Below, piece after piece: positions 1 through 49,364 of a stretch of DNA of 49,364 nt. The DNA lies in NCBI GenBank assembly GCA_017482485.1, contig JAFUMV010000122.1, positions 1 through 49,364 on the forward strand, given 5' to 3'. Each line of letters starts with the position of its first letter. Positions within the stretch are counted from its first letter, which is position 1. The notes beneath the pieces were generated by a model. It was not told the origin of the DNA and made no database searches. It saw only the letters and a list, made by a program, of their open reading frames with translations. Made by a program: the position numbers and the translations under genes. Origin of the DNA: Lachnospiraceae bacterium (GTDB taxonomy: Bacteria > Bacillota > Clostridia > Lachnospirales > Lachnospiraceae).

Positions 1-495
1 GGATATGGAGAAAATGGTGATATTGAAAGGGCAGTCAATTTATTGCATAGATTGAAAGTTTATCTTGAACGAAACTACATGGGTAATCGTATTAAGGCAA
101 CAATGTACTCTACCATCCTGCCCAATCTAGTGCAATACCTTGGATTAGGTGGCTATTATGAACATGCCCTTAAAATTGCAGAGGAAACAATTGATATTTT
201 TAAGGAGATAGGAAAAACATATTATGTTTCGCTTATGCATTATGATATTGCATGGATTTATTCTCAAATGGATAAAGAGAAATACAAACAGAAAATTAAA
301 GATGAATATTTGATATCACTCTTTGCAGATTTAAGTAATAAAAATTATTCCAGTATGCTGGAAACAATACAATATCTACAGTCAGAAGAGGATGACCTGA
401 TGGATAGTCCTAGTCTTCGTCATTTATTGGATGTTTATTGCAGGATGGCTCCAGAGTATTATCAGAAACTGAAGTTACCTGATCGGCAGCCATAA
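1..495 (+). CDS. 3' part of a probable TPR-type transcriptional regulator (5' end outside window)
   Basis: The reading frame is open from the first base, so this is the C-terminal 164 residues of a longer protein. What is visible is all-helical with TPR-like spacing, for example GGYYEHALKIAEETIDIFKEIG followed by a second helix pair. There is no catalytic motif. Such C-terminal halves are typical of XRE-family regulators of the RRNPPA type (Rgg, PlcR, PrgX), in which the helical repeats bind a secreted peptide, but the DNA-binding domain lies outside the window, so this is an inference. The gene is AT-rich compared with the catabolic genes further right. Its 3' end overlaps a small secreted-peptide ORF on the other strand (410-583), an arrangement that supports the peptide-sensor reading. 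A plain TPR protein of other function is the alternative. Confidence 0.6.
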   Translation, partial: GYGENGDIERAVNLLHRLKVYLERNYMGNRIKATMYSTILPNLVQYLGLGGYYEHALKIAEETIDIFKEIGKTYYVSLMHYDIAWIYSQMDKEKYKQKIKDEYLISLFADLSNKNYSSMLETIQYLQSEEDDLMDSPSLRHLLDVYCRMAPEYYQKLKLPDRQP

Positions 496-583
496 CAGTA
501 TCTGCGGAATAGTTTGCCTGCAATGCGATGGACAGTGCAATCGCTGCAAGCAGTGTAATTGCTACTTTTTTGTTTTTTTTCAT
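410..583 (-). CDS. Small secreted peptide, 57 aa, antisense to the regulator 3' end
   Basis: On the minus strand an ATG at 583 is preceded by GGAGG (596-600) at about 12 nt. The ORF encodes a classic Sec signal peptide: a KKNKK basic start, a hydrophobic core from about residue 7 to 23, and a probable AxA-like cleavage near residue 32 (VMA/AD). About 25 mostly polar residues follow, with one cysteine at residue 48, and the stop is at 410-412. The last 29 codons run antisense through the end of the regulator gene. Two readings are possible: a pheromone precursor paired with the neighbouring TPR regulator, like the convergent shp/rgg pairs of streptococci, or the surviving 5' end of a larger secreted-protein gene cut off by rearrangement. 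The sequence does not settle this. I did not recognise the mature peptide. Confidence 0.5.
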   Translation of the reverse strand: MKKNKKVAITLLAAIALSIALQANYSADTVMAADQVTSVSDNTLEPSCNKHPINDED

Positions 584-684
584 TTTAGTCTTTAACCTCC
601 GTAAATATTGGTGCCGATGTATGACGGCACTGGTTGTCGCGGCCGTACTGCACGCGTTAATTTAATCATACATTTTTTTATGGA

Positions 685-741
685 AAAGAACATGCCGTTT
701 GAGTCAAGTTTTGGAATATTGACTCAAACGGCATGTTCTTT
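685..741. repeat. Perfect 23-bp inverted repeat
   Basis: Arms 685-707 and 719-741 are exactly complementary around an 11-nt loop. It lies in the spacer between the divergent secreted-peptide gene and the sigma-like gene. The arms start and end with short A and T runs, so it could act as a terminator for either strand, although neither side has a long U tract. A short palindrome with arms CACGAAA/TTTCGTG follows at about 775-789. The rest of the 584-835 spacer shows nothing else recognisable. Confidence 0.7.
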
Positions 742-835
742 ATGTCGGTTCTTGTTTTATTATGTACTTATTTCACGAAAGTTTCGTGGAAAGTTACTGT
801 AGTGAGAGATTTGTACCGGAAAGGTGAGTGGGAAG

Positions 836-1078
836 ATGTGTGCTTCAAGAGGGAGCTTTGAAGAACTGTATCAAAAAAATTACAGCATTGTACACAGCTA
901 TATTCGAAGAGTTCTTCAGAAGGATGACTTTGAGACAGAAGAATTAACACAGCAGGTATTTTTAGAGGCCTGTCAAAAATGGGATGAAATAAAAGAACAT
1001 CCGGATTTGACGGGATTTTTGATGGCAGTTGCAAACAACAGAGTTAAAAAGTGGTTTGATGAAAAAAATCAGGCTTAG
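836..1078 (+). CDS. Sigma-70 region 2-only protein (truncated ECF sigma-like)
   Basis: This 80-residue protein matches only region 2 of an ECF sigma factor: the FEELYQKNY start, then ELTQQVFLEACQKWDEI and the closing VKKWFDEK. It aligns by eye over its whole length with the first half of the full-length ECF factor at 2589-3140, then stops where the linker to region 4 should begin. The ATG at 836 was chosen over the upstream GTG at 824 because it gives the same N-terminal length as that homologue. With no region 4 it could not recognise a -35 element alone. It may be a remnant, or it may work with the DNA-binding protein encoded 13 nt downstream, probably in the same transcript. Confidence 0.65.
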   Translation: MCASRGSFEELYQKNYSIVHSYIRRVLQKDDFETEELTQQVFLEACQKWDEIKEHPDLTGFLMAVANNRVKKWFDEKNQA

Positions 1079-1091
1079 TGGGGGAAAAATA

Positions 1092-1574
1092 ATGGGAAGT
1101 ATATGGGTATCAGCCAGAGATTGCAGTAAACAGGAACTTTCTTTATTGGCAGATTTAGTTAAAAATAATAAGAGTTTAAAAATGATCATTTCCTTTGATC
1201 TTCCGCCAACACCGGGACAAAACGAAAGCATGGAAAGTATCATTGATCATATGTTGTCCCGTATGGGAATCAGCTCCGGATTAAAAGGCTGGCAATATCT
1301 GAGGACTGCCATCCGACTTGGTGTGGAAGATAATGAAATGCTTGAGGGGGTTACAAAGCGCTTATATCCTACAGTTGCCGAATTACATGGAAGCTCGCCC
1401 GAAAAAGTAGAGCATTCCATCAGACATGCAGTGGAAGTTGCATGGAAAAAGGGAAATGAAGATGCGCTCAAATCAATTTTCGGATACTACACAAAAGAGA
1501 GCAAAAAGCCTGTAAACTCTGAATTCATTTGCAGCTTTGTGCACTATGTGGAACGCAAAATGGCAGTACATTAG
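1092..1574 (+). CDS. Stand-alone Spo0A C-terminal (effector) domain protein
   Basis: Residues from about 38 to 157 of this 160-residue protein match the Spo0A DNA-binding domain: MGISSGLKGWQYLRTAI, then LYPTVAELHGSSPEKVEHSI, RHAVEVAW, and the KPVNSEFI segment near the end. In Spo0A this domain binds 0A boxes and contacts the sigma factor. The N-terminal phospho-receiver is absent. In its place are about 37 residues with no recognisable domain, so activity cannot be controlled by the usual phosphorelay. The ATG at 1092 is preceded by GGGGG; the longer frame from 1029 overlaps the sigma-like gene and was rejected. Stand-alone Spo0A_C proteins occur in clostridia, and their role is unclear. The protein is certainly expressed as a separate ORF from the region-2 protein, since the two are in different frames. 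Confidence 0.85.
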   Translation: MGSIWVSARDCSKQELSLLADLVKNNKSLKMIISFDLPPTPGQNESMESIIDHMLSRMGISSGLKGWQYLRTAIRLGVEDNEMLEGVTKRLYPTVAELHGSSPEKVEHSIRHAVEVAWKKGNEDALKSIFGYYTKESKKPVNSEFICSFVHYVERKMAVH

Positions 1575-1759
1575 TTATTGTTCGCCAGTGCCGTGAACGC
1601 GAGGCGTTTTCGCGTCTCAGCCCATTAAATGAGTTGACCTGTGTGATGTTTTTTCACTTTCCATAAAGCGGAAGAAAGAATATAATAAGATAAAGTATCT
1701 GCAAATCGGCATAATGCAGCATAGCAAATGACCGGCAGGAAAAGAGGAGGAGAAGCATC

Positions 1760-2347
1760 GTGAAACGGGTATTGCTTTTAGGGGATTCCATCCGAATGGG
1801 ATATGACAAAAAGGTCAGAGAACTTTTGAAGGATGAATACGAGGTGTTTTTTGCAGAAGAAGATAATGGACGTTTTGCAGCCTATACAATGTGGCAGGCA
1901 AATCAGTTTTTTAAACATTACGGACATTTTGATCTTGTGCACTGGAACAACGGATATTGGGATATGAATATAGAAGCGCCCATGACTGAGCCAATTCACC
2001 CGATTGCGGAATATGTGAGTTTCCTGGAAAGAATAATCCGTTTGATTCAGGAAAACGGAGCACAGATAGTTTTTGCAACGACAACGCCGATTTATGAAGA
2101 CGGAAACGCATTGGATAACACCGGCACAGCTGCCAGCATCAATTACTGCAATGACTGGGTGGTGAAGTATAACGAAGCTGCGCGTCAGCTTATGGAAGCT
2201 AAAGGCATTGTTGTAAATGATCTGTATTCTCTGTGCCTGCAGGGGCCTAAGTATTATAAATGCGAAGATATGCTGCATTTGACAGAAGAAGGCTATGATG
2301 TGATTGCGTCTCATACAGCGGATCTTATCCGAAAGATTTTGAAATAA
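1760..2347 (+). CDS. SGNH/GDSL-family hydrolase
   Basis: This 195-residue protein has the SGNH fold signature. Block I is LLLGDSIRMGYD with nucleophile Ser10. A block III-like segment is HWNNGYWD, and the C-terminal Asp-x-x-His pair is DMLH (Asp170, His173). Members are esterases or acetyl-esterases, often deacetylating carbohydrates. There is no signal peptide, so it is probably cytoplasmic. The start is a GTG with a strong GAGGAGGAG ribosome binding site. It stands alone between regulator genes, so its substrate cannot be inferred from context. The 185-bp spacer upstream holds a short GC-rich palindrome near 1594-1615 and probably the promoter. Confidence 0.85.
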   Translation: MKRVLLLGDSIRMGYDKKVRELLKDEYEVFFAEEDNGRFAAYTMWQANQFFKHYGHFDLVHWNNGYWDMNIEAPMTEPIHPIAEYVSFLERIIRLIQENGAQIVFATTTPIYEDGNALDNTGTAASINYCNDWVVKYNEAARQLMEAKGIVVNDLYSLCLQGPKYYKCEDMLHLTEEGYDVIASHTADLIRKILK

Positions 2348-2588
2348 TCACCTGCTGTAATGCAGGAAGAGAACACTTTGCTGCCTGCATAGAAGCACAG
2401 GGTTCCATAAAAGGCTGAATGATTCACTGCATGGTCCGAATTGAACCATGCGGAGAATATTTTAGTCTTTTTTCTTTTTGAGAAAAAGATTATAATATAA
2501 AATAAAATTATCAGCGGAGTACAGATGATAACACATACCATCTGTACATTGACGCTGCCATTGATACAAACAGAAGAGGAGAAATTCA

Positions 2589-3140
2589 GTGGGGGAATTA
2601 ACTTATCAGACCTTTGAAGAAATGTATCTGGAAAATTATAAAATGGTATTTGACTATATCCGCAGATCGATCTGGTATAAAAATTTTGATGTGGAAGATT
2701 TGACCCAGGAAGTATTTAAAGTTGCTTATGAAAAGTGGGAAACGGTTCAATATTATTCAAATATTCCGGGTTTTCTTATCGGAGTAGCGCACAATAAAAT
2801 AAAAAAATGGTTCGACCGTAAAAAGATGCTTTATGTGGATGAAGCAGAATTCCTGGATGCACTGGAGTTTGCAAGAACGTATCAGGACAAACTCGAGCAG
2901 GTGGAAATGGATGTGACCATGAAAGAAATTGTGGCCGAAGATGATATGAACATTTTGAAGCAATATTATTTGTATGGATATACGGCTGCGGAGATTGCAG
3001 AAAGTATGCAGCTGTCGGAATCCTGCGTGAAAATGAGGGCTGCAAGAGCCAAAGAAAAAATACGCAGACAGATTCGCTCATTTTTTGGCACAGTGGTAAT
3101 ACTGGGCAGCTTTAGCTGGCTCAATGGCTGGTGGATTTGA
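2589..3140 (+). CDS. ECF-type RNA polymerase sigma factor with hydrophobic C-terminal tail
   Basis: This 183-residue protein has sigma region 2 at about residues 8-75 (FEEMYLENY, DVEDLTQEVFKVAYEKW, IKKWFDRKK) and region 4 at about 110-160 (YLYGYTAAEIAESMQLSES followed by CVKMRAARAKEKI). It should direct RNA polymerase to a specific promoter set. The last 20 residues are hydrophobic and tryptophan-rich (FFGTVVILGSFSWL then NGWW) and resemble a short membrane anchor, which is unusual for a sigma factor. No anti-sigma gene follows; the next element is a terminator at 3193. The start is GTG with a GAGGAG ribosome binding site. Confidence 0.9.
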   Translation: MGELTYQTFEEMYLENYKMVFDYIRRSIWYKNFDVEDLTQEVFKVAYEKWETVQYYSNIPGFLIGVAHNKIKKWFDRKKMLYVDEAEFLDALEFARTYQDKLEQVEMDVTMKEIVAEDDMNILKQYYLYGYTAAEIAESMQLSESCVKMRAARAKEKIRRQIRSFFGTVVILGSFSWLNGWWI

Positions 3141-3192
3141 ATGAATTATCATAATTTCAAATATGTTTAAACTATGTTAAGATAAAAGGCGG

Positions 3193-3227
3193 GGGACACA
3201 GTTAATTTCTGTGTTCCTTGTTTTTTT
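3193..3227 (+). terminator. Intrinsic terminator after the ECF sigma gene
   Basis: The stem GGGACACAG / CTGTGTTCC has one G-U pair and a 7-nt loop, followed by a T-rich tract to 3227. It ends the sigma factor transcript. The 3141-3455 gap holds this terminator and the promoter at 3395-3422; nothing else was recognised in it. Confidence 0.85.
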
Positions 3228-3394
3228 AGGGGTGGAACTGTTTTGGAAGCGGAAGAATGAACTGCTGTTTATTGAACGAAGGGAAAAGTAATCTGCAGAT
3301 TCCTCACATGACTGTTAATGAAAATCATATGGCGATCATAAGAAGCGATTTTGCAATCAATTTATGAACATATATTCATGATATCGCTTGAATG

Positions 3395-3422
3395 TTGAAT
3401 GCGTAATTGGATTTGTTATACT
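3395..3422 (+). promoter_or_regulatory. Putative sigma-A promoter of the araM-like gene
   Basis: TTGAAT at 3395 and TATACT at 3417 are 16 bp apart, with the start codon about 33 bp further on. Both hexamers are close to consensus. Confidence 0.55.
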
Positions 3423-3455
3423 TAAGAAAATAACAAATTATGGTGAGGGATTATA

Positions 3456-4772
3456 ATGTATCTGAGCGATTTAAATCTGATTAAGCCTGAAAACTGCACA
3501 TGTGGGAAATCACATCATTTTGCAGTCGATAAAATCATCATGGGATCCGGTGTGATCAGTCAGCTGCCGGAGATCGTGAAAGAGTATAAGGCTAAAAAAG
3601 CTTTTGTATTGTCGGATAAAAATACATACAAAGCAGCCGGTGAGCGTGTGTGCTGTCTCTTGAGAGAAAACAACATCAGGTTTGTGAGTTTCTCTTTTGA
3701 TGAGGATGGGCTGGAGCCGGATGAACGCAGTGTAGGCCGGGCTGTCATGCAATATGAACATGATTGTGATATTGTAATTGGCGTGGGATCCGGTGTGATC
3801 AACGATATTGGGAAAATTGTCAGCGCCATTTCAAATCATACATATATTATTGTCGGAACGGCGCCTTCCATGGACGGATATGCATCCGCGTCTTCCTCCA
3901 TGACCCGGGGAGGCTTAAAGATTTCACTTCCCAGCAAATGTGCGGATGTGATCATCGGTGATACCGATATTCTGAAAAATGCACCGATTAAAATGCTCAA
4001 ATCCGGCCTGGGTGATATGGTTGCGAAATATGTGAGCATTGCGGAGTGGAGAATTGCGAATCTGATCAACGGAGAATATTATTGTGAAGATATTGCGGCG
4101 CTGGTCAGAGCGTCATTAAAGCGCTGCACAGACAATGCGTCAGGACTGCTAAAACGGGATGAAAAGGCGGTGGAAGCAGTTTTTGAAGGACTGGTGACAA
4201 GCGGCCTTGCAATGAATTTTGCAGGGGTATCACGGCCGGCATCGGGAATCGAGCACTATTTTTCTCACATCTGGGATATGCGCGGAGTGGAATTTGGAAC
4301 ACCTGTTGAGTCACACGGAATTCAGTGCGCGGTGGGAACTTTAATTTCAGCGAAATTGTATGAAAAATTAAAAACCATTACACCAGACCGGCAGAAGGCT
4401 TTGGAGTATGTAAAAAATTTTGATGTGGAAGCCTGGAATGGTAAATTGAGAGAGTTTCTGGGGAAAGGCGCTCAGATCATGATGGATCTTGAGAAAAAAG
4501 AACAGAAGTACAATAAAGAAATGCATGCCGTACGGCTGGAAATCATTCTGGAAAAATGGGATCAGATCATAAGGATTCTGGATGAGGAAATTCCTTCTTC
4601 TCAGGAACTGGAAATCCTGCTGGACAGCTTTGAATGCATGAAGAGCCCTGAAGAATTTGGGATCAGCAGCGATCTGATCCCGATGAGCTTTAAGGCGGCA
4701 AAGGACATTCGTGATAAGTACGTGCTTCCGCGTCTGGCCTGGGACCTGGGAATTATTGATGAAATTGTCTGA
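3456..4772 (+). CDS. sn-glycerol-1-phosphate dehydrogenase-like protein (AraM/EgsA family)
   Basis: This 438-residue protein has the iron-alcohol-dehydrogenase-like fold of glycerol-1-phosphate dehydrogenases. The NAD-binding motif GVGSGVINDIGK lies near residue 110, followed by GTAPSMDGYASASS with a metal-ligand Asp. The metal-binding histidines are in GIEHYFSH and VESHG. The family interconverts dihydroxyacetone phosphate and sn-glycerol-1-phosphate with NAD(P)H; the Bacillus member is AraM. The N-terminal CTCGKSHHF segment is typical of clostridial members. The gene stands alone and runs towards the Rpn-like gene, with a shared hairpin between them. Confidence 0.85.
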   Translation: MYLSDLNLIKPENCTCGKSHHFAVDKIIMGSGVISQLPEIVKEYKAKKAFVLSDKNTYKAAGERVCCLLRENNIRFVSFSFDEDGLEPDERSVGRAVMQYEHDCDIVIGVGSGVINDIGKIVSAISNHTYIIVGTAPSMDGYASASSSMTRGGLKISLPSKCADVIIGDTDILKNAPIKMLKSGLGDMVAKYVSIAEWRIANLINGEYYCEDIAALVRASLKRCTDNASGLLKRDEKAVEAVFEGLVTSGLAMNFAGVSRPASGIEHYFSHIWDMRGVEFGTPVESHGIQCAVGTLISAKLYEKLKTITPDRQKALEYVKNFDVEAWNGKLREFLGKGAQIMMDLEKKEQKYNKEMHAVRLEIILEKWDQIIRILDEEIPSSQELEILLDSFECMKSPEEFGISSDLIPMSFKAAKDIRDKYVLPRLAWDLGIIDEIV

Positions 4773-4823
4773 ATCAAAAAGCGGAGCACACAGGTTCCTT
4801 CATTTGTAATGTGGTCAATTTCC

Positions 4824-4865
4824 TTTCCGTGTACAAAGGCACCGTGTGCTCTTTGTACACGGAAA
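4824..4865. terminator. Bidirectional terminator-like hairpin with 15-bp perfect stem
   Basis: Arms 4824-4838 and 4851-4865 are perfectly complementary, with a 12-nt loop that itself contains GCAC/GTGC. It lies between the convergent araM-like and Rpn-like genes. An upstream AGCACAC (4785-4791) could instead pair with GTGTGCT in the loop (4844-4850). Confidence 0.6.
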
Positions 4866-4914
4866 GAAAGTCTGGAGAAAATAGACCGGCACTGCGGATG
4901 AAATATATTCTGCC

Positions 4915-5823
4915 TTACATCGCCGCTTTAAAATCTGCGATGCTGTCCGCATGTGCAGCGAGTTTTAACCATCTGGTCAGAACGGAACAGTCTCTTTCAT
5001 TTGCGATCGTCTGCGATAGATCGGAAGCGACCGTTCCGAGATCCGCAAGGACGTTAAGAATGCCTTCTGCCAGCCCAGTTGCTCTGCCTTCTGCCAGACC
5101 GGCAGCCTTTCCATCATCAAAAATCATCTGTCCTAATGGATTCATGGAAAATTCCTCCTTTACTTCTTTCATTTCCTGTTTTGTTAAAAATTTGCTTGCA
5201 AGCACGTATAAAACGGCCTGCATTTTCTTTAAGTCTTCCTTGCTGACCTGTTCATACTCTGCGTTTAAGAGCCGCAGACCTTCCTGAATACGGTCTTTGA
5301 TCGGCATTTTGCCGTTCATCAGCGGCACGTACATGACGGATACAAGATCCTCACGTGCGATTTCATCCGGCTTTTTCTTTCGCAGACGGGCAAAAAGGCG
5401 GTCAGCACTTTCCTGTTTATAACGGTGAACTTTTACCCGATAGGTGTTGATACCTTCTGTCAGGCTGGAAAGTGGATTTTTGACGTTCGCGCTGCAGAGT
5501 ACGTGGGTGACGAGGGCCGCCTTGTAGGTACGGCTGGTCACGGCTTCGTACTCCCGGAAGCGGCGCAGATCATCAACAGTGATTTTATCGCTTTCAAATT
5601 CAAAGTGATGCCATTCGCCATTTTCCATGATGTAACAGAAGTCTTCGTATAGTTCCTTTACCTGAATGGAAACCGGGTCGGTGGGCGCAACCTGTTTAAT
5701 TCTTTCAGGAATTTGAAAATGGTTTACCATTTCCTGTCCGAAATGCATGGCGATATATTTGTTCGCCACATCTTCCGCGTGATGTACGGATTCCTTATTT
5801 TTTTGTAAATCGTTTGTGGGCAT
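4915..5823 (-). CDS. Rpn/PD-(D/E)XK nuclease family transposase-like protein
   Basis: This 302-residue protein resembles the recombination-promoting nuclease (Rpn) group common in Lachnospiraceae. The N-terminal third carries an acidic HFEFESDKIT strand, fitting the PD-(D/E)XK core. The C-terminal part has the glycine-rich GKAAGLAEG-RATGLAEG repeats seen in many members, followed by a helical tail. The start at 5823 has AGAGAGG upstream. Rpn proteins are DNA endonucleases linked to recombination and, in some cases, phage defence. The gene is alone on this strand and shares little sequence with the second Rpn-like gene at 17476, except for having a repeat at the same C-terminal place. Confidence 0.7.
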   Translation of the reverse strand: MPTNDLQKNKESVHHAEDVANKYIAMHFGQEMVNHFQIPERIKQVAPTDPVSIQVKELYEDFCYIMENGEWHHFEFESDKITVDDLRRFREYEAVTSRTYKAALVTHVLCSANVKNPLSSLTEGINTYRVKVHRYKQESADRLFARLRKKKPDEIAREDLVSVMYVPLMNGKMPIKDRIQEGLRLLNAEYEQVSKEDLKKMQAVLYVLASKFLTKQEMKEVKEEFSMNPLGQMIFDDGKAAGLAEGRATGLAEGILNVLADLGTVASDLSQTIANERDCSVLTRWLKLAAHADSIADFKAAM

Positions 5824-5909
5824 ATACCTCTCTGTTTCCGGTTATCCGCTGCCTGTTACAGCACGGTAACCCTCTGAGCCTGAGCGGGAATTATAATTGA
5901 TGTGCCTCC

Positions 5910-5948
5910 TTATTCAATTTCAGTCAGCAGCAGGCCTTTTCTTTCCAT
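5910..5948 (-). other. Possible 12-codon leader ORF upstream of the Rpn-like gene
   Basis: An ATG at 5948 follows GGAGG at 7 nt, giving MERKGLLLTEIE and a stop. A second GGAGG follows the stop, but no clear start codon lies beyond it. It may be a leader peptide or the relic of a deleted gene. The 5824-6312 gap also contains small hairpins, such as GTGAAAAAG/CTTTTTCAC at about 6064-6090, and the promoter-like copy at 6225-6244. No real gene was found in it. Confidence 0.25.
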
Positions 5949-6224
5949 ATGCAAACCTCCAGTTGCCATACAGAAGCTGCTGTTTTGTCTTTATGTCAAT
6001 CTTTGATACCTGCCCGATGCTGGGCATGAATAATAAGAGAGGAAACTTTAATTCCTCAAAACTGTGAAAAAGAATGCATGGCTTTTTCACAAAGACCGAA
6101 GTGCTGTCACCCGGTATGAAATGTCTGATAAAAATATTCCCGTAAATACTGCTGCCTGAGATAGTTTCAGTTTAACACAGGCAGGTGGATGATACAAGAC
6201 CAAGATTGTTTTTAAGGAACGGAT

Positions 6225-6244
6225 GCTCATATCGTACAATGATT
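6225..6244 (-). promoter_or_regulatory. Copy of the AraC-2 upstream motif in a gene-poor gap
   Basis: GCTCATATCGTACAATGATT matches 17 of 20 positions of 19354-19373, which lies just upstream of the AraC-2 gene. Here no AraC gene starts nearby; the next minus-strand gene is 400 bp away. It could be an operator, a promoter or the relic of a lost regulator gene. Confidence 0.35.
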
Positions 6245-6312
6245 GGATTATTTTACCAATTGCTCTAAATCCCCTGAAAATTTATAATGACAGTCAGTAA
6301 AATACAGAAATA

Positions 6313-7236
6313 TCAGAAGTGATTCTGATTGTGGTATTGTATGGTTCTCTTACGATACTGGGACGGGGTTTCGCCCGTATTCTTCAAAAAAACTCTTGCA
6401 AAGTAATGCTGATTTTCAAAGCCGAGTTCGGTGGCAATTTCCTTGATACTGGTATCGGGATGGTAAAAAAGATATTCCTTTGCGCGGGCAATTTTAAAAT
6501 CCGTAATGTAGTTATTTGGTGTGGTATGAAACACCTGATTGAAGTAACGGATCATCTGCTGTTTGGAAATGTTGCAGTAAGAAGCCAGATCGGTCAGAGA
6601 AATGGCTTCGGTATAGTGCTGATAGATATAGGAAATCGCCTGCTTTAAGCGGGGCGGCATTTCCAGAGACGCTTCCAGTGTGGGATTGGCGATAATGTAG
6701 TCCAGTGTTTTCTGAGACAGACGTGTAAGCAGACTGCACAGATCAATGGATGCCTGAAGGGAAGACATGATCTGCTTATTGGTTAAATGCTGTCGGATTG
6801 TGGTGTAGGATTCTGTAATCTGATCCGATGGGGCAGTGTGAATGACTGATTCCAGATAGATTACATTCGAATCGGAATGGTGCAGCGCACCGCGCAGTGC
6901 CAGATCATTTAATTTATTGTGCTGCTCAATGGCAATGTTGGTCATGGATCTGGCACTTTCCGGAATTGTGATGTTGGACATGGAAAAGTGAATGTATGTC
7001 ATTGCGCAGAGCGTGTTATCAACTGATTTACGCGTATATGCGTGGTTGGCCGGAATATATATGAGATCGCCCGGATGGGCAATGAAAGTTTCTTCATCGA
7101 ATGAAAATTCACAGCAACCGTCTTCTATATAGATGAGCAGATGCAGTCTTTCTGCAATATGCCAGACGGTATTCCTGGTGACCGATACAATTTTTTCGAC
7201 CTCCGGAAATGATGTCAGTTGAAAACGGTAAAACAT
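6313..7236 (-). CDS. AraC-family transcriptional regulator (AraC-1)
   Basis: This 307-residue protein has an N-terminal cupin-like sensing domain (EDGCCEFSFDEE, HPGDLIYIPANHAYTRKS) and two C-terminal helix-turn-helix motifs (SLTDLASYCNISKQQMIRYF and IKEIATELGFENQHYFAR, ending in GETPSQYRK). The ATG at 7236 is used because GGAGG lies 8 nt upstream and the paralogue at 22931 begins at the same residue. It is divergent from the sugar ABC transporter genes, so it probably activates them on binding a sugar or glycoside. It is closely similar over its whole length to AraC-3 (22931-23875), suggesting a shared inducer or operator. Confidence 0.92.
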   Translation of the reverse strand: MFYRFQLTSFPEVEKIVSVTRNTVWHIAERLHLLIYIEDGCCEFSFDEETFIAHPGDLIYIPANHAYTRKSVDNTLCAMTYIHFSMSNITIPESARSMTNIAIEQHNKLNDLALRGALHHSDSNVIYLESVIHTAPSDQITESYTTIRQHLTNKQIMSSLQASIDLCSLLTRLSQKTLDYIIANPTLEASLEMPPRLKQAISYIYQHYTEAISLTDLASYCNISKQQMIRYFNQVFHTTPNNYITDFKIARAKEYLFYHPDTSIKEIATELGFENQHYFARVFLKNTGETPSQYRKRTIQYHNQNHF

Positions 7237-7265
7237 AATTCTGTCCTCCAAAGAATAGAAATGAT

Positions 7266-7278
7266 AATATTGTGTACA
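7266..7278. promoter_or_regulatory. Shared AATATTGTG motif upstream of AraC-1
   Basis: AATATTGTGTACA lies about 30 bp upstream of the AraC-1 start. Nearly the same sequence (AATATTGTGCACC) lies at the same distance from the paralogous AraC-3 gene. On the minus strand it overlaps a possible -10 (TATTAT). It may be promoter, autoregulatory operator, or both. Confidence 0.35.
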
Positions 7279-7453
7279 TTTGTGTAAATATTATCTATTT
7301 ACGATTGTAACATAAAAAGAGTACAATAAAAACACGATTTGAGAAAAAAGATAATAGTAAAAAGTAACAAAATATATTTAAAAATTGCGCATAAATTATG
7401 TAAAATGATGATATATCGCGTAAAATAAGCCGTGATTTAAGGAAAGGAGAACT

Positions 7454-8452
7454 ATGGAAACAAAAGTAAAAGCACAAAAAAATAGTGAAAAAAAGAAGAC
7501 AATATTAACAGAAATCTGGCGCGCCAGATATTTATATCTTCTTTTATTGCCGTTTTTGGTATGGCTGATTGTATTCCATTATATACCGATGGGCGGCATC
7601 GTGATGGCATTTAAGGACTACAAGGCGCGACTCGGTATTTTGGGAAGTCCATGGGTAGGTCTGAAGCATTTTGAACGAATTTTTGTAACGCCGGATGCGA
7701 TCACATCCATTAAAAATACGCTGCAGATCAGCTTGGGGCGTATCATCTGGGAATTCCCGATGCCGATCCTGCTGGCAATCATGATCACTGAAATGCCGGG
7801 CACCAAGGTGAAGAAAGTTTACCAGACTGTATTCACATTCCCTCATTTCCTCTCCTGGGTCGTTGTATCTTCTATCATGACTTCCCTGTTTTCCAATTCA
7901 GGCGTTGTGAACACGGCGCTTGCGGGCATGGGGATGGAAAAGGTACAGTTTTTGGGCGAATCTGGATTTTTCCGCGTTATGCTGTATGTGACGGAGAACT
8001 GGAAGGAAGTAGGATGGGGGGCCATCATCTACATGGCAGCCATCGCTGGCATCGATCCCACGCTGTATGAGGCGGCCAGCATCGACGGTGCATCCCGTTT
8101 AAGACAGATCTGGCACATCACATTGAGCAGCTTAAAGCCTACCATTGCGATCATGTTCATCTTGAAGATCGGCGGCATCATGAACGCGGGCTTTGACCAG
8201 ATTTTCAATATGAGAAATGACGTTGTCAAAGCATCCTCTCAGATTCTGGATACATACATTTATGACATTACCTTCCTGGCGACGCCAAACTACGGATTTT
8301 CCACTGCGGTAGGTTTGTTCAAGGCCGTGATCAACTTCATCCTGCTTACAATTGCGAACCAGACTGTGGGTATTCTGACCGGCACCAAGATGTTCAGCTT
8401 CCGCAAAGAAAAGGTGAAGCAGGAAAAGCCGGCTAAGGCGAAAGCAAAATAA
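7454..8452 (+). CDS. Carbohydrate ABC transporter permease, LplB/MalF type
   Basis: This 332-residue inner-membrane protein has about six hydrophobic segments and the permease EAA loop EAASIDGASRLRQIWHITL, which docks the ATPase. The start RARYLYLLLLPFLVWLIVFHYIP is typical of LplB-like CUT1 permeases, which import oligosaccharides or modified sugars in Firmicutes. Both termini are lysine-rich. It has an AAGGAG ribosome binding site and is the first gene of a transporter operon with 8467 and 9512. No ATPase gene is present; such systems normally share an MsmK/MalK-type ATPase encoded elsewhere. Confidence 0.93.
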   Translation: METKVKAQKNSEKKKTILTEIWRARYLYLLLLPFLVWLIVFHYIPMGGIVMAFKDYKARLGILGSPWVGLKHFERIFVTPDAITSIKNTLQISLGRIIWEFPMPILLAIMITEMPGTKVKKVYQTVFTFPHFLSWVVVSSIMTSLFSNSGVVNTALAGMGMEKVQFLGESGFFRVMLYVTENWKEVGWGAIIYMAAIAGIDPTLYEAASIDGASRLRQIWHITLSSLKPTIAIMFILKIGGIMNAGFDQIFNMRNDVVKASSQILDTYIYDITFLATPNYGFSTAVGLFKAVINFILLTIANQTVGILTGTKMFSFRKEKVKQEKPAKAKAK

Positions 8453-8466
8453 GGAGGGATGAAGAG

Positions 8467-9366
8467 ATGGCAAATGAAAAAGTAAAAGTGAAAAAGAAAA
8501 GAAAAAAATGGACCGGACTTGAATTTTTCTGTACGGCTGGTCTGACTCTGCTGGCGCTGCTGATCATCATTCCTTTCTGGAATACGATCGTAATTTCCTT
8601 CTCCACCAATGCAGCGTATGTGAAGTCACCTTTCTCCCTGTGGCCCAAAGAGTTCACATGGGACAACTACAGGAACATTTTTCGAAACGGCGATGGCTTG
8701 ATCACCGCATATAAGAATACGATTTTTGTAACACTGGTTGGTACGCTGGCAGCAATGGCCACAATGATAATGGCCGCCTATGTGTTCTCAAGAGAGTTCC
8801 CCGGTAAGAGATTTCTCTTCTTAGCCGCCATTTTTACCATGTACTTTGGCGGCGGACTGATTCCTACATATCTGCTGATCAAGAACCTGGGACTGTTAAA
8901 CACTCATACGTCGATCATCCTGATGTCTCTGGCATCTGTATACAATATTATCATCATGAAGAACGGCTTTGAAGGCGTACCGATGGATTTGCAGGAGGCG
9001 GCCATGATCGACGGCGCCAATGATTTAAAGATCTTCGCTAAGGTCATGCTTCCCTTGCAGAAGCCTCTGATTGCAACATTCTCTCTGTTTACAGCCGTGG
9101 GATTCTGGAATAACTGGTACTGGCCGATGCTGGTTTTGAATAAATCAGATAAGACCTTGCTGCAGCTGTTCTTAAAGACAATCATTGAATCCGCATCCAC
9201 TTTAAAGGAAGGTGTTGCGGCGGCAGAAGATCTGTCTACCATGATCTTTACCATGGGTATTCAAATGGCATCTGTGCTCTGTGTTATTCTGCCCATCATG
9301 GTAGTATATCCGTTCCTGCAGAAGTACTTTGTAAAAGGTATGCTGGTAGGTTCTGTAAAAATGTAA
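8467..9366 (+). CDS. Carbohydrate ABC transporter permease, YtcP/MalG type
   Basis: This is a 299-residue second permease with six predicted membrane spans and the EAA loop QEAAMIDGANDLKIFAKVML about 100 residues from the C-terminus. The segment MYFGGGLIPTYLLIKNLGLLNT is characteristic of the YtcP/LplC group, the partner of LplB-type permeases. It starts 14 bp after the first permease behind GGAGGGATGAAGAG, so it is translated from the same mRNA. Together they should form the channel for the substrate delivered by the lipoprotein at 9512. Confidence 0.93.
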   Translation: MANEKVKVKKKRKKWTGLEFFCTAGLTLLALLIIIPFWNTIVISFSTNAAYVKSPFSLWPKEFTWDNYRNIFRNGDGLITAYKNTIFVTLVGTLAAMATMIMAAYVFSREFPGKRFLFLAAIFTMYFGGGLIPTYLLIKNLGLLNTHTSIILMSLASVYNIIIMKNGFEGVPMDLQEAAMIDGANDLKIFAKVMLPLQKPLIATFSLFTAVGFWNNWYWPMLVLNKSDKTLLQLFLKTIIESASTLKEGVAAAEDLSTMIFTMGIQMASVLCVILPIMVVYPFLQKYFVKGMLVGSVKM

Positions 9367-9511
9367 CCCGGCTCACGACGCCAGTATCGCAATTACAATT
9401 CGATCAATTCCCGCAGTAAACCGGAAACGGCTCAGAGCAGAGGCCTATGTTCGGAAAAGATTTCGGCCAGGGGGCGGGTTTGAGATAAACACCGAAAGGA
9501 GAATTAGTATT

Positions 9512-11170
9512 ATGAAAAAGTCAGTAGCATTATTATTATGCGGCGCAATGGCGCTCTCGATGGTAGCAGGCTGCGGCAGCTCCGAAACAGCGGACACTTC
9601 TGCAAACGCAGAAGTGAAGGAAGAAGCAGCTGAAAGTAAGGCTCCTGCGGAGGATGCAGCAGAGGAAGCGGCAGCCGAGAAGAGCTATGATGAACACATC
9701 GATTTCACCTACACCGGATTCTACAGCTTATATCAGGCAGCAAACGGACATGACATCGAAGCAGATCCCTATATTCAGTGGGTGGAGGACAAGTTCAACG
9801 TAACCATTGATCAGTGGGCATGTGAATCCGCAAATGCAAAAGAAGAAGTTCGTCTCTGGGTAAACGGCGGCACGATGCCTGATTCTATGATCTGGCCTTC
9901 TCTTCCTGTTGCCGAGCTGCGTGAATATGCGGATCAGGAACTGATTCAGCCCCTTCCTGAGGGCTGGGAAGAAAAGTGGCCCAATATTGCCACTATGGTT
10001 GAGAAATCCGGTTACAGCGAACTGGTTAAGGTTGACGGTCTGACCTATGCGATCCCTCATGCGACATTTGGCAACTTCAATCAGATGGAAAAGCTGGTTT
10101 CCCACTCATCCATCTATTTCAGAAAAGACTGGGCAGAGCAGGTTGGCATGGCTGATCTGGGCGATGACTCCACTATCACTCTGGCAGAGCTGGAAGAGTA
10201 TCTGACCAAGGTTGGAGAAGCCGGACTGTGTGACAACCCGGTTTTGGGCGCTGATGTTGGTGCGGCAACTAAAGTATTTCAGCTTGCAAACGGCGTGAAC
10301 CTGGAAGACTTCATCGCTACCGATGACGGCTATATCTGGGAGCCTCAGCAGGAAAATTATGTGGCTTATGTCGAAAATATGCAGGACTGGTACAGCAGGG
10401 GACTTTTGGATGCTGACTTCTATGTAAAGGATGGCGCAACCACTCAGACCGAGTTTCAGGAAGGCTTCACAGCAGCTCTGGCTTACAGCGGTGGTGTTGG
10501 TAACTATCAGACACTGATGGATAACCTGATGGACGTAGCAGGTGAGAACAAGCTGGATGAAGAATTAAGAGCAAAATATCAGGATCAGTTCGCAATCGTT
10601 ACTCTGGTTGGCAATGATGGCAACATCTACATCGATGGTATCTACAACTATTGGATGATGAACACTTTCAGCCCTGAGTGTGACGAAGCTACTATGGAAA
10701 GAATTCTGGATATGGTTGACTGGTTCTGTACTCCTGAAGGACAGGCATCAGAAAGATGCGGTATCCCCGGCACAGACTTCACCATGGATGAGAACAATGT
10801 AGTGACCATTCTCAACGAAGACATCATCTCCGGCGAATATCAGGTATCTCCTTCTCGTTTCTTCAACGTTTGGGGCTACTGCGGTGATGACCTGGCTTAT
10901 GCAGAAGGTATCCCCGGAAGACATACCGTAGAACGGCAGAGAGTTCTCACAAACTACGCTGTAAGATCTAAGGGAATTGTTTTTGAAAAAGATGACAAGG
11001 TAGAAGCTCTGGCAACTGAAGCGAAGAAGAACTACTCCTGTGACATCAATGCAGCTGTTGCTGAAATCGTTTCCGGTAAGAAGGATGCTGCTACTGAAAT
11101 CGCAGCTTTCATCGAAAACAACAAAGGCCTGTGGCAGCCCGTTGTTGACGATCTGAACGCAGCTGAATAA
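9512..11170 (+). CDS. Extracellular sugar-binding lipoprotein of the ABC transporter
   Basis: This 552-residue protein has a lipoprotein signal peptide with lipobox VAGC (Cys21), then an Ala/Glu-rich linker to about residue 60. The rest is a family-1 solute-binding fold of the large LplA type that pairs with LplB/YtcP permeases; aromatic-rich stretches (NVWGYCGDD, YNYWMMNTF) suit carbohydrate binding. It is membrane-anchored on the outer face and captures the substrate. Codon use is strongly biased to common codons, consistent with high expression. The 145-bp spacer before it has no clear terminator. An intrinsic terminator follows at 11219. Confidence 0.92.
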   Translation: MKKSVALLLCGAMALSMVAGCGSSETADTSANAEVKEEAAESKAPAEDAAEEAAAEKSYDEHIDFTYTGFYSLYQAANGHDIEADPYIQWVEDKFNVTIDQWACESANAKEEVRLWVNGGTMPDSMIWPSLPVAELREYADQELIQPLPEGWEEKWPNIATMVEKSGYSELVKVDGLTYAIPHATFGNFNQMEKLVSHSSIYFRKDWAEQVGMADLGDDSTITLAELEEYLTKVGEAGLCDNPVLGADVGAATKVFQLANGVNLEDFIATDDGYIWEPQQENYVAYVENMQDWYSRGLLDADFYVKDGATTQTEFQEGFTAALAYSGGVGNYQTLMDNLMDVAGENKLDEELRAKYQDQFAIVTLVGNDGNIYIDGIYNYWMMNTFSPECDEATMERILDMVDWFCTPEGQASERCGIPGTDFTMDENNVVTILNEDIISGEYQVSPSRFFNVWGYCGDDLAYAEGIPGRHTVERQRVLTNYAVRSKGIVFEKDDKVEALATEAKKNYSCDINAAVAEIVSGKKDAATEIAAFIENNKGLWQPVVDDLNAAE

Positions 11171-11218
11171 TTGAATACGGCTTGGCTTTACAATTCAGAA
11201 TCAACTGAAACAAAAACA

Positions 11219-11257
11219 GGCAGGTGGAGGGAAACTTTCACCTGCCGTTTTCTTTTT
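11219..11257 (+). terminator. Terminator or attenuator after the binding-protein gene
   Basis: The perfect stem GGCAGGTG/CACCTGCC (11219-11226 and 11239-11246) is followed by GTTTTCTTTTT. It probably limits read-through from the transporter genes into the enzyme genes that follow. Confidence 0.85.
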
Positions 11258-11400
11258 CGGAGAAGCGGCGATAAAAATAAATGATGCAAACCGCATGGGC
11301 TTCACCATGGAATCCGTTTCGTTGAAACAAAGGGAGCGGTTGAGGCAGATAAACTCCTGCGGAAGCTAAGAAACATGACATGTAGAGGGAAAAATGAAAA

Positions 11401-13143
11401 ATGAGCAAATTTGAACCGAAGTTCAGACTGATTTGTCAAAACACAAATCAGGCTGAAATTGCTGTGACGCCCGTTGTCACAGAGCGTGGAGATGAAATCA
11501 GTTTATTCATCAGCAAAGAACAGCTGATGGAAAGAAAATGCGGCACGCTGAGAATTGAATCAGATCTCACCGCCGTTTCTGACAGCACCGGCGGCTATCT
11601 TTTCTATCCCACCAACTTTCATTTTGGCGTGGTAAAAACCGATATCAGAAGGAGGAAGGATGCTGAATTTGTTTCTGACATCGCCGCAATGCCTGTCTGC
11701 GGCATCTGTGAGAATGAAAACGCTGTGATGGTTCTCGTGCAGAGCATGGACAGTGACGTGCGTTTCCGTATCGGTGTGAAGGCAGGCGTTTTTTATGTAA
11801 CACCCGAATTTGTGCTGGACGGAGACGATCCGGATGAGGATTTTTTGATTGTTTATAAAAAAATGCCCGGTGCAACCTATTCCGATATGGCGCGGGAATA
11901 CAGAAAATATCAGATTGAGGTAAAGGGCTGCGTCCCTTTGAAAGAGAGGGTAAAAGTCCGGGAGGAATTAAAACATGCGGCGGACTGTCTGGAATTGCGC
12001 GTTCGTATGGGATGGAAACCTCAGCCCACACCAGTTCGCAGACAGACGGTTGAAAATGAACCGCCGATGAAGGTTGCCTGCGATATTCCGACACTTCACA
12101 AAATTGTGGATAAAATGAAAGAAAAAGGCGTGGAGGGGGCAGAAATCTGTCTGGTCGGCTGGGCAGAAGGCGGCCATGACGGCAGGTTTCCCCAGCATTA
12201 TCCCTGTGATGCCCGTTTCGGAACCGACAAAGAGCTGAGAGAATTTATTAAAAAGGCTCAGGACTACGGTTATATGGTGACCTGCCACAGCAACAGCAAG
12301 GGCGCCTATGAAATCGCGAATAACTGGGATGAAAAGCTTCTTTTGATGCATATCGGAGAGGATGGAAAGCAAAAGCCCTGGCTGCGGGAAGATTATGCAG
12401 AGTCAGGACTGCAGGGCGGCGATCCCTGGCATGTATGTCCCAAGCCCGCATACGAGCATTATGCGCTGAATGATTTTCCCGTGATCCGCAGCTATGGATT
12501 TTGTGGCCTGCATTATGTGGATGAACTGACGGCCTGTGTGCCGCTGAAATGTTATGCAAAAGAGCATCCGGTGTCCAGAAAACAGACCATCGAATATTAT
12601 CGCAAAATTGCGCAGCTTTCCACCGCGCTGTTTGGCGGATGCCAGTCGGAAGCATGGTTTGATTTTTTGAATGCGGACATGGACTATGTGCTCTATACCT
12701 CAGTGGTATCGGAAATTTCCGGGGCAGATCATGAAAAGGCCCCTCTAATCGATGAGATCATACCGTTCTTTTCACTGGTTTATCACGGTATCGTCATGTC
12801 CAACGCGTCTTCCGCGACCGTGAACTATCCGATCAAAACAGCAGCAGAACATTTGAAATTCATCGAATTCGGCGGACGTCCCACCCTGTACATCAACTCC
12901 AAATTCTGCGGCAGGGACTGGATGGGCGTTGAGGACCTTTTCTGTGACAGCGATGAAGCCATTGAAAAGACCGTGGATGTCATCAAGTTTGCCTGTGACG
13001 AATATCAGCCGTTAAAGTACCTGCAGTATGAGTTTATGGAAAATCATGAGAAAATCGGCGATGGGGTATATCGGGTGACTTATTCTGACGGAAGTGTGAT
13101 TACGGTGGATTATCATGCCAAAACTTATGAGGTGAGCCGGTAA
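11401..13143 (+). CDS. Putative TIM-barrel glycoside hydrolase (DUF5696-like), cytoplasmic
   Basis: This 580-residue protein has no signal peptide. Residues 1 to about 170 look like a beta-rich domain; the remainder resembles a TIM barrel of a glycoside hydrolase: VEGAEICLVGWAEGGHDGRFP on an early strand, then GLHYVDELT (Asp374, Glu375) and CQSEAWFDF (Glu417), which are candidate catalytic acids. I recall similar proteins annotated DUF5696 beside LplB-type transporters, but cannot verify this. The role inferred from context is to cleave the imported oligosaccharide or glycoside inside the cell. The start ATG at 11401 follows AGAGGGAAAA. The next gene begins 51 bp after the stop. Confidence 0.6.
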   Translation: MSKFEPKFRLICQNTNQAEIAVTPVVTERGDEISLFISKEQLMERKCGTLRIESDLTAVSDSTGGYLFYPTNFHFGVVKTDIRRRKDAEFVSDIAAMPVCGICENENAVMVLVQSMDSDVRFRIGVKAGVFYVTPEFVLDGDDPDEDFLIVYKKMPGATYSDMAREYRKYQIEVKGCVPLKERVKVREELKHAADCLELRVRMGWKPQPTPVRRQTVENEPPMKVACDIPTLHKIVDKMKEKGVEGAEICLVGWAEGGHDGRFPQHYPCDARFGTDKELREFIKKAQDYGYMVTCHSNSKGAYEIANNWDEKLLLMHIGEDGKQKPWLREDYAESGLQGGDPWHVCPKPAYEHYALNDFPVIRSYGFCGLHYVDELTACVPLKCYAKEHPVSRKQTIEYYRKIAQLSTALFGGCQSEAWFDFLNADMDYVLYTSVVSEISGADHEKAPLIDEIIPFFSLVYHGIVMSNASSATVNYPIKTAAEHLKFIEFGGRPTLYINSKFCGRDWMGVEDLFCDSDEAIEKTVDVIKFACDEYQPLKYLQYEFMENHEKIGDGVYRVTYSDGSVITVDYHAKTYEVSR

Positions 13144-13194
13144 GGCAACCCCTCAGACAGCCCTGGTGAAGCAAGGAAAGGAAACGGAAGAAAA

Positions 13195-14934
13195 ATGGAC
13201 ATTTTAAAATACTGCAGTGATTTCTATGAGCAGACAGAAGAAATCGAGTGCCGTCACGGCGCTCGACTTCTGATAATCCGGGATGCCGTGGACAAAGATT
13301 TTGACAACATGAAAAATCTGCTGGAAGAACAGGGTTACAGCTGTTATGCGACACGGCAGGAAGGAGAAGTTCCTTTTGCAACCTACCAAAACAGCGATGA
13401 AATCCTGAATTTGTCTTATATTCCCTTTGAAAAGACTGTCAGAATTATTCAGGACACAGGCAGCGTGCTGCCTCCGGGTGAAAGAAGGTGCTGCAGCGGC
13501 AAATCGGCGCCTGATGCGGGCGAAAGGGTGCATGAGCCGAGCGATGGTGAAACCGCATACGGTTCGGGCAACGGTACGCACTGCGGTGTCGCACCTCTGG
13601 TAACCCAGGTGCACCAGCGTTATTGGGAGCATGACTGCGGCATGACTTACCTGATCCGTCTGGGAGACGGAAGATTTGCCATTATCGACGGCGGAATGGC
13701 AGAAGCCGGAGAAACAGAGCATCTGCTGGCGCTTCTTAAGGAACAGAATGTGCGGGAAGGTGTGCCGCAGATTGCGGTCTGGTTTTTCACCCATGCCCAT
13801 ATTGATCATTTCAATGGCTTTGTCAAAATGATGCAGCAATATAAAAAAGAAGTGTATGTGGAAAGTCTGGTTTATTCCTGGGTGAGAGAGGATTTGGCCA
13901 AAGGATTCAGTCCGCTTACAGAATTTGAAGAAACTTTGAGCAATCTTCTGAAAAGTGAAAATCCGCCGAAGCTTATTCGCCCCAGAACGGGACAGCAGTT
14001 CGTCTATGCGGATGTGGTTTTTGACGTGCTTTTTACCTGCGAGGATCTATATCCCCAGCCCATTCCGAATCTGAACAACAGCTCGCTGGTGCTGCGGATG
14101 ACTGCCTGCGGCAGGAGGGTGTTCTGGGCAGCGGATATGCAGGATCAGACTGCAGGATATCTTGCAAAAAAGTACCCAAAAGATTCATTTAAGAGTGAAA
14201 TTTTGCAGGTCGGACACCACGGCTATTGGGGAACCTCGGAGGAACTCAATGAAATGATCGATCCCGAGATACTTTTCTGGCCGTGTCCGGGATTTCGCTA
14301 TCCTGATCTGCTGGAATGGGAGGGCAATCAATTTTTGGCAAATTCGCCAAACATCCGCCGGGTCTTCGTATCCGGCCTTGAAGAGACAACGCTGGATATG
14401 ACAAAGCCCATTTTGCCTTCTCCGGTCTATGCGGCCAAAGACGGCGTGATCTATGAAACCGACTTTGAGGGCGCAGATGCCTGGAATGTTTTCTGGGGCT
14501 GCATCCGGGGCCGGAGTCAGGTGCATTATAAATCCTATGATATTTCCTTCCCGAAAGAAGGTGGCTGCAGGCTGAGCGCCGGAGAAGATTACTGCGTCTG
14601 TGAATGGGCCAACGCGCTTCGCATGGAAGGGCATCCGGATTTTAAACTCACATTCACAGGTTGTGCGGAAGCAGGCTGTGAAAAGGCGGCTCTTTTCTGG
14701 AATGATCCTACGCCCCGGGTATGGGAGGAAGAACGGGCACTCCGGATACCCATGCAGGAAGGGGAGTTCAAAGTGGAACTGATTGCCGATTCCAAAGCTA
14801 AAAAGGCTCAGCTTTATTACAACGGCGCGCTGGCCAAGGAAATGGAATATGTACTGGCGAAGCGGCGCAGCATTTGTTATATTATGAGAAAAGCAGCTGT
14901 GGTGTTAAAATCCATTCGGATCACGGAATTGTAA
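13195..14934 (+). CDS. Metallo-beta-lactamase-fold hydrolase with extra N- and C-terminal domains
   Basis: This 579-residue protein carries the MBL metal motif THAHIDHFNG (His200, His202, Asp204, His205) and a later VGHHGYWGT (His341/His342), as in ComEC-like and phosphodiesterase-like members. About 110 residues precede the MBL core. They end in a low-complexity stretch rich in Gly, Ser and Cys (about 95-140), which may be a linker. About 180 residues follow it, with beta-sandwich character and several WN/FW pairs that could bind carbohydrate. The natural substrate is unknown; a phosphodiester or lactone in the sugar pathway is possible. It shares the operon with the glycosidase-like and PHP genes. 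Confidence 0.75.
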   Translation: MDILKYCSDFYEQTEEIECRHGARLLIIRDAVDKDFDNMKNLLEEQGYSCYATRQEGEVPFATYQNSDEILNLSYIPFEKTVRIIQDTGSVLPPGERRCCSGKSAPDAGERVHEPSDGETAYGSGNGTHCGVAPLVTQVHQRYWEHDCGMTYLIRLGDGRFAIIDGGMAEAGETEHLLALLKEQNVREGVPQIAVWFFTHAHIDHFNGFVKMMQQYKKEVYVESLVYSWVREDLAKGFSPLTEFEETLSNLLKSENPPKLIRPRTGQQFVYADVVFDVLFTCEDLYPQPIPNLNNSSLVLRMTACGRRVFWAADMQDQTAGYLAKKYPKDSFKSEILQVGHHGYWGTSEELNEMIDPEILFWPCPGFRYPDLLEWEGNQFLANSPNIRRVFVSGLEETTLDMTKPILPSPVYAAKDGVIYETDFEGADAWNVFWGCIRGRSQVHYKSYDISFPKEGGCRLSAGEDYCVCEWANALRMEGHPDFKLTFTGCAEAGCEKAALFWNDPTPRVWEEERALRIPMQEGEFKVELIADSKAKKAQLYYNGALAKEMEYVLAKRRSICYIMRKAAVVLKSIRITEL

Positions 14935-15034
14935 AAATGCCTTGCGTTCGCAGCACAGATAAACGGAAACCTCAAAGTTACATGGGACAAATGACGGAAA
15001 TTATGTTTCAGCGTGAAAATGGAGAAAAGAAAAA

Positions 15035-16060
15035 ATGATCTACCTGATATCACCCGATAAAAAACAGTATAAAGCAAACCTGCACAGCCACAGCACCCTG
15101 TCTGACGGGCAAAAGACGCCGCAGGAATTAAAAGAAATGTATTACAGCCGCGGCTACCAGATTCTTTCCATCACAGATCATGAGCATGTGAAAAATCACA
15201 GCGCCATGAATGAAGATGATTTTCTGATGCTCACCGGCTATGAAGCTCATATTCGCACCAACCCGGTGTATGACCGCTATGCACAGGAAGTTCACCTGAA
15301 TCTGTTTGCGAAGGATCCGGAAAATGAGAAACACGTTCTGTTTGACAGACGCTATGGAAAGTTTTATTCTGAAGAGGAACTGGGAAAGCTGGAAAAAACC
15401 GGGCCGGAAGTGGAACGCGTATACAGCAGAGAATATGTCAATGAGTTCATCCGTCTGGCGAAAGAAGCAGGTTATCTGGTGACTTACAACCATCCATACT
15501 GGTCCATGGAATCCGCAGAGACCATTCTTTCCTATGAAGGAATTTTCAGTCTGGAAATGTGTAATTTCGGTTCCTGGGTGTTGAACCATCAGGAATACAA
15601 CGCACAGATTTATGACAAAATGCTGCAGGCCGGAAAACGGGTTTTCTGCCATTCGACAGATGACAACCATAACAAGTATCCGACAGATCACCCCAAAAAT
15701 GATTCCTTTGGCGGCTTTACTATGATTCAGGCGGATGAGCTTACCTATGAAGCTGTGATCGGTGCCATGGAACGGGGCGAAATGTATGCTTCCACAGGGC
15801 CTGTTTTTCAGGAGATTTCGCTGGAAGGAAGCAAGCTGCACATCGAGTGTTCGCCGGTACAGTCGATCTATGTGTACGGCGGCAGCAAAGTTCCCCGGTA
15901 TCAGATTGCAGAGCCGGGCCAGACTCTGACCTGTGCAGAGCTTGAAATTGACGAAAAGGCGCCCTACATCAGAATCTCAGTTTTTGACAAAGAAGGAAAA
16001 TCTGCGGACACCCGGGGATTTTTCAGGGATGAGCTGGGGCTTACGCCTCTGGAAGGCTGA
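15035..16060 (+). CDS. PHP-domain phosphoesterase, copy 1
   Basis: This 341-residue protein has the PHP metal-binding motifs NLHSHSTLSDG (His17, His19, Asp24) and ITDHEH near residue 50, a later YNHPYWS, and CHSTDDNH. The C-terminal 75 residues form a beta-sandwich-like tail (YVYGGSKVP onwards). PHP proteins hydrolyse phosphoester bonds with two or three metal ions; this subgroup occurs beside sugar catabolic genes and may act on a sugar phosphate or cyclic phosphate. It is followed closely by a near-twin gene at 16162. GGAGAAAAG serves as the ribosome binding site. Confidence 0.85.
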   Translation: MIYLISPDKKQYKANLHSHSTLSDGQKTPQELKEMYYSRGYQILSITDHEHVKNHSAMNEDDFLMLTGYEAHIRTNPVYDRYAQEVHLNLFAKDPENEKHVLFDRRYGKFYSEEELGKLEKTGPEVERVYSREYVNEFIRLAKEAGYLVTYNHPYWSMESAETILSYEGIFSLEMCNFGSWVLNHQEYNAQIYDKMLQAGKRVFCHSTDDNHNKYPTDHPKNDSFGGFTMIQADELTYEAVIGAMERGEMYASTGPVFQEISLEGSKLHIECSPVQSIYVYGGSKVPRYQIAEPGQTLTCAELEIDEKAPYIRISVFDKEGKSADTRGFFRDELGLTPLEG

Positions 16061-16161
16061 GGCAGCCTTGATTTTACATCGCCGGAAGGTTTCCCGGGCC
16101 GCGCCGCGGTCGGCAGGAGATGTCCGGCTTTGAAATGCCGAAAGAAAGGACTCTTAGAAAA

Positions 16162-17187
16162 ATGTATCTGATTTCACCAAAGAAAAAACAGTACAAGGCA
16201 AATCTGCATTGTCACAGCACATTATCTGACGGAAAACTGACACCGGAAGAATTGAAAAAGTTATATAAAGAGCATGGCTATCAGATTCTGGCCATTACCG
16301 ATCATGAGAGGACGAAAAATCACAGCGCCATGAGCGAAGAAGAGTTTCTGATGCTCACCGGCTATGAGGTGTATGTGCGGCCCGATCCGGAATGTGTATA
16401 CAACCGTTTTAACCCGGAGGTGCATTTAAATCTTTTTGCAAGAGACCCGGAATGCGAGACCATCATCTGTTACAATGATTCCGCCTGTAAATATTATACG
16501 GACGAGGAAAAGGAAAAGCTGGAAAAATACGGTTCCCAGCGCCAGCGTCAGTACAATGTGGAATATGTGAACGAAGTCATCCGCACCGCGAAGGAATGCG
16601 GATATCTTGTGACCTATAATCACGCTTACTGGTCCATGGAATCGGAAGCGGATATTCTTGCCTATGACGGCTATTTCAGCATGGAAATGTGCAATTACAG
16701 CTCCTATGTGTCGAATCATCTGGAGTATAACGGACCTTTATACGATAAAATGCTCCGCGCAGGCAAGCGGGTTTTCTGTCACGCCGCAGATGACAACCAC
16801 AACAAATTTCCGGTGGATCATCCGAGATGCGATTCCTTCGGCGGTTTTACCATGATCCTGGCGGATGAGCTGACCTATGACAGCGTGATCGGCGCCATGG
16901 AAAAGGGAGAAATGTACTCCTCCATGGGACCTGTGTTTAAAGAAGTTTCTCTGGTGGGTAATAAAATTCACGTCGAGTGTTCCGAAGTGCAGTCCGTCTA
17001 TGTGTATGGCGGAAGCAAGTCTCCGAAGTATGAGATCGCTAAGCCCGGTCAGACACTGACCTGTGTGGACCTGGAGATTGATGAACAGGCCCCCTACATC
17101 AGAGTTTCGATTTTTGATAAAGAAGGAAAAGCGGCGGACACCCGGGGATTTTTCCGGGATGAGCTGGGGCTTGCGCCGATTGAGTAA
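16162..17187 (+). CDS. PHP-domain phosphoesterase, copy 2 (tandem paralogue)
   Basis: It has the same length (341 aa) as copy 1, and about two thirds of positions look identical by eye, including NLHCHSTLSDG, ITDHERTKNHSAM and the C-terminal DTRGFFRDELGL. The ATG at 16162 was chosen because it matches the start of copy 1; an in-frame ATG at 16120 has its ribosome binding site too close. Metal ligands are preserved (CHAADDNH replaces CHSTDDNH), so both copies should be active. This is clearly a local duplication that has diverged, perhaps for two related phosphoesters. A terminator follows. Confidence 0.85.
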   Translation: MYLISPKKKQYKANLHCHSTLSDGKLTPEELKKLYKEHGYQILAITDHERTKNHSAMSEEEFLMLTGYEVYVRPDPECVYNRFNPEVHLNLFARDPECETIICYNDSACKYYTDEEKEKLEKYGSQRQRQYNVEYVNEVIRTAKECGYLVTYNHAYWSMESEADILAYDGYFSMEMCNYSSYVSNHLEYNGPLYDKMLRAGKRVFCHAADDNHNKFPVDHPRCDSFGGFTMILADELTYDSVIGAMEKGEMYSSMGPVFKEVSLVGNKIHVECSEVQSVYVYGGSKSPKYEIAKPGQTLTCVDLEIDEQAPYIRVSIFDKEGKAADTRGFFRDELGLAPIE

Positions 17188-17209
17188 AGATGAATATGGA
17201 TAAAAATTA

Positions 17210-17253
17210 CCCGTCAGCCCGGTAAATTCAAGGGCTGGCGGGTTTGTTGTTTT
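17210..17253 (+). terminator. Intrinsic terminator ending the module 1 operon
   Basis: The 11-bp stem CCCGTCAGCCC/GGGCTGGCGGG has one G-U pair and an 11-nt loop, followed by TTTGTTGTTTT. Confidence 0.88.
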
Positions 17254-17283
17254 ACAGTATTCTCATGGTGGGCTAATGAAAGG

Positions 17284-17311
17284 TTGTTTTTTTCGCGAAA
17301 TCTGCTATACT
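17284..17311 (+). promoter_or_regulatory. Putative promoter of the Rpn-like gene
   Basis: TTGTTT at 17284 and TATACT at 17306 are 16 bp apart. The ORF starts 165 bp further on, so the leader would be long. Confidence 0.4.
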
Positions 17312-17475
17312 GTGATTACAAATCCGAATCGTAAATTATCTTTACCGCATTATATTTAAATCGGTATCTTTCAAAATCATGGACATATTCGTTCAGCGAT
17401 TCCGATATTTTGTGAGCACATCAAAAGGCTGTTAAGGAGTTTGCAGCTGCACAGAACAGTAAAAGGAGGAGTTTC

Positions 17476-18456
17476 GTGGGAGAGATTGACGACAAATTCC
17501 GATATTTTCTCAGTCGTGAAAAAAATATGGCTGATGTATACAATGGCACCGTATACAGCGGCAGGCAGGCTATTTTGCCGGAGCAGTTGGTAGATGTTCA
17601 GTCAATTTATCATGTTGCACTGAGAGAAAAGGGTAAAATAAAGAAATTTCGGCGTGCCAGAGACTGCGCGAAAGCGCTTTGCAGAAATGGCCATTTTGTA
17701 ATTCTTGGAGTGGAATTGCAGGATAAAGTGAATTACTGTATGCCGCTGAGGTGTACAGAATATGACACGGATGAACTGCGCACGCAGGTGCAGCGAATCT
17801 CGCATCGATATGACAGAGAAGAATGTTGGGAGACAGCAGAAGAGAAATTTTCGGGAATGAAGCGGACGGATCGTTTGAATCCTGCTGTTTCGATCGTGCT
17901 GTATCATGGAGAAGGGAAATGGGATGCTGCATGCAGGCTGAAAGATATTCTGGACATGGAGGGCATGGATGAAGAGTTGAAAGAATTGATGTTGGATCAT
18001 AAAGTTCGTATCTACAACCTGAGTGAACTGGATGAAAAACATTTTGAAAGTGGTCTGCGTGAGCTGATCGGTTTAATGAAAAGAAAAGATGACAAAAAAG
18101 CGATGGAGGCATATTACAAAGAAAATCGGGAACGCTTTCGTCAGATGGATGATGATGCCTTTGAGCTGATTTGTGCAATGCTGAATATGAAACCGCTGAT
18201 GGAGAAAAAAGAGATCGCAAGAAAGGATGGTAAAGTGGATATGTGCAGAGCGTTTGATGAATTGTTGAGAGACAGAGAAAATTTGGGTGTGCAGCGCGGA
18301 GAAAAGAGAGGAGAAAAGAGAGGAGAAAAGAGAGGAGAAAATCGACTTGGCAGGTTGATCGAGTTACTTTACCGCGATGGAAGAATGGAAGAGGTACTGA
18401 GCGTATCGAAGAGCGCGGCGGCACGGAGACAGCTTTATCAGGAATATGGGGTATGA
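17476..18456 (+). CDS. Rpn-family recombination-promoting nuclease-like protein
   Basis: This 326-residue protein begins with DKFRYFLSREKNMADVYNG and contains a VILGVELQDKVNY strand, the usual position of the nuclease E-x-Q/K active-site pair in Rpn/PD-(D/E)XK transposase-like proteins. The middle is helical and charged. Near residue 275 lies a (GEKR) tetrapeptide repeat encoded by a nearly perfect 12-bp DNA repeat, then a final helical domain. It starts with GTG behind AAAAGGAGGAG. It sits alone between a terminator and the convergent AraC-2 gene, with no functional link to the sugar genes visible. Confidence 0.8.
   Translation: MGEIDDKFRYFLSREKNMADVYNGTVYSGRQAILPEQLVDVQSIYHVALREKGKIKKFRRARDCAKALCRNGHFVILGVELQDKVNYCMPLRCTEYDTDELRTQVQRISHRYDREECWETAEEKFSGMKRTDRLNPAVSIVLYHGEGKWDAACRLKDILDMEGMDEELKELMLDHKVRIYNLSELDEKHFESGLRELIGLMKRKDDKKAMEAYYKENRERFRQMDDDAFELICAMLNMKPLMEKKEIARKDGKVDMCRAFDELLRDRENLGVQRGEKRGEKRGEKRGENRLGRLIELLYRDGRMEEVLSVSKSAAARRQLYQEYGV
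18298..18342 (+). repeat. In-frame 12-bp tandem repeat (about 3.75 copies)
   Basis: The unit GGAGAAAAGAGA is repeated exactly at 18298, 18310 and 18322, with a partial copy at 18334. It encodes Gly-Glu-Lys-Arg. The unit is a multiple of three, so copy-number slippage would keep the frame. Confidence 0.95.
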
Positions 18457-18502
18457 TGCCAAGTTTTGATGTTGGGAATAAAAACGTTATAAATGGCAGA
18501 TG

Positions 18503-18532
18503 AAACAGGGCGGTATGGCAGCCCTGTTTTTT
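18503..18532. terminator. Bidirectional terminator between convergent genes
   Basis: The perfect 9-bp stem AAACAGGGC/GCCCTGTTT is followed by T's on the plus strand and preceded by A's for the minus strand. It separates the Rpn-like gene and AraC-2. Confidence 0.85.
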
Positions 18533-19337
18533 AATCCGGCAGCACCGTCCCCGGTGCCACTTGATAGAATTTCTGAAACAGTCTGTAAAAATAACATACG
18601 TCCGGCACGTTCACAGCGGCGGCAGCCTCTGTCACATTATATTCGCCGCTTTCCAAAAGCTCTTTCGCTCTTTTGATCCGCAGAAAATTTCTATAGGTGA
18701 TGGGCGACATTTTCTTATATTCCTTAAAATATTTGCGGAAGCGGCTTTCACTCAGATGACACATCTGCGCCACATCGCGCACATCGATCTCTTCCAGATA
18801 ATGGTTTTCGATATAGAGAATCCCTTTATATATGTTCCGATAGCTGTTTTTGATCTGAGTGGCAGTAGAGTCCACAAAGAGTTTATGGAGTATTTTGTAC
18901 AATTCCGATAACACTTCCAGCTTATAGCCGGGAGCGCCCGCATTCCATGTGTGCAGCGCCTGGGAGAAGATTTCCAGATAGGAGCCGTCACCATCAAAGG
19001 CGGCGATGCACATTCTGTTGGGAAGGGTCAAATAAAAATCGTTGGGCATGAAGGTGAAGTTGATATAAAGCCCTTCCACGCCGGGAATCCATTCTGACAC
19101 ATAGTCCACGTCGCTGGGCAGAAAGACGATGGTTCCTGCCGCGGCTGTCAGCTCTGTTTCAAGGCCTCGGTCAAAAATCGTTTCCCCGGAAACCACATAG
19201 AACAGGCGGCAGTAAAAACGGCTGCCCGCAGGGCAGTGATAATAGGCCGGCGGCTCTACGGTGTGGGAGTAAACGCCGAAGGTACGGCTTGACAGCTCAT
19301 TGTATTCACTCAGTTCAATTTTAAAAATATCATTCAT
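18531..19337 (-). CDS. AraC-family transcriptional regulator (AraC-2)
   Basis: This 268-residue protein has a cupin-like N-terminal half (FYVVSGETIFDRG, AAAGTIVFLPSDVDYVSEW) and paired C-terminal helix-turn-helix motifs (DVRDVAQMCHLSESRFRKYF, then VTEAAAAVNVPDVCYFYRLF). It differs clearly from AraC-1 and AraC-3. It is divergent from the Gfo1-Hyi-Gfo2 operon and probably controls it. The shared spacer has a TATAAT -10 at 19412 without a good -35, as expected for an activator-dependent promoter. Confidence 0.9.
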   Translation of the reverse strand: MNDIFKIELSEYNELSSRTFGVYSHTVEPPAYYHCPAGSRFYCRLFYVVSGETIFDRGLETELTAAAGTIVFLPSDVDYVSEWIPGVEGLYINFTFMPNDFYLTLPNRMCIAAFDGDGSYLEIFSQALHTWNAGAPGYKLEVLSELYKILHKLFVDSTATQIKNSYRNIYKGILYIENHYLEEIDVRDVAQMCHLSESRFRKYFKEYKKMSPITYRNFLRIKRAKELLESGEYNVTEAAAAVNVPDVCYFYRLFQKFYQVAPGTVLPD

Positions 19338-19353
19338 GGGAATCCCTCCATAC

Positions 19354-19373
19354 GCTCATATTGTACAATAATC
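19354..19373. promoter_or_regulatory. AraC-2 upstream motif
   Basis: GCTCATATTGTACAATAATC lies about 20 bp upstream of the AraC-2 start and contains the near-palindrome ATTGTACAAT. A 17/20 copy lies at 6225-6244. It is a candidate autoregulatory operator overlapping the promoter. Confidence 0.4.
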
Positions 19374-19486
19374 AAGTCGTATCGGCAATAGAAAAAAAGA
19401 TGCCGTAAACCTATAATAAAAGCACAAACCAAAAGGGAACAACGATGGGCAGATGATTTGAAGAAAAAAGGACGGAGGAAAATGTT

Positions 19487-20737
19487 ATGAAAATCGGTAT
19501 CGTTGGAATGGGCGCTTTTTCGGATGATTTTGTGAAACTGTTCACGCTGCATCCGGATGTGGAAGAGGTTGTGGTGGCAGATCTGGATGAAACCAGAGTG
19601 CAGAAAGCCATGGAAAAGCATCACATCAAAAGAGGCTATACTTCCTATGAAGAATTGTTGGAGAAAGCAGATGATGTGGACAGCATCGCGATTTTTACCC
19701 AGAGACATCTTCACGGCCCCATGATCGTCAAGGCATTAAAGGCCGGAAAGCATGTGTACAGCGCGGTGCCTATCGGCTGCACACTGGAGGAAATCGAAGA
19801 AATCGTGAAGCTGGCGGGAGAAACCAGACAGATCTATATGATGGGCGAAACCTGCTACTATTATCCCTGTGCGATTTACTGCCGGGAAAAATATGCAACG
19901 GGCGAAATGGGCAAATTTGTGTACGGCGAATCCCAGTATTATCACGATATCTGCGAGATGTACGGCGATTATCAGCGCTCCGGCGGCGAACGGTGGCGCA
20001 GAGTGGCGGGCATTCCGCCCATGTTTTATCCCACCCATTCCATCTCCATGCTGTTTTCTGCCATCAATGAGCATGCGGTGAAGGTTTCCTGCATGGGCTA
20101 TCGGGATAATCATGAGGATGATATTTTCGGAGAGGATAAGAACAATTGGGCAAATCCTTTCAGCAATGAAACTGCGATTTTCCAGATGTCCGGCGGCGGC
20201 ATTGCGCGCATCAACGAGTTCCGGCGGGTGGGCATCAACAAGCCTTCTTCCTATATCACCTGTTTTTACGGGGAAAAGGGCGCTTATGAGTGCTCCATCA
20301 CAAACCACAGCTATCAGAGGGGCATTGCCAGCGGTGAGGAACCCTATGTGGAGGATGTGGGCCCGCTGGTGAACACCATCGACTATAATGAAGATCTGAA
20401 AAACGGAACGATGGACATGAGCAAAGATCCCATTTCCATCAAATATATTCAGGGCCCGGCGAAGATTCAGGATTATTCCAGGCTGCCTAAAAGCTTTCGG
20501 GAAACGGTCAGCCGCAATCACTACAACAGCCATCCCTTTTTGGTGGATGATTTCGTGAGAGCGGTCAAGACCGGAAAGCTTCCCCCAAACAACGCCTGGG
20601 AATCCGCAAGATACATGATTCCGGGTCTGATCGCCCACGAATCGGCGCTCAGGGGCGGAGAGCTTTTGGACGTACCGGATCTGGGAGATGCGCCTGTAGA
20701 CTGGGAAAAGCTGACCTTTGAACCCTATGAGGAGTGA
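19487..20737 (+). CDS. Gfo/Idh/MocA-family protein with GH109-like motifs (Gfo1)
   Basis: This 416-residue protein has an N-terminal Rossmann fold (KIGIVGMGAFSDDF, then VVVADLDE). At the place of the family's catalytic EKP lysine it reads HVYSAVPIG, so the lysine is missing. Further on, RSGGERWRRVAGIPPMFYPTHS replaces the usual GG-D-x-G-x-H motif. A YPTH motif together with a V-P in place of E-K-P is what I recall from GH109 NAD-dependent glycosidases, which oxidise C3 and eliminate the aglycone. It is therefore either an NAD-dependent glycoside-cleaving enzyme or a divergent dehydrogenase. It is first in the AraC-2 operon, with GGAGG 9 nt upstream. Confidence 0.85.
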   Translation: MKIGIVGMGAFSDDFVKLFTLHPDVEEVVVADLDETRVQKAMEKHHIKRGYTSYEELLEKADDVDSIAIFTQRHLHGPMIVKALKAGKHVYSAVPIGCTLEEIEEIVKLAGETRQIYMMGETCYYYPCAIYCREKYATGEMGKFVYGESQYYHDICEMYGDYQRSGGERWRRVAGIPPMFYPTHSISMLFSAINEHAVKVSCMGYRDNHEDDIFGEDKNNWANPFSNETAIFQMSGGGIARINEFRRVGINKPSSYITCFYGEKGAYECSITNHSYQRGIASGEEPYVEDVGPLVNTIDYNEDLKNGTMDMSKDPISIKYIQGPAKIQDYSRLPKSFRETVSRNHYNSHPFLVDDFVRAVKTGKLPPNNAWESARYMIPGLIAHESALRGGELLDVPDLGDAPVDWEKLTFEPYEE

Positions 20738-20802
20738 GATAATACCGGTGCAGCAGAAAAATTGCGCACCGCAGAATTTACGAAAATGAGGATGAACAGA
20801 AC

Positions 20803-21573
20803 ATGAACCTGAGCGTTTGCATCGATCTGATGTATACCTATTGTGATTTTTATGAGCGTTTCGCAGAGGCGGCTGCGGACGGCATCAAAACTGTGGAATT
20901 CTGGAAATGGTCCAATAAGGATCTGGACAGAGTTTGCGCACTTTTGCAGGAAAACGGGCAGCAGGTGTCGATTTTTAACATCGACTGTCAGGATGAACAG
21001 CTGTCTTATGATCTGTCTCGCGGCATTTTGAATGACGGACGCGCGGACGAATTCCTGCGGGCTTTAATAGAGAGTATTCCTGTTTACAAAAGACTGAATG
21101 CGAAAGCCATGATCGTGCTGATCGGTGAACATAAACCCTACAACGAAGAAAATGTGTATAAATGCCTGGAAGCGGCAAAGCCGATTCTGGAGAAGGAAAA
21201 TGTGAACCTGATCGTGGAGCCTTTAAACGCCACGGACCGGGTGGGTTACAGCATGCCTTACGCTGCGCCGGTGCTTGCGCTGATCCAAAAGCTCAACAGC
21301 CCTCACATCAGGATGCTTTATGACATTTACCACCAGAACATGACCGGCGATTTTGATCTGGAAGAGGTGCGAAAAAACATCGGCCTGATCGGACATTTTC
21401 ATGTGGCGGATGTGCCGGGCAGACATGAGCCGGGCACCGGAAACGTGGATTATGTCAGCATCCTGAAACAGATAGATGCCATCTATGACGGGTTTGTGGG
21501 ACTGGAATACCGGGCCACAAAAAAGGATGGAGAAACCTACGGATTTTTAAAGGAGGCAGGATATGGCCTTTAA
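20803..21573 (+). CDS. Hydroxypyruvate isomerase / sugar phosphate isomerase-epimerase family protein
   Basis: This 256-residue AP-endonuclease-2-type TIM barrel has the expected metal ligands: Glu in LIVEPLNATD, Asp in MLYDIYHQN, His in FHVADVPGRHEPGTG, and Glu in FVGLEYR. These features are close to hydroxypyruvate isomerase (Hyi). Related folds also include inosose dehydratase, 3-keto-sugar epimerases and the lyase subunit of C-glycoside deglycosylation. Between two Gfo proteins, the likely job is to isomerise, epimerise or eliminate from a keto intermediate. Its 3' end overlaps the start of Gfo2 by 11 bp, so the two are translationally coupled. Confidence 0.85.
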   Translation: MNLSVCIDLMYTYCDFYERFAEAAADGIKTVEFWKWSNKDLDRVCALLQENGQQVSIFNIDCQDEQLSYDLSRGILNDGRADEFLRALIESIPVYKRLNAKAMIVLIGEHKPYNEENVYKCLEAAKPILEKENVNLIVEPLNATDRVGYSMPYAAPVLALIQKLNSPHIRMLYDIYHQNMTGDFDLEEVRKNIGLIGHFHVADVPGRHEPGTGNVDYVSILKQIDAIYDGFVGLEYRATKKDGETYGFLKEAGYGL

Positions 21574-22645
21574 AGTTTGCATCATCAGCTGCGGCATGAT
21601 TGCCAATGAGGCTCACATTCCTGCCTATCAGCAATTTTCGGAAGATTATGAAATTGTGGCAGTCAGCGATATCAATGAGATGGCGGCGAGGGATACCGCA
21701 GAGCGTCATGGCATTTTACATTATTATACGGATGCAGAAAAAATGCTTACGGAACAGAAGCCGGACGTGGTTTCCGTTTGTGTGCCCAACGCTTTTCACA
21801 AGGAATATACCATAATGGCCCTGCGTCATGGGGCCAATGTTCTGTGCGAAAAACCGCTGGCTTTTTGCCATTCGGATGCGGTGGAGATGTTTGACTGTGC
21901 GAAGCAGGCCGGAAAGGTGCTGATGGCCTGTCAGAGCATGCGCTTTACACCGGACCGGCTTGCCGCAAAGAAATTTATTGACGAAGGCGGCATGGATGAG
22001 ATTTACTATGGCGAACTTTCCAGAATCCGAAGGCGCGGCATTCCCACCTGGGGCACTTTTCATATGAAGAAAATCAGCTGCGGCGGCGCTTTCGTGGACA
22101 TCGGCGTGCACATGCTGGATGCGCTGGTATGGCTCATGGGAAATCCGGCAGTCAGTGCGGTCAGCGGCACCATCATGCAGAACCATAAAAATGAACTTGG
22201 TTCCCTGAAAGGAAGCGGTGCACTCACCGGAAAAGTGCACAACAAGCGGACCTTTGACCCGGATGAGATGGACGTGGAGGACTTTTCCTGCGGCACCATC
22301 ACCTTTGAGACCGGTGCGAAGGTCAGTTTCAAGGTGGCCTGGGCAGCCAACATTCCGGAGGCTTCCGACATCATGCTGGTCAGCAAAAAGGCGGGACTTG
22401 ATCTGCCCTCCGGCAGGATATTGTTCGATGAACGCGGTGAGCGTTTGCTCGAAATGAAAAATTGTCCTTATGATACGCCTTATTTCGGACACATGTATCT
22501 GACAGACAATTTGCGAAAGGTGCTGAAAGGCGAGGCCAATCCCATCGTGATGCCCGAAGAGACGATCAACGTGTCGAAGATTATTGAGATGTTTTATCTG
22601 TCGGCCCGGCTTGGACGGGAGGTTTCGGCGGCGGAGATCGGGTGA
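21563..22645 (+). CDS. Gfo/Idh/MocA-family oxidoreductase (Gfo2)
   Basis: This 360-residue NAD(P)-dependent dehydrogenase has a Rossmann motif CIISCGMIANEAH, the canonical catalytic VLCEKPLAF, and the substrate-domain motif GGAFVDIGVHMLDAL. The RRRGIPTWGTFHMKK segment is shared with Gfo5 (26466-27581) and marks the two as a paralogous pair from different operons. It probably oxidises a secondary hydroxyl of a sugar, glycoside or cyclitol to a ketone, or does the reverse. It is the last gene of the AraC-2 operon; the hairpin at 22738 follows. Confidence 0.92.
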   Translation: MAFKVCIISCGMIANEAHIPAYQQFSEDYEIVAVSDINEMAARDTAERHGILHYYTDAEKMLTEQKPDVVSVCVPNAFHKEYTIMALRHGANVLCEKPLAFCHSDAVEMFDCAKQAGKVLMACQSMRFTPDRLAAKKFIDEGGMDEIYYGELSRIRRRGIPTWGTFHMKKISCGGAFVDIGVHMLDALVWLMGNPAVSAVSGTIMQNHKNELGSLKGSGALTGKVHNKRTFDPDEMDVEDFSCGTITFETGAKVSFKVAWAANIPEASDIMLVSKKAGLDLPSGRILFDERGERLLEMKNCPYDTPYFGHMYLTDNLRKVLKGEANPIVMPEETINVSKIIEMFYLSARLGREVSAAEIG

Positions 22646-22737
22646 CATAATTTGGCACCGATGCCCAGGTTCTGCGTGAAGTTTTTACTGCCCCAGAAGT
22701 GCTGTTGTGAGAATAAAAAGAGTTAACATAATGTCAG

Positions 22738-22830
22738 AAAAGGGCATATACAGAAAAAATTTCCGGTGCTACCCTGTTTTGAGTCGTTTAACGGGGCAGA
22801 GCAGATACTTTTTTCTGTATATGCCCTTTT
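22738..22830. repeat. Perfect 22-bp inverted repeat between convergent genes
   Basis: Arms 22738-22759 and 22809-22830 are exactly complementary, with a 49-nt spacer containing a second weaker stem (CCCTGTT/AACGGGG). A-rich and T-rich edges let it act as a terminator for both Gfo2 and AraC-3, but the long spacer is unusual for that and also fits a small palindromic (MITE-like) insertion. The remaining spacer to 22930 shows nothing else. Confidence 0.75.
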
Positions 22831-22930
22831 GCTGCCCTTAAAAGCCAATTTCAGGAAAAATTTGAGGTCAAAAAGGGCAGAGAGAAGAAAATTATTTGTA
22901 TATACCCATAGCGTGACGGAAAATAAAGCT

Positions 22931-23875
22931 TCACTTTTTCTGATGCATCCCCATTTCCGGCTCCTTGAAGTTTACTGTCCGGTTCCGGTACTGGGAGGGC
23001 GTTTCTCCATTTTTCTTTGTAAAAACCCTGGAAAAATAATGCTGGTTGTCAAAGCCCAGCTCCGCCGCGATTTCCTTGATGCTGATGTCCGGATGGTAAA
23101 ATAAAAGCTCCTTTGCCCGGGACAGCTTGAAGTCTGTGATATAGTTCACCGGGGTAGTATGGAAGGCATTGTTAAAGTAGCGGATCAGCTGCTGCTTGGA
23201 AATACTGCAGTGGTTTGCCAGATCCTCCAGCGTGATCTGCTCGGAATAATGCATGGTGATATAGCTGATGGCGCGCTTTAATTTGGACGGAATTTCGGGC
23301 ATGTCATAGAGCTTTACATTGCTTATGACTTTGTCGATGGTATGCTGGGAGAGAAGGGCCAGAATATTGCACAAGCTGGCGGAAAAAAGCAGGTTGGTCA
23401 TCAGCAGGCGCTTGGTGGAAAGTGAATTAATTATACCGAGCTGTTCCGACAGCTTTTCCGTGTTTGCCTCTGTGTAAAAAGTCTGCAGATATATATAGGA
23501 AGGCTGGGCTGTGATGGCTTTGGCATTGCTGCTTAAGATGTAGTTGTCCAGCAGTTTTCTCTGTTCGGCTACATGCCGGCCGAGTTCCTGGGCAGAAGCT
23601 TCCGTTACCGCGTCTGCGGTGAGAAAATGAATATATGTCATGGTACAGAGAGTATTATCTACAGATTTTCGCACATATGACTGGTTGGCGGGGATATACA
23701 CCACATCACCCTGATGAACGATCCGGGTTTCGCCTCTGTAGGAAAACTGACAGAAACCTTCTACTATGAAAATCAGCAGATGCTCCTGCTCTGTGATCTC
23801 CCAGATCGTATTTCGTGTGACGGTATAGTTCCTCTGGATTTTCGGATTGGATGTAAACTCAAAATAATAAAACAT
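22931..23875 (-). CDS. AraC-family transcriptional regulator (AraC-3)
   Basis: This 314-residue protein is a full-length paralogue of AraC-1. It shares the MFY start, SVDNTLC-MTYIHF in the sensing domain, and a nearly identical second DNA-binding helix region (IKEIAAELGFDNQHYFSRVF and GETPSQYR). It is divergent from the large operon starting with Gfo3, which contains the glycyl radical enzyme, and is its probable regulator. Near identity in the recognition helices to AraC-1 suggests that both bind similar sites. AGGAG lies upstream of the ATG. Confidence 0.92.
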   Translation of the reverse strand: MFYYFEFTSNPKIQRNYTVTRNTIWEITEQEHLLIFIVEGFCQFSYRGETRIVHQGDVVYIPANQSYVRKSVDNTLCTMTYIHFLTADAVTEASAQELGRHVAEQRKLLDNYILSSNAKAITAQPSYIYLQTFYTEANTEKLSEQLGIINSLSTKRLLMTNLLFSASLCNILALLSQHTIDKVISNVKLYDMPEIPSKLKRAISYITMHYSEQITLEDLANHCSISKQQLIRYFNNAFHTTPVNYITDFKLSRAKELLFYHPDISIKEIAAELGFDNQHYFSRVFTKKNGETPSQYRNRTVNFKEPEMGMHQKK

Positions 23876-23903
23876 ATAGAAAGCTCCTGTGAAACATGGT
23901 GTT

Positions 23904-23916
23904 AATATTGTGCACC
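23904..23916. promoter_or_regulatory. Shared AATATTGTG motif upstream of AraC-3
   Basis: AATATTGTGCACC lies about 30 bp upstream of the AraC-3 start, equivalent to 7266-7278 upstream of AraC-1. It is a candidate operator or promoter element. Confidence 0.35.
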
Positions 23917-24078
23917 GATATGACTATATAGTTTATTTATTATTATAGCACATTCGAAGTAAAATGATAGTGTAAAAAGATGAGAATAAGAACCTGCAAA
24001 ACGGCCGCAGCAGGACAGTTTGCAAATAAAACTGTGCGAAAGGCGGACAGTTATGAAAATTATATGGAGGTGTGCTAA

Positions 24079-25173
24079 ATGAGCAAGAAAATATGGAAAG
24101 TAGCGGTGATCGGGTGCGGTATGTTCGCCCATGCGCAGTACCTGCCCAACATCACCAAGGAGACGAATGCGGTGTGTGTGGCTGCAGTGGATATCGTGGT
24201 GGAGAGAGCGCAGGAGGCCTGCGAGAAATACGGCATTCCCAACTGGTACGGAAGCGTTTATGAACTGATTGAAAAATGTGATTTTGATATCGCTATCGAT
24301 GTGACATCCATTCAGGCACATCATGAGATCAATATGGCGATTTTGAATGCGGGCAAGCATCTGATCTCCCAGAAGCCTGCGGCTCCTACCGTGGAGCTTT
24401 TGACAGAGCAGATCGAGCTGGCAAAAGCAAAGAACGTGAAGTTCGTCTGCGTGCCGATTCATCCGATGCGTTATGATTTAAATATCGCAAAGCAGATGAT
24501 CAAGGACGGCACCATCGGCGAGCCCTATTATGCAAAATGTAATTTAAGTCACGGTGGACCGGAATACTTCCAGTACCGCGATGCGGACCCGTCCTGGTTT
24601 TTTGAGCCCGGCGCAGGCGCGCTGGTGGATATGGGCGTTCACGGTCTGCAGATCGTAACGAGCATGTTTGGCCCCGCAAAGGCATTTGCATGTATGGCCA
24701 AGGTGACCACACCGGTGAGAGAGGTTCGCTCCGGCGCTTATGACGGCAAAAAGATTCAGGCGAACAAGATTCCGGATCATTATGTGATCACCCTGGATTA
24801 CGGCGAAGGAAAGATGGCTATGGTAGAAACCGGATTTTCCGAAAAAGCCAGCAGATCTCCCCAGCTGGAAATCTTCGGCGAGCGGGGAACCATTTCCTTT
24901 ACCAAACCTTATATGACAAACCCTGTGCCTGAAGTTTATATGGACTGTCCCGAAAAGGGCATCCGCGGCTGGATTACGCCTGACAGATGGGTGAATCCGC
25001 CCAAGAAGCTGATCAGCCAGTGCTGTTGTTTAAGAGATATCGTGGAAGCGATCGAGAACGACACCACACCGGTGCTGTCACCCGAACATGCCCGTCACGT
25101 GCTGGAGATCATGTGCAAGATTCCGGAAGCGATCGAGACAGGCACAACGATCGCACTTGAAACGACATTCTAA
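24079..25173 (+). CDS. Gfo/Idh/MocA-family oxidoreductase (Gfo3)
   Basis: This 364-residue protein has an N-terminal Rossmann motif VAVIGCGMFAHAQY, the lysine motif in the form LISQKPAAPT (Gln replaces Glu in EKP), and GAGALVDMGVHGLQI in the substrate domain. A CCC run lies near the C-terminus (ISQCCCLRDIV). It is about three quarters identical by eye to Gfo7 (31668-32759), down to the last residues LETTF. It is first gene of the AraC-3 operon, with GGAGG upstream. Activity expected: NAD(P)-dependent oxidation or reduction of a carbohydrate hydroxyl/ketone. Confidence 0.92.
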   Translation: MSKKIWKVAVIGCGMFAHAQYLPNITKETNAVCVAAVDIVVERAQEACEKYGIPNWYGSVYELIEKCDFDIAIDVTSIQAHHEINMAILNAGKHLISQKPAAPTVELLTEQIELAKAKNVKFVCVPIHPMRYDLNIAKQMIKDGTIGEPYYAKCNLSHGGPEYFQYRDADPSWFFEPGAGALVDMGVHGLQIVTSMFGPAKAFACMAKVTTPVREVRSGAYDGKKIQANKIPDHYVITLDYGEGKMAMVETGFSEKASRSPQLEIFGERGTISFTKPYMTNPVPEVYMDCPEKGIRGWITPDRWVNPPKKLISQCCCLRDIVEAIENDTTPVLSPEHARHVLEIMCKIPEAIETGTTIALETTF

Positions 25174-25198
25174 ATCAAAATTTATTTTGCTTTGGAAT

Positions 25199-25235
25199 GC
25201 GGTATATGCGCACTTGTGCGCGGCGAAAATACCGC
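25199..25235 (+). repeat. Nested hairpin in the Gfo3-Gfo4 spacer
   Basis: An outer GCGGTAT/ATACCGC pair (25199-25205, 25229-25235) encloses GCGCAC-TT-GTGCGC (25208-25221). No U tract follows. It is probably an mRNA processing or stability element within the operon. Confidence 0.6.
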
Positions 25236-25304
25236 TTGCGCGGCTGCACAGGGCGCGGTGCCCGTGTGAACACACACGATTTATAATCATGGAGGATACT
25301 TAAA

Positions 25305-26387
25305 ATGAAAAAATTACGCATTGCGCTGATCGGCCTGGAGCACGTACATACCCAGGGCCTCACCAATGATTTTTTGCGCTACCCCGATCTGGTGGAATTT
25401 GTAGGCATGGCAGATGTGCCGCCCTATACAAAGGAAGAGCTTGAGAAGCATGTGGAAATGCATCATCCCAAAAAGATCGAACTCAAATTGTGGGATGACT
25501 ATAAGGAACTGTTAAAGCAGGACATTGACATCGCGCTGATCTGCACCAGCATCGGAAAGCACGCTGCCATCGTGGAAGAGACGCTGGCGATGGGCATTCA
25601 CACTGTGGTGGAAAAGCCCATGGCACTGAAGATGGAAGATGCCAGAAGAATGTACCGCGCTTATAAAAAGAGTACAGCGCAGCTGATCATCAACTGGCCC
25701 ATCGCATGGTTCCCGGGATTTAGAAAGGTAAAGGAGCTGGCGGACAGCGGCGCAGTGGGGGAAATCCACAGAGTGCAGTACAGAAGTCCTTCCACAAGAG
25801 GACCTTACCCGTTAAATAAGTACACTCCCGAAGAAATGTCTCAGATGTGGTGGTACAAGCATGAAGAGGGGGGCGGCTCCATCGGCGATTATGCCGGATA
25901 CGGCTGCGCGCTGACCGCATGGATCACCGGCAAGAAGGCAAAGCGTGTCAGCGGCTTTTCCAAGAACTTTTTCCTGCCCTTCTCCGATGTGGAAGACTAT
26001 TCCGTATTCACCATCGATTTCGGCGACAGCATCGGCCTGATCGAAGGCTCCTGGTCCACCATGAGCAACGGCCAGATTCCCACCGGTCCTGTGGTTTACG
26101 GCTCCGAGGGCGTGATTGTGGCAGACCGCTTCAATCCTGCGGTGAAGGTGTATAAGACCTATATTCCCTATGTGCCCACTCCCGATCCGGAGGAAGTGTA
26201 TGAGACCACACCGATTGAAGATAACATCGCTTTAAATGTGCTCAACTTCCTGTTAAAGGGCGAGCCTCTGCATGAGATGGTGACACCGGAATTCAACATG
26301 CGCGCGGCGGCGATCATGGATGCGGGCAGACGTTCCTGCGAATCCGGACAGATCGAGAACGCGGAAGAACCGTTTCAGATGCATTGA
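25305..26387 (+). CDS. Gfo/Idh/MocA-family oxidoreductase (Gfo4)
   Basis: This 360-residue protein has an N-terminal IALIGLEHVHTQGL, in which the dinucleotide loop is altered from GxGxxG to GLEHVH, and the catalytic VVEKPMALK. The substrate-domain segment is WWYKHEEGGGSIGDYAGYGC, where the usual D-x-G-x-H is replaced by DYAGYGC. Gfo6 shares these peculiarities (GFAHMH, EKPMAV, WWHQEKYGGGVFLDISCYGC), so the two form a paralogous subfamily with probably the same chemistry on related substrates. GGAGG precedes the start. Confidence 0.9.
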   Translation: MKKLRIALIGLEHVHTQGLTNDFLRYPDLVEFVGMADVPPYTKEELEKHVEMHHPKKIELKLWDDYKELLKQDIDIALICTSIGKHAAIVEETLAMGIHTVVEKPMALKMEDARRMYRAYKKSTAQLIINWPIAWFPGFRKVKELADSGAVGEIHRVQYRSPSTRGPYPLNKYTPEEMSQMWWYKHEEGGGSIGDYAGYGCALTAWITGKKAKRVSGFSKNFFLPFSDVEDYSVFTIDFGDSIGLIEGSWSTMSNGQIPTGPVVYGSEGVIVADRFNPAVKVYKTYIPYVPTPDPEEVYETTPIEDNIALNVLNFLLKGEPLHEMVTPEFNMRAAAIMDAGRRSCESGQIENAEEPFQMH

Positions 26388-26394
26388 AAAAAAG

Positions 26395-26443
26395 GACAGC
26401 GCGGCTGCCGGGCTGCGTCAAAACGCCGACAGGCAGCCGCTGT
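26395..26443 (+). repeat. Hairpin in the Gfo4-Gfo5 spacer
   Basis: CGGCTGCC (26402-26409) pairs with GGCAGCCG (26432-26439), extended by ACAG/CTGT. Only a weak TTT follows, so it is an attenuator or processing signal rather than a strong terminator. Confidence 0.6.
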
Positions 26444-26465
26444 TTAAGAATAGGAGAACATTATC

Positions 26466-27581
26466 ATGAGTAAACTGAGAGTTGCCATCATCGGCACAGG
26501 TATGATTGCCAACAGTGCACATTTTCCTGCATTGAATATTTTAAGAGACGAAGGCCTTGTGGAAGTGGTGGGCGTAGCTGACATCAGAGAAGAGGTGGCA
26601 GCAGAAACCGCAAAGAGACACAACGTGCCCCATTATTATAAAGATCCCCAGCAGATGTTAGACGAGTTAAAGCCTGATTTTGTTGCGGTATGTACTCCCA
26701 ATGTTTACCACAAGGAGTGGACCATCAAGGCATTGAAGGCCGGCGCGCATGTGGCATGTGAAAAGCCTATGGCGCTGACCGTAGCGGATGCGGAGGAAAT
26801 GTGGAAAACTGCCGAGGAATGCGGCAAAATGCTGTTCCCCTGTCAGTGCATGAGATGGAGAAATTACATGCAGCATTCCAAAAAGCTGGTGGAGAGCGGT
26901 GAACTGGGCGATATTTATTTTTCAGACATCGAATTCATCCGGCGAATCGGTATTCCCACCTGGGGCATGTTCCATATGAAAGAACACAACTACGGCGGAC
27001 CTTTCTGCGACCTGGGTGTACATCTGATCGACTCTCTGTTATGGATCGTGGGAGATAAAAAGGTAAAGGCCGTTTCCGGCAGCTGTTATACAAAGATCGC
27101 AAACCAGGGTGAGGACATTCTGCTGAGCATTGCGGAGAGCGGTGCCTACAGCGGCACATTTACCCCACGTCCCTATGATTACAAAGAATTTAATGTGGAA
27201 GATTTCGCAACAGGTTTCATCCGTCTGGAAGACGGCATGAGCGTGAACTTCAAGTTCTCCTGGGCGATCAATCTGCCCACAACCAATCTGGATATGGTGA
27301 TCTGCGGCGACAAGGGCGGCTTATCCGTGAATAAAGAAAAGCTGTACAGGAACATCGGCAGATATCAGGCGGAATGCGACATGAAGTGGTTCGACAACGG
27401 CGCGTATAAGGGCGTGCCCTTCGAACAGCACAGATATATGTACAGAAACATCATGAATACTCTGGCAGGCAAAGAAGAATATCTGATCAAAAAGCATCAG
27501 AACATCGAAGTGACCAAGGTCATCGAGTGCTTCTATAAGTCTGCGGAGCTTGGCAGAGAAGTGAGCGTGAATGAATTATGA
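26466..27581 (+). CDS. Gfo/Idh/MocA-family oxidoreductase (Gfo5)
   Basis: This 371-residue protein has Rossmann motif VAIIGTGMIANSAHFPA, catalytic VACEKPMALT, and substrate-domain motif GGPFCDLGVHLIDSLLW. The RRIGIPTWGMFHMKE segment is shared with Gfo2 of the AraC-2 operon, its paralogue. All canonical dehydrogenase residues are present, so an NAD(P)-dependent sugar or cyclitol dehydrogenase is likely. Its last codon overlaps the ATG of Gfo6 (ATGA), showing translational coupling. Confidence 0.92.
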   Translation: MSKLRVAIIGTGMIANSAHFPALNILRDEGLVEVVGVADIREEVAAETAKRHNVPHYYKDPQQMLDELKPDFVAVCTPNVYHKEWTIKALKAGAHVACEKPMALTVADAEEMWKTAEECGKMLFPCQCMRWRNYMQHSKKLVESGELGDIYFSDIEFIRRIGIPTWGMFHMKEHNYGGPFCDLGVHLIDSLLWIVGDKKVKAVSGSCYTKIANQGEDILLSIAESGAYSGTFTPRPYDYKEFNVEDFATGFIRLEDGMSVNFKFSWAINLPTTNLDMVICGDKGGLSVNKEKLYRNIGRYQAECDMKWFDNGAYKGVPFEQHRYMYRNIMNTLAGKEEYLIKKHQNIEVTKVIECFYKSAELGREVSVNEL

Positions 27582-28678
27582 TGAGAGCGGTTATTATCGG
27601 ATTTGCACATATGCATGTGAATGAAGTTGCGCTGTATCTTTCCGAACAGCCCGATTTCGAACTGGCAGCGGTTGCTGATGTGGATTCCGGTGTGGAAAAG
27701 GTGCCGGACTATCGCTACACCGGTCAGTGGAATTTAAAAAATGTGCGGGAAAATTACTGCAGCAACGTCTATGAAGACTACACAAAGATGCTGGACGAAG
27801 TAAAACCCGACATGGCGTTCATCCTGACCGAAAACTGCATGAAGCCTGCGGTGGTGGAAGCGTGTGCAAAGCGTAGAGTCAACGTCTGCATCGAAAAGCC
27901 CATGGCGGTGAGTCTTTCCGAAGCGAAAAAAATTCAGGAGACGGTAAAAAAATATGGCATCGAGGCGGTGGTGAACTGGCCTGTTGCATGGCGTCCCTAT
28001 CTGCACAAAATGAAAGCGGCCCTGGACAGCAAAGTGGTGGGAGAGCCCATCAAGCTGCGCTATATCAACGGCCATACAGGCCCTTTGGGCAAGGGCGCAA
28101 AGCACCGCGGCGTGACGGAGAATGCGGAGGAAATGTCCGATGAAATCCGGGCAAAAACCTGGTGGCATCAGGAAAAATACGGCGGCGGTGTATTTCTGGA
28201 CATCAGCTGCTATGGCTGCCTGTTTGCCAAATGGCTGATGGGTGACGGAGAAAAGAGCGTACTTTCCTATGGCGCAAATTTAAATACGCCCTTTGGCGAC
28301 ACTGCGGATAACTTTGCGGCCATCATCAAATATGATGACAGGATGTCCGTGATCGAAGGCACCTGGACCACCCCCAGAGCGGTAATTCCTTCCGGCCCCA
28401 TGGTGCTGTGTACAGAAGGTGTGATTATGTGCACCGGCGGCGCGGAAAATGCGCCGGATGTAAAGGCATATGACATTTACGGAAACGAGATTGCACTGCC
28501 TGACTGTAAAGTACAGGATAAGTATAGGAATATGCCCTGGCACTATGCTAACCACGTAAATACGGGAGAGGAAATCCTGGATATTCTGACCCTGGATAAA
28601 AATGTGGAAATCATGGCAATTCTGGATGCGGTTGTGAAAGCTTCCGAAAGCGGAAAAGAGGAAAAAATAAGTGATTAA
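27578..28678 (+). CDS. Gfo/Idh/MocA-family oxidoreductase (Gfo6)
   Basis: This 366-residue protein is a paralogue of Gfo4. It has the unusual nucleotide loop IIGFAHMHVNEVA, catalytic VCIEKPMAVS, then VNWPVAWRP and WWHQEKYGGGVFLDISCYGC in the substrate domain. The gene is overlapped at both ends: 4 bp with Gfo5 and 8 bp with the radical SAM activase. It is therefore the gene most tightly tied to the glycyl radical enzyme, and its product or substrate may be the radical enzyme's partner metabolite. Confidence 0.9.
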   Translation: MMRAVIIGFAHMHVNEVALYLSEQPDFELAAVADVDSGVEKVPDYRYTGQWNLKNVRENYCSNVYEDYTKMLDEVKPDMAFILTENCMKPAVVEACAKRRVNVCIEKPMAVSLSEAKKIQETVKKYGIEAVVNWPVAWRPYLHKMKAALDSKVVGEPIKLRYINGHTGPLGKGAKHRGVTENAEEMSDEIRAKTWWHQEKYGGGVFLDISCYGCLFAKWLMGDGEKSVLSYGANLNTPFGDTADNFAAIIKYDDRMSVIEGTWTTPRAVIPSGPMVLCTEGVIMCTGGAENAPDVKAYDIYGNEIALPDCKVQDKYRNMPWHYANHVNTGEEILDILTLDKNVEIMAILDAVVKASESGKEEKISD

Positions 28679-29438
28679 CGGAATCGTTGCAGATATCCAG
28701 CGCGCGTCCGTGCATGATGGGCCCGGAATCAGAACTACGGTGTTCTTAAAGGGCTGTCCCCTGCATTGTGCATGGTGTCACAACCCGGAATGCATCGATT
28801 TTAGGCCGCAGGTGATGTATTATCCGGAAAAATGCATTGGCTGCGGCCTTTGTGATAAAGGCTGCTTTTCGGGCGCAAGGGTAATCTGCGGAAAAGAAAT
28901 GAGCGTGCAGGATGTCTTAAAAGAAGTGCTTCTCGACAGAGATTATTACGGCACGGAAGGGGGCATCACGATCTCCGGCGGCGAACCCTTGGCCCAGCGA
29001 CAGTTTGTAAATGCTCTGATCGATGCCTGTAAAAAAGAGAACATTCGCTGCGCGATGGAAACTTCCCTGATTTTTTATGACGAAGAGACTTTTAAAAAGC
29101 TGGATCTTGTCATGGCGGACTTAAAAATCTGGGATAACGAACTTCATAAAAAGTATACAGGTGTGGAAAATGTAAAAATCAAAGAACATTTCCGGCGCTT
29201 AAACGGATTGGGAATACCGATTATCGCCAGAACGCCTGTCATTTCGGAAATTGATCAGCAGATTGCTCAAATTTCAAAATTTTTATCAGAACTTGAAAAT
29301 GTGAAAAAATATGAGCTTCTCCCGTATCACCCGCTGGGGGAATCCAAAAGGGAAGCTTTGGGAATGACTGCAGAAAATTTTACAATTCCTTCTGCAGAAT
29401 ATATGAAGGAGCTTGAAAAGTATGTATTCGTACGCTGA
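28671..29438 (+). CDS. Glycyl radical enzyme activating enzyme (radical SAM)
   Basis: This 255-residue protein has the activase N-terminus VHDGPGIRTTVFLKGCP and the radical SAM cluster motif Cys29-x3-Cys33-x2-Cys36, then ITISGGEPL, which contacts S-adenosylmethionine. A ferredoxin-like insert has four cysteines (55, 58, 61, 65), enough for one extra cluster; many non-PFL activases have eight for two. It should abstract hydrogen from the glycine of the enzyme encoded immediately downstream. The start is GTG inside the 3' end of Gfo6; the 3' end overlaps the start of the next gene by 17 bp. Confidence 0.93.
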   Translation: MINGIVADIQRASVHDGPGIRTTVFLKGCPLHCAWCHNPECIDFRPQVMYYPEKCIGCGLCDKGCFSGARVICGKEMSVQDVLKEVLLDRDYYGTEGGITISGGEPLAQRQFVNALIDACKKENIRCAMETSLIFYDEETFKKLDLVMADLKIWDNELHKKYTGVENVKIKEHFRRLNGLGIPIIARTPVISEIDQQIAQISKFLSELENVKKYELLPYHPLGESKREALGMTAENFTIPSAEYMKELEKYVFVR

Positions 29439-31650
29439 AAGATTAAAGGCGATGCGCGACACAAAGATACGTCATACGCTTGAAAAAAGAAAACAAAATG
29501 GCTATACTGATCTTGATGATTTCGGAACAGTGCCTATTTCGGAAGGATATTGTGTGACGCCCTGGTATAACAGCACAAACGGCAGCTTTTACGGCTATGA
29601 CGGCATGTGCGAGAATTTCTGCAGGGTCATCGATGCACATGAGCCATATATTGATCCCAACGAAATGCTGTGCGGACGCTGGCGTGACATGCTGGTGAAC
29701 TACCGCGGAGATCTTCACTATATGCCTGACTGGCTGAAAAACAATTTAAAAAACCTGGAATTCATCAAAAACGGCGCCACAAATCAGTGGAGCAAGCGCT
29801 GGGATGAGCAGCGTTTCCCGTACGATCATTTAAAACCTCTCCAGGCGAAGTATAACATCACCACGGGCATTGACGGCGATGCCCATTTTGCCTGTGACTA
29901 TCGCATCGGTTTTGAACTGGGATTTGGCGGATTTTTAGAGAAAATCGAAAAATACCGGGCCATCAATCCGGATAAGCAAGCATTTTATGATGCGGAAGAG
30001 CGCTGCGTGAAGGCGATCATCGCTTTTATTCAGAGACATATCGACAGGCTTTCTGTCATGATCGAAGAAGAGTCGGATGAGCTGGTGAAAGATAACCTGA
30101 TCACCATGAAACGGACCTGTGAAAATGTCCGCTTAAATCCGCCCGCAACCTTTCGGGAAGCCTGTCAGTGGACTGCATTTTTCAACTGCGCCTCCCGCAT
30201 TTACACCAGAGACGGTGCAGGATTCCAGCTGGACGGCCTTTTGTATCCCTACTATATAAAAGATGTTGCGGACGGCATTCTGGATGATGAAACCGCGAAG
30301 TTTCTGATTGCCAACCTGCTTTTGATCGACCCCCATTATTATCAGATTTCCGGTGTGAATGAAAACGATGAGGATATGACGAATCCTCTTTCCTGGCTGA
30401 TTTTGGAGGCGGCGGATTCCATCAATATCGCCTGCAATCTGACCGTGCGGGTTCATGAAAACTGCGACAGGCAGTTTCAGAAAAAAGCGGTTTATTATCT
30501 GCTGAAAAATAAAAACGGCTGGCCCCGCTTTGCCAACGATAAGGCCCTGGCAGAAGGCTATATGAGAAACGGTATTGACAAAAAGACCGCAAGAGAGCGC
30601 ATTGCCGTAGGCTGCAACTGGATGTGCGTGCCCGGCAGGGAATATCCCATGAATGATCTGGTCAAGGTCAATGTGGCCAAGGTGCTGGAGGAGGCCCTAA
30701 AGGACCTTCGCACAGAGATGGACGCGGGAAGTGCCTGCTCCACAGAGCGTCTTTTTGAGCTTTATGAGAAGCATTTGAAATGCGCGGTGGCAGTGACTGC
30801 AGAAGGTATCAATCTGCATCTGGATCATGCCTGGGAAGTGACGCCGGAACTGATCATGAACCTGATGATGAAAAATACGCTGGAACGGGGCGAAGACATC
30901 ACCCAGTGTGCTGAGCTTTATACGGTGGGCATTGACGGCGCCGGTCTTGCCGTTGTGGCCGATTCCTTCGGCGCCCTGGAAGCGAGAGTGGAACAGGAAA
31001 AGCTGCTGACCTGGGAAGAAATGTTTGCAGCGCTGGACAATGATTTTGCAGATGAGCGCACGCGTCTGATGATGAACATCGCTCCCAGATACTGTCAGGG
31101 CGGCACCGTTTCCGATGCCTGGGCAAAGCGCATGACCGACAGCTGGGTGAAAATCGTAAAATCCCAGCCCATGCCCAAAGGCAGACAGCTGATTCCCGGC
31201 TGGTTTTCCTGGTCCCGTACCATTGAATACGGCTCCAGGGTGGGTGCGACCCCCAACGGAAGAAGGGCGGGAGAACCGATTTCCCATGGCGCAAATCCGA
31301 ACCCCCATTTTCGGGCGGACGGTGCGCCTACCGCCCAGGCAAACGGCATTGCCTCCGTACAGTGCGGCTATGGCAATACGGCTCCTTTGCAGCTGGAGTT
31401 TGACCCGAAGCTGGCGGCGGATGAAAAGGGCGCAGAGATTGTGCTGAATCTGATTGAGTCCCACTTTAAACAGGGAGGAACGCTGATCAATATCAACGTG
31501 CTGGATGGAGAAAAGCTGTTGGCGGCCAATGAAAATCCTGATCTTTATCCGGATCTGGTGGTTCGGGTGACCGGATTTACCGCATATTTTGCCAGCCTTT
31601 CCCCGAAATTCAGGCAGCTGGTTGTAGACCGCTTTTTACAGGGAATTTAA
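29422..31650 (+). CDS. Glycyl radical enzyme of unassigned function (PFL-like superfamily)
   Basis: This 742-residue protein has an N-terminal PFL-type domain and a C-terminal glycyl radical domain. The radical glycine is Gly718 in RVTGFTAYFASLS, with Phe in place of the usual Tyr of RVxGY. The catalytic thiyl cysteine aligns with Cys398 in AVGCNWMCVPGREYPMND. Where dehydratases such as those for glycerol, propanediol, hydroxyproline and choline have G-C-x-E, this protein has G-C-N-W, so the general-base glutamate is missing; a second cysteine, Cys402, lies close by. The ATG at 29422 has AAGGAG at a good distance; the TTG at 29413 does not. The reaction is unknown; context suggests a sugar-derived or cyclitol-derived substrate. 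Confidence 0.93.
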   Translation: MYSYAERLKAMRDTKIRHTLEKRKQNGYTDLDDFGTVPISEGYCVTPWYNSTNGSFYGYDGMCENFCRVIDAHEPYIDPNEMLCGRWRDMLVNYRGDLHYMPDWLKNNLKNLEFIKNGATNQWSKRWDEQRFPYDHLKPLQAKYNITTGIDGDAHFACDYRIGFELGFGGFLEKIEKYRAINPDKQAFYDAEERCVKAIIAFIQRHIDRLSVMIEEESDELVKDNLITMKRTCENVRLNPPATFREACQWTAFFNCASRIYTRDGAGFQLDGLLYPYYIKDVADGILDDETAKFLIANLLLIDPHYYQISGVNENDEDMTNPLSWLILEAADSINIACNLTVRVHENCDRQFQKKAVYYLLKNKNGWPRFANDKALAEGYMRNGIDKKTARERIAVGCNWMCVPGREYPMNDLVKVNVAKVLEEALKDLRTEMDAGSACSTERLFELYEKHLKCAVAVTAEGINLHLDHAWEVTPELIMNLMMKNTLERGEDITQCAELYTVGIDGAGLAVVADSFGALEARVEQEKLLTWEEMFAALDNDFADERTRLMMNIAPRYCQGGTVSDAWAKRMTDSWVKIVKSQPMPKGRQLIPGWFSWSRTIEYGSRVGATPNGRRAGEPISHGANPNPHFRADGAPTAQANGIASVQCGYGNTAPLQLEFDPKLAADEKGAEIVLNLIESHFKQGGTLININVLDGEKLLAANENPDLYPDLVVRVTGFTAYFASLSPKFRQLVVDRFLQGI

Positions 31651-31667
31651 GCAGACAGGAGAGGCAT

Positions 31668-32759
31668 ATGAAAAAGATATGGAAAGTGGCGGTGATCGGC
31701 TGCGGCAGTTTTGCAAATGCCCAGTATCTTCCCAATATCCGCAAGGAGGCCAATGCCGAGCTTGTGGCAGCGGTGGATATTGTGATTGAGCGGGCGCAGA
31801 AAGCCTGCGAAAAATATGATATTCCTGCGTACTTTGGCAGCGTGGAAGAGCTGATTGCAAACTGTGATTTTGAGATTGCCATCGATGCAGCGTCCATTCA
31901 GGCACATCATGAAATCAATATGGCTGTTTTAAAGGCCGGAAAGCATCTGATTTCCCAAAAGCCTGCGGCACCCACTGTGGAGCTTTTGACGGAGCAGATC
32001 GAACTAGCAAAAAAGAAAAACGTAAAGTTTGTCTGTGTACCGATTCATCCCATGAGATATGATTTAAATACCGCAAAACAGTGGATTGCGGACGGAGTGA
32101 TCGGCAACGCATATTATTTAAAGACCGTTTATACCCATGGCGGTCCGGAGTATTTTCAATATCGGGATGCAGATCCGTCCTGGTTTTATGAACCGGGGGC
32201 GGGAGCGCTGGTGGACATGGGCGTGCACGCTCTGCAGGTGGCCACAACGATTTTCGGCCCCGCGAAGAAAGTGTCATGCACTGCAAAGGTGACAACACCG
32301 ATGCGCATGGTACGTTCCGGCGCCTATGACGGCAAGCTGATCCGGACAGATCAGATTCCGGATCAGTATGTCATCACACTGGATTTCGGCGGTGAGAAAA
32401 TGGCTCTGATCGATACCGGATTTTCGGAAAAAGCAAAAAATTCCCCCTATCTGGAAATTTTCGGTGAGAAGGGAACCATTTCTTTTACAGAGTTTTATTT
32501 GAATAATCCCATGCCTGATTTATATATCGATTATCCCGAAAAGGGAATCCGGGGCTGGATGAAACCGATGGAAGGGGCAAAACCCTGCAAAAAAATACAT
32601 AGTCAGTGCTGTTGTTTAAAAGATATCGTGGATGCGATTGAAAATGATGCGAAGCCTGTTTTGTCGCCGGAGCATGCCCGGCATGTGCTGGAAATCATGT
32701 GTAAGATTCCACAGGCAATTACAGAAGGAAGAACTGTGGAACTGGAAACCACATTCTGA
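31668..32759 (+). CDS. Gfo/Idh/MocA-family oxidoreductase (Gfo7)
   Basis: This 363-residue protein is a close paralogue of Gfo3, with the same unusual LISQKPAAPT in place of EKP, the same IQAHHEINMA segment, GAGALVDMGVHALQV, and the CCC run (HSQCCCLKDIV). It begins 17 bp after the glycyl radical enzyme with GGAGAGG. The high similarity suggests a recent duplication with the activase/radical gene pair lying between the copies. A role before or after the radical step is likely. Confidence 0.92.
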   Translation: MKKIWKVAVIGCGSFANAQYLPNIRKEANAELVAAVDIVIERAQKACEKYDIPAYFGSVEELIANCDFEIAIDAASIQAHHEINMAVLKAGKHLISQKPAAPTVELLTEQIELAKKKNVKFVCVPIHPMRYDLNTAKQWIADGVIGNAYYLKTVYTHGGPEYFQYRDADPSWFYEPGAGALVDMGVHALQVATTIFGPAKKVSCTAKVTTPMRMVRSGAYDGKLIRTDQIPDQYVITLDFGGEKMALIDTGFSEKAKNSPYLEIFGEKGTISFTEFYLNNPMPDLYIDYPEKGIRGWMKPMEGAKPCKKIHSQCCCLKDIVDAIENDAKPVLSPEHARHVLEIMCKIPQAITEGRTVELETTF

Positions 32760-32800
32760 AAAAAACATTGCGCAGAAGGGTCTGGCCGGTGACTGGCAGG

Positions 32801-32817
32801 GCAAAGCAGAGCTTTGC
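32801..32817 (+). repeat. Short hairpin in the Gfo7-Gfo8 spacer
   Basis: GCAAAGC and GCTTTGC form a 7-bp stem around AGA. There is no U tract beyond TT. It is one of several hairpins in the longer spacers of this operon. Confidence 0.5.
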
Positions 32818-32847
32818 TTTGGGCAGCATTGATAAAGGAGAATGGAC

Positions 32848-33897
32848 ATGAAGAAAAAAATAGCAGTGATCGGATACGGCGGACAGGGCGGCTGGCACTG
32901 TAAGCAGATTTTAAAAAGTGATGTAGCAGAACTTGCCGGAATTTATGATATTAACCCGGCACGCGGTCAGCTTGCAAAAGAGGACAACATTCATGTATAT
33001 GAGAGCGCTGACGCGCTTTTGAAAGATACCGATATCGATGCGGTAGTGGTTGCAACCCCCAATGACAGCCACAAAGAACTGGTGATCCGGGCGCTCAATG
33101 CCGGCAAAAATGTAATCTGTGAAAAACCGGTAGAGGTATCTGTGGAGGCTTTTGATGAAATGTGTGCAGCCGCAGAGCGTGCAGGAAAGCTGTTCACCGT
33201 CCATCAGAACAGAAGATGGGACGTGGATTTCCTTGCAATGAAGCAGATCATCGGAAGCGGGCAGATCGGTGATGTGATAAGAATCGAATCCAGAATTCAC
33301 GGTTCCAGAGGAATTCCCAGCGACTGGAGAGGAACAAAGGCTCAGGGCGGCGGCATGATTCTGGACTGGGGCGTGCATCTGATTGACCAGGTTCTGCAGC
33401 TTTTTGAGAAGGACAAAATTCAGAAAGTTTATTGCAATACCACCAATATTACCAACAAAGAGGTGGATGACGGTTTCAGACTGAATCTGTATTTTGAGAA
33501 TGGAAAAACGGCATATATTGAAGTCGGAACCTATAATTTCCTGGCGATGCCCAGATTCTATCTGCAGTGTGAAAACGGAAGTGCTCTGATCAGCGACTGG
33601 ACGAAAAAAGCCCATGTGGCAAAATTAAAAGCCTGGAATGAAAAGGATGTGCTGCCCGTGCAGACCGCAGCAGGTATCACAAAGACCATGGCACCCAGAG
33701 ATGAGGTGACCCTGGATGAATATGATATCGAAAGACCGTTAAGTGATGTACATGATTTTTATCGGAATTTCTGCGCAGCGCTGGACGGAAAAGAAGAAAT
33801 GCTGATCACGCATAAGCAGGTGAGAAGAGTCCTTCGGGTGATGGAGCTGGCTTTTGAATCATCAGAACAGGGACAGGCAGTTGACTGTAATGTGTAA
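32848..33897 (+). CDS. Gfo/Idh/MocA-family oxidoreductase (Gfo8)
   Basis: This 349-residue protein has Rossmann motif IAVIGYGGQGGWH, catalytic VICEKPVEVS, and substrate-domain motif GGGMILDWGVHLIDQ. It has no close paralogue in the window. The second ATG (32848) is used because AAGGAG lies 7 nt upstream; the one at 32842 is too close. All canonical residues are present, so it should be an active NAD(P)-dependent carbohydrate dehydrogenase. It is followed after 19 bp by the cupin gene. Confidence 0.9.
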   Translation: MKKKIAVIGYGGQGGWHCKQILKSDVAELAGIYDINPARGQLAKEDNIHVYESADALLKDTDIDAVVVATPNDSHKELVIRALNAGKNVICEKPVEVSVEAFDEMCAAAERAGKLFTVHQNRRWDVDFLAMKQIIGSGQIGDVIRIESRIHGSRGIPSDWRGTKAQGGGMILDWGVHLIDQVLQLFEKDKIQKVYCNTTNITNKEVDDGFRLNLYFENGKTAYIEVGTYNFLAMPRFYLQCENGSALISDWTKKAHVAKLKAWNEKDVLPVQTAAGITKTMAPRDEVTLDEYDIERPLSDVHDFYRNFCAALDGKEEMLITHKQVRRVLRVMELAFESSEQGQAVDCNV

Positions 33898-33916
33898 ATA
33901 ATGGAGGAAGGACAAT

Positions 33917-34342
33917 ATGACGGACCAATCTGCAGATCAAAAGGCCGCTTGTATGAATGCGGATATGACAGGATACGCGGAAAACGAACTGGAAATATAC
34001 AGCTACGAAGGCGACGGTTATAAGCCGATGATTTCCTTTGGTGACTGGAGGGTGGCATTTTTAAGACATGCGGATCGTTTTGATAAGAATCGTGTGGAAA
34101 AAATGGAACGCCATATGTTGACCGATGAAGTGTTTGTACTTCTTTTTGGAGAAGCATTCCTGATTTTGGGAGAAGATGAAAAAGTAGTACGCATGAAGAA
34201 AAATATGCTTTATAATGTAAAAAAAGCGGTTTGGCATGCTGTTTGTGTCAGTGAAGATGCGCAGGTTCTGATTGTGGAAAATGATAATACCGGTGCTCAG
34301 AACACCGAATACAGAAAATTGCGCAGTAAAGTCAGTGCGTGA
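33917..34342 (+). CDS. Small cupin-like protein
   Basis: This 141-residue protein has a single cupin-like beta-barrel: RHMLTDEVFVLLFGEAFLIL resembles cupin motif 1 (histidine followed by glutamate), and KKAVWHAVCVSEDAQVLIVE resembles motif 2 with one histidine. Such proteins bind a metal and act as isomerases, epimerases or lactone-processing enzymes. Its place between Gfo8 and an FAD oxidoreductase supports an auxiliary isomerase role. It could also be a non-catalytic binding protein. GGAGGAAGG lies upstream. Confidence 0.7.
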   Translation: MTDQSADQKAACMNADMTGYAENELEIYSYEGDGYKPMISFGDWRVAFLRHADRFDKNRVEKMERHMLTDEVFVLLFGEAFLILGEDEKVVRMKKNMLYNVKKAVWHAVCVSEDAQVLIVENDNTGAQNTEYRKLRSKVSA

Positions 34343-34364
34343 TAGAATTGCGGAGGTAGAGAAA

Positions 34365-35549
34365 ATGGATTTAAGAGGTAAGGAGCCCATCAATAAAGGG
34401 CGCTATGATGTAATTGTTGTCGGCGGTGGAATTGCCGGCGTGGCAGCAGCTGTTTCGGCAGCAAGAAACAAAGCAAAGACTCTTCTGATTGAAAAGAGTG
34501 TAAACCTGGGCGGCCTGGCAACCACCGGTCTGATTTCCTGGTATGAGCCGCTGTGCGATGGACAGGGAAAACAGATGATCGGCGGCATTTCAGAAGAGCT
34601 GATCAAGCTGTCTGTAGCCTATGGTCTTGACAATCTGGCGAAGAGCTGGGGCGGAAGCAGACCCGATCAGAAAAATCCGGAAAGATACTGCACCTTCTTT
34701 TCTCCGACAATCTTCAGCATTGCGTTGGATGATTATGTGCTGAAAAACGGTGTTGAACTTCGTTTTGATACTTTAGCTACTTATCCTGTAATGGATGGCA
34801 AAAAATGTACCGGCGTGGTAGTGGAAAGCGTAAACGGCAGAGAATATTTTGAGGCAGCTGCTGTGGTGGATGCCACAGGCGATGCTTCCGTGATGGACCG
34901 GGCCGGTGTTCCCACTGTGCTGGGAAAGAATTTCATGTCCTTTGTGGCACATTATTATGACACGGATGATGCACAAAAGCTGGCGGAAACGAGAGATACC
35001 AGACTTTTTAGAAAATGGATGTCAGTTGGCGCCGATCTGGAAGGAAATGGGCAGCCCGAAGGCATGAAGTTTTTTGCAGAAGGTACGGCTGAAGAACTGA
35101 CGGAGTACATGATTATCGGAAAACAGAAGCTCTTTGAAAGAATCAAAGCAAAAGGCAAGAACAATTTTGACATCACCACGCTTCCTTATATGCCGCAGTT
35201 TCGTACCATCCGACGCATTGCAGGAAGATGTGATTTCCCGGCAATTGACGGAAAGACGTATGAAGATTCCATTGGCTGGTGCGGTGATTTCAGACCGAAG
35301 GGAATTGGAAAACATTATCAGATTCCTTTTTCGTCCATGTATCATGAAGACTTTGAGAACCTTGTGGCAGCAGGAAGAATCATTTCCGCACCTCAGGGAG
35401 ACGGATGGGAAGTGGCCCGTGTCATTCCTGTCTGCGGCCTGACCGGTGAAGTGGCCGGAAAAGCAGCGGCACTGTGTGCGCAAAAACAGATCAGCATGGA
35501 TCAGATCAGAAAAGAATATATGGATCAAATCAGATGTCCCGAAGTTTAA
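34365..35549 (+). CDS. FAD-dependent oxidoreductase (FAD_oxidored family)
   Basis: This 394-residue protein has an N-terminal dinucleotide motif YDVIVVGGGIAGVAAAVSAARN, then GGLATTGLISWYEPLCDG, typical of the FAD-dependent oxidoreductases often found in sugar and cyclitol clusters. A second motif VVDATGDASVMDRAG and a C-terminal GDGWEVARVIP complete the FAD site. The ATG at 34365 follows GGAGG; the longer frame from 34272 overlaps the cupin gene. It is the last gene of the AraC-3 operon; a strong terminator follows. The electron acceptor in an anaerobe is unknown. Confidence 0.88.
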   Translation: MDLRGKEPINKGRYDVIVVGGGIAGVAAAVSAARNKAKTLLIEKSVNLGGLATTGLISWYEPLCDGQGKQMIGGISEELIKLSVAYGLDNLAKSWGGSRPDQKNPERYCTFFSPTIFSIALDDYVLKNGVELRFDTLATYPVMDGKKCTGVVVESVNGREYFEAAAVVDATGDASVMDRAGVPTVLGKNFMSFVAHYYDTDDAQKLAETRDTRLFRKWMSVGADLEGNGQPEGMKFFAEGTAEELTEYMIIGKQKLFERIKAKGKNNFDITTLPYMPQFRTIRRIAGRCDFPAIDGKTYEDSIGWCGDFRPKGIGKHYQIPFSSMYHEDFENLVAAGRIISAPQGDGWEVARVIPVCGLTGEVAGKAAALCAQKQISMDQIRKEYMDQIRCPEV

Positions 35550-35580
35550 ACAGGCGGCCCCTTGTGGGCCGCCTGTTTTT
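35549..35580 (+). terminator. Strong intrinsic terminator of the module 3 operon
   Basis: The 12-bp perfect stem AACAGGCGGCCC/GGGCCGCCTGTT has a 5-nt loop and a T run to 35580. Confidence 0.93.
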
Positions 35581-35583
35581 CTG

Positions 35584-35602
35584 GTGCGCCTGGCGGGCGC
35601 AC
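35584..35602 (+). mobile_element. Possible 5' stump of a group IIC intron
   Basis: GTGCGCC-TGGC-GGGCGCAC differs by one base from the first 19 nt of the group IIC intron at 49229 and, like it, starts just after an intrinsic terminator. Similarity stops after about 20 nt, where the AraC-4 stop codon begins. It may instead be a chance GC-rich hairpin. Confidence 0.3.
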
Positions 35603-35604
35603 GC

Positions 35605-36420
35605 TCAGGTCGGATACACGTATGAATTTCGAAATTCCCGGGGGGAAACCCCGAAATTCTTCCGGAAGCAGTCGCTGAAATAGGACTGGGAGGAAAATCC
35701 GCATTGGGATGCAATCACGGATAACGGCAGCGATGTGGTTGCAAGCAGCGATTTGGCGGCAGACAGGCGCAGTGTGGTCAGGTAGGCATTCGGGGTGGTG
35801 TGCACTGTTGCCAGAAAGATCCTGTAAAAATGGGAAGAACTCAAGGAACAGTGCTGGGCGATGGCCTGGACCGTGAGGGGCTCTGCATAATTTTCCCTCA
35901 TGAAATCGATGGCTTTGCTGACCACGGAGGCTGTCTGGGGTTCCCGGGTCTGACGGCGCTGAAGCGCCAGATCCTTTTGTAATCGGCAGAAAAAGGAAAC
36001 GAGCCTGGCGGAAGCGTCCAGATCACTGTAAGGTTCAAAGCTCAGAAGCGTCTGACAGAGAAACGAAAGCTCCGGTCCATATTTTTCATATCCCATATCG
36101 GGATGATAGCCGCAGGTGGAATCAACCAGCGCGCGCAGCTGCTCATCCAGGCTGCCGAAATGGACAAAAATGGAGGAAAAATGCAGCGTACTCTGGCGCT
36201 TGTCTCCGGGGCGGGCGATCAGCATATCCCCCTTGTGGATGGGATAGCTTTTGCCGTTTAAATGGGAAATTCCGCCGTCGAGGATAAAAAGCTCCAGCTC
36301 GTATTCAATCACCGTGCGCAGATGGCTGACAGAATTTTCCGGATATTTTTCAGGATCGCTGAATTTATCGTGGGAATCAAAAATTCCCGCGCTGGAAAGA
36401 AGCGGTAAGCTGACGGACAT
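35605..36420 (-). CDS. AraC-family transcriptional regulator (AraC-4)
   Basis: This 271-residue protein has a cupin-like N-terminal half (LELFILDGGISHLNG, HKGDMLIARPGDKR) and two C-terminal helix-turn-helix motifs (LTVQAIAQHCSLSSSHFYRIF, and LSVIASQCGFSSQSYFSDCF ending in GVSPREFRN). The ATG at 36420 is supported by GGAGG 8 nt upstream; the longer frame from 36597 adds a hydrophobic stretch without a ribosome binding site. It is divergent from the sugar acid dehydratase and SDR genes and probably controls them. Confidence 0.9.
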   Translation of the reverse strand: MSVSLPLLSSAGIFDSHDKFSDPEKYPENSVSHLRTVIEYELELFILDGGISHLNGKSYPIHKGDMLIARPGDKRQSTLHFSSIFVHFGSLDEQLRALVDSTCGYHPDMGYEKYGPELSFLCQTLLSFEPYSDLDASARLVSFFCRLQKDLALQRRQTREPQTASVVSKAIDFMRENYAEPLTVQAIAQHCSLSSSHFYRIFLATVHTTPNAYLTTLRLSAAKSLLATTSLPLSVIASQCGFSSQSYFSDCFRKNFGVSPREFRNSYVYPT

Positions 36421-36635
36421 GATACATCCCTCCTTTGCAATGTTATGGTTCATGCGGATGTGCAGATGGAAAGGGGACAGTCCGCACAATAAACAGAATG
36501 ATAGGATTTTTAAAAAGTATGGCATGATACTGAAACAAAGCATGCAAATACTGTGATAAGCTATATTATAACAGATGGGAAAGAATTGAAAATACATTTT
36601 TAAAAACAGGTTGGATAAAAGAAAGGAATCATAAC

Positions 36636-37796
36636 ATGAAAGTTACAGATGTAAAAGCGTTCGTGGTGGATTGCTTCCGCACGAACTGGGTATTCGTAAA
36701 GGTTTATACCGACGAAGGCATCACCGGAGTGGGCGAAGGAACCCTGGAATATAAGGAAAAGGCATTCCTGGGCGCATTGGAACACATCAAGGAGTATCTG
36801 GTGGGTCAAAATCCATTAGACATCGAAAAGCACTGGCACAGCGTTTACAGAGATGCTTACTGGCGCGGCGGTCCGGTGCTGATGAGCGCCCTTTCCGCGG
36901 TGGAAATGGCACTTTGGGATATCCTGGGCAAACATTTAAATGTGCCGGTATGGCAGCTTCTGGGCGGCAAGGTCAATGACAAGGTGAGAATTTATGTCAA
37001 CGGCTGGTTTTCCGGTGCAAAAGAGCCGGAAGAATTCGCGGAGAAAGCAAAAATTGCCATGGAAAGAGGCGTGACCGCCCTGAAATGGGATCCTTTCGGA
37101 AAAAATTATCTCCAGATTTCCAATGCTGACCTGGACAAGGCGCTGCGCTGCGTTTCCATGGTGAGAGAGGCTGTAGGAAATAAAGTTGACCTTCTGATCG
37201 AAGGGCACGGCAGATTCGATGTGCCCACCGGCATCCGTATTGCGAAAGAGCTGGAGCCCTTCAAGCCCATGTTCTTTGAAGAACCCGTTCCGCCGGATAA
37301 TCTGGAAGCATTAAAAGCGGTGAGAGACAAGTCTCCCGTTGCGATTTCCGCAGGGGAAAGACTGTATTCCAGATGGGATTACAGAAAGCTCTTTGATCTG
37401 CGCGCTTCGGACTACATACAGCCCGACATTTCCCATGCCGGCGGCATCATGGAACTGAAAAAAATCGCAGCGGAAGCGGAGAGCCGTTACATTCCCTTTG
37501 CACCCCACAATCCGTCCGGCCCTGTTGCAAATGCGGCAACCCTGCAGCTGGCAGCGACCTGCCCGAATTTCTGCATTCTGGAAATTATGTACAGTGATGT
37601 GGAGTGGAGAAAAGAGGTTGTAAACGAGGAATTGAAATACGAAGACGGCTACATCACCATTCCCGACAAACCGGGACTGGGCATTGAAATCAATGAAGAG
37701 GAGTGCTTAAAACACCCTTACCAGCCTCACACCCTGCGCCACTATACCGGCGCGCTGACGGATATCAGACCGGCAAAATCGGAATTTTATTTCTGA
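36636..37796 (+). CDS. Mandelate racemase / galactonate dehydratase-type enolase superfamily enzyme
   Basis: This 386-residue protein has an N-terminal capping domain (WRGGPVLMSALSAVEMALWDI) and a TIM barrel with metal ligands in LIEGHGRFD, FFEEPVPPDN and ISAGERL. The Asp-His dyad follows in QPDISHAGGI and PHNPSGP. This pattern fits the mandelate racemase subgroup that dehydrates sugar acids such as D-galactonate, giving 2-keto-3-deoxy acids with magnesium. The exact substrate cannot be read from sequence. It is the first gene of the AraC-4 module, with AAAGGAA upstream. Confidence 0.88.
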   Translation: MKVTDVKAFVVDCFRTNWVFVKVYTDEGITGVGEGTLEYKEKAFLGALEHIKEYLVGQNPLDIEKHWHSVYRDAYWRGGPVLMSALSAVEMALWDILGKHLNVPVWQLLGGKVNDKVRIYVNGWFSGAKEPEEFAEKAKIAMERGVTALKWDPFGKNYLQISNADLDKALRCVSMVREAVGNKVDLLIEGHGRFDVPTGIRIAKELEPFKPMFFEEPVPPDNLEALKAVRDKSPVAISAGERLYSRWDYRKLFDLRASDYIQPDISHAGGIMELKKIAAEAESRYIPFAPHNPSGPVANAATLQLAATCPNFCILEIMYSDVEWRKEVVNEELKYEDGYITIPDKPGLGIEINEEECLKHPYQPHTLRHYTGALTDIRPAKSEFYF

Positions 37797-37870
37797 TCGG
37801 CCGGCACTGCAGCGGGAGCAGCGGGCTTGAAAGCTTCGGCCAGCCGCGCTGTATCTAAAAAGGAGCAATG

Positions 37871-37887
37871 GCTGCCCTGCGGGCAGC
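37871..37887 (+). repeat. Hairpin directly before the SDR ribosome binding site
   Basis: GCTGCC-CTGCG-GGCAGC ends a few bases before AAGGAG. It could modulate translation of the SDR or protect its mRNA end. Confidence 0.5.
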
Positions 37888-37901
37888 AGTAAGGAGACAA
37901 T

Positions 37902-38720
37902 ATGAAAAAAGCAATGCTTGTAACAGGGGGCACCGTGGGAACGGGGCTTGCCACTGCAGAACGTTTTGCAAAAGAAGGATATGACGTGTTCATCACCTCC
38001 CGCAGCGCAGAGCGCGCTCAGGAAGCGGCGGACCAGGTGGCGGCAAAATACGGCGTTTTCGCCAAAGGCTATGGACTGGCTGTGGGCGATGAACAGGCCG
38101 TCATCGATGTGTTTAAAGACATCGACAGCCTGGACCGATTTGTGGAGACTGTCGTATTAAATGCGGCGAATATGGGATTTGGTGACGATCCGGTAAAAGG
38201 AATGGATTTCTTTTCTGTTCCTGTGGCAGAGTTTCAGGGTGTATTCGAGACCAATCTGGTGTGGAATTTCATGATCGTGCGCCAGGCGGCTCTGCGCATG
38301 AAAGAGGTGCATAAGGGAGCCATTGTGTTTATCAGTTCAAACACCGCTTACAGAGCGATCCCCAACCGCAGCGCCTACTGCGCGTCCAAGGGCGGCATTA
38401 ACGCAATGTCCAAAGCTTTTGCCATCGATCTTGGCCCTTACGGCATCCGCAGCAACGTGGTGCTTCCGGGAACCATCAAGACAGCCCGCTGGGTGAAGAT
38501 GGGCTCCAAACAGATCGTCAACGGCGAACTGACTCCCATTGGCGACATTTCCGACTTTGAGGACATCGCAAACGCGGCATGGTATCTGGGCAGCGATCAG
38601 TCCAAAAACGTGACCGGAACCGAGATTCATGTGGACGGCGGTATGAGCTGCCAGCTCTATCCCCAGGTGCTCAATACGCTGAAGAAAGAGCACATGGAGC
38701 GGATGGGACAGGAAAACTGA
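37902..38720 (+). CDS. Short-chain dehydrogenase/reductase
   Basis: This 272-residue SDR of the classical type has cofactor motif TGGTVGTGLA, the structural motif LNAANMG, catalytic Ser in VFISSNT, and YCASK. The VDGGMS end is typical for the family. Next to a sugar acid dehydratase it probably reduces or oxidises a keto-deoxy sugar acid or keto sugar with NAD(P). It is the last gene of module 4, followed by an intrinsic terminator. Confidence 0.9.
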   Translation: MKKAMLVTGGTVGTGLATAERFAKEGYDVFITSRSAERAQEAADQVAAKYGVFAKGYGLAVGDEQAVIDVFKDIDSLDRFVETVVLNAANMGFGDDPVKGMDFFSVPVAEFQGVFETNLVWNFMIVRQAALRMKEVHKGAIVFISSNTAYRAIPNRSAYCASKGGINAMSKAFAIDLGPYGIRSNVVLPGTIKTARWVKMGSKQIVNGELTPIGDISDFEDIANAAWYLGSDQSKNVTGTEIHVDGGMSCQLYPQVLNTLKKEHMERMGQEN

Positions 38721-38730
38721 CCGTTTTTAC

Positions 38731-38779
38731 ACATCCCCAAAGGAATCAGAAAGCGTTGATTCCTTCGGGGATGTTTTTT
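38731..38779 (+). terminator. Intrinsic terminator after the SDR gene
   Basis: The 17-bp stem from ACATCCCC to AGGAATC pairs with 38758-38774 (one mismatch) and is followed by six T's. Confidence 0.92.
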
Positions 38780-38915
38780 GCTCTACAGGAATTTTCTCCG
38801 AAAATTCCTGTAGAGCAAAAATGCGCTTCGCGCAACGATGCGTACTCGCACGTGGTGAAATTGTCGCTTCGCGACCGCGCTCGACGCGGAGTGTGCGCTA
38901 TTGCGCACACTTTTT
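38775..38915. repeat. Cluster of four palindromes (REP/MITE-like element)
   Basis: This holds a perfect 22-bp hairpin with a 3-nt loop (38775-38821), then TGCGC-TTC-GCGCA (38822-38834), GTCGC-TTC-GCGAC (38863-38875), and GTGTGCGC-TATT-GCGCACAC (38891-38910) with five T's. Two of the loops are identical (TTC). No ORF crosses it. With the preceding terminator it fills most of the 38721-39045 gap. It could be a small mobile palindromic element or a structured RNA. Confidence 0.7.
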
Positions 38916-39045
38916 GTTTGTTGAAATACCTGATTAATGGGATTGTGAGGGGAAAGAGCAAAATACTGCATCTGGACGCCCTGGCCTTAATGTGGTAAAA
39001 TTTGCGAAGATTACAGCAATCATTTTGTGTAAGGAAAGCAAATAC

Positions 39046-39807
39046 ATGGAGCTACAAAATACAGCACATATTTTAAAAAGCATAATGAACGTTGGAGAAA
39101 TCATGCTTACATCGGGAGCTGGGATAAACCGGGTGGAAGATACCATTCAGCGGATGCTCTACGCCTATGGGTGTGTCAGGGTGGATGTTTTTTCCATCAC
39201 TTCAAGCATCGTTGTGACCGTGCAGGATAAAGACGGGGAAATCTATACACAAACCAGAAGAATACTGGCCTATGAAACCAATTTGAATAAGGTGGAACGA
39301 TGTAATGCGCTGTCAAGGCAGGTTTGCCGCAAGACGCTGGAACTTGACAGGCTTTCCCAGGCGGTGGAAGAAATTCGGACATGTACCGATTATTCCGATG
39401 GTGTGATTTTGGTGGCTTACGGCTGCATTTCAGCGGCTTTTTCTGTTTTTTTCGGCGGTACGGCAGGGGATGGAATCGCCGCGTTTATCGGCGGGCTGCT
39501 TTTGTATTTTGTAGGACGTATCCTGAATCAGCTGCATGTGCACAGCATTATTCTCACGATATTGTCCTCCATGTGCGTGGCGCTGAGCGCTGCAGGATTA
39601 ACCTGGCTGGGCCTGGGAGATTCCGTGGATAAAATTATCATCGGGAATATCATGCTGTTAATCCCCGGAATCTCGTTGACGACAGCATTGCGAGATATGA
39701 TCAGCGGCGATACGATCAGCGGACTTTTGGGACTATGCGAGGCGCTGATCCGGGCATTGGCAATTGCGATTGGGTTTGCCGCCGTATTATGGCGCTTTCA
39801 GGGATGA
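39046..39807 (+). CDS. Threonine/serine exporter family protein, larger subunit (ThrE N-terminal domain)
   Basis: This 253-residue protein begins with a cytoplasmic segment (IMNVGEIMLTSGAGINRVEDTI, SITSSIVVTVQD) typical of the DUF1212/ThrE family, followed by about five membrane spans from residue 105 onward. The family exports threonine, serine or, as YjjP/YjjB, succinate. The ATG at 39046 is preferred over 38992 because of the AAGGAA site and family-like start. Its stop overlaps or nearly touches the next gene, which encodes the partner subunit. Confidence 0.85.
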   Translation: MELQNTAHILKSIMNVGEIMLTSGAGINRVEDTIQRMLYAYGCVRVDVFSITSSIVVTVQDKDGEIYTQTRRILAYETNLNKVERCNALSRQVCRKTLELDRLSQAVEEIRTCTDYSDGVILVAYGCISAAFSVFFGGTAGDGIAAFIGGLLLYFVGRILNQLHVHSIILTILSSMCVALSAAGLTWLGLGDSVDKIIIGNIMLLIPGISLTTALRDMISGDTISGLLGLCEALIRALAIAIGFAAVLWRFQG

Positions 39808-39818
39808 TGGGGGCTGTT

Positions 39819-40268
39819 ATGAGAAATGAATTGATCCAGATTTGTACAGGAATGCTGGGCTCTGTCGGCTTTGCAATAATTTTTCATGTACAAAAAGAAA
39901 AACTGACTGCTGTCGCAGCAGGCGGTGCTCTGTCCTGGATAGTGTATCTGGCAGTGCTGGAGCGATATGGGGATAAAACGGGAGCACTTTTTATTTCCAC
40001 CGTTATTGTGACGGTTCTGGCAGAGATTTTGGCCCGGATTATGAAAACACCGGCGACAACTTTACTGGTTCCCATGCTGGTTCCGCTGATTCCCGGAAGT
40101 GATTTGTATTACACAACCAGTTATCTGGTGAACGGAAAAATGGAGGAATGCGTGTCCAGTCTGGACTCGTTAGTGAAGTCGGCCGGTGCCATTGCCTTTG
40201 GAATCATGAGCATTACCTGTCTGTTTCAGGTGATCGCAGTCAGAAAAAAATTTTCAGAGAACAGATAA
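39819..40268 (+). CDS. Threonine/serine exporter family protein, smaller subunit (ThrE_2/DUF3815)
   Basis: This 149-residue protein has four hydrophobic segments with VPMLVPLIPGSDLYYTTSYLV, the mark of the C-terminal ThrE half. It begins about 12 bp after the larger subunit with GGGGG as ribosome binding site; an overlapping ATGA start at 39804 is possible. The two proteins correspond to a ThrE split into separate subunits, as in YjjP/YjjB. Confidence 0.83.
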   Translation: MRNELIQICTGMLGSVGFAIIFHVQKEKLTAVAAGGALSWIVYLAVLERYGDKTGALFISTVIVTVLAEILARIMKTPATTLLVPMLVPLIPGSDLYYTTSYLVNGKMEECVSSLDSLVKSAGAIAFGIMSITCLFQVIAVRKKFSENR

Positions 40269-40281
40269 GACGGAGTCCGTT

Positions 40282-41547
40282 ATGAGATACATAAAACCTG
40301 ATTATTATGACAAATTTCAGTGCACTGCAGATAAGTGTCCGGACACCTGCTGCGCGGGCTGGCAGATTGTGATAGATGAAGCATCCCTGGAAAAGTACGA
40401 TGAGATGACCGGCAGTTTCGGAAACAGAGTCCACAACAGCATCGACTGGGAGGAAGGCTGCTTTTTTCAATATGAAGGACGATGTGCCTTTTTAAATGAA
40501 CAGAACCTGTGTGATCTGCAAAAGCAGATGGGAGAGGAAAGCCTTTGTGATACCTGCAGAAACTATCCCAGGCATACGGAGGAATATGAAGGACTGCGGG
40601 AATTGTCTTTGTCCTTATCCTGTCCAGCGGCGGCGGAAATGATTCTGTCACAACAGGGGATGCCCCGGTTTGTCATCACAGAAGATGACAGAGGAGACGA
40701 GCTGGAAGACGAATTTGAGGACTTTGATCTGCTGCTTTTTACACAGCTGGAGGATGCGAGAAAAGCAGTGTTTGATTCTTTAAAGAGTGAAAAAGCCCCC
40801 AAGATAGAAAGTGGTTCGCACAAAGAAAACGGATTTTATCAGGGCCTGGACAGAGCACAGATAACATTGCAGGATAAAATGCAAAAATGTATGGAAATGG
40901 CGGAAAAAATGCAGAAATGCGTGGAAGAAGGCCGCTATTTTGAGATAGAGGAATGTGTCAGGCAGTTTTGTGATAAACAGAGCAGTACAGCAATAGAGGC
41001 GGCGCCAAACGCAGCTGATGCCAAAGCTTATAAAACGGAAGGTGTGGGAAACGATGGCGCAGGCACAGATCCGTATGAGCAGAAAATTTCCCTTTATCGG
41101 ACCATGAAACAGCTGGAGCGGCTGCGGGAAGAATGGACGGATCTGCTTTCGGAAATGGAGCGGATTTTGTATGACGGAGGCAGGGAAAATTATCTGCGGA
41201 TTCAGAAGGACTTTCATGCCTGGCTGGAGCATGTGCCGGAGCGGAAAGCGTGCTGGGAAAATGTGGGCCTTCAGTTGTTTGTATTCTTTGTCTACACCTA
41301 TTTTTGCGGCGCGGTATACGATGACTGGATTTACAGCAAAATGGCGCTGGCGGTATCCTCAGTAGAATTTATCCGGGAGCTTTTGATGGCAAGATGGAAG
41401 AAGAACGGAGAAATTTGTTTTGCAGACTATGCAGAACTGTCTTATCGCTATGCCAGGGAAATTGAGCATTCTGATCTTAATCTGAATACGCTGGAAGAGA
41501 CATTTATGGAGCATTGCTGCTTGCCGGGTATCCCGCCACACATCTGA
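40282..41547 (+). CDS. FliB-family (flagellin lysine-N-methylase-like) protein
   Basis: This 421-residue protein has the cysteine-rich N-terminus of the FliB family: FQCTADKCPDTCCAGWQI, then CAFLNEQNLCDL and SLCDTCRNYPRH, positions that could hold an iron-sulfur cluster. FliB methylates lysines of flagellin in Salmonella. No flagellar gene is visible here, so the target is unknown. The middle (about 180-270) is charged and helical, with a low-complexity segment. It starts 14 bp after the ThrE small subunit and may share its transcript. Confidence 0.82.
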   Translation: MRYIKPDYYDKFQCTADKCPDTCCAGWQIVIDEASLEKYDEMTGSFGNRVHNSIDWEEGCFFQYEGRCAFLNEQNLCDLQKQMGEESLCDTCRNYPRHTEEYEGLRELSLSLSCPAAAEMILSQQGMPRFVITEDDRGDELEDEFEDFDLLLFTQLEDARKAVFDSLKSEKAPKIESGSHKENGFYQGLDRAQITLQDKMQKCMEMAEKMQKCVEEGRYFEIEECVRQFCDKQSSTAIEAAPNAADAKAYKTEGVGNDGAGTDPYEQKISLYRTMKQLERLREEWTDLLSEMERILYDGGRENYLRIQKDFHAWLEHVPERKACWENVGLQLFVFFVYTYFCGAVYDDWIYSKMALAVSSVEFIRELLMARWKKNGEICFADYAELSYRYAREIEHSDLNLNTLEETFMEHCCLPGIPPHI

Positions 41548-41605
41548 CAGTAATCTGCGTATGTTAATTTGGGGCCTGCGTGGGCACAGGTAAAAAAATT
41601 CTATG

Positions 41606-41635
41606 TTGACACCGCACGACAGACAGTGCTAAAAT
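41606..41635 (+). promoter_or_regulatory. Sigma-A promoter of the mgtC-glp operon
   Basis: TTGACA (41606-41611) and TAAAAT (41630-41635) are separated by 18 bp. The start codon lies about 170 bp downstream, leaving a long leader. Confidence 0.75.
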
Positions 41636-41640
41636 AAGTT

Positions 41641-41709
41641 TGATACAGAGAACAGGAGACGTATCAAAACAGGAGGGTAATCCTCTTTGTTTTGTTACGT
41701 CTTTTTTTT
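41641..41709 (+). promoter_or_regulatory. Leader attenuator: terminator with a competing hairpin
   Basis: AGACGTA and CAAAACA (41657-41671) pair with TGTTTTG and TACGTCT (41688-41702), followed by eight T's, a strong terminator just after the promoter and before the first gene. TGATAC (41641-41646) can pair with GTATCA (41661-41666) and would break this terminator. The operon encodes a GlpP-type antiterminator (45642), the obvious candidate to act here. Confidence 0.7.
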
Positions 41710-41806
41710 GTGCTGTGGGGAAGACCTTGTCGCACTGACATTTTATTCTGCTGCTGCCGCCGCGGCGGGGGACGGCGCAGTAAAACAGATGCATAAAGGA
41801 GGGGCT

Positions 41807-42502
41807 ATGGAGTACTTAAGAGAATTGAATATGGCATCAATTGTGTTTCGGATTTTTCTGGCGGTTTTAATCGGAGGAGTTCTGGGCATCGAGAGGGGGA
41901 AAAAGAATCGTCCGGCGGGATTTCGGACTTACATCCTGGTTTGTCTGGGCGCAACGCTGGTAATGCTGACCAATCAGTATGTGTATGACCGTTATGGATT
42001 GGGAGATCCGGTGCGTATGGGAGCGCAGGTGATCAGCGGCATCGGTTTTCTGGGAGCCGGGACGATTGTGATGACCGGAAGGAATAAGGTCAAAGGCATC
42101 ACTACGGCAGCATGTCTGTGGACAGCGGCCTGCAGCGGTCTGGCCATAGGAATCGGTTTTTATGAAGGGGCGATTCTGTGCGGTGTGGTAATTGTGTTCA
42201 CCATGTCGGGGCTGCAGCGATTTGATAACTGGATGAGACAAAGATCCAGATATCTGGATCTTTACATCGAATATAATGGAGGCAAGGGAGCATTCAGCGA
42301 ATTTCTGGAGTATGCCCGGGAAAATCAGTTTGATGTGACGAACATTCAGGTGAGTCAGGAAGAATTTTATCATAAGGATAAAGGAAAACAAAAGACATTG
42401 AGTTACACATTGACAGTGGTCAGCAATATAAAGCGGACCCATGCGGAAATGATTGATGTGCTGACGAAAGCCAGAGGCATTCAGTATATTGAAGAATTGT
42501 AA
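41807..42502 (+). CDS. MgtC/SapB family membrane protein
   Basis: This 231-residue protein has four hydrophobic segments with family motifs GGVLGIERGKKNRPAGFRTY, GAQVISGIGFLGAGTI and KGITTAACLW, then a C-terminal ACT-like domain of about 80 residues. MgtC homologues are linked to magnesium homeostasis and membrane ATPase control. The ATG at 41807 follows AAAGGAGG; the longer frame runs through the leader terminator and is rejected. It is the first gene of the operon, 73 bp before the glpA-like gene, with no terminator between. Confidence 0.88.
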   Translation: MEYLRELNMASIVFRIFLAVLIGGVLGIERGKKNRPAGFRTYILVCLGATLVMLTNQYVYDRYGLGDPVRMGAQVISGIGFLGAGTIVMTGRNKVKGITTAACLWTAACSGLAIGIGFYEGAILCGVVIVFTMSGLQRFDNWMRQRSRYLDLYIEYNGGKGAFSEFLEYARENQFDVTNIQVSQEEFYHKDKGKQKTLSYTLTVVSNIKRTHAEMIDVLTKARGIQYIEEL

Positions 42503-42575
42503 AAAATGTTCGCCTGGCACAAGAGAAGTGTATGGGCAGAACAAAAGGTTTCCATAAAACAGGAGGAAAAAGAGT

Positions 42576-44015
42576 ATGTTTGATATCGCAATAATCGGCG
42601 CCGGCGTGGTAGGCGGCATGATTGCACGAAAACTTTCCGGATACGATCTGAGCATCTGTCTGGTAGAGCGGAAAAATGATGTGGCAATGGGAGCGACAAG
42701 AGCCAATTCCGCCATTGTACACGCCGGATTTGATGCACATAGCGGCTCATTAAAAGCAAAGCTGAATGTGCGCGGTTCCGAAATGATGGAAGAGACAGCA
42801 GCGCAGCTGGGCGTAAAATATCGCCGCAACGGTTCTCTTGTCATCGGTTTTAATGAAGAGGACAGAAAAGAGCTGGAAAATCTTCTGGACAGAGGAAATC
42901 AAAACGGTGTAAAGGATCTTCGGATTTTGGAAAAAGAAGAACTGCACGCGCTGGAGCCGAACCTGTCCGAAAATGTGGAGTGTGCGCTGTATGCGCCTAC
43001 CGGAGCAATTATCTGCCCTTACGAACTGACCATTGCTGCGGTGGGAAACGCCATGGACAACGGTGCAGTGCTGGAACGCAATTTTGAAGTAACTGATATA
43101 AAAAAGGAAGAAGAAGGCTATCTGCTTACGAGCGCTGACGGAAAAGAAATCTGTGCCCGCACCGTAATCAATGCGGCAGGAGTGTATGCGGATAAAATCG
43201 CGGCCATGGTCGGCGATCAGTCATTTTCCGTTCATCCCAGGCGCGGCGAGTATATTCTGCTGGACAAAGAGGTGGGGAATCTGATTTCCCATACCGTGTT
43301 CAGAACGCCTTCCAAAATGGGAAAAGGAATTTTAGTGACACCCACTGTGGACGGCAACCTGCTGACAGGCCCCACCTCTGTGGATATCTCCGATAAAGAG
43401 GATACTTCCACCACCCAGGAAGGGTTTGCAAAGGTGATCAAAGAGGCACAGGAAAATGTGAGCACAATTCCCTTCGGAAAGACCATCACTTCCTTCTGCG
43501 GTCTGCGTGCGGTGGGAAGCACCGGTGACTTCATCATCAATGCGCCCAAAAAAGGCTTCATTAATGTAGCCGGAATTGAATCGCCAGGTCTTTCTGCCTC
43601 TCCGGCCATTGCGGAATATGTGGCAGAGCTGGTAAAAGAACAGGGCATTTCCCTGGTGGAAAAAGAAAATTACAATCCCTGCAGAGAGGCCATGCATCAT
43701 TTCCGGGAAGCTGATATGGACGAAAAGAACAGGATTATTTCAAAGGATAAGTCCTACGGAAAGATTGTCTGCCGCTGTGAAGGCATTACGGAAGGAGAGA
43801 TTCTGGCGGCTCTTCGCACCAATCCCAAAGCGGTGGATCTGGATGGGGTCAAGAGAAGAACCAGAGCGCAGATGGGCAGATGTCAGGGCGGTTTCTGCTC
43901 TCCCCATATCGTGGAAATGATTGCAAAAGAGCTGAATATTCCCATCGAAAAGGTGACAAAATCGGGCGGCAATTCCTACGTGAATCTGGGCAGAACAAAA
44001 GGGGAGGTTAAGTGA
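42576..44015 (+). CDS. GlpA-like FAD-dependent glycerol-3-phosphate dehydrogenase subunit
   Basis: This 479-residue protein has an FAD motif IAIIGAGVVGGMIARKL, the DAO-fold ATRANSAIVHAGFD, and a C-terminal BFD-type [2Fe-2S] domain with Cys399, Cys401, Cys436 and Cys441. The architecture matches anaerobic GlpA. It oxidises sn-glycerol-3-phosphate, or a similar hydroxy acid, to dihydroxyacetone phosphate. It is followed at once by a GlpB-like flavoprotein, a DUF1667 protein and GlpP, so glycerol metabolism is the best reading. LhgO-like 2-hydroxyglutarate oxidase is the alternative. A strong AGGAGG site precedes it. Confidence 0.85.
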   Translation: MFDIAIIGAGVVGGMIARKLSGYDLSICLVERKNDVAMGATRANSAIVHAGFDAHSGSLKAKLNVRGSEMMEETAAQLGVKYRRNGSLVIGFNEEDRKELENLLDRGNQNGVKDLRILEKEELHALEPNLSENVECALYAPTGAIICPYELTIAAVGNAMDNGAVLERNFEVTDIKKEEEGYLLTSADGKEICARTVINAAGVYADKIAAMVGDQSFSVHPRRGEYILLDKEVGNLISHTVFRTPSKMGKGILVTPTVDGNLLTGPTSVDISDKEDTSTTQEGFAKVIKEAQENVSTIPFGKTITSFCGLRAVGSTGDFIINAPKKGFINVAGIESPGLSASPAIAEYVAELVKEQGISLVEKENYNPCREAMHHFREADMDEKNRIISKDKSYGKIVCRCEGITEGEILAALRTNPKAVDLDGVKRRTRAQMGRCQGGFCSPHIVEMIAKELNIPIEKVTKSGGNSYVNLGRTKGEVK

Positions 44016-44016
44016 G

Positions 44017-45261
44017 ATGACAGAACTTGTAATTATCGGCGGCGGCCCTGCCGGCATGAGCGCGGCGGTGGCAGCATATGAAAGCGGTGTCCGCGACATT
44101 CTGATTCTGGAAAGAGATAAGAAACTGGGCGGCATTTTGCAGCAGTGCATCCATAACGGTTTTGGTCTGCACAAATTCGGAGAAGAGCTGACAGGACCGG
44201 AATATGCATGGAAATATGAACAAAAGGTGAGAGAACTGGAAATTCCCGTTAAGCTCAATACCATGGTGCTGGATATCACGGAGGATAAGGTGATTACGGC
44301 AACCAATGAGGAGGAAGGCATTTTTCAGATTCAGGCTAAAGCCATTATTCTGGCCATGGGATGCCGGGAGCGTTCCAAAGGCGCGCTGAACATTCCGGGA
44401 AGCCGTCCGGCGGGTATTTACAGCGCCGGCACTGCACAGAAATATGTGAACATGATGGGATATCTGCCGGGCAAAGAGGTCGTGATTCTGGGCTCCGGCG
44501 ATATCGGCCTGATCATGGCAAGACGCATGACGCTGGAAGGGGCGAAGGTCCATGCAGTGTGTGAACTGATGCCTTACTCCGGCGGCCTGATTCGAAACAT
44601 TGAGCAGTGCCTGAATGATTTTCATATCCCGTTAAAGCTCAGCCACACGGTGACACAGATTCATGGAAAAGAGAGACTGGAGGGCGTGACCATCAGCCAG
44701 GTGGATGAAAAACGCCGTCCCATTCCCGGCACAGAGGAGTATATTCCCTGCGATACCCTGCTGTTATCTGTGGGATTGATTCCGGAAAATGAGCTGTCAA
44801 AGAGTGCCGGTGTGCAGATGGACCGCATCACCGGAGGCGCGGTGGTGGACCAGAACCGCCAGACATCTGTGGACGGCATTTTTGCCTGCGGCAACGTGCT
44901 GCACGTGCATGATCTGGTAGACTATGTTTCTGAGGAAGCGGAAATTGCCGGAAAGAGTGCAGCGGAATATATTTTTAAGAAGAACACCGAAAAAGAAGCG
45001 GTGCGCATTCCAATCACCACAGACGGAAAAATCCGCTATACAGTTCCCGAAGTGATCACAGAAAAGAAGGATATTTCCGTGTTCTTCCGCGTGGCGGATG
45101 TATACCGCAACGTGGAGATCTGTGTATATAATGATAAAAATGAAAAAGTTTTTTCCAGAAAGAAGTTAAAAGCTGCGCCCGGTGAGATGGAAAACATTCC
45201 GTTAAAGGCAGCAGCGTTTGAAAACGCACAGAGCCTGCGTTTTGAACTGGAGGTGAAATAA
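44017..45261 (+). CDS. NAD(P)/FAD-dependent oxidoreductase, GlpB-like partner
   Basis: This 414-residue protein is a two-dinucleotide-binding flavoprotein. FAD sites are LVIIGGGPAGMSAAVAAYES and the late VDGIFACGNVLHVHDLVD; the NAD site is EVVILGSGDIGLIMARRM. The ILQQCIHNGFGLHKF segment is typical of the homologues that pair with GlpA-like and DUF1667 proteins in clostridia. It probably passes electrons between the GlpA-like subunit and NAD. The C-terminal 75 residues are beta-rich. It starts 1 bp after the stop of the previous gene. Confidence 0.85.
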   Translation: MTELVIIGGGPAGMSAAVAAYESGVRDILILERDKKLGGILQQCIHNGFGLHKFGEELTGPEYAWKYEQKVRELEIPVKLNTMVLDITEDKVITATNEEEGIFQIQAKAIILAMGCRERSKGALNIPGSRPAGIYSAGTAQKYVNMMGYLPGKEVVILGSGDIGLIMARRMTLEGAKVHAVCELMPYSGGLIRNIEQCLNDFHIPLKLSHTVTQIHGKERLEGVTISQVDEKRRPIPGTEEYIPCDTLLLSVGLIPENELSKSAGVQMDRITGGAVVDQNRQTSVDGIFACGNVLHVHDLVDYVSEEAEIAGKSAAEYIFKKNTEKEAVRIPITTDGKIRYTVPEVITEKKDISVFFRVADVYRNVEICVYNDKNEKVFSRKKLKAAPGEMENIPLKAAAFENAQSLRFELEVK

Positions 45262-45606
45262 ATGACCAGAGAACTGACCTGCATCATCTGTCCGAGAGGA
45301 TGTGCCTTGAAGATTGAACTGGAAGATGGTAAAATATTGAGTGTTTCCGGAAACAGCTGTCCGCGTGGAGAACAATATGCAAAAGATGAATGCTGCAATC
45401 CGCAGAGAACAGTAACTTCCACCGTACGCTGCGAGGCCGGCAGAATGGTGTCTGTGAAAACAGATCGCCCCATTCCGAAGGATAAGATGTTTGACTGCAT
45501 GGAGCGCATCAATGCAGCGACGGCAAAGCTGCCGGTGCATATCGGAGATGTGATTCTGGAGGATGTGTTCGGAAGCCGCGTGGTGGCTACAGGAAACGCA
45601 GAGTAA
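45262..45606 (+). CDS. DUF1667 cysteine-rich protein
   Basis: This 114-residue protein has cysteines spaced CIICPRGCALK, then NSCPRGEQYA and ECCNPQRTV, followed by VRCEAG, a pattern that could hold an iron-sulfur cluster, and a short C-terminal half. It starts directly after the stop of the GlpB-like gene. DUF1667 proteins accompany GlpA/GlpB-like pairs in Firmicutes and are presumed to be the third, electron-transfer subunit in place of GlpC. Confidence 0.85.
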   Translation: MTRELTCIICPRGCALKIELEDGKILSVSGNSCPRGEQYAKDECCNPQRTVTSTVRCEAGRMVSVKTDRPIPKDKMFDCMERINAATAKLPVHIGDVILEDVFGSRVVATGNAE

Positions 45607-45641
45607 AGGAACGGAAAAAACAATAAGAAAAGAGAACAACG

Positions 45642-46196
45642 ATGATTATTGCGGCGATACGGAATGCCCGGGATCTTGAAATGGCCAAGAGGTCCCGGAT
45701 TACGATGATATTTTGCTTAAATGCCAGCATTCTGACGCTGGAAGAGCTGGTAAAAACAGCCCACGAAGCAGGAAAGAAAATCTATGTGCACATGGATCTG
45801 GTGGAAGGTATCGGAAAGGACAAACCCGGTCTGGAATATGTCAAACAAAAGGGTGTGGACGGCATTATCAGCACCAGAGTCAGCCTGATCAAAGCGGCCA
45901 GAGAAGTGGGGCTGTTTACCGTGCAGCGCTTTTTTATCGTGGATTCCCAGGCGGTGGGGACAGCGCTGGAGTATATCAAGGCATCCAAACCCGACATGAT
46001 TGAGGTGATGCCAGGCACGGTGACAAAAGTGATTGCGGATCTGAAAAATAAAATTGACATTCCGATTATTGCCGGTGGTCTGATTGAAACAAAACAGGAA
46101 GTTGATGCTGCTTTGGTAAACGGCGCTGCCGCGGTTTCGACCAGCAGGCAGGAATTGTGGGGAAGGAAAAAAAGAATTGAGTACGTTAAAGGATAA
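45642..46196 (+). CDS. glpP: Glycerol-3-phosphate responsive antiterminator
   Basis: This 184-residue TIM-barrel-like protein has all GlpP landmarks: an N-terminal MIFCLNASILTLEELV, YVHMDLVEGIGKDK, DGIISTRVSLIKAA, VMPGTVTKVI, and PIIAGGLIETKQEV with STSRQELW. GlpP binds glycerol-3-phosphate and leader RNA to prevent termination. In this operon the leader terminator at 41657-41709 is its likely target, making an autoregulatory loop. Its 3' end overlaps the HAD gene by 20 bp. Confidence 0.92.
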   Translation: MIIAAIRNARDLEMAKRSRITMIFCLNASILTLEELVKTAHEAGKKIYVHMDLVEGIGKDKPGLEYVKQKGVDGIISTRVSLIKAAREVGLFTVQRFFIVDSQAVGTALEYIKASKPDMIEVMPGTVTKVIADLKNKIDIPIIAGGLIETKQEVDAALVNGAAAVSTSRQELWGRKKRIEYVKG

Positions 46197-46977
46197 AAAA
46201 CTGTTTTTACTGGATATGGACGGTACCATTTATTTGGATGAGGAACTGTTTGACGGCACCATGGATTTTCTGGAGTATGTCAAACGCATCGGAGGCAGAT
46301 ATATTTTTCTGACGAACAATTCCTCCAAAAGCGTATCCGCATATGTGGAAAAGCTGGGACGCCTGGGCATTAAGGCCACAGCCGATGATTTTTTGACTTC
46401 CACCAATGCTACGGTTTTGTTTTTGCTCAAGAAAAACTATCATAAGATTTATGCCTTTGGAACCACCTCTTTTAAAGAGCAGTTAAAGGAGGCGGGGCTT
46501 CCGATCACGGATAAGCTGGAGGATGATATTGACTGCCTGTGCATGGGATTTGATACGGAACTGACCTTTCAGAAGCTGGAAGATGCCTGCATTTTATTAA
46601 ATCGCGGCGTAGATTATATCGCCACCAATCCGGACTGGGTCTGCCCTACCTGGTACGGCTATGTGCCGGACTGCGGCTCTGTCAGCCAGATGCTTTTTAA
46701 TGCCACAAAGCGCAAACCGCAGTTTATCGGGAAACCGGAGCCTACCATGGTATATCTCGCCATGGAGAAAACCGGATTTTTGCCGGAGCAAACCGCTGTG
46801 ATGGGCGACCGGCTCTATACGGATATCGCCTGCGGCGTGAATGCGGGAATCAGTTCCATCTTTGTGCTCAGCGGGGAAGGAACGCTGGAAGACCTTGCTG
46901 CCAGCGAGGTGAAGCCGGAATTTGTGTATGACAATATCCGTCAGGTTTTTGATGAACTGACCGGGACTGCGGATTGA
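46177..46977 (+). CDS. HAD-IIA family phosphatase (NagD/AraL/PGP-like)
   Basis: This 266-residue protein has the HAD motifs LLDMDGTIYLDEELFDG (motif I), IFLTNNSSKS (motif II), FIGKPEPTMV (motif III) and MGDRLYTDIACGVNAG (motif IV), with the C2-type cap of the HAD-IIA group. These enzymes dephosphorylate small sugar or glycerol phosphates; in a glp operon, glycerol-phosphate or glycolate-phosphate detoxification is plausible. It starts with TTG inside the end of glpP. A terminator follows. Confidence 0.9.
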   Translation: MSTLKDKKLFLLDMDGTIYLDEELFDGTMDFLEYVKRIGGRYIFLTNNSSKSVSAYVEKLGRLGIKATADDFLTSTNATVLFLLKKNYHKIYAFGTTSFKEQLKEAGLPITDKLEDDIDCLCMGFDTELTFQKLEDACILLNRGVDYIATNPDWVCPTWYGYVPDCGSVSQMLFNATKRKPQFIGKPEPTMVYLAMEKTGFLPEQTAVMGDRLYTDIACGVNAGISSIFVLSGEGTLEDLAASEVKPEFVYDNIRQVFDELTGTAD

Positions 46978-46978
46978 A

Positions 46979-47017
46979 AAAAGGGTTCTCATCGGATCGT
47001 GATGGGAACCCTTTTGC
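46979..47017 (+). terminator. Intrinsic terminator of the mgtC-glp operon
   Basis: The 15-bp stem AAAAGGGTTCTCATC/GATGGGAACCCTTTT has one G-U pair and a 7-nt loop. The run of T's is short (four, in the stem end). Confidence 0.75.
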
Positions 47018-47164
47018 AGTATCAGCTCAGTCATGGCAGAACGGATCCTTTTTGGAGCATTATGTCGGCACCAATGCAAAATCTGGAATATACTTTTGGC
47101 GCGGTATGTGTTATAATCGGAAAACGTGACAAAATAGATATGGGTTTATGTAAGGAGGCAGCAA

Positions 47165-49159
47165 TTGGAAATCAATGATGAGAGCAAAAGCCTGGGAGAA
47201 GATAAAATTTCCAGGCTTTTATTAAAATTTTCGATCCCCTGTGTGATGGGTCTGTTAATCAGTGCATTGTACAATATTGTGGATCAGATTTTTATTGGAA
47301 ACAGTGAACTTGGCTATTTGGGCAACGCGGCTACGGGAGTCTCTTTTCCGGTGATCTGTATTGCCAACGCTTTTGCCTGGTGCGTGGGAGACGGAGCGGC
47401 TTCCTATCTGAGCATCTGTGCCGGGCGAAAGGATACGGACAGCGCCCACAAATGCGTGGGAACAGGTATTACCGTCACACTGCTGATCAGCGTCATTTTG
47501 ATGGCTGTGTGTGAAATATTCCGCGTTCCGCTGATGCGCATGTTTGGGGCATCTGACCAGACAATTGGTATGGCGGTGGAATACTTTGCTATTGTGGCAG
47601 CGTTTTTTCCCTTTTATTTATTATTGAATGTGATGAACAGCATGATTCGGGCGGATGGAAGCCCTGCCTTCGCCATGGTGGCCATGCTGACGGGAGCGAT
47701 CACCAATATCATTCTGGACCCGGTGTTCATCTTTTTGCTGAAGTGGGGAATTGCCGGAGCTGCCTGGGCTACCGCAATCGGTCAGGTGGCATCCTTTCTT
47801 ATCTGTGCGGTTTATTTTTTCAAACCCAAAAATTTCAGGCTGACGAAAAGAAGTTTTGTACCGGACAAAGCCATACTGCGCAGCACCATATCCCTGGGAG
47901 CGGCAACCTTTGTGACCCAGATTTCGATTGTGGTGGTTTCACTTGTGTGCAATATGAATCTGGCCAAGTATGGTCAGCTGTCAAAGTATGGACCGGACAT
48001 TCCGATTTCCGTGTTCAGCATCCAGACAAAAGTGTATACGGTGGTCTGCAATATCGTCACCGGAATTGTATTGGGCGGCCAGCCGATTTTTGGCTATAAC
48101 TATGGTGCAGGGAAGATAAAACGGGTTCGGGAAACCTACCGGCTTGTGCTGAAGTCCACCCTGGTGGTGGGGATTGCAGCAACCCTGATTTTTGAACTCT
48201 GTCCCCAGGTGGTGATCGGAATTTTCGGTTCCGGAGATGGGTTGTATCAGGAATTTGCAATCAGCACCTTCCGCATTTATCTGTCGCTGACTGCGATTAC
48301 CTGTCTGGTAAAAATGACGGCCGTTTTTTTTCAGTCCATCGGAAAATCCATGCGTGCGGTGGTCGCGTCTTTGATTCGTGACATTGTCTGCTTCACACCG
48401 CTGGCAATTTTACTGCCGTTATTTATGGAAAGAAGAGAGGCCGGAGCAGGCGTCATTGGCATTTTGTATGCAGCGCCGATTGCGGATCTGGTGGCTGTTG
48501 TGGTGATTTTGAGCCTGACCATTCCTTTTTTTGCTTCTCTGAAGGAGGAAAAAGTTTCCGCTGCGCCGAATGCCATGTTTATCAGGCCTTCCAGACCCGG
48601 CACGATCATCACGATTGCGAGAGAGCATGGTACGGCCGGCAAGCAGATCGGCAAGCAGCTTGCCAAACGGCTGAACATTCCTTTTTATTACAAGGAAATG
48701 ACCGCGCTGGCGGCACAGGAAAGCGGACTGGATACGGATTTCCTTTCGGACATCAATAATAATTCTCCCTCCCTGCTGCATGAACTGTATCTGAGCACCA
48801 ATGTGATACAGCAGGCCGTTATCGCGCAGGAGAAAATCATCCGGAAGATTGCGGATAACGGAACCTGTGTCATTGTTGGAAGAGCGGCGGATTATGTGCT
48901 GCGGGATTACGAAAATGTTGTCCGTATCTTTCTTTACGGGCCGAAAGAATATCGTGTGAAAAAAATCATGGAGATGTATGGGGATACCGAAGAAGCGGCA
49001 GCAGCCAACGTGAAGCATTCCGATGAGGCCAGGGCTGCTTATTATCGCAATATTTCCGGCAGAAGCTGGGGAGATCCGCACAACTATGATCTGTGTGTGG
49101 ATGCCTCTGTCGGTTTGGAAAAATGTGTGGACCTGATTTGTGAGAGGATAAAAAACTGA
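47165..49159 (+). CDS. MATE family transporter fused to a cytidylate-kinase-like domain
   Basis: This 664-residue protein has residues 1 to about 455 as a MATE-type antiporter with some twelve hydrophobic segments (FSIPCVMGLLISALYNIVDQIFIG at the start, then GGQPIFGYNYGAGKIKRVRE). Residues from about 480 to the end form a cytidylate-kinase-like P-loop domain (TIITIAREHGTAGKQIGKQLAKR, VIVGRAADYVL, ISGRSWGDPHNYDLCVD). The two are in one frame without interruption. MATE proteins export drugs or metabolites using ion gradients; the kinase-like part may sense or phosphorylate a nucleotide, or another ligand. The TTG start has AAGGAGG. Confidence 0.88.
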   Translation: MEINDESKSLGEDKISRLLLKFSIPCVMGLLISALYNIVDQIFIGNSELGYLGNAATGVSFPVICIANAFAWCVGDGAASYLSICAGRKDTDSAHKCVGTGITVTLLISVILMAVCEIFRVPLMRMFGASDQTIGMAVEYFAIVAAFFPFYLLLNVMNSMIRADGSPAFAMVAMLTGAITNIILDPVFIFLLKWGIAGAAWATAIGQVASFLICAVYFFKPKNFRLTKRSFVPDKAILRSTISLGAATFVTQISIVVVSLVCNMNLAKYGQLSKYGPDIPISVFSIQTKVYTVVCNIVTGIVLGGQPIFGYNYGAGKIKRVRETYRLVLKSTLVVGIAATLIFELCPQVVIGIFGSGDGLYQEFAISTFRIYLSLTAITCLVKMTAVFFQSIGKSMRAVVASLIRDIVCFTPLAILLPLFMERREAGAGVIGILYAAPIADLVAVVVILSLTIPFFASLKEEKVSAAPNAMFIRPSRPGTIITIAREHGTAGKQIGKQLAKRLNIPFYYKEMTALAAQESGLDTDFLSDINNNSPSLLHELYLSTNVIQQAVIAQEKIIRKIADNGTCVIVGRAADYVLRDYENVVRIFLYGPKEYRVKKIMEMYGDTEEAAAANVKHSDEARAAYYRNISGRSWGDPHNYDLCVDASVGLEKCVDLICERIKN

Positions 49160-49190
49160 TCATGTGATTCAGGACCGGCCGAAAAATTGG

Positions 49191-49228
49191 CAGCACCGGC
49201 ATATCAATGAATGCCGGTGCTGTATTTG
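49191..49228 (+). terminator. Intrinsic terminator, group IIC intron insertion target
   Basis: The perfect 12-bp stem CAGCACCGGCAT/ATGCCGGTGCTG has an 8-nt loop and then TATTTG, where the intron begins. The original U tract may continue beyond the intron. Confidence 0.9.
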
Positions 49229-49364
49229 GTGCGCCCGGCGGGCGCACGTTCTAACGGGTGAAAGTCCCGAATCCGCCCGGCAGTGGGAAGGATATAGCTG
49301 AACACCAAGGGCGTTACCGTGAGGTAGGGTCTGGAGGAAGGTGAAGGCAAACCTCTGCCCCAAC
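49229..49364 (+). mobile_element. 5' end of a group IIC intron (continues past the window)
   Basis: It starts with GTGCGCCC and the hairpin GTGCGCC-CGGC-GGGCGCAC, then AACGGGTGAAAGTCCCGAA, AAGGGCGTTACCGTGAGGTAG, GGTCTGGAGGAAGG and GAAGGCAAACCTC. This order matches domain I of bacterial group IIC introns of the Bacillus halodurans B.h.I1 type. Insertion right behind a terminator stem is the hallmark target choice of this class. The intron's reverse transcriptase gene and domains II-VI lie outside the window. Confidence 0.88.

Follow-up and report, generated by a model that had tools for sequence, protein, structure and literature searches.

Glycyl radical enzymes with tryptophan in place of the eliminase glutamate form a widespread bacterial family that may act on sugars

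The GCxW proteins are a widespread, uncharacterised family of oxygen-sensitive bacterial glycyl radical enzymes (GREs), in which a tryptophan takes the place of the active site glutamate of known relatives. One member is encoded in a 49,364-nucleotide contig of a Lachnospiraceae bacterium (JAFUMV010000122.1; this whole stretch is referred to as the window), where we located the following features:

19487..20737, plus strand: Gfo/Idh/MocA N-terminal domain protein, cluster c4
20803..21573, plus strand: xylose-isomerase-like TIM barrel (AP_endonuc_2), cluster c5
21563..22645, plus strand: second c2-type Gfo/Idh/MocA oxidoreductase, 43% identical to the first c2
24079..25173, plus strand: Gfo/Idh/MocA oxidoreductase, cluster c6
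25305..26387, plus strand: second c3-type Gfo/Idh/MocA oxidoreductase
26466..27581, plus strand: Gfo/Idh/MocA oxidoreductase, cluster c2, DgpA-like, with EKP and D-x3-H
27578..28678, plus strand: Gfo/Idh/MocA oxidoreductase, cluster c3, with EKP and D-x3-Y, Tyr replacing the catalytic His of c2
28671..29438, plus strand: radical SAM activating enzyme (TIGR02494, 256.7 bits vs a cut-off of 174.35), overlapping the GRE start
29422..31650, plus strand: GCxW glycyl radical enzyme, 742 amino acids, key residues H155, C398, W400, E407, D412 and G718
30613..30657, plus strand: GRE Cys loop, C398 to D412, with C398, W400, C402 (variable), E407 and D412
31573..31575, plus strand: GGA codon of Gly718, the predicted radical site in VRVTGFTAYF
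31668..32759, plus strand: Gfo/Idh/MocA oxidoreductase, cluster c6, downstream of the GRE
32842..33897, plus strand: Gfo/Idh/MocA oxidoreductase
33917..34342, plus strand: small cupin-like protein without Pfam match
34272..35549, plus strand: FAD-dependent oxidoreductase (PF12831), its cluster present in 8 of 83 neighbourhoods

The GRE reading frame is uninterrupted. An AAGGAG motif (29406-29411) is located 10 nt 5' of its ATG start codon at 29422; the TTG at 29413, given as the start in a program-made ORF list, lies only 1 nt past this motif. The codons for Cys398 (TGC, 30613-30615), Trp400 (TGG, 30619-30621), Cys402 (TGC, 30625-30627) and Gly718 were checked. The protein contains a PFL-like Pfam domain (E = 2.9e-92, 310.8 bits vs a cut-off of 24.3) and a Gly_radical domain (E = 2.4e-13, 51 bits vs 22.2), which together with the radical glycine, Cys398 and the adjoining radical SAM activase place it in the GRE superfamily. 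The activase carries the cysteine sets CX3CX2C (C29-C33-C36) and one further CX2CX2CX3C, and its cluster was found in 63 of 83 neighbourhoods. No NCBIfam model reached its cut-off with the GRE, the listed eliminase equivalogs all scoring far below, and sequence and profile searches of the PDB returned no close relative, with PflD as the best profile match (4.4e-93). These results agree with the first-pass annotation of a GRE of unknown reaction. We found no description of a GCxW GRE among the matches from searches of open-licence PMC papers, a scope outside which most subscription papers lie.

A CXE motif in the Cys loop defines the GRE eliminase class (PMC8473560, PMC7077986). Known GRE eliminases require this glutamate, IslA E470Q being inactive, an observation that speaks against ordinary elimination by an enzyme without it. 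The window protein reads C-N-W at this position. A genome scan that picked loci by two peptide patterns outside the Cys loop found 254 relatives; when the best 80 of these 254 were aligned with the window protein, every one of the 81 sequences had Cys398, Trp400 and Gly718; their titles span more than seven phylum-level groups. As loci picked by other patterns still all carry these three residues, the GRE lacking the glutamate is confirmed as a real observation, neither chance nor an assembly error, and the radical motif and catalytic cysteine initially assigned are both borne out. A tree computed with a quick method, with columns 397-408 removed and 3 of 84 rows left out (two incomplete, one tandem copy), splits 37 Trp rows from 44 non-Trp rows with an SH-aLRT support of 99. 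The Glu-to-Trp change is thus genuine and marks a clade, which ranges from Clostridia to Planctomycetes, Chloroflexi and Bacteroidota. The GRE is rare: among 299 genomes from the window's family, 6 have one, and at E 1e-120 it is matched in 3 of 398 genomes of a phylum sample, the window's own counted. No match was found on viral contigs in a degenerate-DNA scan.

We compared the clade with other GREs in a larger alignment of 166 rows (119 Trp and 47 others), which includes partial sequences and genes reached twice via two collections. Trp400 is found in 119 of 119 rows by construction here, as rows were chosen for Trp, and independent support comes from the scan set and the tree. One sequence (L127) has unread bases at the Gly loop. 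E407, at position Cys+9, is found in 119 of 119 Trp rows vs Glu in 3 of 47 others (8 gaps), D412 in 119 of 119 vs 12 of 47, and T717 in 117 of 119 vs 2 of 47; R393 is present in 114 of the 119. H155 is constant in the Trp clade, and 43 of the 47 other rows have the same His. Cys402, a second nearby cysteine stressed in the first-pass annotation, is not conserved (Cys in 43/81 scan sequences and 61/119 Trp rows, otherwise Ala, Ser or Gly), and we reject a functional role for it. Since an invariant E407 accompanies Trp400, the general base may have moved to E407 rather than vanished.

Glycerol/propanediol dehydratase, CutC, HypD, IslA and HpsG share with the GCxW enzymes the PFL-like and Gly_radical domains, the Cys and Gly loops and an H155-type His, but retain the CXE glutamate, whereas GCxW has the invariant E407 and D412. 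In an alignment with glycerol dehydratase, D412 pairs with an Asp that we take to be the substrate ligand Asp447. This residue and the retained H155 would suit an ordinary diol dehydratase, with Trp400 as a silent substitution. It is very improbable that this is the case, because a silent residue would drift, and Trp400 does not across these phylum-level groups, with E407 invariant nearby.

PflD and YbiW, the anaerobic 1,5-anhydrohexitol-6-phosphate lyases of E. coli, resemble GCxW in their GRE fold and in a sugar-derived substrate, which for GCxW is suggested by gene context; D412 is common to GCxW and PflD. According to a review, both enzymes cleave 1,5-anhydrohexitol 6-phosphates to 1-deoxyfructose-6-phosphate, PflD starting from 1,5-anhydromannitol-6-phosphate (PMC12441222). 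A ring-opening lyase of this kind would act on a C-glycoside or 1,5-anhydro sugar, its thiyl taking the C2-H, upon which C1-O5 breaks; PflD is the best profile match, C-glycosides are substituted 1,5-anhydrohexitols, and the DgpA-like c2 near the window GRE would fit such a substrate. However, PflD (GCVE) and YbiW (GCIE) keep the CXE glutamate, and the E407 position is a Thr in PflD, in an alignment of 20 of the 81 core sequences plus others. Both are found on the non-Trp side of the tree (L170 and L169, SH-aLRT 99), and the window GRE lies outside their part. Their substrate is phosphorylated and PTS genes lie beside pflD, while no PTS genes were identified near GCxW GREs among the 25 listed of 144 families of 113 neighbours (109 of 164 plus four of L188), which are part of all neighbours. 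We consider this reaction improbable for GCxW.

The genes preceding the GRE are conserved. Among 82 loci, the activase is found one gene before the GRE in 55, c3 two genes before in 26 and c2 three genes before in 22; the order c2-c3-activase-GRE also occurs in a Lentisphaerae record (L085), at 42, 35, 44 and 44% identity, respectively. In genomes of the class, 15 of 16 with c2 also contain a GCxW GRE (Fisher test, p = 8e-18, N = 381, while the GRE sample comprises 391 genomes). The association with Gfo/Idh/MocA genes that had been noticed from the window is therefore real and strong. Homologues of the cupin-like protein are located directly 3' of the GRE in four other loci (L012, L051, L092, L093).

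The closest solved relatives of c2 are DgpA (194 bits) and DgpA1 (188), the next scoring 91, and the c2 cluster has EKP in 37 of 37 members and D-x3-H in 36 of 37. The c3 cluster has Tyr for His in 43 of 43 members, a feature also of the C3-ketoreductase KijD10. A sugar- or cyclitol-derived substrate had been suggested for the GRE. Gene context argues for sugars; cyclitols are not favoured, since the closest solved relative of c2, DgpA, is a glycoside 3-dehydrogenase. A point in favour of cyclitols is that, among NCBIfam models, c2 matches inositol 2-dehydrogenase best, although its 89.5 bits fall far short of the cut-off of 355. Sulfosugars were also weighed as possible substrates.

DgpA-type enzymes act on C- and O-glycosides by oxidising C3 (PMC11239390, PMC8563793). 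DgpBC cleaves 3-keto-glycosides by a beta-elimination-like step, and LgdB1 acts by beta-elimination. The DgpA-DgpBC and levoglucosan LgdA-C systems also have a DgpA-like Gfo/Idh/MocA protein clustered with a sugar-isomerase-like TIM barrel, yet their cleavage step is non-radical, and the term 'glycyl radical' occurs in none of the three papers on them. Oxidation could come first in the GCxW operon: c2 would make a 3-keto-glycoside, the GRE would cleave its C1 bond in a radical deglycosylation, and c3 would reduce the 3-keto sugar. The 3-ketone would acidify the 2-OH and stabilise a C2 radical, so that the CXE glutamate becomes dispensable. The DgpA-like c2, the Tyr of c3 and the co-occurrence of c2 with the GRE fit this order of steps, which we nevertheless find rather unlikely: known 3-keto-glycosides are cleaved without radicals, and there is no obvious gain from a GRE. 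In addition, at E 1e-70 c2 is found in only 15 of the 30 class-sample genomes with a GCxW GRE, so that the link to C3 falls short of the whole clade.

Neighbourhoods elsewhere, with genes called by a simple longest-ORF method, vary among lineages, and several substrates across the clade are therefore likely. Near other GCxW GREs we found MPI-like, AGE-like and TIM-barrel sugar isomerases or epimerases, and GH38, GH47 or GH63/MGH1-like glycosidases, mannosidases among them. The L188 locus has the order ROK, CUT2 permease, sugar ABC ATPase, ribose-type binding protein, activase, GRE, and a CUT2 importer adjoins the GRE of L096, from a GCQW branch. These importers would argue for a free sugar as substrate. 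A D-lyxose/D-mannose isomerase and a kinase, PfkB-type in our own reading, are located near both GCxW GREs of one genome (L012, L094). As a general partner this isomerase was rejected: of 44 genomes with the enzyme only 3 encode a GCxW GRE (p = 0.70), and no match to it came from the window's genome.

Pyruvate formate-lyase and the X-succinate (fumarate-adding) synthases belong to the same superfamily and, like GCxW, have no CXE glutamate; the former has a Cys-Cys pair, the latter have small subunits. GCxW could by analogy be a non-eliminase that cleaves a C-C bond, or that epimerises or isomerises a monosaccharide by radical chemistry for direct entry into central metabolism. The short importer-activase-GRE operon of L188 suggests that one enzyme may suffice, and isomerases are recurrent neighbours. 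Set against this, the variable Cys402 leaves no conserved second thiol near Cys398 for an inverting hydrogen return, and Cys398 is flanked by Gly and Asn. The pyruvate formate-lyase model TIGR01255 scores far below its cut-off (67.8 of 994.2 bits), and PDB profile E-values are much weaker for pyruvate formate-lyase (5.7e-31) and TutD (6.8e-36) than for PflD. A non-eliminase is unlikely on balance.

We tentatively prefer, with less than even confidence, a catalytically competent clade that performs a radical C-O cleavage on an unphosphorylated sugar ring, in a free monosaccharide or simple glycoside. Beyond the observed clade, residue swap, operon and genome co-occurrence, we infer substrate class, reaction and order of steps as follows. 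The activase would generate the Gly718 radical, which would convert Cys398 to a thiyl, as in the GRE family. The thiyl would abstract a ring C-H, and the adjacent C-O bond would break to yield a keto-deoxy or keto-anhydro sugar. Trp400, filling the position of the glutamate, most likely provides an aromatic wall for a pyranose, while H155, E407 and D412 may take over proton transfer; E407, D412 and Trp400 would then face the substrate. The upstream pair of DgpA-like c2 and D-x3-Y c3 would make or consume a C3-keto form, and the GRE would therefore most likely act next to C3. If the GRE produces a ketone, this product could act as an electron sink, as in other fermentations that rely on GREs. 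GCxW may represent a functionally new GRE branch cleaving unphosphorylated sugar rings, possibly by 3-keto-glycoside deglycosylation, with the base moved from Cys+2 to Cys+9; we hold this, too, as a possibility short of even confidence. That these enzymes may perform undescribed chemistry, as first proposed from the window, is plausible.

Only a small number of GRE reactions have been described, several of them with important roles in anaerobic metabolism. The GCxW clade has kept the radical machinery, replaced the residue critical for eliminases and has another invariant acid a few residues on; it thus offers a direct test of how far GRE chemistry depends on the CXE glutamate. Its context suggests a step of sugar or glycoside breakdown, named by no NCBIfam model, in herbivore gut and environmental bacteria.

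We analyzed the gene encoding the glycyl radical enzyme (GRE) of the window, whose start is overlapped by the 3' end of the radical SAM activase gene.

29422..31650, forward strand: GRE gene, complete, 742 amino acids, from the ATG at 29422 to the stop at 31650, with AAGGAG upstream.

The protein matches the Pfam families PFL-like and Gly_radical, both far over cut-off. All 12 NCBIfam models listed score below their cut-offs: TIGR01774, a subfamily model, gives 268.6 bits (cut-off 678.2), and the top equivalog among the models listed scores 206.8 bits against a cut-off of 1000. In a single-sequence search of solved proteins, glycerol dehydratase is closest (E 6.6e-51); a family-profile search ranks PflD first (4.4e-93) and glycerol dehydratase second.

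We scanned genomes for relatives using two peptide patterns outside the Cys loop, and aligned the best 80 of 254 with the window GRE. Cys398, Trp400 and Gly718 are found where the first-pass annotation had placed them, each in 81/81 sequences. We then added GREs collected from whole genomes of the window's class and family, some of which carry different motifs, yielding a joint alignment of 166 rows; some of these rows are incomplete sequences, and some genes entered the alignment twice. Position 400 is Trp in 119 rows and another residue in 47 (44 Glu; Val, Leu and Asp once each). Cys398, Glu407 and Asp412 are present in all 119 Trp rows, His155, Asp159 and Gly718 in 118 each (one gap each), Thr717 in 117 and Arg393 in 114. 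Among the 47 non-Trp rows, Glu occupies position 407 in 3 (8 gaps), Asp position 412 in 12, Thr position 717 in 2 and His position 155 in 43. These counts at positions 407 and 400 indicate that, in the aligned sequences, absence of the Glu at Cys+2 is accompanied by a Glu at Cys+9. The importance of the Cys-loop Glu in GREs is addressed in passages of PMC7077986 and PMC6453916. A passage of the former also describes Tyr450 of HypD, at Cys+16, as binding substrate, so the pocket is accessible to residues located past this loop. Position 402, noted earlier as a second nearby cysteine, is not conserved: it is Cys in 43/81 scan-set rows and 61/119 Trp rows.

A quick maximum likelihood tree of 81 rows, calculated with columns 397-408 removed, contains one branch separating 37 Trp rows from 44 others (SH-aLRT 99), with Escherichia coli PflD and YbiW on the non-Trp side. 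The Trp rows split deeply into two groups, GC[NH]W, which includes the window GRE, and GCQW (four loci). Outside the clade, three further GREs also lack the Glu of the eliminase CXE loop; they carry GCNL, GCVV and GCVD, and the latter two cluster with each other. Titles of the best 80 of 254 scan records name Clostridia, Lachnospiraceae, Oscillospiraceae, Planctomycetota, Verrucomicrobia, Lentisphaerae, Chloroflexi, Spirochaetes, Armatimonadetes, Poribacteria, Paenibacillus and Flammeovirga, and 21/80 name a hoofed-herbivore gut site. In the class sample, 30/391 genomes hold a match at E 1e-120 or better, and GCxW (Trp at Cys+2) is present in 30/30 loci, one taken per genome. Within the window's family, 8/299 genomes match at E 1e-50 (six GCxW, two GCVE); in the phylum sample 3/398 match at E 1e-120, the window's genome among them, and the two new GREs carry GCNW and GCHW. 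The replacement of Glu by Trp is real and wider than a single sequence could reveal: Trp400 and Glu407 mark a GRE clade extending over many phyla. No characterized member was found in the libraries searched, and because no solved protein came closer than PflD and glycerol dehydratase, we take the PDB copy searched to contain no member of the clade. The window's genome encodes another GRE, with GCQE, on a separate contig. Elsewhere, four GCQE reading frames, some partial, lie within 7.5 kb (L161, contig 69 of genome G398), and a GCSW relative (L005/L098, genome G205) is interrupted by stop codons and seems to be frameshifted mid-gene, which points to a fault in the assembly or to a gene that is broken.

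We compared 83 neighborhoods: the 80 scan loci (best 80 of 254), two plasmid loci and the window. The activase cluster occurs in 63, followed by the Gfo/Idh/MocA clusters c2 (32/83) and c3 (30/83), bearing out the neighborhood noted from the window. Across 82 loci, the activase is the gene immediately ahead of the GRE in 55, c3 is two genes ahead in 26, and c2 is three genes ahead in 22. A Lentisphaerae locus has the same operon, with 42, 35, 44 and 44% identity to the window c2, c3, activase and GRE. In the class sample, 16/381 genomes match c2 at E 1e-70 or better, and 15 of these 16 contain a GCxW GRE (Fisher p = 8e-18, a guide only, as genomes are not independent); one has no GCxW match. 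By coordinates, c2 is within ~3.1 kb of a GRE match in 11/16 and on a different contig in 4/16. A control, D-lyxose/D-mannose isomerase, showed no link with GCxW GREs (3/44 genomes, p = 0.70).

Among solved proteins, window c2 (26466-27581) best matches DgpA (194 bits) and a second DgpA (188), the next scoring 91. The c2 cluster retains EKP in 37/37 and D-x3-H in 36/37 members, and its top NCBIfam model, inositol 2-dehydrogenase (89.5 bits), is far under its cut-off of 355. According to PMC8563793 and PMC11239390, DgpA-type enzymes oxidize C- and O-glycosides at C3. This C3 specificity suggests, by analogy, that a C3-keto form would stand on the product or substrate side of the GRE step. A 3-keto-glycoside substrate would mean radical deglycosylation, a rival reading that is opposed by the radical-free cleavage of known 3-keto-glycosides. 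The c3 cluster, to which 27578-28678 of the window belongs, keeps EKP and has Tyr in place of His in 43/43 members. Two window proteins of this subfamily (27578-28678 and 25305-26387) have Tyr at the catalytic His position of others, and the former is distant from every solved structure. A further window protein (19487-20737; cluster in 19/83 neighborhoods) joins a Gfo/Idh N-terminal domain to a C-terminal part without a Pfam family.

Other lineages surround the GRE with different genes. In one run (L188), the activase and GRE are accompanied by a ROK regulator, CUT2 permease, sugar ABC ATPase and ribose-type binding protein. A GCQW-branch GRE (L096) likewise adjoins a CUT2 permease, together with an ABC ATPase and a binding protein. 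Flammeovirga and Persicobacter plasmids carry activase, GRE, small cupin and GH47 with a sodium symporter nearby, plus GH130 and a sulfatase in Flammeovirga. A GH63/MGH1-like glycosidase directly precedes the activase in Paenibacillus (L055), and GH38 occurs at L050 (weak match) and L175. Repeated neighbors include MPI-like, AGE-like and xylose-isomerase-like proteins, and cupin-like, DUF386 or RhaM-domain proteins adjoin the GRE in several loci; that these are mutarotases supplying one anomer is only a guess. A small cupin-like protein of the window (33917-34342, no Pfam match) is kept beside GCxW GREs in Lachnospiraceae and marine Bacteroidota. Fusions also occur: near activase and GRE, a Gfo/Idh/MocA oxidoreductase is fused to a xylose-isomerase-like TIM barrel (L066 5683-7611 and relatives, cluster c33), and, near GCQW GREs, L-rhamnose mutarotase domains are joined to a protein with a weak GDSL-lipase match (L094) and to a beta-helix protein (L171). 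Uroporphyrinogen-decarboxylase-like proteins adjoin Chloroflexi GREs (L075, L084); 4/113 scanned neighbors match this family.

Taken together, the importers, glycosidases, isomerases and cupin-like neighbors lead us to favor an unphosphorylated sugar as the GCxW substrate. Tentatively, the clade may cleave a sugar-ring C-O bond, during which Glu407, Asp412 and His155 would transfer protons; less likely alternatives are a ring opening of the PflD type and a reaction other than elimination. It is likely that the GCxW clade acts on sugars, with a substrate that probably differs between its lineages.
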